Both the position numbers and the translations under genes were made by a program. From Streptomyces sp. NRRL F-5123 (GTDB lineage: Bacteria > Actinomycetota > Actinomycetes > Streptomycetales > Streptomycetaceae), in contig NZ_JOHY01000024.1 of NCBI RefSeq assembly GCF_000721495.1, positions 28,768 through 92,767 of the forward strand: a stretch of 64,000 nucleotides of DNA. Direction: 5' to 3'. Below are positions 1-64,000 of the stretch, one piece after another. Each line of letters begins with the position of its first letter. Within the stretch, counting starts at the first letter, position 1. A model generated the notes under the pieces. It ran no database searches. It had not been told where the DNA came from and saw only the letters and a list, made by a program, of their open reading frames with translations.

Positions 1-90
1 GCCGCCGGGGTGCCGCACACCCTCTACCGCCGCTGGCGAGGGGGCCTCGGACAGGCACATGCGCAGGGCGCGGGCCCCGCCATGCCTTAG
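1..90 (+). CDS. 3' end of an upstream gene, possibly ubiX-like flavin prenyltransferase
   Basis: An open frame runs from the first base to a TAG at 88-90 with strongly GC-biased third positions, giving a 29-residue C-terminal tail that includes PHTLYRRW. Too little is present to identify the product from sequence. In related Streptomyces, as I remember, a UbiX/UbiD/UbiA-type group for menaquinone assembly lies just before the AsnC regulator and mqnE, so ubiX is the best contextual guess. That is inference only. Confidence 0.35.
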   Translation, partial: AAGVPHTLYRRWRGGLGQAHAQGAGPAMP

Positions 91-140
91 ATTCGTGTCC
101 AGACAGCGCAGTCGCGGTGCGAACAGGAGGGTCCCCCCTG

Positions 141-629
141 ATGGACGCGGTGGACAGACAGCTCATCCAGGCGTTGCGTGAGAACGGCCGGGCGTCGTAC
201 GCCGAACTGGGCCGGCTGGTGGGGCTGTCCGGCCCCAGCGTCACCGACCGCATCAACCGCCTGGAGCAGGCCGGGGTGATCACCGGCTACCGCGCGACGG
301 TCGCCCCGGCCGCGCTCGGCCTCGGCGTGACCGCGCTCGTCGGTCTCCAGCTCAGCGACGCCGCCGACCACGAGGACGTCGCCGAGCGGCTGCGCACCCT
401 GGACGAGATCGAGGACTGCTGGTTCATCGCCGGGGACGACTCGTACATGCTCAAGGTCCGGGTCAACGACGTGGACGGCCTGGAGGCCACCATCCGCCGG
501 CTGTCCGGCACCAAGGGCGTGGCCCGCACCCGTACCACGATCGTGCTGTCCACGAAGTGGGAGAACCGGGTCGGCGCACTTCCCGAAGAGCCGGTGGGGG
601 CACCGCTCGGCCGGAAGCCGGGGGAGTAG
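141..629 (+). CDS. Lrp/AsnC family transcriptional regulator
   Basis: This 162-residue protein has the usual two-part Lrp/AsnC build. An N-terminal winged helix-turn-helix (about residues 1-60, with RQLIQALRENGRASYAELG and a recognition helix around GPSVTDRINRLE) is followed by an alpha/beta RAM effector-binding domain (about 65-150). The length is standard. I chose ATG 141 because AGGAGG lies at 125-130; a GTG at 117 would put this ribosome site inside the gene. The gene ends 42 nt before mqnE on the same strand, so it may be co-transcribed with it. The ligand cannot be told from sequence. Confidence 0.9.
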   Translation: MDAVDRQLIQALRENGRASYAELGRLVGLSGPSVTDRINRLEQAGVITGYRATVAPAALGLGVTALVGLQLSDAADHEDVAERLRTLDEIEDCWFIAGDDSYMLKVRVNDVDGLEATIRRLSGTKGVARTRTTIVLSTKWENRVGALPEEPVGAPLGRKPGE

Positions 630-671
630 TGTCGGACGCCGGGCGGTCGATCCCGGCAGGAGGAGAAGCAC

Positions 672-1835
672 ATGGACGCGGGGCTCAAGCGGGAGCTGGA
701 AGAGAAGGTCTACGCGGGTGAGCGGCTGACGCGCGAGGACGGCATCGCCCTCTACGAGTCCGACGACCTGGCGTGGCTCGGCGGGCTCGCGCACCACGTG
801 CGGACGCAGAAGAACGGCGACGTCGTCCACTTCAACGTCAACCGCCACCTCAACATGACGAACGTGTGCACCGCCTCGTGCGCGTACTGCTCCTTCCAGC
901 GCAAGCCGGGCGAGAAGGACGCGTACACCATGCGCATCGAGGAGGCCGTCCGGCTGGCCAAGGCCATGGAGGGCGACAACCTCACCGAGCTGCACATCGT
1001 CAACGGCCTGCATCCCACGCTGCCCTGGCGCTACTACCCGCGGTCGCTGAAGGCCCTCAAGGAGGCGCTGCCGCAGGTCTCGCTCAAGGCCTTCACCGCC
1101 ACCGAGATCCACCACTTCGAGACCATCTCCGGGATGTCCGCCTCCGACATCCTCGACGAGCTGATCGACGCGGGCCTGGAGTCCCTCACCGGCGGCGGCG
1201 CGGAGATCTTCGACTGGGAGGTGCGCCGGCACATCGTGGACCACCGCACCCACTGGGAGGACTGGTCCCGCATCCACCGGCTGGCGCACTCCAAGGGCCT
1301 CAAGACCCCCTGCACCATGCTCTACGGCCACATCGAGGAGCCCCGGCACCGCGTCGACCACGTGCTGCGGCTGCGTGAGCTGCAGGACGAGACCGGCGGC
1401 TTCCAGGTCTTCATCCCGCTGCGCTACCAGCACGACTTCGTGGACATGAAGGACGGCAAGGTCCGCAACACCCTCCAGGCCCGCACCACGATGGCCACCG
1501 GCGCGGAGGCGCTCAAGACCTTCGCCGTCTCCCGGCTGCTCTTCGACAACGTGCCGCACGTCAAGGTCTTCTGGGTCATGCACGGCCTGTCCACCGCGCA
1601 GCTCGCCCTCAACCACGGCGCGGACGACATGGACGGCTCGGTCGTCGAGTACAAGATCACCCACGACGCGGACGACTACGGCACCCCCAACAAGCTCACC
1701 CGCGACGACATCCTCGACCTCATCCGCGACGCGGGCTTCCGCCCGGTCGAGCGCAACACGCGCTACGAGATCATCCGCGAGTACCCGGGCCCGGACGACT
1801 CCCGGCGCGACTCCCCGCAGCCCATGCGGGTGTGA
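672..1835 (+). CDS. mqnE: Aminofutalosine synthase MqnE (radical SAM)
   Basis: MqnE joins 3-[(1-carboxyvinyl)oxy]benzoate to SAM-derived adenosine to make aminodeoxyfutalosine, the second step of the futalosine route to menaquinone. The 387-residue product has the radical-SAM CX3CX2C cluster (C66, C70, C73 in NVCTASCAYCSF) that holds a [4Fe-4S] centre. It also has family signatures such as ELHIVNGLHP and TATEIHHFETISG. AGGAGGAGAAG just before ATG 672 gives a strong ribosome site. mqnA and mqnC lie 10-11 kb downstream. MqnC is the related alternative, but that role fits the gene at 12125 better. Confidence 0.95.
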   Translation: MDAGLKRELEEKVYAGERLTREDGIALYESDDLAWLGGLAHHVRTQKNGDVVHFNVNRHLNMTNVCTASCAYCSFQRKPGEKDAYTMRIEEAVRLAKAMEGDNLTELHIVNGLHPTLPWRYYPRSLKALKEALPQVSLKAFTATEIHHFETISGMSASDILDELIDAGLESLTGGGAEIFDWEVRRHIVDHRTHWEDWSRIHRLAHSKGLKTPCTMLYGHIEEPRHRVDHVLRLRELQDETGGFQVFIPLRYQHDFVDMKDGKVRNTLQARTTMATGAEALKTFAVSRLLFDNVPHVKVFWVMHGLSTAQLALNHGADDMDGSVVEYKITHDADDYGTPNKLTRDDILDLIRDAGFRPVERNTRYEIIREYPGPDDSRRDSPQPMRV

Positions 1836-1881
1836 CCCGCCTCACGGGGACCCGGCTCCGCGTAATGGTTACTCTTCATTC

Positions 1882-2403
1882 ATGACCCTTACGTGCGAAC
1901 TGGACCCCGTGCTGGACGACGCGCTCCGCGAGGACGTCCTCGCGCTCTGGGCGGACGTGACCAACGCGGGCGGCGCGGTCGGCTTCGTGCCGCCCGTCAC
2001 CCCCGAGGACATCCGCCCCACCCTCGACGCCTCGCTCGCCGCGGTCGCGGCCGGCCGCCGCCGGCTGCTCGTCGGCCGCGACGAGGACGGCCGGGTGGCC
2101 GGCACGGTCTTCCTCGCCTTCAACGAGCACCGCCTCATGACGCACTGGCTCTGGCTCTACACGGTCATGATCCATCCCCGCCACCAGGGCCGCGGCCACG
2201 GCCGCGAGCTGATGGCGGCCACCGAGGCCGCCGCCCGCACGTTCCCCGGCATCGAGGCGATCCGCCTCACCTGCCGGGGCGGCACGGGAGTCGACACCTT
2301 CTACGCCGGGTGCGGCTACAAGGAGGTCGGCCGCGTCCCCGGCGCGATCCGCGTCGCCCCGGGCGACGACCGCGACGACATCGTGATGCTCCTGGCCCTC
2401 TGA
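1882..2403 (+). CDS. GNAT family N-acetyltransferase
   Basis: A 173-residue protein with a single GNAT acetyltransferase fold. The acetyl-CoA pyrophosphate-binding motif A is visible as VMIHPRHQGRGHGRELM (about residues 94-110), the Q/RxxGxG/A signature of the family. The substrate is unknown. It starts 46 nt after mqnE on the same strand and has no clear Shine-Dalgarno before ATG 1882, so translation may be weak or leaderless. The conserved position beside mqnE hints at a housekeeping role, but that is inference. Confidence 0.88.
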   Translation: MTLTCELDPVLDDALREDVLALWADVTNAGGAVGFVPPVTPEDIRPTLDASLAAVAAGRRRLLVGRDEDGRVAGTVFLAFNEHRLMTHWLWLYTVMIHPRHQGRGHGRELMAATEAAARTFPGIEAIRLTCRGGTGVDTFYAGCGYKEVGRVPGAIRVAPGDDRDDIVMLLAL

Positions 2404-2474
2404 GGCCCTTGCGCGACAAGCGGGTTCGGGGGGCCGCCCCCGGCGGAGGGGGAGCGGCGTGCTTCACTGGAAGC

Positions 2475-2777
2475 ATGCTTAGGTACACCGCCATGCGCTT
2501 CGGCCTCATCGTCGCGAGCTTCGGTGTCATCTGGGGACTGGTTCGGCTGCGTGTCCTGCCGGCCGGGCTCGGTGACTCGAACTACCTGTGGGTCGCCCTG
2601 CTGGCCCTCGTCGTGTCCGCCCCGCTGAGCTTCGTCCTGCTGCGCAACGTGCGCGAGCAGGCCGCGACCCAGGTGTCGGAGAAGGTCGAGCGCACCCGGC
2701 GCAACCTCGCCGCGAACCAGCAGCAGGAGGACGCGGCGGACGACGCCGCGCGGGACGGCGCCGCGCGCACCGCCTGA
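2475..2777 (+). CDS. DUF4229 small membrane protein
   Basis: A 100-residue integral membrane protein. Two hydrophobic segments (about residues 8-30 and 36-56) are followed by a charged, probably cytoplasmic tail rich in Arg, Glu and Gln that could form a coiled coil (residues 62-90). The start LRYTAMRFG fits the DUF4229 family, which often sits near menaquinone genes in streptomycetes. ATG 2475 is chosen from this N-terminal match; the ribosome site is weak. Its TGA overlaps the ATG of the next gene (TGATG), so the two are probably translationally coupled. The function is unknown. Confidence 0.8.
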   Translation: MLRYTAMRFGLIVASFGVIWGLVRLRVLPAGLGDSNYLWVALLALVVSAPLSFVLLRNVREQAATQVSEKVERTRRNLAANQQQEDAADDAARDGAARTA

Positions 2778-3376
2778 TGCCCGCGGCGGGGGGCAAGCGG
2801 GTCCCGCGGGCCGAGCGCGAGCGGCAGATGCTCGACGCGGCCGTCGCGGTCTTCGCACGCCGCGGCTTCCGCGCCGCGTCGATGGACGAGATCGCGGAGG
2901 CGGCGGGCGTCAGCAAGCCGCTGGTGTATCTGTACCTGGAGTCCAAGGACGCCCTGTTCACCGCCTGCATCCGGCGCGAGGCCGACGCGTTGGCCACGGC
3001 CGTACGGGACGCGGTCGAGGCGGACGCGCCGCCGGAGCGGCAGTTGTGGAGCGGGCTGCTCGGCTTCTTCGAGCACACCGCCGCGCACCCCGACGGCTGG
3101 GCGGTGCTCTACACGCAGGCCCGTACGGTCGGCGAGCCGTTCGCCGCGGAGGTCGCGGGGCTGCGGGCGCGGATCGTCGACTTCGTCGCCGGGCTCCTCG
3201 CGGCGGCGTGCGGCGCACCCGACACCCGGACCGTCGCACCGTACGCGTACGCGCTGGTGGGAGCCGCGGAGTCGCTCGCAGCCTGGGCGTCGACCGCCCC
3301 CGACCCGCTGCCCGCCCGCGACCTGGCCGCCTCCCTCATGACCTTCGCCTGGAAGGGCCTGGCCCAGGCGGTTTAG
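2777..3376 (+). CDS. TetR/AcrR family transcriptional regulator
   Basis: A 199-residue TetR-type repressor. The N-terminal DNA-binding domain (about residues 10-60) reads ILD-like entry QMLDAAVAVFARRGFRAASM followed by the helix-turn-helix DEIAEAAGVSKPLVYLYLESKDALF. The C-terminal half is the variable ligand-binding all-alpha domain. The start codon overlaps the stop of the DUF4229 gene, which implies coupled expression and perhaps a shared role. Its TAG overlaps the TAA of the convergent next gene by 2 nt. The effector and target are not visible. Confidence 0.92.
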   Translation: MPAAGGKRVPRAERERQMLDAAVAVFARRGFRAASMDEIAEAAGVSKPLVYLYLESKDALFTACIRREADALATAVRDAVEADAPPERQLWSGLLGFFEHTAAHPDGWAVLYTQARTVGEPFAAEVAGLRARIVDFVAGLLAAACGAPDTRTVAPYAYALVGAAESLAAWASTAPDPLPARDLAASLMTFAWKGLAQAV

Positions 3377-3951
3377 ACGCGCGGGGCGCGGCCCAGCCGG
3401 GTGAGGACGCGGGTCAGTGCGTCGGCGTCCGGCGCCGCGGGCAGCGGAGGGGCGAAGACCGGTGAGGCGGGTGGTACGGCCAGGGCGATCGGCAGCGCGG
3501 CCTCGGCCAGGTCGGCGTCCGGGGTGAAGGGCGCGCCGAGCGTCACCGCGACGTCCCAGGCGTGGACCACGTAGTCCAGGAAGTGGAAGCCCACCGCCAG
3601 GCGGGCGGGGAAGTCCGGTCCGGTGCTGAACTCCGCCAGCGTGAAGGGCTGTTCGGGGTCGTCGACCCCGGCGAAGGCCGCGACGACGTCAGCGGCGGCG
3701 GCCTCGTACGCCGACGCCGGGTCGGCGTCCCGCGTGGCAGCCCAGACCGCGGCCTCGCCGCCCGCCCCCCGTGCGGCGGCGGCGAAGCCGCGGTGCTGGG
3801 CCGTCATGTGCCCGAGCAGATCCGCGAGGTCCCAGCCCTCGCAGGGAGTCGGGCGGCGCAGATCGGCTACGGTCGACTGCCGGACGAGCCCGGTGCTCAG
3901 CCGCACCGCGCGTGCGTCGAGGTCACGGAGCCGTTCCATATCGGTAGGCAT
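3373..3951 (-). CDS. TIGR03086-type DinB/maleylpyruvate-isomerase-like protein
   Basis: A 192-residue protein of the mycothiol-dependent DinB-like superfamily. The N-terminal helix-bundle signature PCEGWDLADLLGHMTAQHRGF (quoted only in part here) carries the His predicted to bind metal. LDYVVHAWDVAV in the middle contributes a second His. Family members are small-molecule or thiol-modifying enzymes; the substrate is unknown. It is divergent from the MarR gene across 48 nt, so that regulator probably controls it. No Shine-Dalgarno precedes the ATG, which suggests a leaderless or very short leader transcript. Confidence 0.82.
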   Translation of the reverse strand: MPTDMERLRDLDARAVRLSTGLVRQSTVADLRRPTPCEGWDLADLLGHMTAQHRGFAAAARGAGGEAAVWAATRDADPASAYEAAAADVVAAFAGVDDPEQPFTLAEFSTGPDFPARLAVGFHFLDYVVHAWDVAVTLGAPFTPDADLAEAALPIALAVPPASPVFAPPLPAAPDADALTRVLTRLGRAPRV

Positions 3952-3953
3952 GT

Positions 3954-3982
3954 GCTTATCGTCTGCGAGAGCTTATTATCTG
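3954..3982. promoter_or_regulatory. Direct repeats in the divergent MarR promoter region
   Basis: Two 12-bp direct repeats, GCTTATCGTCTG (3954-3965) and GCTTATTATCTG (3971-3982), match at 10 of 12 positions and start 17 bp apart. They fill most of the 48-bp gap between the divergent genes. They are AT-rich against a very GC-rich background and overlap a GATAAT on the minus strand that could be a -10 element. They are candidate binding sites for the MarR protein encoded at 4000. Confidence 0.4.
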
Positions 3983-3999
3983 TCAAGGGAGTTCCTGCG

Positions 4000-4455
4000 A
4001 TGTCCGCCGCCCGCCGCCCGCCCCGCAAGGACCTCGCCGCGATGATCGTCCCCCTCGGCCGCGCGCTCACCGCGGCGGAGCTGCCGTTGCTGCGCGAGCA
4101 CGGGCTGAGCATGTGGGCCTACTCCGTACTCCTCGGGCTCGACCCCGAGCCCCTGCGCAGCCAGGCCGCTCTCGCGGAGGCCATCGGTGCCGACAAGACC
4201 CGCATCATCGACGTCCTCACCGAGCTCGAGGCCCGGGGCCTCATCACCCGCACGCCGGACCCGTCAGACCGCCGGGTCCGCCTCCTCGCCCTCACCGCGG
4301 AGGGCCTCCGCGTCCGCGACGCCGCGCAGGGCGCGATCCAGTCCCGCGAGGCGAGATTGCTGGCCCGCCACCTCCCGGAGGAGCAAGCCGCTGCGCTGCT
4401 GGCCGCGCTGACCACCCTCTCCGCGCTTCCTGCGGAGGCCTTGGGGGCGCCGTGA
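4000..4455 (+). CDS. MarR family transcriptional regulator
   Basis: A 151-residue MarR-type winged helix-turn-helix protein. The DNA-binding core AEAIGADKTRIIDVLTELEARGLI (about residues 57-80) leads into the wing RTPDPSDRRVRLLALT, the classic DxRxR wing of the family. N- and C-terminal helices form the dimer interface. AAGGGA (3985-3990) is spaced 9 nt from ATG 4000. Its divergent neighbour is the DinB-like gene, and paired repeats lie between them, so autoregulation and control of that enzyme are likely. The ligand is unknown. Confidence 0.92.
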   Translation: MSAARRPPRKDLAAMIVPLGRALTAAELPLLREHGLSMWAYSVLLGLDPEPLRSQAALAEAIGADKTRIIDVLTELEARGLITRTPDPSDRRVRLLALTAEGLRVRDAAQGAIQSREARLLARHLPEEQAAALLAALTTLSALPAEALGAP

Positions 4456-4541
4456 CCCGCGCCGGGCACTCGTTCCGCAGGCTGCGCCTGCGCCGCGGGG
4501 CACTCGTTTTTCGGGCTGCGCCTGCGCCGCGGGGCACACCA

Positions 4542-4694
4542 GGGGCGCGGGGAACTGCGCGAGCAACCACCCACCGGCCGGTGGGCCGTGGGGGCACCGC
4601 CCAGGCGAAGCTCTGGGGGAGAACCGAACTGCCCCTTCGGGCCGGTGACGACCCGCGCCACCGTCGTGGCTGGCCGCGCAGTTCCCCGCGCCCC
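4542..4694. repeat. Long-armed inverted repeat, dispersed Streptomyces-type intergenic element
   Basis: A perfect 19-bp inverted repeat (GGGGCGCGGGGAACTGCGC at 4542-4560 and its complement at 4676-4694) brackets 115 bp. Inside is GGCGAAGCTCTGGGGGAG, a motif I recognise as common between genes in Streptomyces. A copy of this inner motif in the other orientation occurs near 23.58 kb. Similar elements are usually non-coding and repetitive across the chromosome. The right arm runs straight into the 26-bp tandem array. Confidence 0.6.
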
Positions 4695-4699
4695 TAAAA

Positions 4700-5115
4700 A
4701 CGCTCACCCCGCGCGGCAGCGCGAGACGCTTGCCCGGCGCGGCAGCGCGAGACGCTTGCCCGGCGCGGCAGGGGAGAACGCTCACCCGGCGCGGCAGGGG
4801 AGAACGCTCACCCGGCGCGGCAGGGGAGAACGCTTGCCCGGCGCGGCAGGGGAAAACGCTCACCCCGTGCGGCAGCGCGAGACGCTCACCCGGCGTGGCA
4901 CGGGAAAACGCTCACCCCGCGCGGCAGCGCGAGACGCTTGCCCGGCGCGGCAGCGCAAGACGCTTGCCCGGCGTGGCACGGGAAAACGCTCACCCCGCGC
5001 GGCAGCGCGAGACGCTCACCCGGCGCGGCAGCGCAAGACGCTTGCCCGGCGCGGCACGGGAAAACGCTCACCCCGCGCGGCAGCGCGAAACGTTCACCCC
5101 GCGCGAGCCCCGCGG
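4700..5115. repeat. 26-bp tandem repeat array, 15 full units plus one decayed
   Basis: Fifteen units of exactly 26 bp follow one another without slippage (4700, 4726, 4752 and so on to 5064), with a degenerate sixteenth at 5090-5115. The unit core is ACGCTYRCCCSGCGCGGCAG followed by a variable G/C/A-rich hexamer. Variants recur in blocks of three (units 9-11 and 12-14 nearly match), which shows a 78-bp higher-order period. The array is intergenic between a MarR gene and the 3' end of the MaoC gene. There are no spacers, so it is not a CRISPR. The 4456-4699 stretch before it carries only the inverted repeat. Confidence 0.85.
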
Positions 5116-5134
5116 AACAGCCCGGCCGGCGAGG

Positions 5135-5932
5135 TCAGCTCACCGTTCCCACCACGTGCAGGCGTGAGCCTGACCGCACCTCGAACCTGCCGGAGGCAGC
5201 CGCGTACTCGACGGTCGAGGGCAGCAGCACCGGCGCCCGGAACTCGGCCTCAAGAGCATTCGCCTCAGCGGCGAGCGCAGCGCAGCGCGCCACCGTCCAC
5301 ATGCCGTGGGCGATCGCGTGGCGGAAGCCGAAGGGGCGGGCGGTCGGGCCCGAGAGGTGGATCGGGTTGTAGTCGCCGCTCACCCGGGCGTGCCGGCGCC
5401 CGAGATCGCCGGGCAGCTCCCACGTCTCGACGAGGGGGAGGCGGGGAGCGGGGGCGGCGGCCCCCGGGGCGTCCTGGCCCGGCGCCCGGTGCCTGGCCAG
5501 GTACGTGCTGGTGTCCTGCCACACCAGTTCACCGGCGAGGTGCGCCTCGGTCACGACGACGACCTCCGTGCCGCGGCGGTGCGCCCGCAGCCCCTCCGTG
5601 CGGACGGAGAGGTCCGGGCGGTCGGCGACCGTCAGCGCGTGCAGGCGGCGCAGCGCGATCGACGTGTGGACGAGCCCCAGCAGCGGCAGCGGGAACGCGC
5701 GGGCGGCCATGAGCCGCGCGGCGAGCGGGAAGCCCAGGATGTGCGGGTAGGTCAGCGGGAGGACGGGCCCGGGTTCGTACCCGCACACGCGGGCGTACGC
5801 GGCGGCGCGGGCGGGGTCGACGCGTACGGCGGCGCGGGTGAGCCGTGCGGGGGTGAGGCGGGAGGCGGCGGAGGGGCGTTTGGCGAGCCCGGTGAGCGCG
5901 CCGCGGCCCAGCGTCAGGATCAGCGGCGCCAT
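5135..5932 (-). CDS. MaoC-like (R)-hydratase / dehydratase
   Basis: A 265-residue double-hot-dog-type protein whose C-terminal half holds the MaoC/R-hydratase signature SGDYNPIHLSGPTARPFGF. The Asp and His of this stretch are the expected catalytic pair for adding or removing water across the 2,3 double bond of an acyl thioester. The N-terminal half is the degenerate partner hot-dog domain. Its ATG lies one base after the TGA of the upstream FabG4-type gene, so the two are coupled. Together with the thiolase and acyl-CoA synthetase this suggests fatty-acid chain processing. Confidence 0.87.
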   Translation of the reverse strand: MAPLILTLGRGALTGLAKRPSAASRLTPARLTRAAVRVDPARAAAYARVCGYEPGPVLPLTYPHILGFPLAARLMAARAFPLPLLGLVHTSIALRRLHALTVADRPDLSVRTEGLRAHRRGTEVVVVTEAHLAGELVWQDTSTYLARHRAPGQDAPGAAAPAPRLPLVETWELPGDLGRRHARVSGDYNPIHLSGPTARPFGFRHAIAHGMWTVARCAALAAEANALEAEFRAPVLLPSTVEYAAASGRFEVRSGSRLHVVGTVS

Positions 5933-5933
5933 G

Positions 5934-7199
5934 TCAGGCGCCCAGCAGGGACTGGCCGCAGACGCGTACGACCTGCCCGTTGATCCCGCCGGAGGCGGCC
6001 GCCGCGAGCCAGCTGACGGTCTCGGCGACGTCGGCGGGGCGGCCGCCCTGGCCGAGTGAGTTCATCCGGCGGCCCGCCTCGCGGATGACCAGCGGCACCG
6101 CCGCGGTCATCGCGGTCTCGATGAAGCCGGGCGCGACTGCGTTGGCGGTGATGCCGCGCTCGCGCAGCTCCGGGTCCGCGGCGAGGGCGCGTACCCAGCC
6201 GATGATCCCGGCCTTGGAGGCGGCGTAGTTGGTCTGGCCGACGTTCCCGGCGATGCCCGCGATGGAGGCGGTGCCGACGATACGGGCGTGGTCGGCGACC
6301 GCGCCCGCCTTCAGCAGCGCGGCGGTGGTGCGCAGGACGCTGCCGAGGTTGACGTCGATCACGGCGTCCCAGCGGTCGGCGGCCATGTTGGCGAGCTTGC
6401 GGTCGCGGGTGATGCCCGCGTTGTGGACGAGGACGTCCAGGCCGCCGGGCAGCGCGGCGGCGATGCGCTCGCCCGCGTCGGGGGCGGTGATGTCGAGGGT
6501 GAGGGCCTTCCCGCCGAGGCGGGCGGCGACCTGGGCGAGCGCGTCGCCCGCCTGCGGCACGTCGAGCAGCACGACGGCCGCCCCGTCGCGGGCGAGCGTC
6601 TCGGCGACGGCCGCGCCGATGCCCCGCGCGGCGCCGGTGACCAGCGCGGTACGCGGCTCAGCCGCAGGAGTCGCAGGAGTCGCGGGAGCCGCCGGGCCGA
6701 CCTCGACGACCTGCCCGCTGACGTACGCCGAGCGCGGCGACAGCAGGAAGTCCAGCGCCGCGTCGGGCTCGGCGCCCGGGGCGAGGCGTACGAGGTTGAC
6801 GGTGCAGCCCCGGCCGATCTCCTTGCCGAGCGACCGGACGAAGCCCTCCAGGGCCTGCTGCGCGGCGGCCTGCGCGAAGCCGCCGTCCTGCGGCCGTCCG
6901 CCGAGCACGACGACCCGCCCGCAGGGCGCGAGCGAGCGGGCCAGCGGGTGCAGGGCGGTGTGCAGCCCGGAGAGCGCGCCGGGCCCGTCGATCCCGGTGG
7001 CGTCCACGACGACGCCCCCGTACGGCGCCTCGCCCCGGGCGGGCGGGGTCTCGCCCGCCGCCAGGCGCAGGACGGGGCCGGGCAGTTCGGAGGTCCCGGC
7101 GGAGTGGCGGCGCAGCGGGACGGGGAGGGGAAGGCCCAGGCGGCGGGCGAGGAAGCGGCCGGGTGCGGTGCCGGTGGCGCGGAGATAGCGGTCGGCCAT
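5934..7199 (-). CDS. fabG4: FabG4-type high-molecular-weight 3-oxoacyl-ACP/CoA reductase
   Basis: At 421 residues this is far longer than ordinary FabG (about 250). The N-terminal 170 residues form a flavodoxin-like domain, as in mycobacterial FabG4. The C-terminal short-chain dehydrogenase domain has the NADH site TGAARGIG, the VHNAG motif and the catalytic YAASKAG with Tyr and Lys. It reduces 3-oxoacyl thioesters. AAGGAG precedes the ATG. It is first in a two-gene unit with the MaoC gene and divergent from the thiolase, with two palindromes between. The symbol is given by architecture. Confidence 0.9.
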   Translation of the reverse strand: MADRYLRATGTAPGRFLARRLGLPLPVPLRRHSAGTSELPGPVLRLAAGETPPARGEAPYGGVVVDATGIDGPGALSGLHTALHPLARSLAPCGRVVVLGGRPQDGGFAQAAAQQALEGFVRSLGKEIGRGCTVNLVRLAPGAEPDAALDFLLSPRSAYVSGQVVEVGPAAPATPATPAAEPRTALVTGAARGIGAAVAETLARDGAAVVLLDVPQAGDALAQVAARLGGKALTLDITAPDAGERIAAALPGGLDVLVHNAGITRDRKLANMAADRWDAVIDVNLGSVLRTTAALLKAGAVADHARIVGTASIAGIAGNVGQTNYAASKAGIIGWVRALAADPELRERGITANAVAPGFIETAMTAAVPLVIREAGRRMNSLGQGGRPADVAETVSWLAAAASGGINGQVVRVCGQSLLGA

Positions 7200-7209
7200 T
7201 GGCCTTCTC

Positions 7210-7239
7210 CTTACTCTGGAGTAAGTTTACCGACGGTAA
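7210..7239. promoter_or_regulatory. Two adjoining palindromes between fabG4-type and thiolase genes
   Basis: Two operator-like palindromes sit in the 90-bp divergent gap: CTTACTCTGGAGTAAG (7210-7225, 7-bp arms) and TTACCGACGGTAA (7227-7239, perfect 6-bp arms). They share the half-site TTACY/RGTAA. A third weak copy may lie at 7243-7255. The position and symmetry fit an acyl-CoA-responsive TetR-type repressor controlling both directions. No such regulator gene is adjacent. Confidence 0.6.
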
Positions 7240-7289
7240 GGCTACTGGTGAGTCACGCAGATCGGAAGATCGGAAATTCGGGAGACCGC

Positions 7290-8570
7290 ATGCAGACCGT
7301 CCGCCGTGTCGCCGTCGTCGCCGGCAACCGCATTCCCTTCGCCCGCGCGGACGGCCCGTACGCCACCGCGTCCAACCAGGACATGCTCACGGCGGCGCTG
7401 AACGGCCTCGCCGAGCGCACCGGCCTCGCGGGCGAGAGAGTGGGGGAGTTCGCGGCGGGCGCCGTCCTCAAGCACAGCCGGGATTTCAACCTCGCCCGCG
7501 AGACCGTCCTCGGCTCCGTCCTCGCCCCCGACACCCCCGCCTACGACGTCCAGCAGGCGTGCGGCACGGGCCTCCAGGCCGTCTTCGCCGTCGCCGCGAA
7601 GATCGCCCTCGGCGTCATCGACAGCGGCATCGCGGGCGGCGCCGACACCACCAGCGACGCCCCGCTGGGCGTCAACGACCAGCTGCGCCGCACCCTCCTC
7701 GCCGCCCGCCGCGCCAAGACGCTGGGCGGCCGGGCCCGCGCGCTCGCCGCCGTACGCCCCAGGCACCTCGTCCCCGACATCCCGCGCAACGCCGAACCGC
7801 GCACGGGCCTGTCCATGGGCGAGCACGCCGCGCTCACCGCGGAGCAGTGGGGCATCACCCGCGAGGCACAGGACGAACTCGCCGCCGCCAGCCACCGGCG
7901 GCTCGCCGCCGCGTACGACCGGGGCTTCTTCGAGCCGCTCGTCACCCCCTTCCGCGGGCTCACCCGCGACCAGAACCTCCGCCCCGACTCCACGCCCGAG
8001 AAACTCGCCAAGCTCCGTCCCGTCTACGGCGGCCCCGACGGCACGATGACCGCGGGCAACTCCACCCCGCTCACCGACGGCGCCGCTGTCGTCCTGCTCG
8101 CCTCCGAGGAATGGGCCGCCGCCCGCGGCCTCGAACCCCTCGCCTTCCTCACCGCCTACGAGACGGCCGCGGTCGACTTCGTCACCGGCGCCGAAGGGCT
8201 CCTCATGGCCCCCGCGTACGCGGTGCCGCGCATGCTCTCCCGCGCCGGGCTCGCCCTGGGCGACTTCGACTACTACGAGGTGCACGAGGCCTTCGCCTCG
8301 CAGGTGCTCGCCACGCTCGCCGCGTGGGAGGACAAGGACTACTGCGTGTCGCGGCTGGGGCTGGACGCGGCGCTGGGCTCCGTCGACCGCGCCCGGCTCA
8401 ACGTCGCCGGGTCCTCCCTCGCGACCGGGCACCCGTTCGCCGCGACGGGTGCCCGGATCGTCGCCACGCTGGCCCACCACCTCGCCGGCGAGGGCGCCCC
8501 CGCGCGGGGGCTCATCTCCGTCTGCGCCGCGGGCGGCCAGGGCGTGACCGCGGTCCTGACCCGCCCCTGA
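7290..8570 (+). CDS. Acetyl-CoA C-acyltransferase (thiolase, FadI-like)
   Basis: A 426-residue thiolase. The nucleophilic Cys lies in QQACGTGLQAV (about residue 91), the active-site His in YEVHEAF and GHPFAATGARI, and the second Cys in SVCAAGGQG near the C-terminus. It cleaves 3-oxoacyl-CoA with CoA or runs the reverse condensation. GGGAGA precedes ATG 7290; the frame continues upstream without a better start. It is divergent from the reductase/hydratase pair, so the three genes may form a beta-oxidation-like set. Length and motifs are normal. Confidence 0.93.
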   Translation: MQTVRRVAVVAGNRIPFARADGPYATASNQDMLTAALNGLAERTGLAGERVGEFAAGAVLKHSRDFNLARETVLGSVLAPDTPAYDVQQACGTGLQAVFAVAAKIALGVIDSGIAGGADTTSDAPLGVNDQLRRTLLAARRAKTLGGRARALAAVRPRHLVPDIPRNAEPRTGLSMGEHAALTAEQWGITREAQDELAAASHRRLAAAYDRGFFEPLVTPFRGLTRDQNLRPDSTPEKLAKLRPVYGGPDGTMTAGNSTPLTDGAAVVLLASEEWAAARGLEPLAFLTAYETAAVDFVTGAEGLLMAPAYAVPRMLSRAGLALGDFDYYEVHEAFASQVLATLAAWEDKDYCVSRLGLDAALGSVDRARLNVAGSSLATGHPFAATGARIVATLAHHLAGEGAPARGLISVCAAGGQGVTAVLTRP

Positions 8571-8600
8571 GCCACCGCTGCGCGGGGCGGTGAGCGTGTG

Positions 8601-8641
8601 GGGGCGTGTGGGGGCGCCTGGGCGGTGCCCCCACACGCCCC
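8601..8641. terminator. 15-bp stem hairpin after the thiolase gene
   Basis: GGGGCGTGTGGGGGC (8601-8615) and its exact complement (8627-8641) can form a 15-bp stem with an 11-nt loop. No T run follows, so it would be a U-less actinomycete-type terminator or an RNA-stabilising hairpin. Downstream (8641-8672) is one lone copy related to the 26-bp unit arrayed at 4.7 kb. Confidence 0.5.
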
Positions 8642-8697
8642 TGAAAAACGGTCACCCTCCGCGGCAGCGGAACCCTCACCCTCAAGGAGCCGTACGT

Positions 8698-10593
8698 ATG
8701 GCCATACGCAAGCCGCCACCCCCGCAGGGGGTACACCCCGAGGTCCAGGCCCGGGACGGCCGCGCCGTCATCGCCGCCGTCAGACCGCTGGTGGACCCGC
8801 CGAAGCGGGGCTCACTCGCCGACATCCCGTTCACGAACGCCGCCGAGGCCCCCGACGACGTCGTCCTCAGCCGCAAGGGACCGGACGGCGCATGGCACGA
8901 CGTCACGGCGGAGGACTTCCGCCGGGAGGTGCTGGGGCTCGCGAAGGGGCTGATCGCCGCCGGGCTCAAGCCCGGCGACCGGCTCGCGGTCATGGCGCGG
9001 ACCTCGTACGCGTGGACGCTGCTGGACTTCGCGGCCTGGGCCGCGGGCCTGATCACCGTGCCCGTCTACCCGACGTCCTCCGCGTCGCAGACGGAGTGGA
9101 TCCTCGCGGACTCGGGCGCCGCGGCCTGCGCGGTGGAGAGCGTCGACCAGGCCCGTGCGGTCAGCGCGGTGCGCGGGCGGCTCCCGGAGTTGCGGGAGCT
9201 GTGGCAGCTCGACACCGGCGCGCTGGACCAGATCGCGGCGGACGGCCGTACGCTGCCGGACGCGCTGGTCACCTCGCGGCGGCAGTCGATGGCGCCGGAC
9301 ACGGTCGCGACCCTCATCTACACCTCGGGCACGACCGGCCGGCCCAAGGGCTGCATCCTCACGCACGGCAACTTCTTCGCCGAGGTCGACAACGCGATCG
9401 AGCTGCTGCACCCGGTCTTCAAGTCGGTGAGCAGCGAGCCCGCGTCCACCCTGCTCTTCCTGCCGCTGTCGCACGTCTTCGGGCGGATGGTCGCGGTCGG
9501 CTGCCTGCGGGCCCGGGTGCGGCTGGGGCACGCGCCGAGCATCGCGACCGAGGACCTGCTCGCCGACCTCGCGGGCTTCCGGCCGACCTTCCTGCTGGCG
9601 ATCCCGTACGTGCTGGAGAAGGTCTACAACACCGGCCGCGCCACCGCCGAGAAGATCGGCCGGGCCGCTTCCTTCGACCGGGCCGCGCGCGTCGCGCAGG
9701 CGTACGGGCGGGCGCAGGTCGCCCGGCAGACGGGCACGGGCGCGGGCCCGGGGCTCGGGCTCCGGCTCGCGCACGCGCTGTACGACCCGCTGGTCTACCG
9801 GCGGATCCGGGCGGCACTGGGCGGCAAGGTGCGGTACGCGATCTGCGGCGGCTCCCCGCTGGGCGGCCGGCTCGCGGCCTTCTACGCGGGCGCCGGGGTG
9901 ATGGTCTACGAGGGCTACGGCCTGACGGAGACCACCGCGGCCGCCACCGTCACCCCGCCGCTGCACCCGCGGCTGGGCACGGTGGGCTGGCCGCTGCCCG
10001 GCACCGCGGTCAAGATCGCCGAGGACGGCGAGGTGCTGCTGCGCGGCGGGCAGGTCTTCGCCGGCTACTGGAACGACGAGGGGCCGATCCCGGCGGTCGA
10101 AGGCTGGTTCCCGACCGGGGACGTCGGCGAGCTGGACGCCGAGGGCTATCTGACGATCACCGGTCGGAAGAAGGAGATCATCATCACCGCGGGCGGCAAG
10201 AACGTCGCCCCGGCCCCGCTGGAGGACCGGCTGCGGGCCCACCCGCTGGTCGGCCAGTGCATGGTGGTGGGCGACAACCGCCCGTACGTCGGCGCGCTGC
10301 TCACGCTGGAGCCGGACGGGCTCGCGCACTGGCAGCGGATGCGGCACAAGGAGGGCCTGGGCCCGGCGGAGCTGGCCGAGGACGCGGAGCTGCTGGCCGA
10401 GCTGCAGAAGGCGGTGGACGAGGCCAACACTGCGGTCTCGCGCGCGGAGTCCATCCGCCGCTTCCGGGTGCTCGCGGTGGACTTCACCGAGGACGGCGGG
10501 CACCTCACACCGTCGATGAAGATCCGCCGGGCGGCGGTCGCGAAGGACTTCGCCGCGGAGATCGACGCGCTCTACGCCCGCCGTGCCGGATGA
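8698..10593 (+). CDS. Long-chain acyl-CoA synthetase (AMP-forming, FadD15-like)
   Basis: A 631-residue member of the ANL adenylating family. It activates fatty acids with ATP and CoA. The P-loop motif YTSGTTGRPKG lies near residue 205, the A5 motif YGLTETT near 410, and the hinge and Lys region GDVGELDAEGYLTITGRKKE near 480. ITAGGKNVAP marks the long-chain FadD class. AAGGAG is 8 nt before ATG 8698. It follows the thiolase after a hairpin, so it is probably transcribed separately. A strong terminator lies 44 bp past its stop. Confidence 0.93.
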   Translation: MAIRKPPPPQGVHPEVQARDGRAVIAAVRPLVDPPKRGSLADIPFTNAAEAPDDVVLSRKGPDGAWHDVTAEDFRREVLGLAKGLIAAGLKPGDRLAVMARTSYAWTLLDFAAWAAGLITVPVYPTSSASQTEWILADSGAAACAVESVDQARAVSAVRGRLPELRELWQLDTGALDQIAADGRTLPDALVTSRRQSMAPDTVATLIYTSGTTGRPKGCILTHGNFFAEVDNAIELLHPVFKSVSSEPASTLLFLPLSHVFGRMVAVGCLRARVRLGHAPSIATEDLLADLAGFRPTFLLAIPYVLEKVYNTGRATAEKIGRAASFDRAARVAQAYGRAQVARQTGTGAGPGLGLRLAHALYDPLVYRRIRAALGGKVRYAICGGSPLGGRLAAFYAGAGVMVYEGYGLTETTAAATVTPPLHPRLGTVGWPLPGTAVKIAEDGEVLLRGGQVFAGYWNDEGPIPAVEGWFPTGDVGELDAEGYLTITGRKKEIIITAGGKNVAPAPLEDRLRAHPLVGQCMVVGDNRPYVGALLTLEPDGLAHWQRMRHKEGLGPAELAEDAELLAELQKAVDEANTAVSRAESIRRFRVLAVDFTEDGGHLTPSMKIRRAAVAKDFAAEIDALYARRAG

Positions 10594-10636
10594 GCCCGAG
10601 GAGCCGGACGGGGCAGTAGGGCGGCGGGCAAAGGCA

Positions 10637-10666
10637 GGGGCCGCCTCACCGGAGTGAGGCGGCCCC
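10637..10666. terminator. Bidirectional terminator between convergent genes
   Basis: GGGGCCGCCTCAC (10637-10649) pairs perfectly with 10654-10666 across a 4-nt loop, giving a 13-bp stem. It lies between the acyl-CoA synthetase stop and the convergent cold-shock gene, so it can stop both. It is followed by TTGG on the plus strand, with no long T tract. Confidence 0.85.
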
Positions 10667-10730
10667 TTGGTACTACAGGTTCTGGGCGCGGTGTTGCGCC
10701 GCCGGACTGACTAGTAGGTCAGGCGACCGA

Positions 10731-10934
10731 CTAGGCGGGGGTGACGTTCTCCGCCTGAGGACCCTTCGGGCCCTGCGTGACGTCGAAGGACACCGCCTGG
10801 TTCTCCTCGAGGGAGCGGAAGCCGGAGGCGTTGATCGCGGAGTAGTGAACGAAGACATCCGGGCCGCCGCCGTCCTGGGCGATGAAGCCGAAGCCCTTTT
10901 CAGCGTTGAACCACTTGACGGTTCCGGTAGCCAT
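10731..10934 (-). CDS. Cold-shock protein, CspA family
   Basis: A 67-residue single OB-fold cold-shock domain protein. RNP1 is KGFGFIAQ and RNP2 is VFVHYSAI, the two aromatic nucleic-acid-binding motifs. It is expected to bind single-stranded RNA or DNA as an RNA chaperone. AAGGAGGG precedes the ATG. The intergenic region upstream is long for the size of the gene and contains an 11-bp hairpin, consistent with the long regulated leaders known for csp genes. Streptomyces keep several copies, so the paralogue name is not assigned. Confidence 0.96.
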
Positions 10935-11003
10935 TTAAAGCCCTCCTTGGGCCAAAGGGTCGCCCTGCTCCAGAACCTGCAACTGCGAAGTCTGAAAACG
11001 ACA

Positions 11004-11035
11004 AGAGCCTGCGGGTTACATGCTCCGCAGGCTCT
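11004..11035 (-). promoter_or_regulatory. Hairpin in the cold-shock gene leader
   Basis: On the minus strand, 70 nt upstream of the csp start, AGAGCCTGCGG pairs with CCGCAGGCTCT (11-bp perfect stem, 10-nt loop). It is followed by CTTGTCGTTTTC, which is unusually T-rich here. A TAGGCT at 11071-11076 (minus) could be the -10 element, placing the hairpin in a leader of about 130 nt. It may act as an attenuator or thermosensor; it could also be a terminator, but no minus-strand gene ends upstream. Confidence 0.5.
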
Positions 11036-11111
11036 GTACTGCAAGGGAAACCAAACTGCAACTTGCGTTGAGCCTAGCATGACCCCTCGCGGCGACGGAA
11101 GGGATCCATGA

Positions 11112-12041
<930 letters not shown>

Positions 12042-12124
12042 CCGCACGGGCGGCGTACGCTGGCCCGTGTCGTGCCCGTGCCGTCCGCGGCCCCCGCCTG
12101 CACCTTTCCGGAAGGGACTCCCTG

Positions 12125-13312
12125 GTGAGCGACCACGCAGCCGTCCTCGAACGCGCCGCCGCCGGCGGCCGGATCACCGCCGAGGAGGCGCTCGCGCTCT
12201 ACCGCGACGCCCCCCTGCACGCGCTCGGCGCCGCCGCCGACGCCGTACGCCGGCGCCGCTTCGCCGGTACCGAGCACATCGCGACGTACATCATCGAGCG
12301 GAACATCAACTACACGAACGTGTGCGTCACGGCGTGCAAGTTCTGCGCCTTCTACGCGGCCCCCAAGGACACCGCCAAGGGCTGGAGCCGCGGCCTCGAC
12401 GACATCCTGCGGCGCTGCGCCGAGACCGTCGAGCTGGGCGGCACGCAGATCATGTTCCAGGGCGGCCACCACCCGGACTACGGCGTGGAGTACTACGAGG
12501 AGCACTTCGCCGCGATCAAGCGGGAGTTCCCGCAGCTGGTGATCCACTCGCTGGGCGCCTCCGAGGTCGACCACATGGCCCGCATCTCCGGCGTCACCGC
12601 GGAGGAGGCCATCCGCCGCATCCACGCCGCCGGCCTCGACTCCTTCGCCGGCGCCGGCGCCGAACTCCTCCCCGAGCGCCCGCGCAAGGCCATCGCCCCG
12701 CTCAAGGAGTCCGGCGAGCGCTGGCTGGAGATCATGGAGACCGCGCACCGCCTCGGCGTCGAGTCCACCACCACGATGCTCATGGGCACCGGCGAGACCA
12801 ACGCCGAGCGCATCGAGCACCTGCGGATGATCCGCGACGTCCAGGACCGCACCGGCGGCTTCCGCGCGTTCATCCCCTACACCTACCAGCCCGAGAACAA
12901 CCACCTGAAGGGCCAGACGCAGGCGACCCTCTTCGAGTACCTGCGGATGATCGCCATCGCCCGTCTCTTCCTCGACAACGTCGCCCACATTCAGGGCTCC
13001 TGGCTCACCACCGGCAAGGAGGTCGGCCAGCTCTCCCTGCACTACGGCGCGGACGACCTCGGCTCGGTCATGCTGGAGGAGAACGTCGTCTCCTCCGCGG
13101 GCGCCAAGCACCGCTCCAACCGCATGGAGCTGATCCACCTCATCCGCTCCGCCGGCCGCGTCCCCGCCCAGCGCGCGACGACCTACGAACACCTCGTCGT
13201 CCACACCGACCCCGCGGACGACCCGGTGGACGACCACGTGGTCTCCCACCTGTCCTCCACCGCGATCCCGGGCGGCACCGCGCACCCCGAGCTCCAGATC
13301 ACCCCCGTGTGA
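12125..13312 (+). CDS. mqnC: Cyclic dehypoxanthinylfutalosine synthase MqnC (radical SAM)
   Basis: MqnC cyclises dehypoxanthine futalosine by radical chemistry to form the bicyclic naphthoate precursor. The 395-residue product has the CX3CX2C [4Fe-4S] motif in NVCVTACKFCAF (C67, C71, C74). GGHHPDYGVEYYEEH and MGTGETNAERIEHL mark the MqnC branch rather than MqnE. GTG 12125 follows GGAAGGGA. It sits 19 nt before the methyltransferase gene, which it likely shares a transcript with. No mqnB or mqnD is in this window. Confidence 0.95.
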   Translation: MSDHAAVLERAAAGGRITAEEALALYRDAPLHALGAAADAVRRRRFAGTEHIATYIIERNINYTNVCVTACKFCAFYAAPKDTAKGWSRGLDDILRRCAETVELGGTQIMFQGGHHPDYGVEYYEEHFAAIKREFPQLVIHSLGASEVDHMARISGVTAEEAIRRIHAAGLDSFAGAGAELLPERPRKAIAPLKESGERWLEIMETAHRLGVESTTTMLMGTGETNAERIEHLRMIRDVQDRTGGFRAFIPYTYQPENNHLKGQTQATLFEYLRMIAIARLFLDNVAHIQGSWLTTGKEVGQLSLHYGADDLGSVMLEENVVSSAGAKHRSNRMELIHLIRSAGRVPAQRATTYEHLVVHTDPADDPVDDHVVSHLSSTAIPGGTAHPELQITPV

Positions 13313-13331
13313 CACCCCTTAAGGTGGGAAC

Positions 13332-14042
13332 GTGACGCGAGCATCGCTGGAGAAGCAGCCGCAGGACGTCGCCGGGATGTTCGACGACGTCGCGGCGCGG
13401 TACGACCTGACCAACGACGTGCTGTCGCTGGGGCAGAGCCGGTTGTGGCGGAAGGCCGTGGCGCAGGCGCTGGACGTCGCGCCGGGCGAGCGGGTGCTCG
13501 ACCTGGGGGCGGGGACGGGAACGTCCTCGCTGCCCTTCGTCGCCGCCGGGGCGACCGTGGTGCCGTGCGACTTCTCGCTGGGGATGCTCCGGGAGGGGAA
13601 GAAGCGGCATCCCGAACTGCCGCTCACCGCCGGGGACGCGACGCGGCTGCCGTTCGCGGACGGGGTGTTCGACGCCGTCACCATCTCCTTCGCGCTGCGC
13701 AACGTGCACGACACCGACGCCGCGCTGCGCGAGATGCGGCGGGTCGTCAGGCCCGGCGGGCGGCTGGTGATCTGCGAGTTCAGCCAGCCGACCTTCCGGC
13801 CGTTCGCCACCGTCTACACCGAGTACCTGATGCGGGCGCTGCCGCCGGTCGCGAAGGCCGTGAGCAGCAACCCCGACGCGTACGTCTACCTCGCCGAGTC
13901 GATCCGCGAGTGGCCCGGCCAGCGCGCGCTCGCCGGCCGGCTGCAGAAGGCGGGCTGGGGCGGTGTCGCGTGGCGCAACCTGACGGGCGGCATCGTGGCT
14001 CTCCACCGCGCGACGCGCCCGGAGGCCGACCGGCCCGCGTGA
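13332..14042 (+). CDS. menG: Demethylmenaquinone methyltransferase (MenG/UbiE)
   Basis: This SAM-dependent enzyme methylates demethylmenaquinone in the last standard step of menaquinone synthesis. The 236-residue class I methyltransferase has motif [16 protein letters not shown] (about residue 55), the UbiE signatures [13 protein letters not shown] at the N-terminus, FALRNVHD in the middle and EFSQP afterwards. The GTG start at 13332 follows AAGGTGGGAA. It lies 19 nt after mqnC, which supports an operon and links it to menaquinone rather than ubiquinone; actinomycetes use menaquinone. Confidence 0.95.
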
Positions 14043-14161
14043 GGACGGCGGGGGAGACCGCTGGAGTGGGCCATTCTGGTGTCCGGGAAGGGAACTGACC
14101 CCTAGGCTGCGGTGTCTGTGCTGGGGAGCGCGTATCCCCCCGACCGACGGAGTAGCCCCGT

Positions 14162-16189
14162 ATGTCGTACTGCCCCACGTGTGGGAACCCTGTCTCGGAC
14201 GCCTCCGCCCGCTTCTGCATGAAGTGCGGCCGCGAACTCCCCGCGGCCGCACCGCCCGCGGCCGGTCCGGCGCCCGCGACCCCGCCCGCGTCCCCGCCCC
14301 CGGTGCCGCCCGCGGCGCCGACGCCCACGCAGGTGACGCCCGTTCCGCCGCCGCCGCCGCCCCCGCCGACGTACGCCGCCCCCACGGCCACCTTCCCGGG
14401 TGCCGGCGGGCCACCGCCGGGCGTGCCGGGGGCGCCCGTGCCGCCGTCGCCGGCCGCGCTGTTCGTCGGCCGGGTCTTCTCCGGTGGCTGGGGCGGGGCG
14501 GTGCTCGCCGCACTCGTGCCGGCGGTGGTGCTGTTCGTCCTCGCGGCCGCGCTCGGCACCTGGTCGCAGCACTCGCTGAAGAACGACGACGTCAGCTGGC
14601 AGACCCGGACCCGGATAGCCCTGGCGCTGTCCGTCCAGGGCCTCGGCGGGCACGCCAGCGTGCCGAGCCCGTACCGCGGCAGCTGCTCGTCCGGCAGCGA
14701 CGACTCCGGCTCCGGCTTCTCGGACGGCGGTGACAACGGCGACGACTTCAGCAGCGGCGGCAGCGACTTCGGCGACAGCAGCGGTGACGACGGCAGCGAC
14801 TTCGGCGACAGCAGCGGTGACGACGGCAGCGACTTCGGCGACAGCAGTGGTGACTTCGGCGACAGCAGCGGCGACGGCAGCGGCGACTACTACAACGACA
14901 GCAGCGGCGACGACGGCAGCGACTACTACGGCGACAGCAGCGGCGACAGCACCTACGGCAGCTACCGCACCGACGGCACCTCCCGCTACTCGGACCACCT
15001 GCAGGCCGACGACTGCGCCACGGTGAGCCGGAACGCCGACCTCTCGGTCGTCCCGCTCGGCTTCACGCTCGTCTGGCTGCTCGCGCTGATCCTGACGCTG
15101 CGCTCGGCGCGCGCGCGGAACGCCGGGCCCGAGGCGGCCGTGCGGGTCGCGCTGCTCACCGGCGTCGTGTCCACGGCCCTGGCCTTCTACGCGCAGCCGT
15201 CCCTCAACGGCATCGAGCTGCACTCCGGCCCCTGGCGCGTCCTGCTGTGGTCCTTCCTGCTCAGCCTGGTGACCGCGATGGTGGTCCTCAACGGCCCCGC
15301 CCTGCGGACCCGGTTCGGCATCGTCTACCGCGTGCTGAGCACCGCGCTGCTCGCACTGGTCGCCACCGTGCTGTTCGCCGGCGTCGTGGTCTACGCGATC
15401 GGCATCGGCTACCACGACGAGCTGGAGACCCCCGGCCTCATCGCGGCCGCCATCCTGCTGCCGAACCTCGGGCTGTCCGGCCTCGGCCTCGGCTGGGGCG
15501 CCCCCTTCAAGATCACCGAGAGCTACGGCAACAGCCGCGGGTCGCACAGCGTGTCGCTCGGCCTGAGCAAGCTCAACGACTTCTGGGACGGCTCGGCGAC
15601 CCCGCTCGCCGTCCTCGGCGGGGCGCTGTGCGCGCTGGCGATCGGCCTGATCGCGGCGAGCCGGGTGCGGGACCGGGCCCAGCAGTTCGCGGTCGCGGGC
15701 GCCTTCACCCTGATGTTCTGGGTGATGGTCGTGATCGGCGGGCTGGGCCTGAGCGGCCTCTACACGTTCACCTTCTCCGACAGCGCCAACGGCCACGAGC
15801 ACGTCGGCACCGACGCAGGGCAGGCGCTGCTGTTCGCGCTGCTGTGGTCCTTCGGCGGCGTCCTGGTCGCGCCGTTCCTCCGGCGCGTCTTCGGCCGCGG
15901 CGACGGGCCGGGAGCCCCGGCCTACACGGGCCCGTCGCCGTACGCGCCGCCCTCGCCGTACGGCGGTGCGCAGGCGTACGGGCAGCCGCACGGCGGGGCG
16001 TACCTGCCGACGCAGCCCGCGCCCGGGTCGGCTGCCACGTCCGCCCCGGCCCCGGCTCCGGCACCCGCGCCGCAGCCGCCCGAGCCCCCGCAGGAGGTGC
16101 ACGACCTCGGGGTGGTCCAGCCCGACCGGCTGACCAAGCGCGAGGCCACGCAGCGCAACGAGCCGGAGGACACGCCGCCGCCGGCGTGA
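14162..16189 (+). CDS. Zinc-ribbon multi-pass membrane protein with Ser/Asp/Gly loop
   Basis: A 675-residue protein of unknown function. It opens with a zinc ribbon (C4, C7, C19, C22), then a Pro/Ala-rich linker to about residue 95 and a first membrane helix (about 110-135). Next comes an extended loop of about 150 residues made of Ser, Asp and Gly, with 11-residue repeats (SGDDGSDFGDS). At least six further membrane segments follow (about 300-580) and a Pro-rich tail. The layout resembles the streptophobe-type membrane proteins of Streptomyces, but I cannot confirm that. The acidic loop is probably outside the cell and could bind cations. TAGGCT at 14103 may be a -10 element. Confidence 0.75.
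   Translation: MSYCPTCGNPVSDASARFCMKCGRELPAAAPPAAGPAPATPPASPPPVPPAAPTPTQVTPVPPPPPPPPTYAAPTATFPGAGGPPPGVPGAPVPPSPAALFVGRVFSGGWGGAVLAALVPAVVLFVLAAALGTWSQHSLKNDDVSWQTRTRIALALSVQGLGGHASVPSPYRGSCSSGSDDSGSGFSDGGDNGDDFSSGGSDFGDSSGDDGSDFGDSSGDDGSDFGDSSGDFGDSSGDGSGDYYNDSSGDDGSDYYGDSSGDSTYGSYRTDGTSRYSDHLQADDCATVSRNADLSVVPLGFTLVWLLALILTLRSARARNAGPEAAVRVALLTGVVSTALAFYAQPSLNGIELHSGPWRVLLWSFLLSLVTAMVVLNGPALRTRFGIVYRVLSTALLALVATVLFAGVVVYAIGIGYHDELETPGLIAAAILLPNLGLSGLGLGWGAPFKITESYGNSRGSHSVSLGLSKLNDFWDGSATPLAVLGGALCALAIGLIAASRVRDRAQQFAVAGAFTLMFWVMVVIGGLGLSGLYTFTFSDSANGHEHVGTDAGQALLFALLWSFGGVLVAPFLRRVFGRGDGPGAPAYTGPSPYAPPSPYGGAQAYGQPHGGAYLPTQPAPGSAATSAPAPAPAPAPQPPEPPQEVHDLGVVQPDRLTKREATQRNEPEDTPPPA
14759..14856 (+). 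repeat. 33-bp in-gene tandem repeat coding Ser/Asp/Gly units
   Basis: Two perfect 33-bp units (14759-14791, 14792-14824) and a third partial unit (14825-14856) encode SGDDGSDFGDS-type repeats in the acidic loop of the zinc-ribbon membrane protein. Shorter derived versions continue to about 14950. The near identity of the units shows recent expansion in frame. Confidence 0.8.
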
Positions 16190-16231
16190 GGTTCCGACCG
16201 CCGTCCGATCGCCGTCCTCATGCGGACCGAA

Positions 16232-16291
16232 GCTGTCCGCAAGGGCTTCTACTGTGGGTGTCGCACCCCAAGGAGAGCCCTTGCGGACAGC
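16232..16291. promoter_or_regulatory. Long inverted repeat ahead of the DinB-like gene
   Basis: A perfect 16-bp inverted repeat (GCTGTCCGCAAGGGCT, 16232-16247, with its complement at 16276-16291) flanks 28 nt. Within that loop a small hairpin (GGGTG/CACCC) is followed by AAGGAG at 16270-16275. The right arm ends 15 nt before the ATG. Folding of a transcript would place the AAGGAG next to the stem. A 9-codon TTG-started frame (16281-16310) ends on the ATGA of the gene. Confidence 0.55.
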
Positions 16292-16306
16292 GGAAGGCGG
16301 ACGACC

Positions 16307-16873
16307 ATGAGCGGCACCCCCGAGCAGCAGCAGACCGGTGACGCGGCGCAGGCCGCCCCCGTACCCACCGGCGAGCGCGCGGACCTGCTGGAAGTGCTCG
16401 GCAAGCACCGCCACTTCCTGCGCTTCACCGCCCGCGACCTCACCGACGAGCAGGCCGGGCAGCGGTCGACCGTGAGCGAGCTGTGCATCGGCGGCCTCAT
16501 CAAGCACGTGACGTCGGTCGAGCGCGGCTGGGCGGACTTCGTCGTCGAGGGGCCGTCCGCGATGCCCGACTTCACGGCCATGACGGAGGCGGACTTCGCC
16601 GAGCGCGCGGCGGAGTTCCGTATGCAGCCCGGCGACACGCTCGCCGGCGTCCTCGCCGCGTACGACGAGACCGCCCGCCGTACGGACGAGCTGGTCGCGA
16701 CGCTGCCGGACCTCGACGCCTCGCACCCGCTGCCGAAGGCGCCGTGGTTCGAAGGCGACGCGCAGTGGAGCGCGCGCCGCACGTTCCTGCACATCATCGC
16801 CGAGACCGCCCAGCACGCCGGGCACGCGGACATCATCCGCGAGGCGCTGGACGGCGCGAAGTCCATGGGCTGA
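16307..16873 (+). CDS. DinB family protein (DUF664-like, possible mycothiol transferase)
   Basis: A 188-residue four-helix-bundle protein. The N-terminal ERADLLEVLGKHRHFLRFTAR and the conserved middle GGLIKHVTSVERGW supply metal-binding His residues, and HIIAETAQHAGHADIIRE near the end supplies the third, the DinB triad. Such proteins are small-molecule or thiol transferases in actinomycetes. ATG 16307 is chosen because conserved sequence begins soon after; GGAAGG lies upstream. A frame reaching 29 codons further up exists but covers the inverted repeat and lacks a ribosome site. Confidence 0.85.
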   Translation: MSGTPEQQQTGDAAQAAPVPTGERADLLEVLGKHRHFLRFTARDLTDEQAGQRSTVSELCIGGLIKHVTSVERGWADFVVEGPSAMPDFTAMTEADFAERAAEFRMQPGDTLAGVLAAYDETARRTDELVATLPDLDASHPLPKAPWFEGDAQWSARRTFLHIIAETAQHAGHADIIREALDGAKSMG

Positions 16874-17095
16874 GCGCCCGCGCCAGCGGCCACCGGTCCG
16901 GTACGAGGCCCACGCCCCGTGCCGGACCGTTCCCGTACCGGGGACCCCCGCGAGGCCCGGCGAAACAGCGGATTCGGCCGGTCCGTACGCCCCCGCCGCC
17001 GCCCGGCCGCCGCGGGGGCTCATAGACTCGGGGGCAACCGGGCCCGCGGCCCGGCACCGTCATGCCGTTCTTCGCCGCACTACGGGAGAGCCACC

Positions 17096-18382
17096 GTGCC
17101 CGACACCGCCCTGTCCGAGCGCACCGCCGACGTGATCGTCGTCGGCGCCGGTCCCGCCGGTTCGACGACCGCGTATTACCTGGCGAAGGCCGGGCTCGAC
17201 GTCCTGCTGCTGGAGAAGACGTCCTTCCCGCGCGAGAAGGTGTGCGGCGACGGCCTCACTCCGCGCGCCACCAAGCAGCTCGTGTCGATGGGCATCGACA
17301 TCTCCGAAGAGGCGGGCTGGCTGCGCAACAAGGGCCTGCGCATCATCAGCGGCGGGCTGCGCCTGGAGATGGACTGGCCGGACCTGGCCGCCTACCCGGA
17401 CTACGGGCTCGTGCGCCGCCGCGAGGACTTCGACGAACTCCTCGCCCAGCAGGCCGTGAAGGCGGGCGCCCGGCTGTACGAGCGCTGCAACGTCTCCGGC
17501 CCGATCATCGACGAGCGCACCGGCCGCATCACCGGCGTGACGGCCAAGCTCGGCGTCGAGAAGACCCCGCTGGCCTTCAACGCCCCGCTCGTCGTCGCCG
17601 CCGACGGCAACTCCACCCGGCTCTCCCTCGCGATGGGCCTGCACCGCCGCGAGGACCGCCCGATGGGCGTGGCCGTGCGCACCTACTTCACCTCCCCGCG
17701 GCACGAGGACGACTACCTGGAGTCCTGGCTGGAGCTGTGGGACCGGCGAGGTTCCGTCCCGCGCCAACTGCCCGGCTACGGCTGGATCTTCGGCCTCGGC
17801 GACGGCACCTCCAACGTCGGCCTCGGTATCCTCAACTCCTCCGCCGCCTTCCGCGAGCTGGACTGGCGCGAGGTGCTCAAGGCGTGGGTCGCCGGCATGC
17901 CGGAGGACTGGGGCTACACCGAGGAGAACATGACGCAGCCCATCCGCGGCGCCGCCCTCCCGATGGCCTTCAACCGCCAGCCGCACTACACCCGGGGCCT
18001 GCTGCTCGTCGGCGACGCGGGCGGCCTCGTCAACCCGTTCAACGGCGAGGGCATCGCCTACGCGATGGAATCCGGCCAGCTCGCCGCCGACGTCATCACG
18101 CAGGCCCACGCCCGTACCACCCCGGCGCAGCGCGAACTCGCCCTGCAGCGCTACCCGAAGATCCTCAAGGACACCTACGGCGGCTACTACACGCTCGGCC
18201 GCGCCTTCGTGAAGCTCATCGGCAATCCGAAGGTCCTCCAGCTGTGCACCGAGCGCGGCCTGACCCACCCGATGCTGATGCGCTTCGCGCTCAAGCTGCT
18301 CGCCAACCTCACCGACCCGACGGGCGGCGACGCGATGGACCGCATCATCAACGGCCTGACGAAGATCACGCCCCGCGCCTGA
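17096..18382 (+). CDS. Geranylgeranyl reductase family FAD-dependent oxidoreductase (possible MenJ)
   Basis: A 428-residue flavoprotein. The FAD ADP-binding Rossmann motif GAGPAGSTTAYYLAKAG is at residues 17-33, CGDGLTPRA follows at about 54, and the second FAD motif LLVGDAGGLVNPFNGEGI at about 303. The family reduces isoprenoid double bonds, and the mycobacterial member MenJ partly saturates the menaquinone side chain. The location between menG and nuo supports that role here. GTG 17096 follows GGGAGAG. A perfect hairpin closes the gene 40 nt past its stop. Confidence 0.9.
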   Translation: MPDTALSERTADVIVVGAGPAGSTTAYYLAKAGLDVLLLEKTSFPREKVCGDGLTPRATKQLVSMGIDISEEAGWLRNKGLRIISGGLRLEMDWPDLAAYPDYGLVRRREDFDELLAQQAVKAGARLYERCNVSGPIIDERTGRITGVTAKLGVEKTPLAFNAPLVVAADGNSTRLSLAMGLHRREDRPMGVAVRTYFTSPRHEDDYLESWLELWDRRGSVPRQLPGYGWIFGLGDGTSNVGLGILNSSAAFRELDWREVLKAWVAGMPEDWGYTEENMTQPIRGAALPMAFNRQPHYTRGLLLVGDAGGLVNPFNGEGIAYAMESGQLAADVITQAHARTTPAQRELALQRYPKILKDTYGGYYTLGRAFVKLIGNPKVLQLCTERGLTHPMLMRFALKLLANLTDPTGGDAMDRIINGLTKITPRA

Positions 18383-18421
18383 CCCGTCCGCCCGCGCGGC
18401 GCACCGACGTACGAGCGCCGC

Positions 18422-18445
18422 GGCCCCGCAGTCACCTGCGGGGCC
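18422..18445. terminator. Terminator after the reductase gene
   Basis: GGCCCCGCAG (18422-18431) pairs perfectly with 18436-18445 over a 4-nt loop; weaker G/C pairing extends the stem outward. It lies between convergent genes, the reductase on the plus strand and the kinase on the minus strand. Confidence 0.7.
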
Positions 18446-18481
18446 GGGGCGCTTCGCGTTCCGTCGGCGGTCAGCCGCTGG

Positions 18482-20572
18482 TCACTCCTCGTCGCTCGGC
18501 GGGAGGGCGTTGCGCCAGAGGGTGACGTCCAGCACTACGTACGTGCTCGTCTCGGTGGCCTTCGACGCGCTCTTGTAGGTGATGAGCGCGACCGTGCCCT
18601 CCGGTGTGCGGGCGCAGATCTGGCTGCCCGCGGACACCCGGGCCACGCTGATCTCCTGGGTGAACCGGGTGTCGTGCAGGCACGTGTCGAGGGAGCCCGC
18701 CTCGCCGGTGTCGAGCAGTACCAGCTTGGTGTTGTACGCCTTCAGGCTGCACGGGTCGCTGGCGCAGCTGTAGGAGAAGTCGTCGTCGATGTCGTTCTGC
18801 GGGGTGATCTCGCTGTCGGCGAAGCTCAGGTGGTAGCCGGCGGGCAGCTGGATGCCGTTGTGGGGCTCCGGCTGCGGGTTGGGGTCGGCCTGGTTGGTCG
18901 GCTCGTCGGTCGGGCTGTCCGTCTGCGTCGGCTCGTCGGTCGGCTCCGGCGCGGACGTCTGCGACTCGGTGGTGGCGGAGGTGGAGGACTGCGTCGGCTT
19001 GTCGGCCTCGTCGTCGCTCTTCCCGCCACCGTTCAGCGCGACGGCGGCGCCGACCGCGGCCGCGATGACGACGACCGCGGCGGTGACGGCGATCGCCACC
19101 CGCTTGCCGCGGCTCATGCGCTTGGGCGGCGGGGCGCCCGCACCGCTGCCGGTCGCGGTCAGGGGGCTGATCGGGGCACCCGGGGCGCCCGGGGCGCCGA
19201 ACTGGCCCTGGGGCGCGTAGGGGGAGCCGCCCTGCGGGTAGCCGTACGCCGGGGTGCCGCCCGGACCCGCGGGGTGCGTGGCCGGGTAGGCGTACGCCGC
19301 CGGGACCTGCTGCTCGCCGCCGGGCTGGGGCTGCGGGGGCGGGGAGGCGTAGGCCGCGGGCTGGGACTGCTGGGCCGGCTGGGCCGGTTGGGCCGGCTCG
19401 ACCGGGGGCTGCGCGGGCTGGACCGAGGGCTGCTCGGCGGCTGCGGGCGCCTGCGGCTGGGCCGGGGGCGGGGTCGGCGCCACGTCCGGGCGGGTCGGCG
19501 TCGGCGGGACGGCGTCCGCCGGGGTGGCCGCGGGGGTCGCCGGAGCCGCCGCGGGCGGCGGGGGAGTGGCCGGGGCGGGCGGTACGGCGGGCGCGGCCGG
19601 GGCCGCGGACGCGGGCGGGGTCCCCGGGGCCGCGGGCGTGGCGGGCGACGCGGGCGCGACGTGCCGCGCCGGGATCTCCGCCGCGAGCGCGACCGGCAGC
19701 CACTGCTCGGGGCGGCGCAGCTCCGTCTGCTGGGAGGCCGCCCGGCACATCCCCACGACGTCGGCGAGCGACGGCCGTTCCGCCGGGTCCTTCGCCAGGC
19801 AGCGACGCACCAGCGGGCGCAGCTCCTCCGGCAGCGTCGCCAGGTCCGGCTCCTCGTGCACGATCCGGTAGAGCACGGCGTGCGAGGGGCCGTCCCCGTA
19901 CGCGGGCGCGCCGAGGGAGGCGTAGGCGGCGACCTGGCCGAGCGCGAAGATGTCGGTGGCGGGCGTGATCTCCCGCCCGGAGGCCTGCTCGGGCGCCATG
20001 AAGGCGGGAGTGCCGATCGTGACGCCGCTGCCGGTCAGCGCGGTGGCGTCGGCGGCGCGGGCGATGCCGAAGTCGATGACGCGCGGCCCGTCCGAGGCCA
20101 GCAGCACGTTCGACGGCTTCAGGTCGCGGTGCACGAGCCCGGCGCCGTGCACGGCCTCCAGAGCCTCCGCGATCCCGGCGACCAGCAGCAGGACCGTCGG
20201 CACCGGCAGCGGCCCGTGCGAGGCGACCGCGGACGCGAGCGTCGGGCCCGGTACGAAGGCGGTGGCCAGCCACGGCCGCGTACCGTCCGCGTCGCTGTCG
20301 ATGACCGGCGCGGTGTACAGGCCCTGCACGCGCTGCGCGGCCTGCACCTCCTGCTTGAACCGGCGCCGGAATTCCGCGTCCTCCGCGAATTCCGGCCGGA
20401 TCACCTTGACGGCGACGGGCCGCCCGGCGGGCGTGTGGGACAGGTAGACCTTGCCCATCCCGCCCGCGCCGAGCCGCGCCGCCAGCCGATACGCCCCCAC
20501 CGATGCCGGATCGTCCGCCTCGAGTGGCTGGAAAACCTCGCCGGACCCTCCGGCCCCGCCCGCCCCGCTCAT
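18482..20572 (-). CDS. Membrane Ser/Thr protein kinase with novel extracellular domain
   Basis: A 696-residue Hanks-type kinase. The catalytic domain (about 25-290) has the glycine loop LGAGGMGKVY, catalytic loop HRDLKPSNVLL, DFGIA and the activation-end APEQASG. A 200-residue Pro/Ala/Gln-rich spacer leads to one membrane helix (about 505-530, flanked by KRMSRGKR). An outside domain of about 160 residues has four or more Cys (SCASDPCSL, DTCLHD, SQICAR). It lacks the PASTA repeats of PknB, so its signal is not muropeptide by that route. Stands alone, convergent with the reductase. Confidence 0.93.
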   Translation of the reverse strand: MSGAGGAGGSGEVFQPLEADDPASVGAYRLAARLGAGGMGKVYLSHTPAGRPVAVKVIRPEFAEDAEFRRRFKQEVQAAQRVQGLYTAPVIDSDADGTRPWLATAFVPGPTLASAVASHGPLPVPTVLLLVAGIAEALEAVHGAGLVHRDLKPSNVLLASDGPRVIDFGIARAADATALTGSGVTIGTPAFMAPEQASGREITPATDIFALGQVAAYASLGAPAYGDGPSHAVLYRIVHEEPDLATLPEELRPLVRRCLAKDPAERPSLADVVGMCRAASQQTELRRPEQWLPVALAAEIPARHVAPASPATPAAPGTPPASAAPAAPAVPPAPATPPPPAAAPATPAATPADAVPPTPTRPDVAPTPPPAQPQAPAAAEQPSVQPAQPPVEPAQPAQPAQQSQPAAYASPPPQPQPGGEQQVPAAYAYPATHPAGPGGTPAYGYPQGGSPYAPQGQFGAPGAPGAPISPLTATGSGAGAPPPKRMSRGKRVAIAVTAAVVVIAAAVGAAVALNGGGKSDDEADKPTQSSTSATTESQTSAPEPTDEPTQTDSPTDEPTNQADPNPQPEPHNGIQLPAGYHLSFADSEITPQNDIDDDFSYSCASDPCSLKAYNTKLVLLDTGEAGSLDTCLHDTRFTQEISVARVSAGSQICARTPEGTVALITYKSASKATETSTYVVLDVTLWRNALPPSDEE

Positions 20573-20786
20573 CCCTTGACCGCCTCGTCCCCGAAGTTGC
20601 TGCTGGCGGCATGGAGACTACCGGCCGCGGGGCCGGAATCGTGCTCCGTCTCCCAGTTGTGCCCTGACAGGCACTCACCGGTGACGGACCGCCCGCCCCG
20701 GCCGCCGCACGCGGGGCCGTCAGCCCGTCCAGCCGCTCCCGTACGCCAACTCGGGCCTTGCCGTGCAGCCGCACACCTCGCGGCTC

Positions 20787-21206
20787 CTACGTGAACACCC
20801 GTACCGGCGCGACGCAGAACTCGTTGCCCTCCGGATCCCCCAGCGTGCAGTGGTCGTCGTCCTGCCACAGCCTGCGCGCGCCGGCGGCGACCAGGCGTGC
20901 GGCCTCGGCCTCGACCGCCGCAGGGCCGCCCGGCACGCGTATGTCCATGTGCAGCCGGTTCTTCGCCGTCTTCGGCTCCGGAACGCGCAGGATCGACAGC
21001 CGCGGGCCCACCCCGTCGGGGTCGCACAGCCACGCCCCGTCGTTCGCGGAATCCTCCGGGTCGATGCCGAAGGAGGCCAGCCACTCGTCGCGCGTCGCGA
21101 ACGGCGCGGGCGGCGGCTCGTCCTCATAGCCGAGCGCGGTCTTCCAGAACGCGGCGAGGACGGCGACGTCCCCGGCGTCGAGTGTGAGATCGATACGAGC
21201 ACCCAT
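20787..21206 (-). CDS. VOC (glyoxalase/bleomycin-resistance) family protein
   Basis: A 139-residue vicinal-oxygen-chelate fold protein. It begins RIDLTLDAGDVAVLAAFW and ends LGDPEGNEFCVAPV, the standard start and finish of the family, with RLHMDIRVPGG supplying the second metal-ligand strand. The length suits a two-module VOC monomer. The frame stays open far upstream, but ATG 21206 matches the family start. The substrate is unknown; such proteins include glyoxalases, dioxygenases and drug-binding proteins. The 214 bp between it and the kinase show nothing I can name. Confidence 0.85.
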   Translation of the reverse strand: MGARIDLTLDAGDVAVLAAFWKTALGYEDEPPPAPFATRDEWLASFGIDPEDSANDGAWLCDPDGVGPRLSILRVPEPKTAKNRLHMDIRVPGGPAAVEAEAARLVAAGARRLWQDDDHCTLGDPEGNEFCVAPVRVFT

Positions 21207-21320
21207 ACCGACGACGCTACGCCCCGCCACTGACAACGCGTCACCTCCGGCTTCGGCTTCCGTCCCGTGCCGCGGCGTTCCGGCCCGCGCGGGCCCGCCG
21301 CGTGAGTAGGGTTTCGCGCC

Positions 21321-22220
21321 ATGGAACTCCCCCGGGTCGATGCCGCGCTGCTCAGCCAGTGGTGCGCGCGCCACCTCGCCTCGCCGGTCGCCGCCGAGCG
21401 GTTCCGCAGCGGGCGGGTGTCCGTCGTGGTCGGCGCCCGGCTCGCCGACGGGCGGCAGGTCGTCGTGAAGGTCCGCGCGCCCGAGCCGCGCATCGCGCAC
21501 TGCTTCTCCGTCCACAGCGCGCTGTACGCCGCGGGCTTCCCGGCCCCCGAGCCGATCCTGCCGCCCACCCCGTTCGGGCGGTGGACGGCCACGGTGGAGG
21601 CGCTCGTCGAGGGCGGCGGGCGCGCCCCGACCTCGGGCGGCGCCCCCCGCCCGTACGCGGCCGCCCTCGCGTCGATGGTGCGGCTCGCCGCCCCGCTGGC
21701 CGCCCGCGTCGACCTCGACCCGAAGCCCTCCTGGAACCGCTGGGACCACGACGAGCCCGGCGTGTGGCCCACCGCCGAGAACGTCGACCGCCCCTTCCAC
21801 ACGGTCACCGGCCCCGACTGGCTGGAACGCGCGGGCCGGGCCGCGGGTGAGCGCCTCGCTGCGTGCCGGGATCCGTACGTCATCGGCCACGGGGACTGGT
21901 TCCCGGAGAACTTCCGCTGGCGCGGGGAGGAGTTGTACGTCGCCTACGACTGGGACAGCCTGATCCTGGCGCCCGAGGCGGTCCTCGTCGGTTTCGCCGC
22001 GGTGCACGTGGCCCCTTCCACCGAGGAGTTCGCCGCCTTCCTCTCGGCGTACGAGGCTGCGGCGGAGCGGGAGTTCGGCCCGGACGAGCGCGCGGCCGCA
22101 TGGGCGGCGAACCTGTGGGCGCGCGGCTGGAAAGCGCACAAGCAGGTCGTGACGGGGGAGCCTGTGCAGGCGCTGGGGGAGGACGAGGCGCGGCGGCTGG
22201 CCTCGCTGGCGGGGGTCTGA
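21321..22220 (+). CDS. Aminoglycoside phosphotransferase (APH) fold protein
   Basis: A 299-residue kinase-like protein. The Brenner motif GHGDWFPENFRW (about residue 192) is the APH catalytic loop, and AYDWDSL (about 212) is the metal-binding counterpart of DFG. VVKVRAPEPR in the N-lobe supplies the ATP-binding Lys. The family phosphorylates aminoglycosides, homoserine, choline and other small molecules, and most Streptomyces members are not resistance genes. No neighbouring gene indicates the substrate. Start ATG 21321 lacks a good ribosome site. Confidence 0.85.
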   Translation: MELPRVDAALLSQWCARHLASPVAAERFRSGRVSVVVGARLADGRQVVVKVRAPEPRIAHCFSVHSALYAAGFPAPEPILPPTPFGRWTATVEALVEGGGRAPTSGGAPRPYAAALASMVRLAAPLAARVDLDPKPSWNRWDHDEPGVWPTAENVDRPFHTVTGPDWLERAGRAAGERLAACRDPYVIGHGDWFPENFRWRGEELYVAYDWDSLILAPEAVLVGFAAVHVAPSTEEFAAFLSAYEAAAEREFGPDERAAAWAANLWARGWKAHKQVVTGEPVQALGEDEARRLASLAGV

Positions 22221-22241
22221 ACCGGGCCCGTCCCGGCGGGC

Positions 22242-22361
22242 GTTGCGGTGGCGGTCCCTCGGCCCGGGGGGTGTTGCGGTGGCGGTCCCTCGGCCCGGGG
22301 GGTGTTGCGGTGGCGGTCCCTCGGCCCGGGCGGGCGTTGCGGTGGTGGTCCCTCGGCCCGG
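22242..22361. repeat. Four tandem 31-32-bp repeats after the APH-fold gene
   Basis: GTTGCGGTGGCGGTCCCTCG opens each unit; copies start at 22242, 22273, 22304 and 22336. The first three periods are 31, 31 and 32 bp and the last copy has one change. The array fills most of the gap between two convergent genes. It could form hairpins and serve as a transcription stop, but its origin is unknown. Confidence 0.8.
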
Positions 22362-22443
22362 AGGGGCGGCCGCGGACTCGGGCGAGGTTCGGCACGGGCT
22401 TCCGACGTCCACCGGTGCGGCTTCCGCGCGTCCACCGGCGCGG

Positions 22444-22809
22444 TCAGCGGAAGTCCTTGCCGTCCCGCAACTCCCAGCTGTGCGCCCCCGGATGGGCGGC
22501 GAACTCGCAGCAGGGCTCGCACGCGGGCGGCGGCCCCGTACCCGTGCAGTCGGGCAGGACGAAGACGGTCGCGGGCCGCCGCCCGCGGATCCAGCGCGTC
22601 CACACCGCGCCGTGCGCGCGGCCCGGCAGCTCCATGACGAAGGCGTGGTGGTCGCCCAGCGAGTGCCGCTCCAGCGTGCAGCGCAGCTGCCTCTCCACGT
22701 CCTCCGGCACCGTGCTGGCGAAGGGCGCGAGCCGCCGGGCGGCGCCCACCAGCGCGGCGGGCAGCCCGACCCGCTCCCCGCAGATGACACGGACTTCGGT
22801 CGAGGTCAT
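22444..22809 (-). CDS. Conserved hypothetical protein, Cys-rich C-terminus
   Basis: A 121-residue protein I do not recognise by name. It has VICGERVGLPAALVGAARRLAP near the start (helix), PEDVERQLRCTL in the middle, GDHHAFVMEL and VWTRW in a beta-rich section, and a Cys-containing end CEPCCEFAAHPGAHSWEL. The end looks like a small metal site. A second, decayed copy lies at 23.7-24.05 kb on the same strand, separated by a VOC gene. ATG 22809 matches the start of the homologous portion. No function can be given. Confidence 0.7.
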   Translation of the reverse strand: MTSTEVRVICGERVGLPAALVGAARRLAPFASTVPEDVERQLRCTLERHSLGDHHAFVMELPGRAHGAVWTRWIRGRRPATVFVLPDCTGTGPPPACEPCCEFAAHPGAHSWELRDGKDFR

Positions 22810-22898
22810 GCGGCGCCGCCCTCCTCGCGTACTCCCCCCGCTGCCTCCCGCGGGGGACCCCGGCCGCGTGCGGTCGCGGCCGTCACCCTCCCAAACGA

Positions 22899-23384
22899 TC
22901 ACGCCCCGTCCGGGGGCACCGTCCCTAGCCCCGATGGCCGGTTGCGGACCATACGCGGGGTACGGATCCGGGGCCGGTCCGCGCCCTGGGGCCCCTGGGG
23001 CCCGCGCGGCTCCAGGAATTCCAGCCGGTTGCCGAACGGGTCGGCGGCGTAGAAGCGGTCGTGCCCGGGGAAGTCCCCGTCCCACGTCACGGCGTACCCA
23101 CCCGCCTCCAGCCGCCGGGCCAGCTCCGCCAACCCCCGCACGAGGATCCCCGGGTGCGCCTTGCGGGCGGGCCCGAAATCCGCCTCGACCCCGAGGTGCA
23201 CTTCCAGCCCCCCACCCCGGAACCAGCACCCCCCGCGCGCGGCGAGCGCGGGCGGCTTCTCCACCTCGTCCATGCCGAGGACGCCGCCCCAGAACCCCCG
23301 GCACTTCCCCTCACCACCCGCCGGGATGGCCAGTTGCACATGGTGCAGCCCGCCGAACCCGAAGCCTTCCTCGCCGTCCGCCAT
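22899..23384 (-). CDS. VOC family protein
   Basis: A 161-residue protein of the glyoxalase/bleomycin-resistance superfamily. LHHVQLAIPAGGEGKCRGFW opens the first beta-alpha-beta module and FYAADPFGNRLEFLEP closes the second with the conserved Glu. GGAGAGGGAGAGGGC before the ATG is a strong ribosome site. The last 30 residues (PRGPQGPQG and beyond) run past the fold and are low in information. It lies between the intact and decayed copies of the hypothetical gene; the substrate is unknown. Confidence 0.83.
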   Translation of the reverse strand: MADGEEGFGFGGLHHVQLAIPAGGEGKCRGFWGGVLGMDEVEKPPALAARGGCWFRGGGLEVHLGVEADFGPARKAHPGILVRGLAELARRLEAGGYAVTWDGDFPGHDRFYAADPFGNRLEFLEPRGPQGPQGADRPRIRTPRMVRNRPSGLGTVPPDGA

Positions 23385-23549
23385 GCCCTCTCCCTCTCCT
23401 GCGCGGCGCCCGCGCCCGCACGCCGCCCCGATCCCTACCCCTGCGGGGCGGCACCGATTGCAACGGTGCTCCTGCTCTGTACGGCGTGGCTCGCGGAGCG
23501 GTTGGGCGCCACGCCCTGCCTCTTCGGTAGGCGTCGCGATCTTCCCGCC

Positions 23550-23604
23550 GTGGGGGCTGGCCGCGCCGTTCTCCCCCAGAGCTTCGCCTGGGAGGTACCC
23601 CCAC
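23550..23604. repeat. Dispersed intergenic hairpin element (second copy)
   Basis: GTGGGGG (23550-23556) pairs with CCCCCAC (23598-23604), enclosing CTCCCCCAGAGCTTCGCCTG, which is the opposite-strand form of the motif found at 4.6 kb. The surrounding 23385-23700 gap has no gene I can support. The element belongs to the repetitive intergenic sequences common in Streptomyces. Confidence 0.5.
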
Positions 23605-23667
23605 GCGCCCCTGTTGTCACCCGGCGGGGCATCGCGCGCTCCGTGCGGTGTGGGGTCGGGTGCCACT

Positions 23668-23754
23668 CCGGGGGTACCTCCTCGGAATGCGCGTTCACCC
23701 TCATCCGTAGCCGGTGCCGGACCGGGAAGCGCATTCCTGCGGGGGCACCCCCGG
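23668..23754. repeat. Imperfect 25-bp inverted repeat at the end of a decayed gene
   Basis: CCGGGGGTACC (from 23668) through GGAATGCGC (ending 23692) is matched in reverse by GCGCATTCC (23729-23737) through GCACCCCCGG (to 23754). The inner 9 bp are perfect and the outer parts differ at several positions. It overlaps the 3' end of the decayed hypothetical gene and may have replaced its natural end. Confidence 0.5.
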
Positions 23755-24060
23755 ATCGTCCCCCACCCGACGTCTCGCCGGCGGCTGCCCGCCGGTGGGG
23801 GTGAAGGGGGCGGGCAGGAACTGCCATGTGTGGGCTCCCGGGTGTCCGGCGAACTCGCAGCACGGCTCGGCGGCCGGGCAGTCGGGCAGGACGAGCACGA
23901 CCGCCGGGGCGTGCCCGCGGGTCCACCGCGTCCACACCGCGCCCGTGTCTCGTCCGGGCACTTCGAGGACGAAGGCGTGGTGGTCGCCGAGCGCGTGCGC
24001 ATCCAGGGTGCAGCGAAGGTCGCGTTCGACGTCCTCGGGGTGGGTGGTGCCCGGCGAGGC
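23701..24060 (-). pseudogene. 5'-truncated copy of the Cys-rich hypothetical gene
   Basis: On the minus strand HPEDVERDLRCTL, GDHHAFVLEV, VWTRW and EPCCEFAGHPGAHTWQ align with the intact gene at 22444. The N-terminal 30 residues of the intact copy are absent. Homology stops near 24050, and beyond it the opposite strand becomes the DUF5753 gene fragment. The C-terminus is also unlike the intact copy and runs about 30 residues longer into the inverted repeat. The gene has lost its start and is probably not expressed. Confidence 0.7.
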
Positions 24061-24550
24061 CGAGGCGTACAGCCGGGCCGTGATCCGGGCCAACCCGGCC
24101 CTCGTCAGGGACGAGGAAGTCGACACGCTCATGAGGATCCGGGCCGAACGACAGCGCATCCTCACCCACGTCGAGAAGCCGGTGCGGTTCTGGTCCATCA
24201 TCGGCGAGGCCGCACTGCGCACCCCGATCGGCGGCCCGAAGGTGATGCGCGGCCAGCTCAACTACCTGGCCGATGCGGTCGAGCAGTCCAACGTGACCCT
24301 TCAGGTGCTGCCGTACGCGGTCGGCGCCCACGCGGGCCTCAGCGGACCCTTCGTGCTGATCTCGTACAACGTCCCCGGAGACACCGGCATCGTCTTCCTG
24401 GAGAACCTGACCAGCAGCCTCTACCTGGAGACCCCGGGCGAGGTGGCGAACTACACCCTGGTCTTCGACGCCCTACGGTCCGCGCCGCTCAACCCGGCCG
24501 AGTCCCTCGACTTCATCACCGCGCTGGCAGAAGAGTCCACGTCCGATTAG
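24047..24550 (+). pseudogene. 5'-truncated HTH/DUF5753 regulator (C-terminal part)
   Basis: The frame encodes the C-terminal half of an Scr1/DUF5753-type regulator. Recognisable parts are EAYSRAVIRA, DEEVDTLMRIRAERQ, LNYLADAVEQSNVTLQVLPY and FVLISYNVPGDTGIVFLE. Full-length relatives are about 270-290 residues and begin with a Xre helix-turn-helix, which is missing here. A GTG at 24047 could restart translation to give 167 residues without DNA binding. It is followed at 16 nt by the DUF397 gene with which the family is normally paired. Confidence 0.75.
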
Positions 24551-24566
24551 AACCACGAGGTAAGTC

Positions 24567-24770
24567 ATGAACAGCTCCCCGATGACGACCTGGCGCAAGT
24601 CCAGCTACAGCGGCAGCACCAACGACTGCATCGAGGTTGCCGACGACCTCACGGGCGTCATCCCCGTCCCCGACTCGAAGGACCCGCAGGGCCCCACCCT
24701 CGCGTTCTCCCCGGAGGCATGGTCCGCATTCGTCGCCGGGCTCAAGAGGGGCGACTTCTCGGTGGCGTGA
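24567..24770 (+). CDS. DUF397 domain protein
   Basis: A 67-residue protein with the DUF397 pattern: WRKSSYSGSTNDCIEVAD near the start, then VPVPDSKDPQGPTLAFSPEAW and a short tail. These small proteins are paired with DUF5753 helix-turn-helix regulators throughout actinomycetes, in a toxin-antitoxin-like or developmental signalling arrangement. Here the partner just upstream has lost its DNA-binding half, so the pair is probably non-functional even though this gene is intact. GAGGT precedes ATG 24567. Confidence 0.92.
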   Translation: MNSSPMTTWRKSSYSGSTNDCIEVADDLTGVIPVPDSKDPQGPTLAFSPEAWSAFVAGLKRGDFSVA

Positions 24771-24973
24771 CCCACCGGACCGGTCGGGCGCCATCCAGGT
24801 GGGGCGCCCGACCTGATCACGACGGAGCCTCGTTGGTGACGCCGTGGAGTTCGGCCAACGCTCGTAGCCCCGGGGGTGGTTGGGCAGCGTCCACAGGTCG
24901 CGGACCTGCCACTGCCAGGGTGTGGTGCTGCCTCAACCCGGCCCGGTCGGGCGTCCGCGCTGTGGGTGCCCGC

Positions 24974-26316
24974 TCAAGTGGCCCGCTGGGGTGAGAGCGC
25001 CCTGGCCCGGTCGAGGAGTTCGCGAACGTGAGGGTTGGTCCGGTGCGGCCGCGTAGCGGAGAGCATGGTGCGGAAACGCTCGTCCGCCCGGCCTGACTGC
25101 ACGAGCGGGTAGTCGTCCAAGGCGAGGTGCCAGTTACGGACGCTTCTTCCAACCGCCCAGTTTCGAGCTGCCATTCGGCGATCATTGCGCGGTGGCGGAC
25201 GCGGGCCCGACGGTAGATCGGAGGCCGGACCTTCTCGGAGTGCAAAAGTGCGCGGATCGCGGTCTCGCGGTCGCCCAGTTCGTAGGTGACTTGGGCTATG
25301 TGGTACGAGAGCGAGGCAGGGTCGTAGGAGCCGTGGGCCTTGGCCCTGGACTCGGCCTGTTCCATGGCGATCTCGGCGGAGTGCAGCACGGCGAGGGCGT
25401 GGGGACGATCGCCACTTCGGGCGAGGGCGTGGGCTTGCTGGCCCGCGAGGAAAGCCCGCATGCGGGGTCCGGCATGCGGCGAGGCCGCGGAGGCTGCGTC
25501 CGCGTACCGCTGAGCGGCGGGGCCGTGGCCCAGTTCCACAGCCTGAACGCTCATGCCTCGCAAGGTGGTGCAGTAGGTGAGGTGGTCGTCCGCGGCGAGC
25601 GCTAATTCGAGCGCCTTTGTGTAGTAGCTCTGGCCGAGTGAGTCCAGCCGTTCGTCTACGGCCATGTATCCGGTCAGATAGAGGTGGTCGGCGGCAGCCG
25701 AGAGCATCGCTTTGCGAACCGGCTCGGTGGCGGTTGCCTTCAGGTACGGCGCGATGTTGTTGACCAGGAACGCCGCTGCCAGCGGGCGGGCGGTCCGGCC
25801 GCCGAACTGGTCGTCGAGTTCGCTGATGCGCTCGGTCATGGCGATGACCGACTCGACCTCGGCCCTGCCGATGCGGGCGTACGGATCGGCCTTCAGCTTT
25901 TCGAACCGTCCGATGTGGTCCGGCCAGCCGGGGACACTCAGAGCGACCGAATACAGGCCCGTCCCGAGTACACCCCTGCGCGATGGGTCCATGTCCGTGC
26001 TCCCGAGATCGATCAGTCCCGCCACCGTATCCGTGGTGGGAGACCACAGGTCGGGTTGGTCGGACCAGCCCGCTTCAAACGCGGTGACCGGCCGCCTGAG
26101 ACGGCGGGTCAAGACCTCCAGCACCACATGCCGGTATTTGGCCATGGGGCGGGTGCCGGAGAGCCAGTGCGAGACGGCGGACTCGTCGTATTTGAGGGCG
26201 AACCCAGCCTCGGTGCCTGCCCGGTTCACCGCGCGCGCGAACTCACCGTTGCTCGACCACCGGCATTCGGCGACCAGCGAGGCGAATCTGCTGTTCGGTG
26301 TGCGTTCGTGTGCCAT
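24974..26316 (-). pseudogene. HTH-TPR transcriptional regulator with a frameshift
   Basis: From ATG 26316 the frame encodes an N-terminal Xre-like DNA-binding domain (FASLVAECRW through DESAVSHWLSGTRP) and TPR-like helices (about residues 130-400) including GQSYYTKALELALAADDHL. Around 25139-25142 the frame breaks. ETGRLEEA is followed by nonsense in the first frame, while VRNWHLALDDYPLVQSGRADE continues in another and ends normally at 24974. Adding one G in GCGTCC would restore a protein of about 446 residues. As read, the product would run on to 24817 with an unrelated tail. It is divergent from the lasso-peptide genes, so it is the likely local regulator. A sequencing error is possible. Confidence 0.72.
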
Positions 26317-26461
26317 CGAGCCCCCGGGCGCAGGTTTCAAGGGTTGCAGGCGTCAGTGGAGCCCCAATCGTATTCACGCTCGGCACACGCCTGTTGACTG
26401 AGTGTCGGGTACCCGGATGGGGCCCGGACAGAACACCGTCACCACAGAAGGGAACGAGCCG
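26317..26461. promoter_or_regulatory. Divergent promoter region of the lasso-peptide cluster
   Basis: The 145-bp gap lies between the HTH-TPR regulator (minus) and the precursor gene (plus). TTGACT (26394-26399) is a good plus-strand -35, and the palindrome CGGGTACCCG (26406-26415) sits in the spacer where a repressor or activator could act; the -10 is poor. On the minus strand TACGAT (26367-26372) is a reasonable -10. AAGGGA (26448-26453) is the precursor's ribosome site. Confidence 0.5.
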
Positions 26462-26599
26462 ATGGACGACGTGTGCACCATCACCACCGCAGGCGACGAG
26501 GACGCCGCCGGGCTGGTCGAGATCGGGGACGCGGCCAGCCTCACCGAGGGCCAGGGCGGCGGCAACAGCGAGGACAAGCGTCGCGCCTACAACTCCTGA
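26462..26599 (+). CDS. Lasso peptide precursor, albusnodin-like
   Basis: A 45-residue precursor. The leader is 29 residues and ends SLTE, with the Thr at -2 that lasso cyclases need. The LxxxGxxxxxT spacing (LVEIGDAASLT) of lasso leaders is kept, but no YxxP is visible. The predicted core GQGGGNSEDKRRAYNS has Gly1 for the ring nitrogen, Glu8 or Asp9 for the isopeptide bond and Lys10 as the acetylation candidate. It closely resembles albusnodin as I recall it, with a Ser in place of a C-terminal Cys. ATG 26462 is chosen over an upstream GTG because AAGGGA precedes it. Synthetase, B protein and acetyltransferase genes follow. Confidence 0.88.
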   Translation: MDDVCTITTAGDEDAAGLVEIGDAASLTEGQGGGNSEDKRRAYNS

Positions 26600-26666
26600 C
26601 CTGCTTCCCGGTGGTGCGGCTCGGCGTCGCCGGGCCGCACCACCCACGTGCTCTTGGGAGGAATCC

Positions 26667-28484
26667 ATGATCTTCGGCGGCTTTAGCGCCACCCCGGTCG
26701 CATCGGTGCCACGCCCGGCCGCATCCGTACCGCTTGCACCCGGGTCCAGCGCGTGGCGCCTCGGTGACGGTCCGGCACATGTGCTGACCGCCGAGAGCGG
26801 CCCCCGGAGGGTTCTGGTTCTCGGCTGGTGCGGGGCCGAGAAGGCCGAGCTGGCACGCCTGGCCGACGGCGTCCTGCCTGCCGACATCGCGTGGCGCTGG
26901 CCGGGCGCCTACGCCGTGGTCGAGGAGGCAACCGCCGCGGCCGTGGTGTACACCGATCCGGCTGCTGCCTGTCCGGTCTACGTGACCCGGTCCGACGACG
27001 GCTGGGCCTGGTCCAGCTCCGCGCGACTGCTGGCCGCGCTGACGGGGGCCGCGATCGACACCGAACGTCTGGCCTGCTCGGTGTTCCTCCCCTCCGTGCC
27101 CGGCTTGGCGGCGGGGCGGACCTTCTTCGACGGGGTACGCCAACTGCCGCCGGGCTGCCGCGTCGTGCTGCCCGGCGACGGCACTGCCTGGCGGGCTACG
27201 ACCGTGTGGCGACCCGAGCCGGTGCCTGGTCAACTGCCCGTCAGCCGCTTGCGTGAGGCGCTGGAGAGCGCGGTCGGGCTACGCGCAAACGCGCCGGGAC
27301 TGACGTCGGACCTGTCCGGCGGACTCGACTCCACCAGCGTTGCGGTGCTGGCCGCCGCCATGGCCGGACAGCGATTGAACGCGGTCACCGTGCACCCGGC
27401 CGAGAACCTCGAAGGGGCCGACCTGCGGCACGCCCGCCAGGCGGCCGCCCGCTGGCAGAACCGCATCGCCCACCACCTGCTGCCGCTGTCCGAAGAGCAC
27501 CTGCCCTACACCGAGGTGGCCGACGCCCCGGCGACCGACGAGCCCGCCCCCTCCACACTCACCCGCGCCCGGCTGGCCGCTCAACTGGACTGGATGCGGG
27601 ACAAACTAGGAAGCCGAACCCACCTGACCGGCGACGGCGGCGACAGTGTCTTGTTCCAGTCGCCGATCCATCTTGCCGATCTGGTCCGTCACCGGCACCC
27701 TCGCCGCGCGGTTTCCGAGGCATTCGGATGGGCTCGTCTCCGTCACGCACCCGTCGCACCACTGCTTCGGGACGCCTACCGCCTCGCCCACACCAGCCGC
27801 GACGAGGCTCTGAAGCAGCTCGCTGCGCAGGTCGGTGAGCCGGGACGCGACGACCACGGCAAAGTGGTCTGGTTCCCGCTACTGCCGTTTCCGTCCTGGG
27901 GCGAGCCGACCGTCACCCGTATGCTCGTCGCCTCCGCTCACCGTGCCGTCGCTGAGCCGGACCAGTTGGGCGGTCTGGATTTCGCGATACGGGCCGGGAT
28001 CGACGAGATCCGTGAAGTCGCCCGCTCCGCTGTCGCGGATGCGCAGCTTGCCCGCACCCGTGGCATCGACCTGCACAACCCTTTCCTCGACGGCCTGGTG
28101 GTGGACGCGGTGCTGACCACGCCGCTCGCGCGCAGAGCCGCCCTGCATGCATACAAGCCGCACCTGGCATGCGCCATGGCCGATCTGCTGCCGCCCGACA
28201 CGGCCGCACGCACCACCAAGGGCAGTTTTGACGCCGACCACTTCACCGGTATGCGCGCCAATCTGCCCGAGCTGTCGGGCCTCGCCGACGGCTATCTCGC
28301 GGCTCTCGGCATGGTGCACCCGGGCCGTTTCCGTCGACATTTGGCCCAGGCCGCCGCTGGGCTCCCGATGTCGCTGGCCACTCTTGAACAAGCCCTGACC
28401 GCCGAAGCGTGGCTCACGGCGCACCATCGCGATCCCGCGCCCGCCTGGACGCGCACTCCCGCAAGGAGCGAGACCCTTGCCTGA
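26667..28484 (+). CDS. Lasso macrolactam synthetase (asparagine-synthetase-like, C protein)
   Basis: A 605-residue protein that should adenylate the Glu8/Asp9 side chain of the core and close the macrolactam ring. The ATP pyrophosphatase loop LSGGLDSTS (about residue 215) is intact, and the second synthetase motif TGDGGDSVLF lies near 330. The N-terminal 200 residues resemble the glutaminase domain of AsnB but lack the Cys2 nucleophile, as expected for lasso C proteins. It fits the albusnodin/ikarugamycin-type cyclase class. GGGAGG lies before ATG 26667. Its end overlaps the B gene by 8 nt, showing tight coupling. Confidence 0.9.
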   Translation: MIFGGFSATPVASVPRPAASVPLAPGSSAWRLGDGPAHVLTAESGPRRVLVLGWCGAEKAELARLADGVLPADIAWRWPGAYAVVEEATAAAVVYTDPAAACPVYVTRSDDGWAWSSSARLLAALTGAAIDTERLACSVFLPSVPGLAAGRTFFDGVRQLPPGCRVVLPGDGTAWRATTVWRPEPVPGQLPVSRLREALESAVGLRANAPGLTSDLSGGLDSTSVAVLAAAMAGQRLNAVTVHPAENLEGADLRHARQAAARWQNRIAHHLLPLSEEHLPYTEVADAPATDEPAPSTLTRARLAAQLDWMRDKLGSRTHLTGDGGDSVLFQSPIHLADLVRHRHPRRAVSEAFGWARLRHAPVAPLLRDAYRLAHTSRDEALKQLAAQVGEPGRDDHGKVVWFPLLPFPSWGEPTVTRMLVASAHRAVAEPDQLGGLDFAIRAGIDEIREVARSAVADAQLARTRGIDLHNPFLDGLVVDAVLTTPLARRAALHAYKPHLACAMADLLPPDTAARTTKGSFDADHFTGMRANLPELSGLADGYLAALGMVHPGRFRRHLAQAAAGLPMSLATLEQALTAEAWLTAHHRDPAPAWTRTPARSETLA

Positions 28485-29211
28485 CCTCGACCTCCTCAGC
28501 TTGCCTGGCCACGTCCGCGCCGCCGACTTCGGGCATGTCCTGGTCCTCGTCGACTACAGGACGGGGCAGGTGCAGGGCCTGCTGCCCGCCGCCGCGGCCC
28601 GCTTCCGGGACGCCGCTCGCGCCGGCACCGCCCGGCCCCTGGCCGGGCCCCTCGCCGAGGGGATGCTGGCCGCCGGACTCCTTGCCCCCGCGCTGCCAGC
28701 CACCACCGCCGAGTGGCCCGTGACCCGGGCTGCCGTCGTGGCCGCGAGTTGGGGCAGCGCCGAACACCCGGCCGGCGTCGTACGCCCTGCCCCCGCCCCC
28801 GTCCGTAGCATGCTCGCCGCCGCCGGAGCGCTCGCGGCGGTCGCCGTCGTCAAGGCAGCCGGTGAGCCCGGCACCGCCATGCTCCGCGTCGTGCGTGCTG
28901 TCGGGCGGGCGGTGTCAACCTGCCGCCGTCCTGCCACCCCTGAGGAGGCAGAGGCCGCAGTGCGGACGGTCCGTGCCGCCGGGTGGTTCTCCCCGGGGCG
29001 TACTGCCTGCCTGGAGGAATCCGCTTCCGTTGCACTGCTGCTGGCAGGGCGTAGCCTCAGTGTCACCTGGTGCCATGGGATCGCCGCTGACCCCGTCCGG
29101 CTGCATGCCTGGGTACAAACTGAGGACGGAGCACCGGTAGCCGAACCACCCTCCACGCTCGCCTACACGCCCGTCCTCACCCTCGGAGCACGCCATCACC
29201 ACCAGCCCTGA
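28477..29211 (+). CDS. Lasso leader peptidase with fused recognition domain (B1-B2)
   Basis: A 244-residue protein. Residues 1-75 (FGHVLVLVDYRTGQVQGLLP through LAEGMLAAGLLAP) look like the PqqD/RRE-type leader-binding domain, normally a separate B1 protein. The C-terminal part looks like the transglutaminase-type Cys protease B2: catalytic Cys in TACLEESASVALLLAG (about 182) and His in RLHAWVQTEDG (about 213). Together they would bind the leader and cut after Glu -1. A helical or membrane-like stretch at 105-130 joins them. The start overlaps the synthetase gene. Confidence 0.82.
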   Translation: MPDLDLLSLPGHVRAADFGHVLVLVDYRTGQVQGLLPAAAARFRDAARAGTARPLAGPLAEGMLAAGLLAPALPATTAEWPVTRAAVVAASWGSAEHPAGVVRPAPAPVRSMLAAAGALAAVAVVKAAGEPGTAMLRVVRAVGRAVSTCRRPATPEEAEAAVRTVRAAGWFSPGRTACLEESASVALLLAGRSLSVTWCHGIAADPVRLHAWVQTEDGAPVAEPPSTLAYTPVLTLGARHHHQP

Positions 29212-29269
29212 GCCGATCATCTGGGTTCGCGACGCCGCCTGCGGCCTCGGTCCCTACCGCGCCGACCTT

Positions 29270-29773
29270 GTGGACACCTACTGGCGGTGGGAGCAGGACC
29301 CCGCGCTGATCGTCGGGTACGGCCGTCAGCAGCCGGAATCCCTGGAAGCCCGCACCGAAGGCATCGCCTCGCAACTCCGTGGAGATAACGTCCGCTTCAC
29401 CGTCTACGACCTCTCCGGCGCCGAGGAGCCCGTCCCTGCCGGGGTCACCACCTTGCTGCCAGACCATGCCGTCCGTACGGCCGAATACGTGGTGATGCTC
29501 GCCCCCGAGGCCCGCGGTAAGGGCTTGGGCACCGCCGCGACTCGCCTGACCTTGGACTATGGCTTTCACGTCACCAATCTGCGGATGATTTGGCTCAAGG
29601 TCCTCGCACCCAACAAGGCGGCCGTCCGCGTGTACGAGAAGGCCGGCTTCCGCCCTGCCGGTGTGCTGCGCGAAGGTGGGTACTGGCTCGGCAAGGTGTG
29701 CGACGAGCTGGTCATGGACGCGCTTGCCGCCGACTTCTCCGGTCCCTCCGCGGTCATGTCCCTCGTGCCGTGA
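29270..29773 (+). CDS. GNAT acetyltransferase, probable lasso-peptide Lys acetylase
   Basis: A GNAT protein with motif A ARGKGLGTAATRLTLDYGF and the C-terminal VRVYEKAGFRPAGVLRE. From GTG 29270 it has 167 residues, but that start cuts through a family-like N-terminal block (IWVRDAACGLGPYRADLVDTYW) whose frame stays open to the stop side of the B gene. No ATG, GTG or TTG occurs there. An ATC at 29195, 6 nt after GGAG, is where an ATG would be expected. Its position directly after the B gene suggests acetylation of Lys10 in the core peptide, as for albusnodin. Confidence 0.78.
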   Translation: MDTYWRWEQDPALIVGYGRQQPESLEARTEGIASQLRGDNVRFTVYDLSGAEEPVPAGVTTLLPDHAVRTAEYVVMLAPEARGKGLGTAATRLTLDYGFHVTNLRMIWLKVLAPNKAAVRVYEKAGFRPAGVLREGGYWLGKVCDELVMDALAADFSGPSAVMSLVP

Positions 29774-29815
29774 CCGGCCGGGCGCTCAGGGGGTAGTCCC
29801 GCTCGCTTCCAGCGG

Positions 29816-29941
29816 TCAGACCTGGCGGCAGGCGGACGTCGTCCGACCAACAGGCTCCTTGTGCTCGCCGTCGCACGCGGGCACGGGGCCGTACTCGTCG
29901 CCGTCGAGGCAGCGGGCGTACTCCGCGAGGGTGCGGTGCAC
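29816..29941 (-). CDS. Possible small Cys-containing ORF or gene remnant
   Basis: A 41-codon minus-strand frame from GTG 29941 shows strongly GC-biased third positions through LAEYARCLDGDEYGPVPAC and ends DGEHKEPVGRTTSACRQV, with three Cys. No ribosome site precedes it and no homologue comes to mind. It could be a small gene or the tail of one lost by rearrangement next to the lasso cluster. Confidence 0.3.
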   Translation of the reverse strand: MHRTLAEYARCLDGDEYGPVPACDGEHKEPVGRTTSACRQV

Positions 29942-30014
29942 GGGGTGGAGCGTGCGGGGGTGGGGGAGCCGGGTCGTACGATCGGGATCACGTGCGAGCC
30001 GGGAGGGGGCCGTC

Positions 30015-30434
30015 ATGGCCGAGGAGCCGATTGACCTGATCCGATTCGAGGGGGACGGGGGCAGTGTCGTCCTGCGGATCAGTGGGAAGGACAAGAACGT
30101 CCTGCTGACCGGGGAGTTCGTGGTCGGGACGCCCTTCGTGTCCGGCGGCGTCATGACCCGGATATCCGGGGACGACCTGGGGGAGTGGCAGCAGGCGCTG
30201 GACCTGCTGGACACCGGGCACGAGATCTCCTGGCGTGACGGGGCGAACACCCCGGGGCTGTACGTCGAGTTCGACGAGGACGACGGCAAGGGCCGGTGCC
30301 ACGTCACGGTCAAGGACGCGCGGGCGTCCGGGACCGCGGTGACCGTGCCCGTGGTGCTGGACGACGCCTGGTTCGACGACGCCTACCGCCGCCTCGACCT
30401 CGTCCGGGAGTTCCTGGAGCGGCGCGAGGACTGA
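30015..30434 (+). CDS. DUF5959 family protein
   Basis: A 139-residue protein with the DUF5959 pattern: PIDLIRFEGDGGSVVLRISG at the N-terminus (beta hairpin), GDDLGEWQQALDLLDTGHEI in the centre and VTVPVVLDDAWFDDAYRRLD near the end. No catalytic motif or membrane segment is visible, so a binding or inhibitor role is possible. GGGAGGGGG before ATG 30015 gives a good start. It stands alone after the lasso cluster. The family occurs almost only in Streptomyces and its function is unknown. Confidence 0.75.
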   Translation: MAEEPIDLIRFEGDGGSVVLRISGKDKNVLLTGEFVVGTPFVSGGVMTRISGDDLGEWQQALDLLDTGHEISWRDGANTPGLYVEFDEDDGKGRCHVTVKDARASGTAVTVPVVLDDAWFDDAYRRLDLVREFLERRED

Positions 30435-30561
30435 GGGGCCCTGCTCCGCGCGGCGGAGGCAGGAGGGGCTGCCCGCCGGGCCGAGGAAGACACGCGGATG
30501 TCGGGCCGCGGGCCGGCGGGCGGTGGGGCGTGTTGCCGTGGGCCGCGCCGCCCCACCGCGC

Positions 30562-31098
30562 TCAGGCCGTCGCCCGCAGGTCCGCCGCCGTCAGCAGCGC
30601 GTGCAGGCGGATGCCCTCGGCGGCGAGCGCTTCTGAGCCGCCCTGGGCGCGGTCGATGACGCAGAGGGCGGCGTCCACCCGGGCGCCCAGCGCGCGGAGT
30701 TCGGCGGTGGACAGCACGATCTGGCCGCCGCTCGTCACCACGTCCTCCACGACGAGCACCCGGCGGCCGGTCACATCGGCTCCCTCGGCGAGCCGGCACG
30801 TGCCGTACGCCTTCGCCTCCTTGCGGACGAACGCGCAGGGTATGCCCGTGTGGCGGCCGAGCGCGGTCACGACGGGGATGCCGCCCATCTCCAGCCCGGC
30901 GAGCACCTCCGTTCCGGCCGGCACGAGCGGGGCCATGCGACGGGCGATCTCGTCGAGCAGGACGGGGTCGGCCTCGAAGCGGTACTTGTCGAAGTACTCG
31001 GTGGCGGTGCGCCCGGACCGCAGCGTGAACTGCCCGGTGAGATGGGCGGCTTCGCGGATCCGGCGGGCGAGGTCGGCGTGCGTCGGAGGAGTGGTCAC
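30562..31098 (-). CDS. pyrE: Orotate phosphoribosyltransferase
   Basis: PyrE joins orotate to PRPP, giving OMP in pyrimidine synthesis. The 178-residue protein has the PRPP-binding motif VLVVEDVVTSGGQ (about residue 117-129), the orotate-loop KAYGTCRL at about 97, and YFDKYRFEADP near the N-terminus. The GTG start is used, with AAAGG upstream. The gene stands alone, away from other pyr genes, which is usual in streptomycetes. About 600 bp upstream is GC-rich and without a gene. Confidence 0.94.
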   Translation of the reverse strand: MTTPPTHADLARRIREAAHLTGQFTLRSGRTATEYFDKYRFEADPVLLDEIARRMAPLVPAGTEVLAGLEMGGIPVVTALGRHTGIPCAFVRKEAKAYGTCRLAEGADVTGRRVLVVEDVVTSGGQIVLSTAELRALGARVDAALCVIDRAQGGSEALAAEGIRLHALLTAADLRATA

Positions 31099-31190
31099 GG
31101 CCCGCTACCTTTCCAGGCCGCCGGGCGCTGCGCCACGTCTGCGCGGGAGGGCGGGGGCCGGTAGGCGGGAGCTGGGGGCGCTCCGGGGCC

Positions 31191-31440
31191 GTACGCTCCG
31201 GGTCTACGGGCCTCGGGGCCGCGCCCGGAACGTGCCGGGCCGGGCCGGGCCGGACTGCGCCGGGATCGTACCCGCCTGGCGGGGGCCGCCTCGCGTCGCG
31301 CCGACGCCGTACGCCGGGGGCCGGGGGTCGGGGGCCGCGCCCGGAACGTGCCGGGACCGTACGCTCCGGGTCTCCGGGCCGCGTCGGAGCGTGCCGGGCC
31401 GCGCCGGACCATACCCGCCTGGCAGGGGCCGCCTCGCGTC
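31191..31440. repeat. GC-rich dispersed short repeats upstream of pyrE
   Basis: The gap 31099-31627 holds no supportable gene. Blocks recur within it: GTACGCTCCGGGTCT (31191, 31359), GCGCCCGGAACGTGCCGGG (31221, 31337) and TACCCGCCTGG followed by GGGGCCGCCTCGCG (31269, 31412). Spacings differ (168, 116, 143 bp), so this is shuffled rather than one clean duplication. Confidence 0.6.
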
Positions 31441-31581
31441 GCGCCGGGGGCCGCGCGGGGTCACGCCGGGACGGTACGCGCGCCGCCGCCGCCCACCGCC
31501 CCCGCAGCCCACCGCCCCGCGGCTCGCCCAGCCCCGCCCGGCGCGGCTCCTTCGTGAGCGCCACCACCCGTGCGCGAGATA

Positions 31582-31643
31582 TTGACGTGTGCCTGCCATG
31601 GCGCGACACTCCACGGCAGTCAGGTGTCTGAGAGCGCTCTCAG
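31582..31643 (+). promoter_or_regulatory. Promoter and CebR-like operator of the GH16 gene
   Basis: TTGACG (31582-31587) is a -35 candidate with GACACT (31605-31610) as -10, 17 bp apart. Just downstream, CTGAGAGCGCTCTCAG (31628-31643) is a perfect 16-bp palindrome. Its core TGAGAGCGCTCTCA differs by one base per half from the TGGGAGCGCTCCCA box bound by CebR/CelR-type LacI repressors of cellulose-use genes. This position suits repression lifted by a glucan breakdown product. Confidence 0.62.
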
Positions 31644-31706
31644 GAAAAGGCCTCGGAGACCTGAGCGACCACCTCCCCCCACCGCCCGGAGAAAGGTCAC
31701 CCGGCT

Positions 31707-33149
31707 ATGAGCCCGACCACGAGCCCGACCCCGAGAGACCGCGCAACACCCTCCCCACCGCGAGACGTTCGGACCCGCGCCCGGCGCGGCCTCACCGCCG
31801 GACTCGGCGCGCTGCTGCTGGCCGTCGGCGCCGCGCTCGGCGTGTCGCTGACCGGCGGGTCTGCGGCGGCAGCCCCGGCGGCCGCCCCCGCCGCCGTGCC
31901 GAACCCCCCGGCCGGCTGGACCGCCGTGTTCAGTGACGACTTCAACGGCGCGGCCGGCAGCGGCCTCAACCGCGCGAACTGGCTCTACGACATCGGCACC
32001 GGCTACAACTACCCCGGCGCGGCGGGAAATTGGGGCACAGGCGAGATCGAGACGGCCACCGACTCGACCGCCAACGTCTACCAGGACGGCTCCGGGCACC
32101 TCGTGATCAAGCCCGTCAAGGACGCCTCCGGGCACTGGACTTCGGGCCGGATCGAGACGCAGCGGACCGACCTCGCCGCGCCCGCGGGCGGCCAGTTGGA
32201 GATCAGCGCGTCGCTCAAGCAGCCCGCACCGGCCAGCGGGCTGGGCTACTGGCCCGCCTTCTGGGCGATGGGCGCCGACGCCCGGCCGGTCGGGGCGACG
32301 AACTGGCCCGGCATCGGCGAGCTGGACATCATGGAGGACGTCAACGCGCTGAGCCAGCACTCGACGACCTTCCACTGCGGGGTGTGGGCCGGTGAATGCC
32401 ATGACCCGGACGGCATCAGCAGCGGCCTCCAGCCGTGCGGCGGGTGCCAGAGCGGCTTCCACACGTACTCCGTGATCATCGACCGCACCAACACCTCCGC
32501 CGAGCAGTTGCGCTTCGCCCTCGACGGCGCGGTGACGTACACGGTCAACGAGAACCAGGTCTCGACGGCGACCTGGCAGGCCGCCGTCGACCACGGCTTC
32601 TTCGCCATCTTCGACGTCGCGATCGGCGGCTCGTACCCGAACAAGGTGTGCGGCTGCACCTCCCCCTCCGCCGATATCAGCTCCGGCGCGGGCATGACGG
32701 TCGACTGGATCGCCGTCAACCGCACCACGAGCGGGAGCGGCACCGGCGGTACGTCCACGGGCACCTCGACCGGTACGTCCACCGGCACCAGCACCGGTAC
32801 GTCGACCGGTACGTCCACCGGCACCAGCACCGGCACCTCCACCGGCACGAGCACCGGCACCACCGGCGGCAGCACGACCGGGCCCGACTACACCGCCGGG
32901 GCGGCGACCACCGGCTCCGGGCAGGTGCGGATCACCTTCACCCCGACGACGCCCGCCGCGTACGTCGACGTCCACTACCTCGTCAACGGGGCGGGTCAGC
33001 AGAACTTCCGGATGGCCAACAGCGGCGGCACCTGGACGCAGACGGTCAGCGGCCTGTCGCCCGGCACCGTGATCACGTACTGGTTCACGTACGAGAAGAA
33101 CGGCCCGCAGTACGACACCCCGCACTTCACGTACACCTACACCGGGTAG
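31707..33149 (+). CDS. Secreted GH16 endo-beta-1,3-glucanase with CBM56
   Basis: A 480-residue secreted enzyme for laminarin-type beta-glucan. A signal peptide (residues about 24-56, with RTRARRGLTAGLGALLLAVG) precedes the GH16 domain (about 70-340), whose catalytic ExDxxE is GELDIMEDVN. NWGTGEIETAT and PAFWAMG are other GH16 marks. A Thr/Ser/Gly linker of repeated TGTS (about 350-395) joins to a C-terminal CBM56-like domain (about 397-480) that should bind beta-1,3-glucan. GAAAGG lies 14 nt before ATG 31707. It stands alone behind a CebR-like operator. Confidence 0.92.
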   Translation: MSPTTSPTPRDRATPSPPRDVRTRARRGLTAGLGALLLAVGAALGVSLTGGSAAAAPAAAPAAVPNPPAGWTAVFSDDFNGAAGSGLNRANWLYDIGTGYNYPGAAGNWGTGEIETATDSTANVYQDGSGHLVIKPVKDASGHWTSGRIETQRTDLAAPAGGQLEISASLKQPAPASGLGYWPAFWAMGADARPVGATNWPGIGELDIMEDVNALSQHSTTFHCGVWAGECHDPDGISSGLQPCGGCQSGFHTYSVIIDRTNTSAEQLRFALDGAVTYTVNENQVSTATWQAAVDHGFFAIFDVAIGGSYPNKVCGCTSPSADISSGAGMTVDWIAVNRTTSGSGTGGTSTGTSTGTSTGTSTGTSTGTSTGTSTGTSTGTSTGTTGGSTTGPDYTAGAATTGSGQVRITFTPTTPAAYVDVHYLVNGAGQQNFRMANSGGTWTQTVSGLSPGTVITYWFTYEKNGPQYDTPHFTYTYTG

Positions 33150-33168
33150 CGGAGGCGGAGGGCGGGTG

Positions 33169-33201
33169 TACGGCGGGTACCCCGGGGAACCGGCCGCCGT
33201 A
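33169..33201. terminator. Hairpin after the GH16 gene
   Basis: TACGGCGG (33169-33176) pairs with CCGCCGTA (33194-33201); the 17-nt loop contains CCCCGGGG, which can extend pairing. It lies between the GH16 stop and a convergent gene. Confidence 0.6.
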
Positions 33202-33240
33202 CCACCGCCGTTCGGCCCGGCGCGGCACCATGCGGCGGTT

Positions 33241-33681
33241 TCACGCCTGCGCGTTCGCCCGGATCAGGGCCGCGCGGACGAGGGGGATGTCGCGGACGGG
33301 GACGGCCAGGGCCCAGGGGGTGGTGGCGGCGGTGAAGGTGAGGAGGGTGTAGCGGCTGAGGGGAACCCCCGGGGTCGCCGCGTGGACGTCGAAGGGCGCT
33401 TCGAGGGCGACCGGGGAGCCCCCGGGCCGGGGGCGCATGGTGCGGTGCCAGGCCAACGAGGTGGGGGACGCGGGGTCCAGGACGAGGAGGCCCTGGCGCA
33501 TACGGCGGTTCTTGTAGGCGTGCGCGGCCACCGCGCGCGCCTCGCCCGCGGCGAAGGCCTCCAGGTCGGCGGCCGCGACCGCCGCGCCCCGCGGGGTGAA
33601 CTGCCACAGCATCCGCTTCGGGTCACGGAAGACGTCCGAGAACGTCACCGTCCCCGCCGCCCGCCGTACCGCCCTGCCCAT
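33241..33681 (-). CDS. Hypothetical protein
   Basis: A 146-residue protein I do not recognise. It begins MGRAVRRAAGTVTFSDVF, has a central KNRRMRQGLLVLDPASPT and a mixed alpha/beta pattern with no membrane segment or catalytic motif. The frame has normal coding bias and starts at ATG 33681. It is convergent with the glucanase gene and on the same strand as the reductase gene 100 nt upstream of it, with no sign of coupling. No function can be given. Confidence 0.55.
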   Translation of the reverse strand: MGRAVRRAAGTVTFSDVFRDPKRMLWQFTPRGAAVAAADLEAFAAGEARAVAAHAYKNRRMRQGLLVLDPASPTSLAWHRTMRPRPGGSPVALEAPFDVHAATPGVPLSRYTLLTFTAATTPWALAVPVRDIPLVRAALIRANAQA

Positions 33682-33784
33682 CCGCCCGTCCCCCTCCGTG
33701 CAGCGACCCTCCCGGAATCATCCCGCCGGGGGGCGGGGGACGGGCGCATTCCGCCACCGCAACCCCCGCCGCCACGGCCACCGC

Positions 33785-34789
33785 TCACGCGTCGCCCCGC
33801 ACGATGATCTTCCCGGTGTTCGCGCCGCGCAGCATGCCCAGGAACGCGTCCACGATGTGGTCGAACCCGTCCACCACCGTCTCGTCGAGCGCGAGCCGGC
33901 CGGACTGCAGGTGCGGGACGGCGAACGCGTACAACTCCTCCTGCAGTGCGCGGTAGTTGCTGACCAGGAAGCCCTCCATGCGGAGGCTCTTCTCCACGAT
34001 CCGCACGTGGTCGACGGGGGGCGGGGGCGCGTCCGGGGTGTTGTAGCGGCTGATGGTGCCGACCCGGACGATGCGGCCGAACTCGCGCAACGCACCGACC
34101 GCGGCGGCCAGTTGGTCGCCGCCGACGTTGTCGACGAAGACGTCGAAGCCGTCGGGCGCGGCCTCCGCGAGGAGGGCGGCGGCGGGGCCGGCGTGGTGGT
34201 CGAAAGCCGCGTCGTAGCCGACCTCCCGGGTCAGGTGGGCGACCTTCGCGGCCGAGCCCGCGCTGCCGACGAGCCGGCCGGCCCCCAGCAGTCGGGCGAA
34301 GCGGCCGGTGGCCGTGCCGACGCCGCCGGCCGCGGCGGACACGAAGAGGTCGTCACCCGCGCGGAGTTGGGCGATGCGGGTGAGGCCGACGTAGGCGGTC
34401 AGCCCGGTGCCGCCGAGGACGCTCAGGAAGGCGGTCAGGGGAACGCCGTCGAAGCGGGGGAGCCTGCGGATCTCCTCGGGGCGGACGACGGAGTGCGTAC
34501 GCCAGCCGCGCCGGTGGAAGACGATCTCGCCCTCCGCCAGCTCCGGCGTCCGCGAGGCGACGACGCGCCCGAGGGCCCGGCCTTCGAGCGGTGCGTGCAG
34601 CGCGAAGCCGCCGGGCACGTCGTCCATCAGCTCGCGGTGGTAAGGGTCGACGGACCAGTAGAGGTTCGCCACGAGCGCGGTGCCGGGCGCGGGGGCGGGG
34701 ACCGCCGACTCGACGAAGGCGAAATCCCCGGCGGTGGGGAAGCCGTGGGGGCGGGCGGTCTGCTGGACGGTGATCGCGTGCTCGCTCAT
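33785..34789 (-). CDS. NADP-dependent oxidoreductase (MDR family, CurA/LTB4DH-like)
   Basis: A 334-residue zinc-free medium-chain dehydrogenase. The NADPH-binding AAAGGVGTATGRFARLLGA (about residue 150) and DVFVDNVGGDQL (about 215) mark the leukotriene-B4/prostaglandin-reductase branch, which reduces alpha,beta-unsaturated carbonyls. NLYWSVDPYHRELM near the N-terminus fits too. The start ATG 34789 is the family start; the open frame continues upstream without purpose. It is divergent from the LysR gene across 241 bp, the classic regulator-target arrangement. Confidence 0.9.
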   Translation of the reverse strand: MSEHAITVQQTARPHGFPTAGDFAFVESAVPAPAPGTALVANLYWSVDPYHRELMDDVPGGFALHAPLEGRALGRVVASRTPELAEGEIVFHRRGWRTHSVVRPEEIRRLPRFDGVPLTAFLSVLGGTGLTAYVGLTRIAQLRAGDDLFVSAAAGGVGTATGRFARLLGAGRLVGSAGSAAKVAHLTREVGYDAAFDHHAGPAAALLAEAAPDGFDVFVDNVGGDQLAAAVGALREFGRIVRVGTISRYNTPDAPPPPVDHVRIVEKSLRMEGFLVSNYRALQEELYAFAVPHLQSGRLALDETVVDGFDHIVDAFLGMLRGANTGKIIVRGDA

Positions 34790-34961
34790 GGCTGGACGGT
34801 AGGCCGGGAATGGCGCCCCGGGGCAGCCGGTTGGGCTCATACGACGGCCCGTTCCATGAGCGGTTCTCATACGTGCGGGACTCGGCGTACGGGTCCCGCG
34901 CCCGGTCCCGTACGCCCAGACCCCGGTCCCCCGTGCGGGGCGAACCCCGCACGCGCCCCGC

Positions 34962-35009
34962 ACCGTCCGAGCCCCGCCCCGTCCGAGCCCCGCACCGTCC
35001 GAACCCCGC
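34962..35009. repeat. Three tandem 16-bp repeats ahead of the LysR gene
   Basis: ACCGTCCGAGCCCCGC and close variants repeat at 34962, 34978 and 34994, ending 21 nt before the GTG start. More distant forms precede it. They could be binding sites or chance low-complexity sequence; no classic T-N11-A LysR box is evident. Confidence 0.55.
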
Positions 35010-35030
35010 AACCCCCGAGGTGAGCGCCCC

Positions 35031-36053
35031 GTGCCGCGTACGCCCGACCGCGGCACCGACCGCGGCACCGACCGCTCCTCCGAGCCCGGCACCCCCGCCC
35101 GCCCCGGCGGAGCCACCCGCACCGACCTCGCCCCGCACGAGCTGCGCGTCCTCGTCGCGGTCGCGGACACCGGAGGTTTCTCGGCGGCGGCCGGCGCGCT
35201 CGGCCTCACCCAGTCCGCGGTCTCCCACTCGGTCCGCGGCAGCGAGCGCAAGATCGGCGCCGTCCTCTTCGACCGCGGCCGCCGCGGGGCGAGCCCCACC
35301 GCGGCGGGGGAGAAGGCGGTGGCGCACGCCCGCCGCATCCTGCGCCTGCTGGACGTGCTCGCCGCCGAGGCGAGAGGGGCCGCCCGGCCGGAGAGCCCGC
35401 GCGGCCCGCTGCGGATCGCGGCCTTCCGGAGCACCGCGCTGCACCTGCTGCCGCCGGTCCTGGAGCGGCTGCGCGCGCGGCACCCGGAGATCGAGCCGCG
35501 GGTGCGGATCGTCCGCGAGGTCGGGCGCGGCACGGCGGGCGAGGTGGCCGACGGGCGGGCGGACCTCGCCCTCGCCACCCTGGACGGGGCGCGGCTGCCC
35601 GCCGGGCTGGTGGCGGGCGGGCTCTTCGAGGAGAGCTACAGCCTGGTGCACCCGGCCGGACACCCGGCCCCGCGCTCGCTGCCGCTCGTCGACTGGGCCG
35701 AGAACTGCGGCTCGTACACCCGCGCCTGGTGGGATGCGCAGGACTGGATCCCGCGGGCCACGGTCGAGGCCGAGGACGACGGGGCGGTGCTCTCGCTCGT
35801 GGGCGGGGGCCACGGGATGGCGATCATGCCCGCCCTCTCACTGGCCGGCGCCCCGGATTCGGTCGAGGTCACCGACCTCGGCCCGCGCCGTCCGACCCGC
35901 CGGATCGGCTACGTGACCACGCCGGAACTCGCCGCCTCCGCCGCCGTACGCGCCCTGGTGCGTGAGCTGCGGGCCGCCGTGCCCTGCCGTCGGGACGCGC
36001 CCCCGTACGGCGTACGCCCGAGGACCGATGTGCCCGGCGGGCGGCGCGGATAG
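35031..36053 (+). CDS. LysR family transcriptional regulator
   Basis: A 340-residue LysR protein. The winged helix-turn-helix is at about residues 37-95 (LRVLVAVADTGGFSAAAGAL and AVSHSVRGSERKIGAVLFDR), then a linker helix and the periplasmic-binding-protein-like effector domain (about 125-310). The first 33 residues are Arg/Thr/Asp-rich with no structure, so the real start may be further in, though no ribosome site favours one. GAGGTGAG precedes GTG 35031. It probably controls the divergent NADP oxidoreductase. Confidence 0.9.
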   Translation: MPRTPDRGTDRGTDRSSEPGTPARPGGATRTDLAPHELRVLVAVADTGGFSAAAGALGLTQSAVSHSVRGSERKIGAVLFDRGRRGASPTAAGEKAVAHARRILRLLDVLAAEARGAARPESPRGPLRIAAFRSTALHLLPPVLERLRARHPEIEPRVRIVREVGRGTAGEVADGRADLALATLDGARLPAGLVAGGLFEESYSLVHPAGHPAPRSLPLVDWAENCGSYTRAWWDAQDWIPRATVEAEDDGAVLSLVGGGHGMAIMPALSLAGAPDSVEVTDLGPRRPTRRIGYVTTPELAASAAVRALVRELRAAVPCRRDAPPYGVRPRTDVPGGRRG

Positions 36054-36064
36054 CGTCAGCGCAC

Positions 36065-36553
36065 ATGACGACGAACGAGACCACCCCCGGGAACGGGAAC
36101 GGCAACGGCCCGCGCACCCGCGCCGAGCGCAAGGCGAACGCCCTCCGGATCCTCGCCGAGGAGCTGGACGTGTGGGTCGCGACGGCGGACCCCGCGGGCG
36201 GCGGCCCGACGCTGATGCCGCTCACGTTCTGGTGGGACGGCGAGGCCGTGTGGCTCTCGACGCGGCCGGCCAACCCCACCGGCGCGAACCTCAGGGCGTC
36301 CGGCACCGTCCGGCTGTGCTTCGGGACGACGCGGGACGTCGTGCACGTCGAGGGCGATGTCACCGCCTTCACCGCGGACGAGCTCCCGCCCGGCGTCGGC
36401 GACTCCTTCGCCGCCAAGGACGGCTGGGACCCGCGCAAGGACCCGGAACCGTACGACTTCTTCCGCGTCGCCCCGCGGCAGCTGCGGGCCTGGGGGACGG
36501 TCCCCGAGCTCAGGGACCGCCTCCTCATGAAGGGCGGCCGCTGGCTCGTCTGA
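36065..36553 (+). CDS. Pyridoxamine 5'-phosphate oxidase-like FMN/F420-binding protein
   Basis: A 162-residue split-barrel flavin-binding protein. LDVWVATADPAGGGPTLMPL opens the barrel (residues about 36-55), FWWDGEAVWLSTRPANPT continues it and ends in phosphate-binding Arg residues, and FFRVAPRQLRAWG closes it. This family includes F420-dependent reductases and PNPOx relatives; the exact cofactor is uncertain. It begins 11 nt after the LysR stop on the same strand, so they may be co-transcribed. A Asn/Gly run marks the disordered N-terminus. Confidence 0.85.
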   Translation: MTTNETTPGNGNGNGPRTRAERKANALRILAEELDVWVATADPAGGGPTLMPLTFWWDGEAVWLSTRPANPTGANLRASGTVRLCFGTTRDVVHVEGDVTAFTADELPPGVGDSFAAKDGWDPRKDPEPYDFFRVAPRQLRAWGTVPELRDRLLMKGGRWLV

Positions 36554-36683
36554 ACTCCGCGTGCCCCAGCTGCCCGTGGAGATCTGGTGCACGGGCCGTC
36601 GACATCGCACCGGTGTCGGACCCCTGACCTACAGTGAGAGACCGTCAGATTCCGGATAGGTGATCGGACAGCAGGGGGCAGAC

Positions 36684-37103
36684 ATGGATCCGCAGCTCGC
36701 CGCATTGTCGGCCGGTGCAAGCAGCACCCTGGTCACGCTCATGGTCACCGACGGCTGGCAGCAGGCGCGGGACGGAGCTGTGCGCCTGTGGCGGCAGTTC
36801 CGGCCCGAGAGGGCCGAGGGTGTCGCGGCGGACCTCGACACCGCGCGCGCCGCCGTCGTACAGGGCCGGGCCGTGGGGGCGCCGGTCGACGAGGCGGCCC
36901 TGCGCGGGGAATGGGCCTACCGGATAGTGGAGTTGCTCGCCGCGCAGCCCGACGCCGAGGCGGCGCTGCGGGCGGTCCTCGCCGACTGGGAGGCGGCGGC
37001 CCGCGGGCAGGCGGTGAGCGGCGGCATCCACCAGGATGCGCGTGCGACCGGCAGCGGCCGCGTCTACCAGGCCGGCCGCGACCAGCACATCACCGAGCGG
37101 TGA
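36684..37103 (+). CDS. Small partner of the STAND NTPase, YQAGRD tail
   Basis: A 139-residue, mostly helical protein. The first 25 residues are hydrophobic enough to be an effector or membrane-near helix (LAALSAGASSTLVTLMVTDG). A helix pair follows (about 30-105). The tail SGRVYQAGRDQHI is nearly repeated as ARVYQAGRDQYI near the N-terminus of the large NTPase gene that follows. ATG 36684 is chosen over GTG 36660 because GGGGG lies just before it. The stop overlaps the next start (GTGA), so the products are made together and likely bind each other. Function unknown. Confidence 0.78.
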   Translation: MDPQLAALSAGASSTLVTLMVTDGWQQARDGAVRLWRQFRPERAEGVAADLDTARAAVVQGRAVGAPVDEAALRGEWAYRIVELLAAQPDAEAALRAVLADWEAAARGQAVSGGIHQDARATGSGRVYQAGRDQHITER

Positions 37104-40100
37104 CCACCGGGGAGGGACCGGTCCGGCCCGGCGGGGAACCGCGCGGTGACGGGGGGCCGGACAGCGGGCCGCAGCCGTTCGTCCCGTACGCCCGCGCCTC
37201 GGACGAAGCGCGCGTCTACCAGGCGGGCCGCGACCAGTACATCGTCGAGGTACGCGACCTGCGGGCCACCTTCGTCATGGCCGAGGGCCGCCTCCACCGG
37301 GTCGGCCGGCCCGCGGCGGACGACGCGTGCCCGTATCCCGGCCTGGAGCCGTTCGGACTCGACCAGGCCGACTGGTATTTCGGGCGCGAGCGGCTGGTCG
37401 CCGATCTGGTCGCACGGCTGGACGGCGGCGTCGCCGACCGTGCCCCGCTGGTCGTCGTCGCGCCCTCGGGCGCGGGCAAGTCCTCGCTGCTGCGGGCCGG
37501 CCTGCTGCCCGCGATCGGGCGCGGCGACCTGCCCGCGGCGGGCTCGCGGCACTGGCGGCGGCTGGTCTTCACCCCCACCCACAGCCCGATGCGGGCCCTG
37601 GCCGCCCACTTCGCCGTGCTGACCGGCGACCCCGCCGCCGCGGCTCCGGGGGAGTGGCGGGAGGCCGACCGCGACACCCGCCGGGCCGCCCTGCGCCGGG
37701 CGCTCAGCCGCACAGACCCGCGTACGGACCCGCGGAGCGAGCCGCGTACGGACCCGCGCACCGACCCGCGTAAGGGCCCCCGTACCGCGCCGCGCACCGG
37801 CGCCCGCGTCATCGTCGTCGTCGACCAGCTCGAAGAGATCTTCACGCAGTGCGCGGACGAGGCCGAGCGGCGGGCCTTCGTCGACGAGCTGGCGTGGCTC
37901 GCGGACCCACGGGACGGGCAGGAACCGCTCGGCCTCGTCGTCCTGGGTCTGCGGGCCGACTTCTACGCGCAGTGCGCCGCCTACCCGTGGCTGCGCGGCG
38001 CGGTGCAGGGCAACCAGGTCTTCCTGGGGCCGATGTCCCCCGCCGAACTGCGGGACGCCATCGTGTTGCCCGCCCAGCGGGTCGGCCTCATGGTCGAGGC
38101 GGGTCTGCCCGAGGTGCTGCTGCGGGATCTGGGCGCGTCCGGCGTGGAGCCGGAGCGCCCGGGCGGGCGCGGTGGGAGCGCCGAGAGCCCCGGGGACTAC
38201 GAGGCGGGCCGGCTGCCGCTGCTGGCCCACGCGCTGCGCACCACCTGGACGCGGCGTGACGGCGGTGTGCTGACCGTCCGCGGCTACCAGGAGACCGGCG
38301 GCATCGAGCACGCGGTGACCGACACCGCCGAGCGCGCCTTCGCCCGGCTCGGCCGGGAGGCCGAAGGCAACGGAGGCCCCGGGAGCAACGGAGGCACCTG
38401 GAACAACGGAGGCCCCGGGAGCGGCTGGAACCCCGAACGCCCAGGTCCCCCGACTGGCCCCGGGGAGCCCGGGAGCGCCTACCGCGACGCCGCGCGCAGC
38501 GTCTTCCTCCGGCTGGTCACCGTCACCGAGGGCGCCGAGCCCTCCCGGCGGCGCGTCCCGCGCGACGACCTGCTGCGCTTCGAGGCCGACCCGCGGGCCG
38601 CGCGCACCGTCCTCGACACCTTCACCGTGGCGCGGCTGCTGACGCAGGACCGGGACACCGTCGCCATCACCCACGAGGTGCTGCTGCGGGCGTGGCCGCG
38701 GCTCAAGGGCTGGCTCGACGACGACCGGGTCGGCAGCGTCGTACGGCAGGAGCTGCGCGAGGCCGCCTACGCGTGGCAGCGGGCAGGCCGCCCGAGCGAC
38801 CTGCTCTACCCGGCGAGCCGGCTGGAGGCGGTGAAGGGCGCGGTCGCCGCCGCCCCCTCCAACCGCGCCGCCGCCCCCGGCGCCGACCGGACGGCCGAGG
38901 CCTTCGTCGCCGCCTCCACCGCCCGCGTCAAACGCACGGCCCGCGTCCGCCGCGCCGTCACCGCCGTGCTGGTCACCCTCGCCCTGCTGGCCAGCGGCGC
39001 CGCCACGCTCGCCTTCGAGCAGCGCGGCAAGGCCCTGGACGAGCGGAACACCGCGATCTTCAGCCAGATCACCGCGGAGGCCGACCGGCTGCGCGCCACC
39101 GACACCTCGCTCGCCGCGCAACTCGACCTGGTCGCGTACCGGATGCGCCCCGGCGACGACCTCCGGGCGCACCTGATCACCAGCGCCGAGCAGCCGCTGT
39201 CCACACCGCTCGCCTCGGGCATCGGCGGCATCGTCTCGGTGGCGGTCGCGAAGGACGGGCGCACGATGGCCACCGGCAGCAGCAGCAACGCGATCCAGCT
39301 GTGGAACATCACCGACCCGGTGCACCCGGCGAAACTGGGCCCGCCGGTCAAGGTCAACGCCGACATCACCGAGTCCCTGGCGTTCAGTCCGGACGGCCGC
39401 ACGCTCGCCGCGGGCGGCAACGACACGACGGTCCGGCTCTGGGACGTCACCTCCCCGGCGCATCCGGTGCCGCTGGGCAAGCCGCTGGCGGGCCACGACG
39501 ACACGGTCGGCGCCGTGGCGTTCAGCCCGGACGGGCGCGTGCTGGCCAGTGGCAGCGCCGACGGGACGATCCAGCTGTGGAGCATGGCCGACCCCGTCCA
39601 CCCGGCGCCGCTCGGCGTGCCGCTGACCGGGCACACCGACGCGGTCGACGCGGTGGCGTTCAGCCCGGACGGCCGCACGCTGGCCAGCGGCAGCTTCGAC
39701 CACTCGGTCCGGCTGTGGAACGTGGCCGCTCCGGCGCACGCGGCGGCGCTGGGCAAGCCCCTGTACGGGCACGGCGCCAACATCGTGGCGTCGGTGGCGT
39801 TCAGCCCGGACGGGCACACCCTGGCCAGCGGCGGCGACACCCGGGTGCGGCTGTGGAACACGACCGATCCGGCCCATGTCGTCATGCTGGGCGAACTCCT
39901 CGGGCAGAAGGGGAACATCACCTCGGTGGCCTTCAGCCGGAGCGGCCAGACCCTGGCCAGCGCCAGCTACGACGGCTCGATCGACCTGTGGAACGTCACC
40001 TACCCGGACAGCGCGGTCTTCCGCGGCACCCCCCTCGTCGGCCACACGGGAGCGGTCCTCGGGGTCGCCTTCACGCAGGGCGGCGGCGCCCTGGTCAGCG

Positions 40101-41194
40101 GCGGCGCCGACGGCACGGTGCGGGTGTGGACCTTCCCCCAGCGGATCCTCACGTCCTCCAGCCGCTCCCTGGACAGCCTCGTGTTCAGCCCGGACGGCCA
40201 CACGATGGCCACTGCCGGCACCGACGGCAAGGTCCGGCTGTGGGACGTGAGCGACCCGGCCCGTACGACCGCGCTCGGAGTGCCCCCGGCCGTCGCCGCC
40301 CCCGCGTCGGTGCGGTCGCTGGCGTTCAGCGCCGACGGAAAGGTGCTGGCCGGCGGCAGTTTGACCAACGCAGACGTGGAGCTGTGGGACACCGCGAACC
40401 CGTCCCGCCCCACCCTGCTGGGCATGAAGCTGAACACGGGGATGGACCACGTGTCGTCCGTGGCGTTCAGCCCGAGCGGCCGGACGCTGGCCGTCGGCGG
40501 GGTGGACTCCCGTATCGAACTCTGGGACCTGACCGACTCGGCGGCCCCGGTGCCGCTGGGCAAGCCGCTGACCGGCTTCAACAACGGCACCGCCAAGGTG
40601 GCGTTCAGCCCGGACGGGCGGACGCTCGCGAGCGCGAACGGCGACAAGAGGGTCCGGCTGTGGGACGTCAGCGACCCCGCCCGCGCGCACGCCCTCGGCA
40701 AGCCGCTCACCGGCCACACCGGGCTCGTCCTGTCGGTCGCGTTCAGTCCGGACGGCCGCACGCTGGCCAGCGGCGGCTACGACAGCACCGTCCGGCTGTG
40801 GGACGTCAGCGACCCGGCCCGCGCGCACGCCCTCGGCAAGCCGCTGACCGGCCACACCACCCCGGTGGGCACGGTGGCGTTCAGTCCGGACGGCCGCACG
40901 CTGGCGAGCGGCGGTTACAGCGACGGCGCGATCCGGCTGTGGGACGTGAGCGACCCGGCCCGCGCCCGTGCCCGGGGCGGGCCGCTCGCCGGGATGTACG
41001 GCACGGTCAGCTCGGTCGCGTTCCCCCGCGACGGCCGGCTGGCCGGCGCGGGGGAGGACGGCGTGATCCGGCTGTGGGACCTGGACGCCGAGCACGCCGC
41101 GCGGTGGATCTGCTCCACCACCCGCGACGTGCTCACCGCCCAGCAGTGGAAGAAGTACATCCCGCAACTTCCCTACGACCCGCCCTGCGGGTGA
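37100..41194 (+). CDS. STAND NTPase with 14 WD40 repeats (nSTAND1-WD40)
   Basis: A 1364-residue signal-transduction ATPase. The N-terminal tail has ARVYQAGRDQYI (38-49), then the NTPase: Walker A APSGAGKSSL (121-130), Walker B VIVVVDQLEEI (about 236-246) and a winged-helix region. A low-complexity insert of TDPR repeats precedes Walker B, and a Gly/Asn insert lies near 425. A hydrophobic helix (about 618-636) may anchor it to the membrane. From about 705 to 1340 come 14 WD40 units ending in LWD/LWN, enough for two seven-blade propellers. Relatives act in signalling, and some in anti-phage or self/non-self defence. The GTG start overlaps the partner gene. Confidence 0.9.
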   Translation: MTTGEGPVRPGGEPRGDGGPDSGPQPFVPYARASDEARVYQAGRDQYIVEVRDLRATFVMAEGRLHRVGRPAADDACPYPGLEPFGLDQADWYFGRERLVADLVARLDGGVADRAPLVVVAPSGAGKSSLLRAGLLPAIGRGDLPAAGSRHWRRLVFTPTHSPMRALAAHFAVLTGDPAAAAPGEWREADRDTRRAALRRALSRTDPRTDPRSEPRTDPRTDPRKGPRTAPRTGARVIVVVDQLEEIFTQCADEAERRAFVDELAWLADPRDGQEPLGLVVLGLRADFYAQCAAYPWLRGAVQGNQVFLGPMSPAELRDAIVLPAQRVGLMVEAGLPEVLLRDLGASGVEPERPGGRGGSAESPGDYEAGRLPLLAHALRTTWTRRDGGVLTVRGYQETGGIEHAVTDTAERAFARLGREAEGNGGPGSNGGTWNNGGPGSGWNPERPGPPTGPGEPGSAYRDAARSVFLRLVTVTEGAEPSRRRVPRDDLLRFEADPRAARTVLDTFTVARLLTQDRDTVAITHEVLLRAWPRLKGWLDDDRVGSVVRQELREAAYAWQRAGRPSDLLYPASRLEAVKGAVAAAPSNRAAAPGADRTAEAFVAASTARVKRTARVRRAVTAVLVTLALLASGAATLAFEQRGKALDERNTAIFSQITAEADRLRATDTSLAAQLDLVAYRMRPGDDLRAHLITSAEQPLSTPLASGIGGIVSVAVAKDGRTMATGSSSNAIQLWNITDPVHPAKLGPPVKVNADITESLAFSPDGRTLAAGGNDTTVRLWDVTSPAHPVPLGKPLAGHDDTVGAVAFSPDGRVLASGSADGTIQLWSMADPVHPAPLGVPLTGHTDAVDAVAFSPDGRTLASGSFDHSVRLWNVAAPAHAAALGKPLYGHGANIVASVAFSPDGHTLASGGDTRVRLWNTTDPAHVVMLGELLGQKGNITSVAFSRSGQTLASASYDGSIDLWNVTYPDSAVFRGTPLVGHTGAVLGVAFTQGGGALVSGGADGTVRVWTFPQRILTSSSRSLDSLVFSPDGHTMATAGTDGKVRLWDVSDPARTTALGVPPAVAAPASVRSLAFSADGKVLAGGSLTNADVELWDTANPSRPTLLGMKLNTGMDHVSSVAFSPSGRTLAVGGVDSRIELWDLTDSAAPVPLGKPLTGFNNGTAKVAFSPDGRTLASANGDKRVRLWDVSDPARAHALGKPLTGHTGLVLSVAFSPDGRTLASGGYDSTVRLWDVSDPARAHALGKPLTGHTTPVGTVAFSPDGRTLASGGYSDGAIRLWDVSDPARARARGGPLAGMYGTVSSVAFPRDGRLAGAGEDGVIRLWDLDAEHAARWICSTTRDVLTAQQWKKYIPQLPYDPPCG

Positions 41195-41197
41195 GTG

Positions 41198-42043
41198 TCA
41201 CAGGACGCGGACGGCCCAGTCCGGCTCGGAGTAGGTCAGCGGCTTGATGCCCACCGGGGAGGACGGGTTGGCCGCGTCCAGGTACTTGCCGTCGCCGATG
41301 TAGACGCCCACGTGGTAGGCGCTGCCCTCGCCGCCCCAGAAGAGGAGGTCGCCGGCGCGCAGGGAGTTCAGCGAGACGGGGGTGCCCACCGTCGACTGCT
41401 CCTGCGAGGTGCGCGGCAGCGAGATGCCGACCGTGGCGTACGCGGTCTGGGTCAGGCCCGAGCAGTCGTACGACGAGGGGCCGGTGGCGCCGTAGACGTA
41501 CGGCTTGCCGATCTGCGCCTTCAGGAACGAGATGAGCTTGTCGACCTTGGAGGCGGACGGTGCGGCGGCGCTCGACGAGGACGAGGAGGAGGAAGAGGAG
41601 CCGGTCGCGGTGAGCTTCGCGCGCTTGGCGCTGCGCGAGGCGGCGAGCGCGGTCGCGGTGGCCCGCGCCTTCGCGGCCTTCGCGGCGACGGCGGCCTTGT
41701 GCCTGGCCGAGGCGGCGGCAGCGGCGGTGGTCGCGGCGTGCTCGCGGGCGGCGGCCAGGGTGTGGGCGAGTGCGTTCTGCGCCACGGCGTCGGACGCCTG
41801 CCGGGCGGTCACCGCGGTGGAGAGCGGTGCGGCGCCGCGGGCGGTCGGCGTCGAGGCGTCGGGACGCCCGTGGTTGTCGGCGAGGGCGGGTGCGCCCGCG
41901 CCGCCGAGTGCGATGGCGCTGACGACACCGCCGACGAGTCCGGCCCTGCGCGTCCAGTTGGGGCGCGCCGAGGCGGCGTGCCGTCGGCGGCCGCTATGGG
42001 ACGGGGCGGCCGCGGGGGATATCTGCGGTCTGTTCTGGGACAT
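41198..42043 (-). CDS. Secreted NlpC/P60 cell-wall endopeptidase
   Basis: A 281-residue peptidoglycan hydrolase, cutting stem or cross-bridge peptides. A long Arg-rich signal peptide (membrane segment about 34-55, ending PALAD) precedes an Ala-rich coiled region (about 75-150). A Ser run and the C-terminal NlpC/P60 domain follow (about 170-281), with catalytic Cys in SSYDCSGL and His in SAYHVGVYIGDG. A TTGAAC and TAGCCA pair ends 7 nt before the ATG, which suggests a leaderless transcript. It is convergent with the STAND gene (3 nt apart) and divergent from nuoA. Confidence 0.93.
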   Translation of the reverse strand: MSQNRPQISPAAAPSHSGRRRHAASARPNWTRRAGLVGGVVSAIALGGAGAPALADNHGRPDASTPTARGAAPLSTAVTARQASDAVAQNALAHTLAAAREHAATTAAAAASARHKAAVAAKAAKARATATALAASRSAKRAKLTATGSSSSSSSSSSAAAPSASKVDKLISFLKAQIGKPYVYGATGPSSYDCSGLTQTAYATVGISLPRTSQEQSTVGTPVSLNSLRAGDLLFWGGEGSAYHVGVYIGDGKYLDAANPSSPVGIKPLTYSEPDWAVRVL

Positions 42044-42293
42044 GCGTCTCTGGCTATCAGGAACGAATGGTTCCGTTCAAGAAAGGTGGGATGCGCCACA
42101 GTTGACGTGGGCACGGCTCAAATGCCCGTTTCGTGATCTTGGTCTTCCGCCGGTTTGACGCACTTTCACATCAGTGGCCCGATTTGTGCTCGTGCACGCT
42201 TTCACGCGGCCGATTCCCTGCCTCCGGGCGGGCGGGCGACGCCCCTCCCGGTGTCCGTCCGCGCGCTATCACGCGGTCGCGTCCAACTCCAAT

Positions 42294-42321
42294 TTGCCCG
42301 CCCCCACCCTCACTTGATAAT
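42294..42321 (+). promoter_or_regulatory. Candidate distal nuo promoter
   Basis: TTGCCC (42294-42299), 16 bp and GATAAT (42316-42321) form a good sigma-70-type promoter in an AT-richer stretch. It would give a leader of about 290 nt for nuoA. A second, nearer -10 (TAGGAT at 42493-42498) lacks a clear -35. The rest of 42044-42293 shows no gene; no riboswitch of the c-di-AMP type is seen upstream of the P60 gene. Confidence 0.45.
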
Positions 42322-42362
42322 GAACCCACCCCTCTGACCAGCGAGAATTAACAGGGATGTGA

Positions 42363-42420
42363 CATGAAGTGATCGTTTGGGAGTGATCCGCCTCAAGATC
42401 ACCGCTCATCCGACTTCATG
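42363..42420. promoter_or_regulatory. Nested inverted repeats upstream of nuoA
   Basis: CATGAAGT (42363-42370) pairs with ACTTCATG (42413-42420), and inside it GTGATC (42383-42388) pairs with GATCAC (42397-42402). AGATCAC recurs at 42441 and 42474 and the palindrome ATGATCAT lies at 42418-42425. The repeats stand out in this AT-richer region and look like binding sites for an unidentified regulator. Confidence 0.45.
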
Positions 42421-42513
42421 ATCATTGATCGGGTGGTGGAGATCACAAAGGTGAGCCGGTACCCCGTGTCGCAGATCACAGACCGGGAGGCATAGGATGC
42501 AGGCGACTTGGGC

Positions 42514-42566
42514 TTGTGAACTGCCTCACATAGACGCGATCTTGGTCGACGGGTGAGGCGGCTCAC
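42514..42566 (+). promoter_or_regulatory. Two Rex-like (NADH/NAD redox) operators before nuoA
   Basis: TTGTGAACTGCCTCACAT (42514-42531) fits the Rex operator TTGTGAANNNNTTCACAA with few changes. A second inverted repeat, GTGAGGCGGCTCAC (42553-42566), has the same 4-bp spacer and centre 37 bp on. Both lie downstream of the TAGGAT element, where bound Rex could block transcription. Rex senses the NADH/NAD ratio in Streptomyces, and the genes downstream encode NADH dehydrogenase. Confidence 0.6.
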
Positions 42567-42620
42567 ACCGAAGTCGGTCCGTACATGTCAGTCACTGCCG
42601 ACTGGAAGGAGCGGGGGACG

Positions 42621-42980
42621 GTGAACGCCTACGCGCCCATTCTCGTGCTGGGGGGCATCGCGGCCGGCTTCGCGATCTTCTCCGTTTTCATGGCCTCGAT
42701 CATCGGGCCGAAACGGTACAACCGGGCCAAGTTGGAAGCGTACGAGTGCGGCATCGAGCCCACTCCGCAACCGGCCGGCGGCGGGCGCTTCCCGATCAAG
42801 TACTACCTGACGGCGATGCTCTTCATCGTCTTCGACATCGAGATCGTCTTCCTCTACCCCTGGGCCGTCACCTTCGACCGCCTGGGGATGTTCGGGCTCG
42901 TGGAGATGCTCCTCTTCGTGCTCACCGTCTTCGTCGCCTACGCCTACGTGTGGCGGCGCGGCGGCCTGGAATGGGACTAG
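42621..42980 (+). CDS. nuoA: NADH-quinone oxidoreductase subunit A
   Basis: First gene of a complete 14-gene complex I operon. NuoA is a small membrane-arm subunit that helps form the quinone-binding junction. The 119-residue protein has three membrane helices (about 5-28, 63-85, 90-110) and the conserved YECGIEP loop and [19 protein letters not shown] 42621 follows AAGGAG by 9 nt and matches Streptomyces NuoA starts; a GTG/ATG further up would add 12 unconserved residues. nuoB follows at 28 nt. Confidence 0.96.
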
Positions 42981-43008
42981 GGACCGAGGGGACAAGGGGA
43001 GCCAACCC

Positions 43009-43563
43009 ATGGGTATCGAAGAGAAACTGCCGAGCGGATTCCTGCTCACGACGGTGGAGCAGGCGGCCGGCTGGGTACGCAAGGCGTCGGTCTTCCCGGC
43101 CACCTTCGGCCTGGCCTGCTGCGCCATCGAGATGATGACCACCGGCGCGGGCCGCTACGACATGGCCCGCTTCGGCATGGAGGTCTTCCGCGGCTCGCCG
43201 CGGCAGGCCGACCTGATGATCGTCGCGGGCCGGGTGAGCCAGAAGATGGCGCCGGTGCTGCGGCAGGTCTACGACCAGATGCCGAACCCCAAGTGGGTCA
43301 TCTCGATGGGCGTGTGCGCCTCCAGCGGCGGGATGTTCAACAACTACGCGATCGTGCAGGGCGTCGACCACGTCGTGCCGGTCGACATCTACCTGCCCGG
43401 CTGCCCGCCGCGCCCCGAGATGCTGCTCGACGCGATCCTCAAGCTGCACGAGAAGATCCAGGGCTCCAAGCTCGGCGTGAACCGCGAGGAGGCGGCCCGC
43501 GAGGCCGAGGAGGCCGCCCGCACGGCGCTCCCCATTATCGAGATGAAGGGGCTCCTGCGATGA
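43009..43563 (+). CDS. nuoB: NADH-quinone oxidoreductase subunit B
   Basis: NuoB holds cluster N2, the last iron-sulfur centre that passes electrons to menaquinone. In the 184-residue protein the ligand Cys residues are the adjacent pair in [10 protein letters not shown] (37-38), VCASSGG (about 102) and PGCPPRPE (about 132). The last 30 residues are an Ala/Glu extension typical of actinomycetes. Its TGA overlaps the nuoC ATG (ATGA), showing coupling. Confidence 0.97.
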
Positions 43564-44282
43564 GCGACGCCAGCAGCGGGGCCGCGGTCCCCGCCCCCCG
43601 CGAGCAGCAGCCCGGCGAGGTCATCGGGGTGCGCCGCGGCATGTTCGGCGCCAACAACGGCGGCGACACCTCCGGTTACGGCGGCCTGGTCCGCACCGTC
43701 CGGCTGCCCGGCGCGAGCACGCGCCCGTACGGCGGCAAGGACGGGGTCTTCGACGAGATCGCCGACGAGCTGGAAGGCGCGCTGGAGGAGACGGGGCTGC
43801 CGCCGGCCGACGCGATCGAGAAGGTCGTCGTCGACCGCGGCGAGATGACGCTGCACATCGCCCGCGAGCACCTGGTCCGGGTCGCGCAGACGCTGCGCGA
43901 CGACCCGGCGCTGCGCTTCGAGCTGTGCACGGGCGTCAGCGGCGTGCACTACCCCAGCGACGAGGGCCGCGAGCTGCACGCCGTCTACCACCTGCGGTCG
44001 ATCACCCACGGGCGGCTGATCCGCGTCGAGGTGAGCGTGGCCGACGCCGACCCGCACATCCCCTCGCTCGTCGGCGTCTACCCGACGAACGACTGGCACG
44101 AGCGCGAGACGTACGACTTCTTCGGCATCGTCTTCGACGGCCACCCCGCGCTCACCCGGATCATGATGCCGGACGACTGGCCCGGCCACCCGCAGCGCAA
44201 GGACTACCCGCTCGGCGGCATCCCCGTCGAGTACAAGGGCGCATCGATTCCGGCTCCCGACCAGCGGAGGTCGTACTCATGA
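43560..44282 (+). CDS. nuoC: NADH-quinone oxidoreductase subunit C
   Basis: Peripheral-arm subunit without cofactor that braces NuoB, NuoD and NuoI. The 240-residue protein carries the Complex1_30kDa signature [20 protein letters not shown] and ends [15 protein letters not shown]. About 70 N-terminal residues (to [12 protein letters not shown]) form an actinomycete extension. Its start overlaps nuoB and its stop overlaps nuoD, both ATGA. NuoC and NuoD are separate here, not fused as in E. coli. Confidence 0.96.
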
Positions 44283-45616
44283 CGAACGGATACGCGTCCC
44301 CCCAGCAGGCGGAGGAGCGGGAGACCACCGAGGGCCGGGTCTTCACCGTCACCGGTGGCGACTGGGACGAGCTGGCCGAGCAGGTCACCGGCACCGACGA
44401 CGAGCGCATCATCGTCAACATGGGCCCGCAGCACCCGTCGACCCACGGCGTGCTGCGGCTGATCCTGGAGATCGACGGCGAGACCGTCACCGAGGCGCGC
44501 TCCGGCATCGGCTACCTGCACACCGGCATCGAGAAGAACATGGAGTACCGGACCTGGGTCCAGGGCTCCACGTTCGTCACGCGCATGGACTACCTGACGC
44601 CGCTGTTCAACGAGACGGCCTACTGCCTCGCCGTCGAGAAGCTGCTCGGCATCGAGGACCAGGTCCCGGACCGCGCCACGGTCCTGCGGGTGCTGCTCAT
44701 GGAGCTCAACCGGATCTCCTCCCACCTGGTGTGCATCGCCACCGGCGGCATGGAGCTGGGCGCCACCACGATCATGATCTACGGCTTCCGCGACCGCGAG
44801 ATGATCCTGGACATCCTGGAGCTGATCACCGGCCTGCGGATGAACCACGCGTACGTCCGCGTCGGCGGCCTCGCGCAGGACCTGCCGCCCGGCGCGGTGG
44901 ACCAGATCCGCGAGTTCGTGAAGAAGTTCCGGAAGAACCTGCCGGAGTACGACAAGCTCGCGACCGGCAACCCGATCTTCAAGGGCCGCATGCAGGACGT
45001 CGGCTACCTCGACCTCACCGGCTGCATGGCGCTCGGCGCGACCGGCCCGATCGTGCGCGCCGCGGGCCTGCCGCACGACCTGCGCAAGTCCGACCCGTAC
45101 TGCGGCTACGAGAACTACGACTTCGAGATCCCGACGGCCGACTCCTGCGACTCCTACGGGCGCTTCGTCGTCCGGCTCGCGGAGATGCACGAGAGCCTGA
45201 AGATCGTCGAGCAGTGCCTGGACCGGCTCGCGCCCGGCCCGGTCATGGTCGAGGACAAGAAGATCGCCTGGCCGGCGCAGCTCGCGCTCGGGCCGGACGG
45301 AATGGGCAACAGCCTCGACCACATCAAGAAGATCATGGGCACCTCCATGGAGGCCCTGATCCACCACTTCAAGCTGGTCACCGAAGGCTTCCGGGTGCCG
45401 CCGGGGCAGGCCTACGCGGCGGTCGAGTCCGCGAAGGGCGAGTTGGGCGTGCACGCGGTCAGCGACGGCGGGACGCGCCCCTACCGGGTGCACTTCCGCG
45501 ACCCGTCGTTCACCAACCTGCAGTCCATGGCGGCGATGTGCGAGGGCGGCCAGGTGGCCGACGTCATCGTCGCCGTAGCGTCCATCGACCCCGTGATGGG
45601 AGGCGTCGACCGATGA
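44279..45616 (+). CDS. nuoD: NADH-quinone oxidoreductase subunit D
   Basis: NuoD, with NuoB, forms the quinone-reduction site. The 445-residue 49-kDa-type subunit has [14 protein letters not shown] near residue 48, the conserved [14 protein letters not shown], and ends in the fold-closing GVDR. It resembles [NiFe]-hydrogenase large subunits but lacks the nickel Cys pairs. Overlaps with nuoC and nuoE (ATGA both sides) show strict coupling in the operon. Confidence 0.97.
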
Positions 45617-46488
45617 CCGACGTGTCACTGGGCATCCCCGAGATGCCCGCGCCCGACTACCCGGCCGACGTGCGCGCCCGGCTGGAGAGCGACGCGAAGG
45701 AGGTGATCGCCCGCTACCCCGGCTCGCGCAGCGCGCTGCTGCCGCTGCTGCACCTCGTGCAGTCCGAGGACGGCCATGTGACGCGCACCGGCATCCGCTT
45801 CTGCGCCGAGATGCTGAACCTGACGACGGCCGAGGTCACCGCGGTCTCGACCTTCTACACCATGTACCGCCGCAAGCCGAGCGGCGACTACCAGGTGGGC
45901 GTCTGCACCAACACGCTGTGCGCGGTCATGGGCGGCGACGCGATCTTCGACGAGCTCAAGCAGCACCTCGGCGTCGGCAACGACGAGACCACCGCCGACG
46001 GCAAGGTCACGCTGGAGCACATCGAGTGCAACGCGGCCTGCGACTTCGCGCCCGTGGTGATGGTGAACTGGGAGTTCTTCGACAACCAGACGCCCGAGTC
46101 CGCCAAGGCGCTGGTCGACGACCTGATCGCCGGGCGCGAGGTGCGGCCCACCCGCGGGGCGCCGATCTGCACGTACAAGGAGACCGCGCGGATCCTGGCC
46201 GGCTTCCCCGACCAGCGCGAGGGCGCGGTCGAGGCGAGCGGCGGCGCCGGCCACGCGTCGCTCGCGGGTCTGCGGCTGCACCGCGGCGAGGCCCCGGCGC
46301 ACACCGTGCCGCAGCAGGCCGAGCCGCACCGCACCGAGAGCGGCGCCTTCGACACGCCGACCTCGCCCTCGCCGGCCGCGCACCCCAGCTCGCACGACGC
46401 CCCGCAGCAGTCCGCGGTCTCCGACCCGGACAACCCGGCCGGACCGGCGGGCGGAGCCACCGAATCGACCCGCGGGGAGGGCGAGTGA
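45613..46488 (+). CDS. nuoE: NADH-quinone oxidoreductase subunit E
   Basis: Thioredoxin-like subunit holding the off-path [2Fe-2S] cluster N1a. The core (about 1-205) shows CTNTLC and [11 protein letters not shown], the four ligand Cys positions. At 291 residues it is longer than usual (about 160-240), because a Pro/Ala/Ser/Glu-rich tail of about 80 residues follows. That tail looks disordered and has no known role. The GTGATG junction with nuoF overlaps the stop. Confidence 0.95.
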
Positions 46489-47822
46489 TGACCGTGGAAT
46501 CGGCCGAGAAGCTGCTCGCGCCCGTCCTGTCGGCCTTCTGGGACGACCCGAGGTCATGGACGCTGGACACCTACCGCCGGCACGACGGCTACCAGGGCCT
46601 GGCCAAGGCCCTCGCGATGCCGCAGGACGACGTCATCGCCTACGTCAAGGACTCGGGCCTGCGCGGCCGCGGCGGCGCGGGCTTCCCCACCGGCATGAAG
46701 TGGCAGTTCATCCCGCAGGGCGACGGCAAGCCGCACTACCTCGTCGTCAACGCCGACGAGTCGGAGCCGGGCACCTGCAAGGACATCCCGCTGCTCTTCG
46801 CCAACCCGCACTCCCTCATCGAGGGCATGATCATCGCGTGCTACGCGATCCGCTCGCATCACGCCTTCATCTACCTCCGCGGTGAGACCGTTCCCGTCCT
46901 GCGCCGGCTGCACGAAGCCGTCCGCGAGGCCTACGCGGCCGGCTACCTGGGCAGCAACATCCTCGGCAGCGGCTTCGACCTCGACCTCACCGTGCACGCC
47001 GGCGCCGGCGCGTACATCTGCGGTGAGGAGACCGCGCTGCTGGACTCGCTGGAGGGCCGCCGCGGCCAGCCGAGGCTGCGCCCGCCCTTCCCCGCCGTCG
47101 AGGGGCTCTACGCCTGCCCCACTGTGGTGAACAACGTCGAATCCATCGCGTCGGTTCCCGCGATCATGCTGCGCGGCAAGGAGTGGTTCCGCTCGATGGG
47201 CAGCGAGAAGTCCCCGGGCTTCACCCTCTACTCGCTGTCCGGCCACGTCGCCCGCCCCGGGCAGTACGAGGCCCCGCTCGGCATCACGCTGCGGCAGCTG
47301 CTGGAGATGGGCGGCGGTATGCGGCCCGGCCACCGGCTGAAGTTCTGGACACCGGGCGGCTCGTCCACCCCGATGTTCACCGAGGAGCACCTCGACGTGC
47401 CGCTCGACTACGAGGGCGTGGGCGCCGCCGGGTCGATGCTCGGCACCAAGGCGCTCCAGTGCTTCGACGAGACCACGTGCGTGGTGCGCGCGGTCACCCG
47501 CTGGACCGAGTTCTACGCCCACGAGTCGTGCGGCAAGTGCACGCCCTGCCGCGAAGGCACGTACTGGCTCGTCCAGTTGCTGCGCGACATCGAGGCCGGG
47601 AAGGGCTCGCCCGGCGACCTGGACAAGCTGAACGACATCGCCGACAACATCAACGGCAAGTCCTTCTGCGCGCTCGGCGACGGCGCCGCGGCCCCGATCT
47701 TCTCCTCGCTCAAGTACTTCCGCGCGGAGTACGAGGAGCACATCGAGCGCAAGGGCTGCCCCTTCGACCCGGCCCGCTCCACCGCCTGGGCCGACAAGTA
47801 CCGTACGGAGGCCCACGCGTGA
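46488..47822 (+). CDS. nuoF: NADH-quinone oxidoreductase subunit F
   Basis: NuoF binds NADH and FMN and carries cluster N3, where electrons enter. The 444-residue protein has the NADH/FMN glycine-rich [16 protein letters not shown] (about 56-71), [12 protein letters not shown], and the [4Fe-4S] site [11 protein letters not shown] (about 344). ATG 46488 overlaps the nuoE TGA; a GTG 3 nt before it is possible. Its stop overlaps nuoG (GTGA). Confidence 0.97.
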
Positions 47823-50314
47823 CCGTCACCACAAGCAGTGCGTCCTCCGGCGCGGGGCAGCCCGCGGTGCCGCCGGAGGACCTGGTCTCGCTGACCGTCG
47901 ACGGCATCCCGGTGTCGGTGCCCAAGGGCACCCTGGTCATCCGGGCCGCGGAGATGGTCGGCGTCGAGATCCCGCGCTTCTGCGACCACCCCCTGCTGGA
48001 CCCGGTCGGGGCCTGCCGGCAGTGCATCGTGGAGATCGAGGGGCAGCGCAAGCCCGTCGCGTCCTGCACGATCACCTGCACCGACGGCATGGTGGTGACC
48101 ACCCAGCTCACCTCCCCGGTCGCCGAGAAGGCGCAGCGCGGCGTGATGGAGCTGCTGCTCATCAACCACCCGCTGGACTGCCCGGTGTGCGACAAGGGCG
48201 GCGAGTGCCCGCTGCAGAACCAGTCGATGAGCCACGGCGACTCCGACTCGCGCTTCGACGGCAGGAAGCGCACGTACGAGAAGCCGGTCCCGATCTCGGC
48301 GCAGGTGCTGCTGGACCGCGAGCGCTGCGTGCTGTGCGCGCGCTGCACGCGCTTCAGCAACCAGGTCGCGGGCGACCCGATGATCGAACTGCTGGAGCGC
48401 GGGGCGCTGCAGCAGGTCGGCATCGGCGCGGGCGACCCCTTCGAGTCGTACTTCTCCGGCAACACCATCCAGATCTGCCCGGTGGGCGCGCTGACGTCGG
48501 CCGCGTACCGCTTCCGGTCGCGGCCGTTCGACCTGGTGTCGTCGCCGTCGGTGTGCGAGCACTGCGCGGGCGGCTGCGCCACCCGTACCGACCACCGGCG
48601 CGGCAAGGTGCTGCGGCGCCTGGCCTCGAACGACCCGGAGGTCAACGAGGAGTGGCTGTGCGACAAGGGCCGCTTCGGCTTCCGCTACGCGCAGCGGCCC
48701 GAGCGGCTGACCCACCCGCTGGTGCGCGGCGCCGACGGTGAACTCGCCCCCGCCTCCTGGCCGGAGGCGCTCGCCGCCGCCGCTGCCGGGCTCGGCGCGG
48801 CGCACGGCCGGGCGGCGGTGCTGCCGGGCGGCCGGCTCACGGTCGAGGACGCGTACGCGTACGCCAAGTTCGCCCGGGTCGTGCTCGGCACCAACGACGT
48901 GGACTTCCGGGCCCGCCCGCACTCCGCCGAGGAGGCCTACTTCCTGGCCTCGGCGGTCGCCGGACGCGGCCTCGACCTGGACGCGACGGGAGTCACCAAC
49001 CGCGCGCTGGAGGCGGCCCCCGCTGTCCTGCTCGCCGGACTGGAGTCGGAGGAGGAGGCCCCCGGCGTCTTCCTGCGGCTGCGCAAGGCCCACCGCAAGC
49101 GCAAGCAGCAGGCGTACGCGCTCGCCACCCACGCCACCCGCGGCCTGGAGAAGGCCGGCGGCATCCTGCTGCCCGCCGCCCCCGGCACCGAACCGGAGTG
49201 GATGGACGCGCTCGCCGGCGGTGTCGGCCTCGACGAGGCCGGGCGGCAGGCGGCCGACGCGCTCCGCAAGGAGGGCGCGGTCATCCTGGTCGGCGAGCGG
49301 CTCGCGACCGTGCCCGGCGGCTACACCGCCGTCATCCGGCTCGCCGCCGCGACCGGCGCGGCCCTGGCGTGGATCCCGCGCCGGGCGGGCGAGCGCGGCG
49401 CGGTCGAGGCGGGCGCGCTGCCCGGGCTGCTGCCCGGCGGCCGCCCGGTGAGCGACCCGCGGGCCCGTGACGAGGTCGCCCGGGTGTGGGGCCTGCCGAC
49501 TCTGTCCGGCCGCTACGGCCGTGACACCGGCGAGATCCTCCGGGCCACCGCGAGCGGCGAGCTGGCCGCGCTGGTCGTCGGCGGCGTCGAGCTCGCCGAT
49601 CTGCCCGACCCGGCGGCCGCCCGCGCGGCGCTGGACGCGGCCGGCTTCGTGGTGAGCCTGGAGCAGCGGCCGAGCGAGGTCACCGAGCGCGCCGACGTGG
49701 TGCTGCCGGTGGCCGCGGTCGCCGAGAAGTCCGGCACCTTCCTCAACTGGGAGGGCAGGGCGCGGATGTTCGAGACCGCGATCAAGCCCGACCAGGCCAC
49801 CGCGCGCCACCAGCTCCCCGACGCCCGGGTGCTGACGATGCTCGCCGACCGGATGGACGTGGCCCTCGGCCTGCCGGACGTGAGGTCCGCGCGCATCGAG
49901 CTGGACCGGCTCGCCGGATGGTCGGGCCCGTATGCGCCCGCGCCGCTGGACTCCTCGGTGCCGCTGCCCCGCCCCGAGCAGGGCCAGGCGGTGCTCGCCG
50001 GGCACCGGCTGCTGCTCGACCAGGGCCGCCTCCAGGACGGCGACGACGCGCTCGCCGCCACCCGGCACGCCGCGGTGGCCCGGCTGTCCGCCGCGACCGC
50101 CGCCGAACTGGACGTGGCCGCAGGCGACTTGCTGACCGTGACGGGACCCGCGGGGGCGACCACGCTGCCGCTGGCCGTCACCCCGATGCCCGACCGCGTG
50201 GTCTGGCTGCCGCTCAACTCGACGGGCTCCGGCGTCGCTTCCGACGTGGGCGCCCTCCCCGGACAGGTCGTCGCGATCGCCGCCGCCGCGCAGGGCCAGG
50301 AGGTCACGTCATGA
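47819..50314 (+). CDS. nuoG: NADH-quinone oxidoreductase subunit G
   Basis: NuoG carries several clusters in series. The 831-residue protein starts with a [2Fe-2S] ferredoxin domain ([16 protein letters not shown]), a His-Cys site and paired [4Fe-4S] sites ([25 protein letters not shown]), then a further one in [17 protein letters not shown] near residue 245. The molybdopterin-like C-terminal half lacks catalytic function but keeps the fold. GTG start; overlaps with nuoF and nuoH. Confidence 0.97.
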
Positions 50315-51684
50315 GCAGCCAACTGGCCGCCACCGCCGAGAACCTGTCGTTCTTCGGCAACGACGTGTGGTGGCTGATCCTCCTCAAGGCGGTCTTCTGC
50401 TTCGCCTTCGCGATGCTGACCGTGCTGTTCTCCATCGTGTGGGAGCGCAAGGTCGTCGCGTGGATGCAGCTGCGCATCGGCCCCAACCGGCACGGCCCCT
50501 GGGGCATGCTCCAGTCGCTCGCCGACGGTGTGAAGCTCATGCTCAAGGAGGACATCACCGTCAAGCGGGCCGACAAGGTGGTGTTCATCCTCGCGCCGAT
50601 CGTGGCGGCGATCCCCGCGTTCATGTCCTTCGCGGTGATCCCGTTCGGCCCGGCCGACAACGAGGTCTCCATCTTCGGCCAGCGCACCGCGCTGCAGCTC
50701 ACCGACCTGCCGATCGGCATCCTCTACATCCTGGCCACGGCCTCGGTCGGCATCTACGGCATCGTGCTCGCCGGCTGGTCGTCCGGCTCGACCTACCCGC
50801 TGCTCGGCGGTCTGCGCGCGTCGGCCCAGATGATCTCCTACGAGATCGCGATGGGCCTGTCCTTCGCGGCGGTCTTCCTCTACTCCGGGTCGATGTCGAC
50901 GTCGACGATCGTCACCGCCCAGCACGACCGCTGGTACGTGGCGCTGCTGCCGGTGTCCTTCCTGGTCTACATCTGCACGATGATCGGCGAGACCAACCGG
51001 GCCCCGTTCGACATGCCCGAGTCCGAGGGCGACCTCGTCGGCGGCTTCAACACCGAGTACAGCTCGATCAAGTTCGCGCTGTTCATGCTCGCCGAGTACG
51101 TCAACATGGTGACGGTCTCCGCGGTCGCCACGACCCTCTTCCTCGGCGGCTGGCGCGCGCCCTACCCGATCACCACCTTCTGGGAGGGCGCCAACCACGG
51201 CTGGTGGCCCATGCTGTGGTTCGTCGTCAAGGTGCAGTTGCTGCTCTTCTTCTTCATCTGGCTGCGCGGCACGCTCCCCCGGGTGCGCTACGACCAGCTG
51301 ATGAAGATCGGCTGGAAGATCCTCATCCCGGTCTCCATGGTGTGGCTGATGCTCGTCGCCGCGGTCCGCGCGATGCGCAACGAGGACTACAGCTCCACGA
51401 AGATCGTGCTGTACGTCGGCGGCGCCGTCCTTGTGCTGCTGCTGGTCTCGCTGCTCGCCGACCTCTTCCGCGAGCGCGAGGAGCAGAGCAAACCGGCCGA
51501 GGGCGGGCTGCTGGCCCCGCCGGAGCGGTTCGACCCGATGGCCGGCGGCTACCCCGTACCGCCGCTGCCCGGACAGCAGGTGCAGCGGGTGCCGCGCAGG
51601 CCCAGCCGCGCGGAGCCCCAACTCGTCGGAGCATCCGGTCAGGACGCCCCGGAGCAGGAGAAGCAGGAGGACGGCGATGCCTGA
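50311..51684 (+). CDS. nuoH: NADH-quinone oxidoreductase subunit H
   Basis: Membrane subunit at the quinone chamber and the start of the proton path. The 457-residue protein has eight or so helices, the signatures [19 protein letters not shown], and [20 protein letters not shown]. The last 70 residues (from [12 protein letters not shown]) are a hydrophilic Pro/Gln-rich extension seen in actinomycetes. nuoI starts 8 nt before its end. Confidence 0.97.
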
Positions 51685-52318
51685 GTTCCTCGGCCCGGTC
51701 GCAGGCTTCGGCGTGACCTTCAAGGCCATGTTCAAGAAGCGGCTGACCGAGCAGTACCCGGAGTACAAGAAGCCCACGGCGCCCCGCTTCCACGGCCGCC
51801 ACCAGCTCAACCGGCATCCGGACGGGCTGGAGAAGTGCGTCGGCTGCGAGCTGTGCGCGTGGGCCTGCCCGGCGGACGCGATCTACGTGGAGGGCGCGGA
51901 CAACACCGACGAGGAGCGCTACTCGCCCGGCGAGCGCTACGGCCGCGTCTACCAGATCAACTACGCCCGCTGCATCCTGTGCGGGCTGTGCATCGAGGCG
52001 TGCCCGACCCGCGCGCTGACGATGACCAACGAGTACGAACTCGCCGACAGCACCCGCGAGTCGCTGATCTTCACCAAGGAGCAGCTGCTCTCCGGCCTCA
52101 CCGAGGGCATGGTCGAGTCGCCGCACGCGATCTTCCCCGGCATGGACGAGGGCGACTACTACCGTGGCCTGGTCACCGAGGCGGCGCCCGGCACCGAGCG
52201 GCAGGTCGCGGTCTCCAAGGGCGAGAAGCCCGACGAGAGCGTGGCCGACGTGCGGGACGCCGAGGTCGCCCCGGCCCCCGGCGGCGCGGCCCCGGCGGGA
52301 ACGGGGGTCGAGGCATGA
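51677..52318 (+). CDS. nuoI: NADH-quinone oxidoreductase subunit I
   Basis: Ferredoxin-type subunit with clusters N6a and N6b. Two CX2CX2CX3CP motifs are present, [12 protein letters not shown] and [12 protein letters not shown] (about residues 54-65 and 99-110), each serving one [4Fe-4S] centre. The 213 residues include an acidic, Gly/Ala-rich C-terminal tail of about 30. The start lies inside the end of nuoH and the stop overlaps nuoJ (ATGA). Confidence 0.97.
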
Positions 52319-53244
52319 GCGCCGCCTCCCACGCCGCGGCCACGCTGACGCTCGCCGCGGACACCGCGTCGAGGACGTCCACCGGCGAGGCCGTGCAGTT
52401 CTGGATCCTGGGCACGGTCGCCGTGCTCGGGGCCCTGGCCACCGTGCTGATGAAGAAGTCGATCCACAGCGCCCTGTCGCTGGCCGGCACGATGATCGTG
52501 CTCGCCGTCTTCTACCTGGCGCAGGGCGCGTACTTCCTCGGCATCGTGCAGATCGTCGTCTACACCGGCGCGATCATGATGCTCTTCCTCTTCGTCGTCA
52601 TGCTCGTCGGCATCACCGCGGCCGACTCGCTGAAGGAGACGCTCAAGGGCCAGCGCTGGATGGCCGCGCTGTGCGGGATCGGTTTCGGCATCCTGCTCAT
52701 CGCCGGCATCTCCAACGCATCCCTCGACACGTTCGAGGGCACGGGCGCGGCGAGCGCCGCGGACGGCGGCAACGTCCAGGGCCTCGCGCACCTGCTCTTC
52801 TCCCAGTACGTGTGGGCCTTCGAGCTCACCGGCGCGCTGCTCATCACCGCGGCGGTCGGCGCGATGGTGCTCACCCACCGCGAGCGTACCGAGGAGCGCC
52901 GCACCCAGCGGGAGCTGGCCGAGGCCCGCTTCCGCGAGGGCGGCCACGTCACCCCGCTGCCGGCGCCCGGCACGTACGCCCGGCACAACGCGGTCGACAT
53001 CCCGGCGCTGCTGCCGGACGGCTCGATCTCCGAGCTGTCGGTCAGCGCGACGCTGCGCGAACGCGGCCAGATCCGCGACGTGTCCGGCGACGCGATGGAG
53101 CGGCTGGCCGGTCTCGACCAGAGCGCGACCCGCTGGCTGGAGCGCGAGGTCGATCTGCCGTCCCGGCCCGCGGTCACCTCGGGCGCGAAGGCCAACGGCA
53201 GTGACGGGGCGGACAACGACCAGGCCGAGGAGGGTGCCAAGTGA
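52315..53244 (+). CDS. nuoJ: NADH-quinone oxidoreductase subunit J
   Basis: Membrane-arm subunit with five helices (about 25-190), including the pi-bulge helix that couples redox to pumping ([20 protein letters not shown]). At 309 residues it is longer than the E. coli form (184); the extra 110 residues after [13 protein letters not shown] are hydrophilic and typical of actinomycetes. nuoK starts inside its stop (GTGA). Confidence 0.95.
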
Positions 53245-53540
53245 ATCCGGCCAACTACCTGTACCTGGCCGCGCTGCTGTTCACCATCGGCGCCGCCGGG
53301 GTCCTGATCCGGCGCAACGCGATCGTGGTCTTCATGTGCGTGGAGCTGATGCTGAACGCCTGCAACCTGGCGTTCGTCACCTTCTCCCGGCTGCACGGCA
53401 ACCTCGACGGGCAGGTCATCGCCTTCTTCACGATGGTGGTCGCCGCGGCCGAGGTCGTGGTGGGGCTCGCGATCATCGTGTCGATCTTCCGTTCGCGCCA
53501 CTCGGCCTCGGTCGACGACGCCAATCTGATGAAGCTGTAG
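53241..53540 (+). CDS. nuoK: NADH-quinone oxidoreductase subunit K
   Basis: Small three-helix subunit (99 residues) with the buried Glu of the proton pathway in [16 protein letters not shown]. The second conserved Glu is in [15 protein letters not shown] 53241 overlaps the nuoJ stop. A 13-nt gap with GAGGGG follows before nuoL. Confidence 0.97.
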
Positions 53541-53553
53541 AGGGGCTGCGACA

Positions 53554-55515
53554 GTGGAAACCCTGATCGGACTGCTCGTCGCGGCGCCGCTGCTCGGCGC
53601 GGGCGTGCTGCTGACCGGAGGCCGGCGGCTGGACCGCACCGGCCACCTGCTCGGCACGCTGCTCGCCCTGCTGTCCTTCGTCCTCGGTGCGGTCCTGTTC
53701 GTCAACATGCTGGGCAAGAGCGCGGACGACCGCGCCCTGCACTCCCACCTGTTCACCTGGGTGCCGGTCGACGGCTTCCAGGCCGACGTCGGCTTCCAGC
53801 TCGACCAGCTGTCGATGACGTTCGTGCTGCTGATCACCGGCGTGGGCACGCTCATCCACGTCTACTCGATCGGCTACATGGCGCACGACGAGCGCCGCCG
53901 CCGCTTCTTCGGCTACCTCAACCTCTTCCTCGCGGCGATGCTGCTGCTGGTCGTCGCCGACAACTACTTCCTGCTGTACGCGGGTTGGGAGGGCGTGGGC
54001 CTCGCCTCGTACCTGCTGATCGGCTTCTGGCAGCACAAGCCGAGCGCGGCGACAGCGGCGAAGAAGGCCTTCATCGTCAACCGTGTCGGCGACATCGGCC
54101 TGTCCGTCGCGATCATGCTGATGTTCACCACCTTCGGGTCGTTCGCCTTCAACGAGGTGCTGCCCCAGGCGCAGCAGGCGTCGGCCACCCAGCACGCCAC
54201 GATCACCGGCATCGGCTTCATGCTGCTGCTCGCCGCGTGCGGCAAATCGGCGCAGGTGCCCCTGCAGTCCTGGCTCGGCGACGCGATGGAGGGCCCGACC
54301 CCGGTCTCGGCCCTCATCCACGCCGCGACCATGGTGACCGCGGGCGTCTACCTCATCACCCGCTCCGGCGCGATCTTCAACGCCGCGCCCGACGCGCAGA
54401 CCGCGGTGGTCACCGTCGGCGCGGTCACGCTGCTGTTCGGTGCGATCGTCGGTTGCGCGAAGGACGACATCAAGAAGGCGCTCGCCGGATCGACGATGTC
54501 GCAGATCGGCTACATGATCATGGCCGCGGGCCTCGGCCCGATCGGCTACGTCTTCGCGATCATGCACCTGGTCACGCACGGCTTCTTCAAGGCCGGCCTC
54601 TTCCTGGGCGCGGGCTCGGTCATGCACGGCATGAACGACGAGGTCGACATGCGGCGCTACGGCGGGCTGCGCAGGTACATGCCGATCACCTTCGTGACCT
54701 TCGGCCTCGGCTACCTCGCGATCATCGGCTTCCCCGGCCTGTCCGGCTTCTTCTCCAAGGACAAGATCATCGAGGCGGCCTACGCCAAGGGCGGCACCGA
54801 GGGCTGGATCCTGGGCAGCGCGGCCCTGCTGGGCGCGGCGATCACCGCGTTCTACATGACACGCGTGATGCTCATGACCTTCTTCGGCGAGAAGCGGTGG
54901 GCCGCTGACGCGGCCGAGGCGGAGAGCGCGGGCCCCGCGGCCCTCGCCGGCTCGCCCGGTGGCAGCGGCTCGCTCGCCGTGCAGCATCCCCACGAGTCCC
55001 CGTCGTCCATGACGATTCCCATGATCGTCCTGGCGTTCGGGTCGGTCTTCGCCGGTGCGGTCTTCAGCATCAACGACCGCTTCCTGAAGTGGCTGGAGCC
55101 GGTCACCGGCCACAGCGAGGGCGACTCGCCGCTCAGCGCGGGCACCGTCACCGCCTGCACCATGGTGTGCCTGGTCGTGGGCGTCGGCATCGCCTGGCTC
55201 ATGTACGGGCGGCGGCCCGTACCCGTCGTCGCCCCGCGCGGCAGCCTCCTCACCCGGGCGGCCCGCCGCGACCTGCTCCAGGACGACTTCAACCACGTCG
55301 TGCTGGTCCGCGGCGGCGAGCACCTCACCCGCTCGCTCGTCTACCTCGACCACTCGCTGGTCGACGGCGTCGTCAACGGCACCGCCGCCTCCGTCGGCGG
55401 CCTGTCGGGGCGGCTCCGCAAGCTGCAGAACGGCTACGTGCGCTCGTACGCCGTCTCGATGCTCGGCGGCACCGCGGTGCTGGTGGCCGCGACTCTTCTC
55501 ATGAGGGCGGTCTGA
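53554..55515 (+). CDS. nuoL: NADH-quinone oxidoreductase subunit L
   Basis: The largest antiporter-like pump (653 residues), with about 16 helices and the long lateral helix at its end. Key residues appear in [18 protein letters not shown] and [15 protein letters not shown] (the pumping Lys/Glu network), and [16 protein letters not shown] hydrophilic insert of about 35 residues rich in Gly/Ser/Ala lies near 450. It begins at GTG 53554; nuoM follows after 2 nt. Confidence 0.97.
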
Positions 55516-55517
55516 CG

Positions 55518-57107
55518 ATGTCCTTCCCACTCCTGACCGTGACCGCCGTGGTCCCCGCGGCCGGTGCCGTGGTCACCGCGGCGGTGCCGGCGGCGCGGAA
55601 GACCGCCGCCAAGTACACGGCGGTCCTCTTCGCGCTCGCGACGCTGGTCCTCGCGGCCGTCGTCCTGGTCCGCTTCGACCCGGACGGCGCCCGCTACCAG
55701 CTGACCGAGTCGCACGCCTGGATCAAGGACTTCGGGCTCCGCTACGACCTCGGTGTCGACGGCATCGGGGCGGTGATGGTGGCGCTCACCGCGCTGCTCA
55801 TCCCGTTCGTGATGCTCGCCGGCTGGCACGACGCCGACCCCATGGAGGAGACCAGCAGCCGCTGGCGGCCCACACAGGGCTTCTTCGCGCTGATCCTGCT
55901 GGTCGAGGCCATGGTGGTGCTGTCCTTCGAGGCCACCGACGTCTTCCTCTTCTACATCTTCTTCGAAGCCATGCTCATCCCGATGTACTTCCTCATCGGC
56001 GGCTTCGGCGACCGGGCGCACGCGGCCGGCGAGGAGGAGGCGGCCCGCCAGCGCTCGTACGCGGCCGTGAAGTTCCTGCTCTACAACCTCGCGGGCGGCC
56101 TGATCATGCTCGCCGCGGTGATCGGCCTCTACACCGTCACCGCACACCAGCTCGGCACCGGCACCTTCTCCCTCCCGGAGATCCTCCAGGCCCGCGCCGA
56201 CGGCAAGCTCGACATCGCGACCTCCACCGAACGCTGGCTCTTCCTGGGCTTCTTCTTCGCGTTCGCGGTCAAGGCCCCGCTGTGGCCGCTGCACACCTGG
56301 CTGCCCAACGCGATGGGCGAGTCCACCGCGCCGGTCGCCGTCCTCATCACCGCGGTCGTCGACAAGGTCGGCACCTTCGCGATGCTGCGCTTCTGCCTCC
56401 AGCTCTTCCCGGAGGCGTCCAAGTGGGCCACGCCGGTGATCCTGGTGCTCGCGCTCGTCAGCATCGTCTACGGCGCGCTGCTCGCCGTCGGCCAGCGCGA
56501 CATCAAGCGGCTGATCGCGTACGCGTCCGTGTCGCACTTCGGCTTCATCATCCTGGGCATCTTCGCGATGACCAGCCAGGGCCAGTCCGGCGCGACGCTC
56601 TACATGGTCAACCACGGTATTTCCACCGCCGCGTTGATGCTCGTCGCGGGCTTCCTCATCACCCGGCGCGGCTCGCGCCTCATCGCCGACTTCGGCGGGG
56701 TGCAGAAGGTCGCCCCGGTGCTCGCCGGCACCTTCCTGATCGGCGGCCTCGCCACCCTGTCGCTGCCGGGGCTCGCGCCCTTCGTGAGCGAATTCCTGGT
56801 GCTGGTCGGCACGTTCGCCCGCTACCCGGCGATCGGCATCGTCGCCACCCTCGGCATCGTGCTCGCCGCGCTGTACGTGCTGGTGCTCTACCAGCGCACG
56901 ATGACCGGCCCGGTCAAGGCCGGCATCGAGGGCATGTCCGACCTCAAGGCACGTGAACTGCTGGTGGTCACACCGCTGATCGCGCTGCTGCTCTTCCTCG
57001 GCGTCTACCCGAAGCCGGTCACCGACATCGTCAACCCGTCGGTGCACCACACGCTCTCCGACGTGCACAAGACCGACCCCAAGCCCGCGCTGGAGGCGAA
57101 GAAGTGA
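55518..57107 (+). CDS. nuoM: NADH-quinone oxidoreductase subunit M
   Basis: Antiporter-like membrane pump of 529 residues with about 14 helices. The conserved Glu lies in FYIFFEAMLIPMYFLIG and the Lys in the KAPLWPLHTWLPNAMGES block, both central to proton translocation. Slightly longer than the E. coli protein, with a small insert (EEEAARQRS). It ends in GTGA with nuoN. Confidence 0.97.
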   Translation: MSFPLLTVTAVVPAAGAVVTAAVPAARKTAAKYTAVLFALATLVLAAVVLVRFDPDGARYQLTESHAWIKDFGLRYDLGVDGIGAVMVALTALLIPFVMLAGWHDADPMEETSSRWRPTQGFFALILLVEAMVVLSFEATDVFLFYIFFEAMLIPMYFLIGGFGDRAHAAGEEEAARQRSYAAVKFLLYNLAGGLIMLAAVIGLYTVTAHQLGTGTFSLPEILQARADGKLDIATSTERWLFLGFFFAFAVKAPLWPLHTWLPNAMGESTAPVAVLITAVVDKVGTFAMLRFCLQLFPEASKWATPVILVLALVSIVYGALLAVGQRDIKRLIAYASVSHFGFIILGIFAMTSQGQSGATLYMVNHGISTAALMLVAGFLITRRGSRLIADFGGVQKVAPVLAGTFLIGGLATLSLPGLAPFVSEFLVLVGTFARYPAIGIVATLGIVLAALYVLVLYQRTMTGPVKAGIEGMSDLKARELLVVTPLIALLLFLGVYPKPVTDIVNPSVHHTLSDVHKTDPKPALEAKK

Positions 57108-58759
57108 GCGCAAGTGCCACGGGCCCCGCTGTCCACAGCCTGTGGACGGCGGCGGCATCCACCGACAAGTTCCCCTCCCCGCACATCGAGTACGCCCAGC
57201 TCTCGCCGGTCCTGATCGTCTTCGGGGTCGCGGCGCTCGGCGTCCTGGTCGAGGCCTTCCTGCCGCGCCGCTCCCGCTACACCGCGCAGGTCGGCCTGGC
57301 CGCGGTGGGCCTGGCCGCCTCCTTCGCGGCGGTCGTGGCGCTCGCCGAGAAGGGCTACGGCACGACCAAGGCCCACATCGCGGCGATGGGCGCGGTCGCG
57401 GTGGACGGACCCGCGCTGTTCCTCCAGGGCACGATCCTGCTGGTCGGCCTGGTCGCCGTCTTCACCTTCGCCGAACGCCGCCTGGACCCCCGGGCGCACG
57501 GCAACCGCGTCGACTCCTTCGCCGCGCAGGGCTCCGCCGTGCCCGGCAGCGACCAGGAGAAGGCCGCCGTCCGGGCCGGGTTCACCAGCACGGAGGTCTT
57601 CCCGCTGCTGATGTTCGCGGTCGGCGGCATGCTCGTCTTCCCGGCCGCGAACGACCTGCTGACGCTCTTCGTCGCCCTCGAGGTCTTCTCGCTGCCGCTG
57701 TACATCCTGTGCGCGCTGGCCCGCCGCAACCGCCTGATGTCGCAGGAAGCCGCCGTCAAGTACTTCCTGCTGGGCGCCTTCTCGTCGGCCTTCTTCCTGT
57801 TCGGCATCGCGCTCCTCTACGGCTACTCCGGCACCGTCACCTACGGCGGCATCTCGTCCGTCGTCGACGGCACCGCCACCATGACCCCGGCGCTCGCGAA
57901 CACCACCGGCAACGACGCGCTGCTGCTCATCGGCCTCGCGATGGTCGCCATGGGTCTGCTCTTCAAGGTCGGCGCGGTGCCCTTCCACATGTGGACCCCG
58001 GACGTCTACCAGGGCGCCCCGACCCCGGTGACCGGCTTCATGGCCTCGGCCACCAAGGTCGCCGCGTTCGGCGCGCTGCTCCGGCTGCTGTACGTCGTCC
58101 TGCCCGGTATGCGCTGGGACTGGCGCCCGGTCATGTGGGGCGTCGCGATCCTCACGATGCTCGCCGGCGCGGTCATCGCCGTGACCCAGACCGACGTCAA
58201 GCGCCTGCTGGCCTACTCGTCGATCGCCCACGCGGGCTTCATCCTCGCGGGCGTCATCGCGACCACCCCGAACGGGATCTCGTCGGTCCTCTTCTACCTC
58301 GCCGCCTACTCCTTCGTGACGCTGGGCGCCTTCGCCGTCGTCACCCTGGTCCGCGACGCGGGCGGCGAGGCCACCCACCTGTCCCGCTGGGCCGGCCTCG
58401 GCCGCCGCTCCCCCCTGGTCGCGGCGGTCTTCGCGGTCTTCCTCCTCGCCTTCGCCGGCATCCCCCTGACGTCCGGCTTCGCGGGGAAGTTCGCCGTCTT
58501 CAAGGCCGCGTCCGAGGGCGGCGCGATGCCGCTGGTCGTGGTCGGCGTGATCTCGTCGGCGATCGCGGCGTTCTTCTACATCCGCGTGATCGTGCTGATG
58601 TTCTTCAGCGAGCCGAAGCCGGACGGCCCGACGGTGGCCGTCCCTTCGCCACTGACGTCCACGGCGATCGCGCTCGGTGTGGCGGTGACGCTGGTGCTGG
58701 GGCTCGCGCCGCAGTACTTCCTCGACCTGGCCGACAAGGCCGGGGTGTTCGTGCGGTAG
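57104..58759 (+). CDS. nuoN: NADH-quinone oxidoreductase subunit N
   Basis: Third antiporter-like pump (551 residues, about 14 helices), closing the operon. FVALEVFSLPLYILCAL, and GLLFKVGAVPFHMWTPDVY carry the pumping Glu and Lys. GTG start overlaps nuoM. A hairpin 22 nt after the stop ends the operon. All fourteen nuo genes are present without gaps, so electron input from NADH is complete. Confidence 0.97.
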   Translation: MSASATGPAVHSLWTAAASTDKFPSPHIEYAQLSPVLIVFGVAALGVLVEAFLPRRSRYTAQVGLAAVGLAASFAAVVALAEKGYGTTKAHIAAMGAVAVDGPALFLQGTILLVGLVAVFTFAERRLDPRAHGNRVDSFAAQGSAVPGSDQEKAAVRAGFTSTEVFPLLMFAVGGMLVFPAANDLLTLFVALEVFSLPLYILCALARRNRLMSQEAAVKYFLLGAFSSAFFLFGIALLYGYSGTVTYGGISSVVDGTATMTPALANTTGNDALLLIGLAMVAMGLLFKVGAVPFHMWTPDVYQGAPTPVTGFMASATKVAAFGALLRLLYVVLPGMRWDWRPVMWGVAILTMLAGAVIAVTQTDVKRLLAYSSIAHAGFILAGVIATTPNGISSVLFYLAAYSFVTLGAFAVVTLVRDAGGEATHLSRWAGLGRRSPLVAAVFAVFLLAFAGIPLTSGFAGKFAVFKAASEGGAMPLVVVGVISSAIAAFFYIRVIVLMFFSEPKPDGPTVAVPSPLTSTAIALGVAVTLVLGLAPQYFLDLADKAGVFVR

Positions 58760-58780
58760 CCCTGCGGGCTGCTTCCGCGG

Positions 58781-58812
58781 CGGGGTGCGGGTCCTTCGGG
58801 GGCCGCGCCCCG
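58781..58812. terminator. Terminator of the nuo operon
   Basis: CGGGGTGCGG (58781-58790) pairs with CCGCGCCCCG (58803-58812), ten base pairs including one U-G, around a 12-nt loop. It lies between nuoN and the convergent NB-ARC gene, so it may serve both. Confidence 0.65.
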
Positions 58813-58829
58813 TCGGCGTTTGCGGGGGA

Positions 58830-61109
58830 TCAGGCGGAGGAGCTCGGGTCCTCGGCGGCGCGCTGCCGCCAGAAGGCGAGGTTCCCCCGGGCGGCGCGGG
58901 CGTGGGGGTGGTCGGGGCCGAGGGCGCGGGTGATGTCGTCGAGCAGGCCGGCGAAGCCGGCGGCGGCTCCCCGCGGGTCGCCCCCGGCCCCCAGCCAGAA
59001 GGCCGCGTGCCCCCGGACCAGGAGTGAGTCGGGGTGACCGGGGCCCAGGACGCGTCGTGTGTCCTCGGCCAGCCGGGCGTACGCGGCCGCGGCGGCTGCC
59101 GGGTTCCCCATCCTGCCGACCCGGTCGGCGATGTTGCCGAGGGCGGCCAGGGTGTGCGGGTGGTCGGGGCCCAGGACGCGTGTCATGTCGGCGAGCAGCT
59201 CGGTGTACGCGGCCACGGCTGCCGCGGCGTCCCCCGCCGCGCCCTGCCACCTGGCGAGGTTGCCGCGGGTGGTCAGCGCGGTGGGGTGGTCTGGCCCCAG
59301 CACCCGGATGACGTCCGGCAGCAGCCCGGCGTACCCGGTGGCCGCCGCGGTGACGTTCCCCGTCTCGCCCTGGAACCTGGCGAGGTTCCCGCGGGCGGCG
59401 AAGGTCTCCGGGTCGTCCGGCCCCAGCACCCTGGTGACGTCGGCGAGCAGCTCGGTGTACGCGGCCACGGCGGCCGCGGCGTCCCCCGCCTCGCCCAGAC
59501 ACCGGGCGAGGTGGCCGCGGGCGGTGAGGGTGTCCGGGTCGTCCGGCCCCAACGCCCGCGTCATGACCCGGAGCAGGTCCCGGTAACCGGCCGCAGCCCC
59601 GGCCGGGTCTCCCGCCTCGCGCTGGAAGTGGATGAGGTTGGACCGAGTGGCGAGGGTGCCGCGGTGGTCCGGGCCGAGCAGGCGGGTGACGTCGGCCAGC
59701 AGCCGCGCGGTGGATCTGGCAGCGGTGGTGACGTCACCCGCCGCGCCCTGCGTTTTTGCGAGGTTGTTGCGGGCCGCGAGGGTATCGACGTGGTCGGGCC
59801 CGAGGTACTCGGTGGCGGAGTCCACCATCACGCGGAGCCGCGCCGCGGCGGCGGCGACCTGGCCGGATTCGAGAAGGCTGTAACCGGCCAGGTAGAGCGC
59901 GGCATGCACTCCGGGCCGGTAGAGGCACCCCGTGTGCCGGGCGTACGCCTCCAGGGCGGCGGCGCAGCCGCGCAGGGTGCGGGCGAAGGCCGTGTCGCGT
60001 TCGAACCGGGGCCACACGTCGACGAGCGCGTCGCCGGCCGCGCGGGCCGCTCGGCCGAAGCGTCCGGCCGGGAGCGCGTCGCGGGTCGCGCGCTGCACGA
60101 GCTGGTGCAGGCGGATCGCCGGGTGCTCCGCGGCGTCCCCCGGCTCCGGTGCCTGCACGAGGCTCAGGCGGTGCAGCGCGCGCAGGGCGCCGGACGCCTC
60201 CGCCGGGGTGACGTCGGCCCGGTCGGTGCGGGCTGCGAGGTAGGCGCGGGCGGGCCCGCTCGTCAGGACCTCGACCGGGATGCCGTGGGCGTCCAGGAAG
60301 GCGGCGAGCTCCAGCATCGGGCGGGCGAGCCCGGCGGGGCGGAGGCGGTCGGCGTACTCCACCGACAGCTCCCAGGCGGCGGCCGTCGTGCGGGTCTGCC
60401 CGTCGGGGAGCACGTCCGGGCTCAACTCGTCCAGCCGCGCGGTCCGTTCGGCCAGCAGCGCGCGGTACGCGGCCACGGGCAGCCCGGCGTCCACGACGTA
60501 GGCAGTGGCCTGCGAGAGGGCGAGCGGGAGGTGACCCAGGTCGGAGGCCAGCCCGGCGAGTTCGGTGTCCGGCTCGGTGATGTCGTGCGCCGCGAGCGCG
60601 GCGGCCAGGTACGCGGTGGCCTCGTCGGGCGTGAAGACGCCGACGTCGATACGGCGGCGGCCCGCGCCCGTCAGGGCGGCATCGCGGCGGCGGGTCGTCA
60701 CGACGGTCCGGCCGTACGGGGCGGCGGGCGGCCAGAGCCCGGTGAGGTCCGCGGGGTCGGCGAGGTCGTCCAGGACGACGAGCCAGCGCCGCCCTTCGGA
60801 CTGGAGCCACGACAGGAAGCGCTCAGCGGCACGGTCCGGATGGCCGGGGTCCGCCCCGCACACCTCCGCGGCGGCCTCGGCGAAGGTCGCGACGACCGCG
60901 CTGCGGCTGTCCGCGTTGACCCACACCAGCAGGTCCACCTCGCCCGCGGTCCACACCTCGTGGGCGTACTCCGCGGCGAGCTGCGTCTTCCCGACTCCGC
61001 CCAGGCCGGAAAGCACCTGGCACAGCACGGCGGTATCCCCGCCGTCGACCGCGGCCCGCAGCCGCGCCCGCTCGGTCCGGTCCTGGAAGGCCCCGGCCCG
61101 CGCGGGCAC
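58830..61109 (-). CDS. NB-ARC/STAND NTPase with TPR repeats
   Basis: A protein of 759 residues from GTG 61109. The NTPase has Walker A GLGGVGKTQLA (35-45), Walker B RWLVVLDDLAD (about 107-117) and TTRRRD (sensor), then a winged-helix region. From about residue 415 eight TPR units of 42 residues follow, each with GPDHPxTLxARGNLA, as in kinesin-light-chain-type repeats. The conserved start QFGLVPARAGAFQ extends upstream; a CTG at 61199 overlapping the previous stop (CTGA) may be the real start, adding 30 residues. It is coupled to a small upstream gene. Family members sense ligands and switch on effectors. Confidence 0.9.
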   Translation of the reverse strand: MPARAGAFQDRTERARLRAAVDGGDTAVLCQVLSGLGGVGKTQLAAEYAHEVWTAGEVDLLVWVNADSRSAVVATFAEAAAEVCGADPGHPDRAAERFLSWLQSEGRRWLVVLDDLADPADLTGLWPPAAPYGRTVVTTRRRDAALTGAGRRRIDVGVFTPDEATAYLAAALAAHDITEPDTELAGLASDLGHLPLALSQATAYVVDAGLPVAAYRALLAERTARLDELSPDVLPDGQTRTTAAAWELSVEYADRLRPAGLARPMLELAAFLDAHGIPVEVLTSGPARAYLAARTDRADVTPAEASGALRALHRLSLVQAPEPGDAAEHPAIRLHQLVQRATRDALPAGRFGRAARAAGDALVDVWPRFERDTAFARTLRGCAAALEAYARHTGCLYRPGVHAALYLAGYSLLESGQVAAAAARLRVMVDSATEYLGPDHVDTLAARNNLAKTQGAAGDVTTAARSTARLLADVTRLLGPDHRGTLATRSNLIHFQREAGDPAGAAAGYRDLLRVMTRALGPDDPDTLTARGHLARCLGEAGDAAAAVAAYTELLADVTRVLGPDDPETFAARGNLARFQGETGNVTAAATGYAGLLPDVIRVLGPDHPTALTTRGNLARWQGAAGDAAAAVAAYTELLADMTRVLGPDHPHTLAALGNIADRVGRMGNPAAAAAAYARLAEDTRRVLGPGHPDSLLVRGHAAFWLGAGGDPRGAAAGFAGLLDDITRALGPDHPHARAARGNLAFWRQRAAEDPSSSA

Positions 61110-61195
61110 AAGCCCGAACTGCCGCGGGGAGGCGGCGTCGTGCCCGCCGGCCCCACCATGTGTCGTCCCCTTGACGACGCGTGCGCCGGGCTCGC

Positions 61196-61666
61196 TCAGG
61201 GGGTTGTCGGCGAGCCCGGCGGGGGAGGGTTTCCAACGGTGACGTCACCCGCTCTCAGGGCGGCAACGGAGCCCGGGCCCTCCACGTGGACGGTGACGTT
61301 GCCGACGATGGCGATGCCGTCGCCGGATGCGACGGCGGAACCGCGGTACTCCGCCAGGGCCGCGGCCACCGCCTCCTTGAGGGCCTGGGCGAAGGCGGCG
61401 TCGTGGCCGACCGCACTCTCCAGGGCTGCTTCCAGGGATCGGCCTGCCTGCGGGGAGGGTTCGGCGGTGCCCGAGGCGGCCTCCTCCTCGACGGCCGTCA
61501 ACGCCGGCTCTCCGCTGAGGCGCTCCTCCACGAGTCGGCGAAGTTGCTCCAGACGCGCGTCGATTGCCGCGTCCATCTCCGCGCCGCGCCTGTCCTTCCT
61601 CCTCGGGAAGGTCCTGCGTGCCGACCACGCGTGCAGCAACGCCACCACCACGTCGGCTCCTGCCAC
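61196..61666 (-). CDS. Small partner protein of the NB-ARC/TPR gene
   Basis: A 156-residue protein with an N-terminal hydrophobic helix (VVVALLHAW), a helical charged section (ARLEQLRRLVEERL through VEEEAASG), a central Ala-rich helix, and a C-terminal patch of short strands (GNVTVHVEGPGSVAALRAGDVTVG). GTG 61666 follows GGGAGGGG. A paralogue lies at 62591. Its stop overlaps the probable CTG start of the NTPase gene, so it is expressed with it. The function is unknown; the arrangement mirrors the gene before the other STAND protein. Confidence 0.75.
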   Translation of the reverse strand: MAGADVVVALLHAWSARRTFPRRKDRRGAEMDAAIDARLEQLRRLVEERLSGEPALTAVEEEAASGTAEPSPQAGRSLEAALESAVGHDAAFAQALKEAVAAALAEYRGSAVASGDGIAIVGNVTVHVEGPGSVAALRAGDVTVGNPPPPGSPTTP

Positions 61667-61705
61667 CCCTGCCCCCTCCCGCGCCCGCCGTTCCCGCCCG
61701 AGGTG

Positions 61706-61744
61706 AACCGTAGCGCCGTACTGCGGCCCGCCGCGCCCGAAACG
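61706..61744 (-). promoter_or_regulatory. Conserved promoter element, copy 1
   Basis: This 39-bp stretch upstream of the small partner gene is repeated with one mismatch at 63097-63135 upstream of its paralogue. On the minus strand it carries TACGGT, a fair -10 sequence, 40 nt before the start. The repeat suggests both genes are under the same control. Confidence 0.6.
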
Positions 61745-61775
61745 TCCGACCCGGCTCCGTGGGCTACCGCGTCCG

Positions 61776-62568
61776 GTGGGCGGCCCACCCTCCGAGGGCG
61801 AACGCGCCGCGCGCGCGGCGGACTTCCACCGCCCCCGCTCAGGCGAAGTGGGCGGGGATGAGCAATTCGTGCGTGTCCGCGACCCGTTCGAGGATGCGGC
61901 GGCGGGCCTCCACGCGGCCCGGGGCACCGAAGAGGTGCAGATGCTGTGCGGGAAGTACCGGCTCGACCGCAGCCGGACGCACCCGCTCGTGGCCGAGCTT
62001 CCGCACGTCGTGCACCTCCCGCACAAGGTCGGCGGACATCCGGCGCTCCGCCGCGATCGACCTGCTGGGGCGGGAGCCGGGGGAGCGGCAGCCGGGCGGC
62101 CGTCGCGGTGCCGAGCCTGCTCGACCTGCTGCTCGTGTACATGATCCGCGCGTGGCCGGCCGAGGACACGAAGGGCCTCCGGCCCGCGGTGCTCGGCGAC
62201 CCGGTGGCGGCCGCGGCCCTGTGTGCGCTGCACCCGGACCCGGCCGCCGTGTGGAGCAACGACCGGCTCGCCGCCGAGGTCGGGGCGTCCCGCGCCGCCC
62301 TCGCGCGGCGGTTCACCGGACTGGTGGGCCGTCCCCCGATGGGCTACCTCCCATGGTGGCGCCTCACCCTCGCCGCCACCCTCCTCCGCGACACCGCCGA
62401 CCCGCTGGCCGCGGTCGCCCGCCGGGTCGGTTACGGCACCCCGTACGCCCTCTCGCACGCGTTCAGCCGCGCGTTCAGCCGCGCTTCCGTACGACGCCGG
62501 GGCGTTACCGGGCGGCTGTTCCGGCCTCCCCGTCCCCGGCCGACGCCGGGCCCGCGGTCGGGTGACCC
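61776..62568 (+). pseudogene. Decayed AraC-family regulator
   Basis: Pieces of an AraC protein with cupin-6-type sensor appear in three frames. TEEVQMLCGKYRLDR and HVVHLPHKVG are in one, AIDLLGREPGERQPGG in the next, then LLDLLLVYMIRAW and the DNA-binding RAALARRFTGLVGRPP and VARRVGYGTPYALSHAF in a third. RFRTTPGRYRA at the end is back in the first frame. At least three frameshifts and no recognisable first half of the sensor mean it is dead. It lies between two paralogous genes on the other strand. Confidence 0.75.
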
Positions 62569-62590
62569 CGGGCACGGCGGCCAGGACCGG

Positions 62591-63058
62591 TCAGCGGGCG
62601 GTCGGAGGGGTTGCCGGGGGAGGGGTTCCGATGGTCACGTCGCCCATCGTCAGCGCGGCCACCGAGCCCGCGCCCTCCGCGCGGATCGTGACGTCGCCGC
62701 CGACCGCGACGCCGTTGCCGGACGCGGTGACGGACGTGCCCTGCGCCGCCTTCGCGGCGGACACCGCCTCCTCCAGGGCCTGGGCGAAGGCGGGGTCGCG
62801 CTCGGCCTCGTCCTCCAGGGCCAGTTGGAGGCGCTGGCGGGTGCGCGGGGACAACTCGGCCGCGCCGGAGGCCGCTTCCTCCTCCACGCGGGCCAACGTG
62901 CCGTCGCCGTCCAGGCGTTCCGTCACGATCTGGTGGACGCGCTCCATCCCCGCGTCCACCGCCCGGTCCACGATCCCGTCGGCCGTGCCCGCCGCCCGGC
63001 GGGCCTTGCGGACCGCCCACGCGAACACGTACCCGACCGCCAGCTCCACCCCGAACAT
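62591..63058 (-). CDS. Paralogue of the small STAND partner
   Basis: 155 residues with the same layout as the gene at 61196: hydrophobic start (ELAVGYVFAWAVRKARR), charged helix (VEEEAASGAAELSP), QALEEAVSA helix and the tail GDVTIRAEGAGSVAALTMGDVTIG. GGAGGAAGC precedes ATG 63058. No NTPase gene is next to it. The two copies share an upstream element. Whether it works with the neighbouring NTPase is unknown. Confidence 0.75.
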   Translation of the reverse strand: MFGVELAVGYVFAWAVRKARRAAGTADGIVDRAVDAGMERVHQIVTERLDGDGTLARVEEEAASGAAELSPRTRQRLQLALEDEAERDPAFAQALEEAVSAAKAAQGTSVTASGNGVAVGGDVTIRAEGAGSVAALTMGDVTIGTPPPATPPTAR

Positions 63059-63096
63059 CCAGCTTCCTCCAACGCCCGCTGCTCCGCCCTTCGTCG

Positions 63097-63135
63097 AACC
63101 GTAGCGCCGTACGGCGGCCCGCCGCGCCCGAAACG
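63097..63135 (-). promoter_or_regulatory. Conserved promoter element, copy 2
   Basis: Second copy of the 39-bp element of 61706-61744 (38 of 39 identical), again about 40 nt upstream of the gene start and with the same minus-strand TACGGT. This marks duplication of the whole unit, promoter included. Confidence 0.6.
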
Positions 63136-63165
63136 CGCCCGCTCCCTCAACGACCCGTTCGCCGG

Positions 63166-63573
63166 TCAGACGCCGGTGCGGCGCAGCCACCACGGGAGAT
63201 CGGGCGCGGCGAAGGGGTCGTTGAGGGAGCGGCGCAGGGCGCGTTCGTCCAACGGGGCGAGGGCGGCGGCCAGTTCGCGCCGCGCGCGGGTGTGCAGGGT
63301 GTGGAGCGCGGCTTCCAGCAGGCTGCGGACGTGGCCGGTCCCCGTGCCGGACCAGCCGTACGGGACGGGGTCGTGCGTCCGCGGGCCGGTGCGGTTCCAG
63401 CGGCGGAAGGCGTGGGCGACCTCGCCAGGCGGGAGGCCGCGGCTGCGTTCGAAGGCCGCTATCTGCCGGTTCGCCGCCGCCGACAGGCCGCGGATGACGG
63501 GAGTCCGCCCGTGGCACCGCCTGACGTGCAGCGGCAGTTGCGCCCTGATCTGGCCCGGAGACAGGCGAGCCAT
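63166..63573 (-). CDS. Hypothetical protein
   Basis: A 135-residue, Arg-rich, mainly helical protein that I do not recognise. It starts MARLSPGQIRAQLPLHVRRC and includes GLSAAANRQIAAFERSRGLP and a Trp-containing end PDLPWWLRRTGV. AGGAAG lies before ATG 63573. The pattern suggests a small DNA- or RNA-binding protein, but nothing more can be shown. Confidence 0.5.
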   Translation of the reverse strand: MARLSPGQIRAQLPLHVRRCHGRTPVIRGLSAAANRQIAAFERSRGLPPGEVAHAFRRWNRTGPRTHDPVPYGWSGTGTGHVRSLLEAALHTLHTRARRELAAALAPLDERALRRSLNDPFAAPDLPWWLRRTGV

Positions 63574-63658
63574 GAACACTTCCTGGTGGAAGGGGGTGGG
63601 TGGCACCGATCCTGGGACCGGCCCGCGCGGGAGGTCAAGCGCCTCGCGGCCGCCGCCG

Positions 63659-63939
63659 TCAGCCGCGCCCCGCGTACAGGTCGCGCAGCAGCGCCGCCTC
63701 CGCGGTGTGGTGGATCAGCTCGTCGGCGATGTGGAGGGCGAAGGAGCGCCGGGTGGCCCCGCCGAAGGGCCCGGCGGCCGGGCCGATCGGCGCGGCGAGG
63801 GCCTCCTCGGTGAGGGAGGCGAGCAGACCGCGCCAGTGGGCGTAGGCGTCGTCGGCGTACCGGAGCGCGGCCGCGGCGTCCGGGGCCCCGGCGGGGTCCG
63901 GGCCGGGAGCGGGGGCTTCCGTGGGGGACGGTGCGGGGG
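63659..63939 (-). CDS. C-terminal part of a DinB-like protein, cut by the contig end
   Basis: The frame open from the adapter edge to TGA 63659 encodes about 93 residues: YADDAYAHWRGLLASLTEE then FALHIADELIHHTAEAALL and a short end. The HIADELIHH stretch is the DinB helix with metal-binding His residues. No start codon belongs to the gene, as its 5' half lies beyond the contig. It is the second DinB-like gene in the window after 16307. Confidence 0.72.
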
Positions 63940-64000
63940 CTGTCTCTTATACACATCTCCGAGCCCACGAGACAGGCAGAAATCTCGTATGCCGTCTTCT
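63940..64000. other. Illumina Nextera adapter and i7 index (artefact)
   Basis: From 63940 the sequence is the Nextera mosaic end CTGTCTCTTATACACATCT, followed by the read-2 adapter CCGAGCCCACGAGAC, an 8-base i7 index AGGCAGAA, and the P7 stem ATCTCGTATGCCGTCTTCT. It is not genomic. Minus-strand frames through it give the well-known false peptides MGSEMCIRDS and MYKRQ. Confidence 0.99.

Follow-up and report, generated by a model that had tools for sequence, protein, structure and literature searches.

Gene Organization and Family Assignment

The genes at 26462-29773 of the window (the whole 64,000-nucleotide stretch of Streptomyces sp. NRRL F-5123 DNA that was analyzed) raised the question of whether they encode a new acetylated lasso peptide and where the translation of their acetyltransferase starts. 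The reading of ORFs revealed a compact operon of the order A-C-B-T with all four frames open at full length (Table 1). The first-pass annotation had described a lasso cluster resembling that of albusnodin and accompanied by a GNAT gene, which was right according to the matches to NF033525, NF033561, and the GNAT domains; the family matches of all parts were far beyond chance. The details given there were also found: a 45-residue precursor with Thr at position -2; a synthetase without Cys2 and with the PP-loop (ATP-binding loop) intact; and the B protein and GNAT genes, overlapping or close according to ORFs and family matches. The precursor starts with ATG at 26462 and its leader ends with SLTE, while the cyclase begins with MIF. 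The last 8 nt of the cyclase frame are shared with the start of B, and AAGGAG precedes the TTG codon of B. No transporter was recognized among the listed ORFs near the cluster.

Table 1. Features of the A-C-B-T operon in the window.
Feature	Position	Strand	Evidence and remarks
Precursor A, 45 aa	26462..26599	+	NF033525 (albusnodin precursor, NCBIfam), 66.8 bits, cut-off 30, E 1.6e-18
Leader of A, 29 aa	26462-26548	+
Core of A, 16 aa	26549-26596	+	stop 26597-26599
Lasso macrolactam cyclase C, 605 aa, PP-loop SGGLDST	26667..28484	+	NF033561 (NCBIfam albusnodin family), 736.5 bits, cut-off 300; PF00733
B protein, 244 aa, TTG start	28477..29211	+	NF033537 (B2 domain), 84.6 bits, cut-off 33
GNAT acetyltransferase T, 192 aa counted from ATC	29195..29773	+	PF13302, 57.8 bits, cut-off 25.4; PF00583, 49.4 bits, cut-off 20.7; 56% identity to PDB 9iy3
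GGAG within the end of B, putative Shine-Dalgarno site of T	29185..29188	+	GGA is the B-frame codon in 17/17 ATC loci
ATC, proposed start codon of T	29195..29197	+	ATC, ATG, or GTG at the site in relatives; overlaps the B codon CAT

The B protein looks like a fusion of a leader-binding part (approximately aa 1-72) and a B2 protease domain (aa 111-235), as suggested by a structural model with weak fold matches to B1 proteins (5v1v, probability 0.90; 6jx3, 0.80; no E-value below 0.001). No Pfam match to the leader-binding (B1/RRE) part was found in 17 B members; Cys178 and His210 were invariant across 17 B proteins. The PDB sequence search with B and C gave no relative. The nearest solved relative of T was PDB 9iy3 (with 9iy4 and 9ubc), entitled "Iterative acetyltransferase on lasso peptides from Actinomycetes", which has the same fold and 56% identity over 188 columns, with the profile alignment running from position 4. 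The description of 9iy3 as iterative contrasts with the one Lys in the window core. The literature search found no paper naming 9iy3, and "iterative acetyltransferase" had no use in the papers listed.

The albusnodin cluster of Streptomyces albus DSM 41398 (albA, albC, albB, albT) has the same A-C-B-T order, according to a passage in PMC8498205, and shares with the window the precursor and cyclase families, the acetyltransferase partner, and Lys10. The lariocidin cluster contains a GNAT gene, lrcE, but, unlike the cluster analyzed here, it encodes B1 and B2 separately and also has transporter genes and a clostripain (PMC11451635). Judged by its sequence, the analyzed cluster is an ordinary member of the known albusnodin family with a core already met in other precursors.

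Core Peptide, Probable Ring, and Predicted Acetylation Site

The core, GQGGGNSEDKRRAYNS, consists of 16 residues with a single Lys. Albusnodin has Gln6, whereas this core has Asn6. The core had been regarded as a new sequence variant, which is not so: 25 other precursors were found, 11 have the same 16-mer, several being named "albusnodin family lasso peptide", and novelty was rejected because public precursors hold identical cores, Asn6 and Ser16 included. The C-terminal Ser had also been given weight as a mark of the variant. Albusnodin ends with Cys at this place, and the isolated peptide was without it (both from a passage in PMC9266682); the core ends of relatives are S, C, SCG, CA, HH, or a stop at Asn15. 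Ser16 is therefore probably unimportant.

G1, E8, K10, and Y14 were present in the cores of 31 of the 32 precursor-HMM-anchored loci, a count taken from a looser listing in which an acidic residue was still wanted and the loci were chosen by the family HMM. The exception (L064) has a precursor scoring 24.9, below the cut-off, and no T; the plasmid relative L106 has a core without Lys10 and likewise no T. Across 42 distinct cores, position 9 was D, N, G, A, or S; the four columns named above are uninformative in that tally, since its gathering pattern demanded these residues. The ring had been assigned to Glu8 or Asp9. As position 8 is Glu in relatives (31/32) while position 9 varies, the Gly1-Glu8 ring is favored and Asp9, not kept among the cores, was rejected as the acceptor. 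Lys10 is the best candidate for the acetylated residue. The computed monoisotopic mass of the predicted acetylated lasso is 1718.77 Da for all 16 residues and 1631.74 Da if Ser16 is missing.

Distribution of the Acetyltransferase and the Role of Acetylation

T was adjacent in 29 of the 32 anchored loci and unbroken in 28. A cyclase search carried out without the precursor in 297 genomes gave 22 places above 560 bits, the next score being 346; all 22 were anchored loci or the window, with T in every one, broken in one (L048). Among relatives keeping other parts, two were without T (L057 and L071) and three carried a broken copy (L048, L114, L124); such loss or breakage counts against a protective role of acetylation.

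Seven genomes that have no albusnodin-type cyclase contain an intact T gene standing alone, with remnants of B next to T in two of them (G927 and G1059). Eight of the 11 stand-alone T genes (L116, L118, L123, L127-L131) had 42-51% identity to the window T, and these divergent copies may serve another function. Four genomes stand outside the seven because each has a distant cyclase elsewhere (37-38% identity in G989, G1100, and G931; 33%, 150 bits in G1105).

The stand-alone genes suit a protective role, and the chances that the acetyl group protects the producer from its own peptide seem about even. A rival of somewhat lower standing, yet still a serious one, is that acetylation is mainly a biosynthetic need, aiding folding or acting on the linear precursor. 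Passages in two reviews (PMC9266682, PMC8498205) report that without albT neither albusnodin nor an unacetylated intermediate was obtained, and suggest that acetylation precedes folding. Against this, a 2026 review (PMC13352647) lists acetylation among the modifications confirmed to be post-lasso and gives Lys acetylation as self-resistance for the lasso clusters of triculamin and lariocidin; the seven genomes with intact T alone also speak against a mainly biosynthetic need.

Translation Start of the Acetyltransferase

The T frame has no usable ATG, GTG, or TTG start, the first ordinary one being GTG 29270. ATC 29195 sits six bases after GGAG, and T most likely starts there, as judged by comparison with relatives. 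AUC is generally a weak start codon. The start-codon set comprised T genes with at least 60% identity and at least 150 bits (35 rows); duplicates (L107, L112, L113) and out-of-frame copies (L114, L124) were left out, and the fragments L071, L132, and L133 fell below the score limit. The codon at the homologous site in the 30 non-duplicate relatives with a legible start was ATC in 17, ATG in nine, and GTG in four, always 6-7 nt past GGAG, as called by a script that favored 6-nt spacing and took any of seven codons. T genes below 60% identity were not counted; by eye, most have ATG or GTG, with L056 and L062 ambiguous.

The B frame points to the same site. The B codon overlapping ATC was CAT in 17/17 ATC loci, whereas other conserved His columns of B had CAT in 5/14, 8/14, 5/17, and 4/17, the last two being those of the two other fully conserved His. 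GGA was used at GGAG in 17/17, compared with at most five at other conserved Gly columns. The surroundings of the site had a mean pairwise identity of 73.5% outside GGAG and ATC, and because of this general conservation, the ATC loci are not independent; on the T tree, the ATC label needs five changes, and well-supported branches alone force one. ATC was confined to T genes overlapping B (17 of the 27 such genes in the set), and relatives in which no B was found upstream had ATG in 3/3.

It is unlikely that T begins elsewhere, at an ordinary start upstream in B, at ATC or CTG just before Trp10, or at GTG 29270. RefSeq places the L104 T at 8532, just before Trp10 and seven codons past ATC 8511, and among 120 public T proteins, 12 start at the ATC position and 27 start 7-8 codons later (a simple motif offset ignoring small indels, in which +1 to +5 include true starts of the ATG/GTG group). 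Six of the 17 ATC loci (L028, L047, L049, L052, L068, L104) have an ordinary in-frame ATG, GTG, or TTG upstream, and in L032 codon +8 is TTG. However, 10 of the 17 (the window and nine others) have none of these codons between the upstream stop of the T frame and codon +24, the pre-Trp10 codon is CTC, no start codon, in 4/17 (L042, L045, L046, L068), and relatives with ATG or GTG begin at the GGAG-spaced position. GTG 29270 would cost T its first 25 residues and is disfavored, since W10, C16, L18, G19, R22, and D24, invariant in 23 aligned T proteins, and the first strand of the structural model (residues 16-20) would be lost. On the relatives' starts, the invariant residues, and the model strand, GTG 29270 and the pre-Trp10 codon were rejected.

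A B-T fusion through programmed +1 frameshifting where B ends with CCC.TGA, with T open across this stop and no separate initiation, is highly improbable and was rejected: the slip site is present in 10/17 ATC loci, the window included, but not kept, CGC, CTC, or GAC preceding TGA in the remaining seven; relatives with ATG or GTG need no shift, and the choice of CAT and GGA points to a start site with GGAG.

With AUC initiation at 29195 preferred, we slightly favor the view that T is a case of natural, evolutionarily kept AUC initiation, held by selection for the benefit of initiation that is weak or coupled to B. Among the titles listed for AUC/ATC start codons, none concerned albusnodin or lasso genes; an earlier notice may exist elsewhere.

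Proposed Pathway and Activity in This Strain

The sequence itself shows all four genes and the families to which they belong, as well as the conserved residues and the AUC site; we infer the following pathway, its enzymatic steps coming from family knowledge. The N-terminal part of B would bind the leader, and its protease part would cut after Glu(-1). C would use ATP to activate the side chain of Glu8 and join it to Gly1, closing a ring of eight residues around the tail. T, translated by AUC initiation overlapping the end of B and hence probably coupled to its synthesis, would acetylate the Lys10 side chain, giving an acetylated lasso of 15-16 residues, possibly protecting the producer. We consider this whole reading, an albusnodin-family operon with a Glu8 ring, acetyl-Lys10, and T from AUC, to be highly probable.

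It is unlikely that this strain carries the cluster only as a silent or decaying remnant. The frame of a neighboring NsdA-type regulator is broken near 25140, and several related clusters have decayed (L034, L057, L071, L110). Nevertheless, each of the four frames is open and full length, with family-level scores, and the pairwise dN/dS of the window T to its four nearest relatives was 0.13-0.20.

Two points were absent from the first-pass annotation: the probable AUC start of T, one unusual and testable detail, and the stand-alone T genes. If true, the AUC start may explain the scattered annotated starts of T in public records, and constructs made from annotated starts may yield a shortened enzyme. 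The stand-alone T copies make the purpose of the acetyl group, folding versus self-protection, directly testable. A natural AUC start kept in streptomycetes, if true, would serve well as a model of initiation that is weak or coupled.

The cluster and its core

The cluster belongs to a known kind, the albusnodin family, and its four genes, encoding the precursor (A), the cyclase (C), the probable leader-binding/protease protein (B) and the acetyltransferase (T), are packed as a compact operon. The core, Thr at −2, the PP-loop (SGGLDST) and the absence of Cys2 read in the first-pass annotation were all borne out in the window sequence. The core had also been taken for a new sequence variant, which the protein search with A contradicted: among 27 proteins found, two were the window's own and 11 of the 25 others carried exactly GQGGGNSEDKRRAYNS. 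The window's core is already present in public databases. Genome searches with the precursor family, in sets that overlap, gave matches in 2/35 genomes of the same genus, 24/394 of the same family, 13/391 of the order (matching rows all within the same family), 12/70 of another genus of that family and 1/396 of the phylum, namely the window's own. Using AlbT, 43 similar clusters had been found earlier, according to the available text of a review (PMC8498205).

Table. Genes of the albusnodin-type cluster and its neighbours in the window
Feature	Position	Strand	Assignment
NsdA-family TPR regulator	24817-26340	−	NF053720, 359.5 bits; divergent, immediately 5' of the cluster
Precursor A	26462-26599	+	NF033525 albusnodin family, 66.8 bits, cut-off 30 (NCBIfam)
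Cyclase C	26667-28484	+	NF033561 albusnodin/ikarugamycin macrolactam cyclase, 736.5 bits, cut-off 300 (NCBIfam)
B	28477-29211	+	C-terminal half, lasso protein B2, 84.6 bits, cut-off 33 (NCBIfam)
T, GNAT enzyme	29195 (putative ATC start)-29773	+	GNAT domain matches
Downstream neighbour	30562-31098	−	orotate phosphoribosyltransferase-like (translation read)
Downstream neighbour	31707-33149	+	resembles secreted glycosyl hydrolase (translation read)

The frame of the NsdA-family regulator was broken near 25140, its C-terminal part resuming in a different frame. It showed 82% identity over 391 residues to the counterpart adjoining the cluster of L044, a fetched relative, and weaker matches lay close to several related clusters.

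The structural model suggests that B is probably a fusion protein. In this model (mean pLDDT 88; 17 sequences), residues 13–65 formed three strands and two helices, and a helical part with the protease began at residue 109; Cys178 and His210 did not vary across the 17 B proteins. Foldseek matches were weak throughout (E < 0.001 in none), the best including two structures that contain the leader, TbiB1 (5v1v, probability 0.90) and lasso synthetase B1 (6jx3, 0.80). The Pfam search found a B1-like (leader-binding) domain in 0/17 B members. A plasmid cluster that is more distantly related encodes a PqqD-family protein and B2 in separate genes.

Ring acceptor and acetylation

Gly1, Glu8, Lys10 and Tyr14 occurred in 31 of the 32 cores from loci fetched around precursor hits, and across 42 distinct cores position 9 held D, N, G, A or S. 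Because Glu8 is kept and position 9 varies, Glu8 would be the likely ring acceptor; of the two residues proposed in the first-pass annotation, the comparison favours Glu8 over Asp9. The C-terminal core residue was variable or absent among relatives, and albusnodin as isolated lacks the last Cys (available part of PMC9266682).

T was found in 29/32 precursor-anchored loci, unbroken in 28. In a count made independently of the precursor, 297 genomes searched with the cyclase family held 22 places above 560 bits (the next, 346). Each was the window or a precursor-anchored locus, and T accompanied every one, in L048 in broken form. Two relatives without T, L064 and L106 (the latter on NZ_CP118575.1), had a clearly different core, and this lacked Lys10. 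For albusnodin, the available parts of two reviews (PMC9266682, PMC8498205) place the acetyl on Lys10 and report no product when albT is absent. The solved structure closest to T, also matched by sequence, was 9iy3 (56% identity over 188 columns), titled as an iterative acetyltransferase on lasso peptides.

Large Streptomyces and Amycolatopsis plasmids also carried albusnodin-type cyclase clusters (L104, L105, L106); in L106, with its core devoid of Lys10, a methyltransferase-like gene occupied the expected place of T.

The start codon of T

Comparison of related genes suggests that T most likely has a conserved AUC start. No ATG, GTG or TTG was found in the window T frame between the upstream stop and GTG 29270, and T homology reached about 25 codons 5' of this GTG. 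The proposed ATC follows GGAG (29185–29188) inside the end of B. Of 35 T rows with 60% identity or more, three duplicates were set aside, as were L114 and L124, which were out of frame; in the other 30, the codon after GGAG was ATC in 17, ATG in nine and GTG in four, at a spacing of 6 nt except in L033, L069 and L111 (7 nt). Named records with ATC at this place include Streptomyces sp. MnatMP-M17, S. corynorhini AC230, S. diastatochromogenes NRRL B-1698, Streptomyces sp. 150FB and plasmid unnamed2 of Streptomyces sp. BB1-1-1. In ten of the 17 ATC loci the stretch between the upstream stop and codon +24 was free of ordinary starts; another six had one further upstream, and L032 had TTG at +8. 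W10, C16, L18, G19, R22 and D24 were unchanged in all 23 aligned T proteins, and the first strand of the T model spanned residues 16–20 (mean pLDDT 77).

The B frame reads cAT Cnn across the ATC, and the overlapping codon was CAT in 17/17 ATC loci. Across B and C of the loci examined, 167/790 His codons (21%) were CAT, and other conserved His columns of B had CAT in 5/14, 8/14, 5/17 and 4/17. The Gly codon holding GGAG was GGA in 17/17 (at most 5 at other conserved Gly columns); these CAT and GGA choices share descent in a fairly conserved region and are not independent, but the other His and Gly columns gauge the codon fixation to be expected from shared descent by itself. That B and T are joined by a frameshift is unlikely, because the codon before the TGA of B differs across the ATC loci (10 CCC, 4 CGC, 2 CTC, 1 GAC).

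The putative AUC start was found only among T genes with upstream B sequence (17/27; B partial in L109 and L110), and the T genes without it (L108, L111, L115) had ATG (3/3). On the T tree the ATC label needed five changes, and well-supported branches alone force one. Annotated starts are scattered in public records: among the 120 T proteins listed of 564 matches, a simple motif offset put 12 at the ATC-equivalent position and 97 at 21 different offsets, some small ones being real indels, and 11 lacked the motif. In the distant T genes of L056 and L062 (41–43% identity), the start after GGGAGG may be ATC or another unusual codon.

Stand-alone T genes

T matches at E 1e-25 occurred in 30/392 genomes of one large genus. 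In eleven fetched loci (L108, L110, L111, L116, L118, L123, L127, L128, L129, L130, L131) T was full-length while A, C and B were missing or reduced to remnants. In the cyclase search of 14 genomes, no albusnodin-type cyclase was found in seven. G927 and G1007 gave no match; those in G056, G1059, G1075, G923 and G1049 reached at most 127 bits at 29–34% identity, with one additional match in G1059 (37%, 58.8 bits). Matches of 37–38% were obtained in G989, G1100 and G931, and of 33% (150 bits) in G1105.

The T proteins of L108, L110 and L111 were 74–75% identical to window T, and their pairwise dN/dS to the nearest relative (0.15–0.18) resembled that of cluster copies; T of L115 was shortened and decaying (0.84). 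Translations of the region L108:3698-6561 placed T behind a TetR-like gene, and an efflux-transporter-like gene ran divergently from the latter. Neither A nor C was found in L110, where B was broken and transposase-like frames were read upstream; in L034, A was not found and C matched at its end only, B and T still being there. Reverse losses were seen as well, T being missing from L057 and L071 and broken in L048, L114 and L124.

For triculamin and lariocidin, an immunity role of acetylation is stated in the available text of a review (PMC13352647). T alone would fit such a role without proving it, the chances being about even. For specialists, the interest lies in the acetyltransferase, both for its most likely conserved AUC start and for its stand-alone copies.
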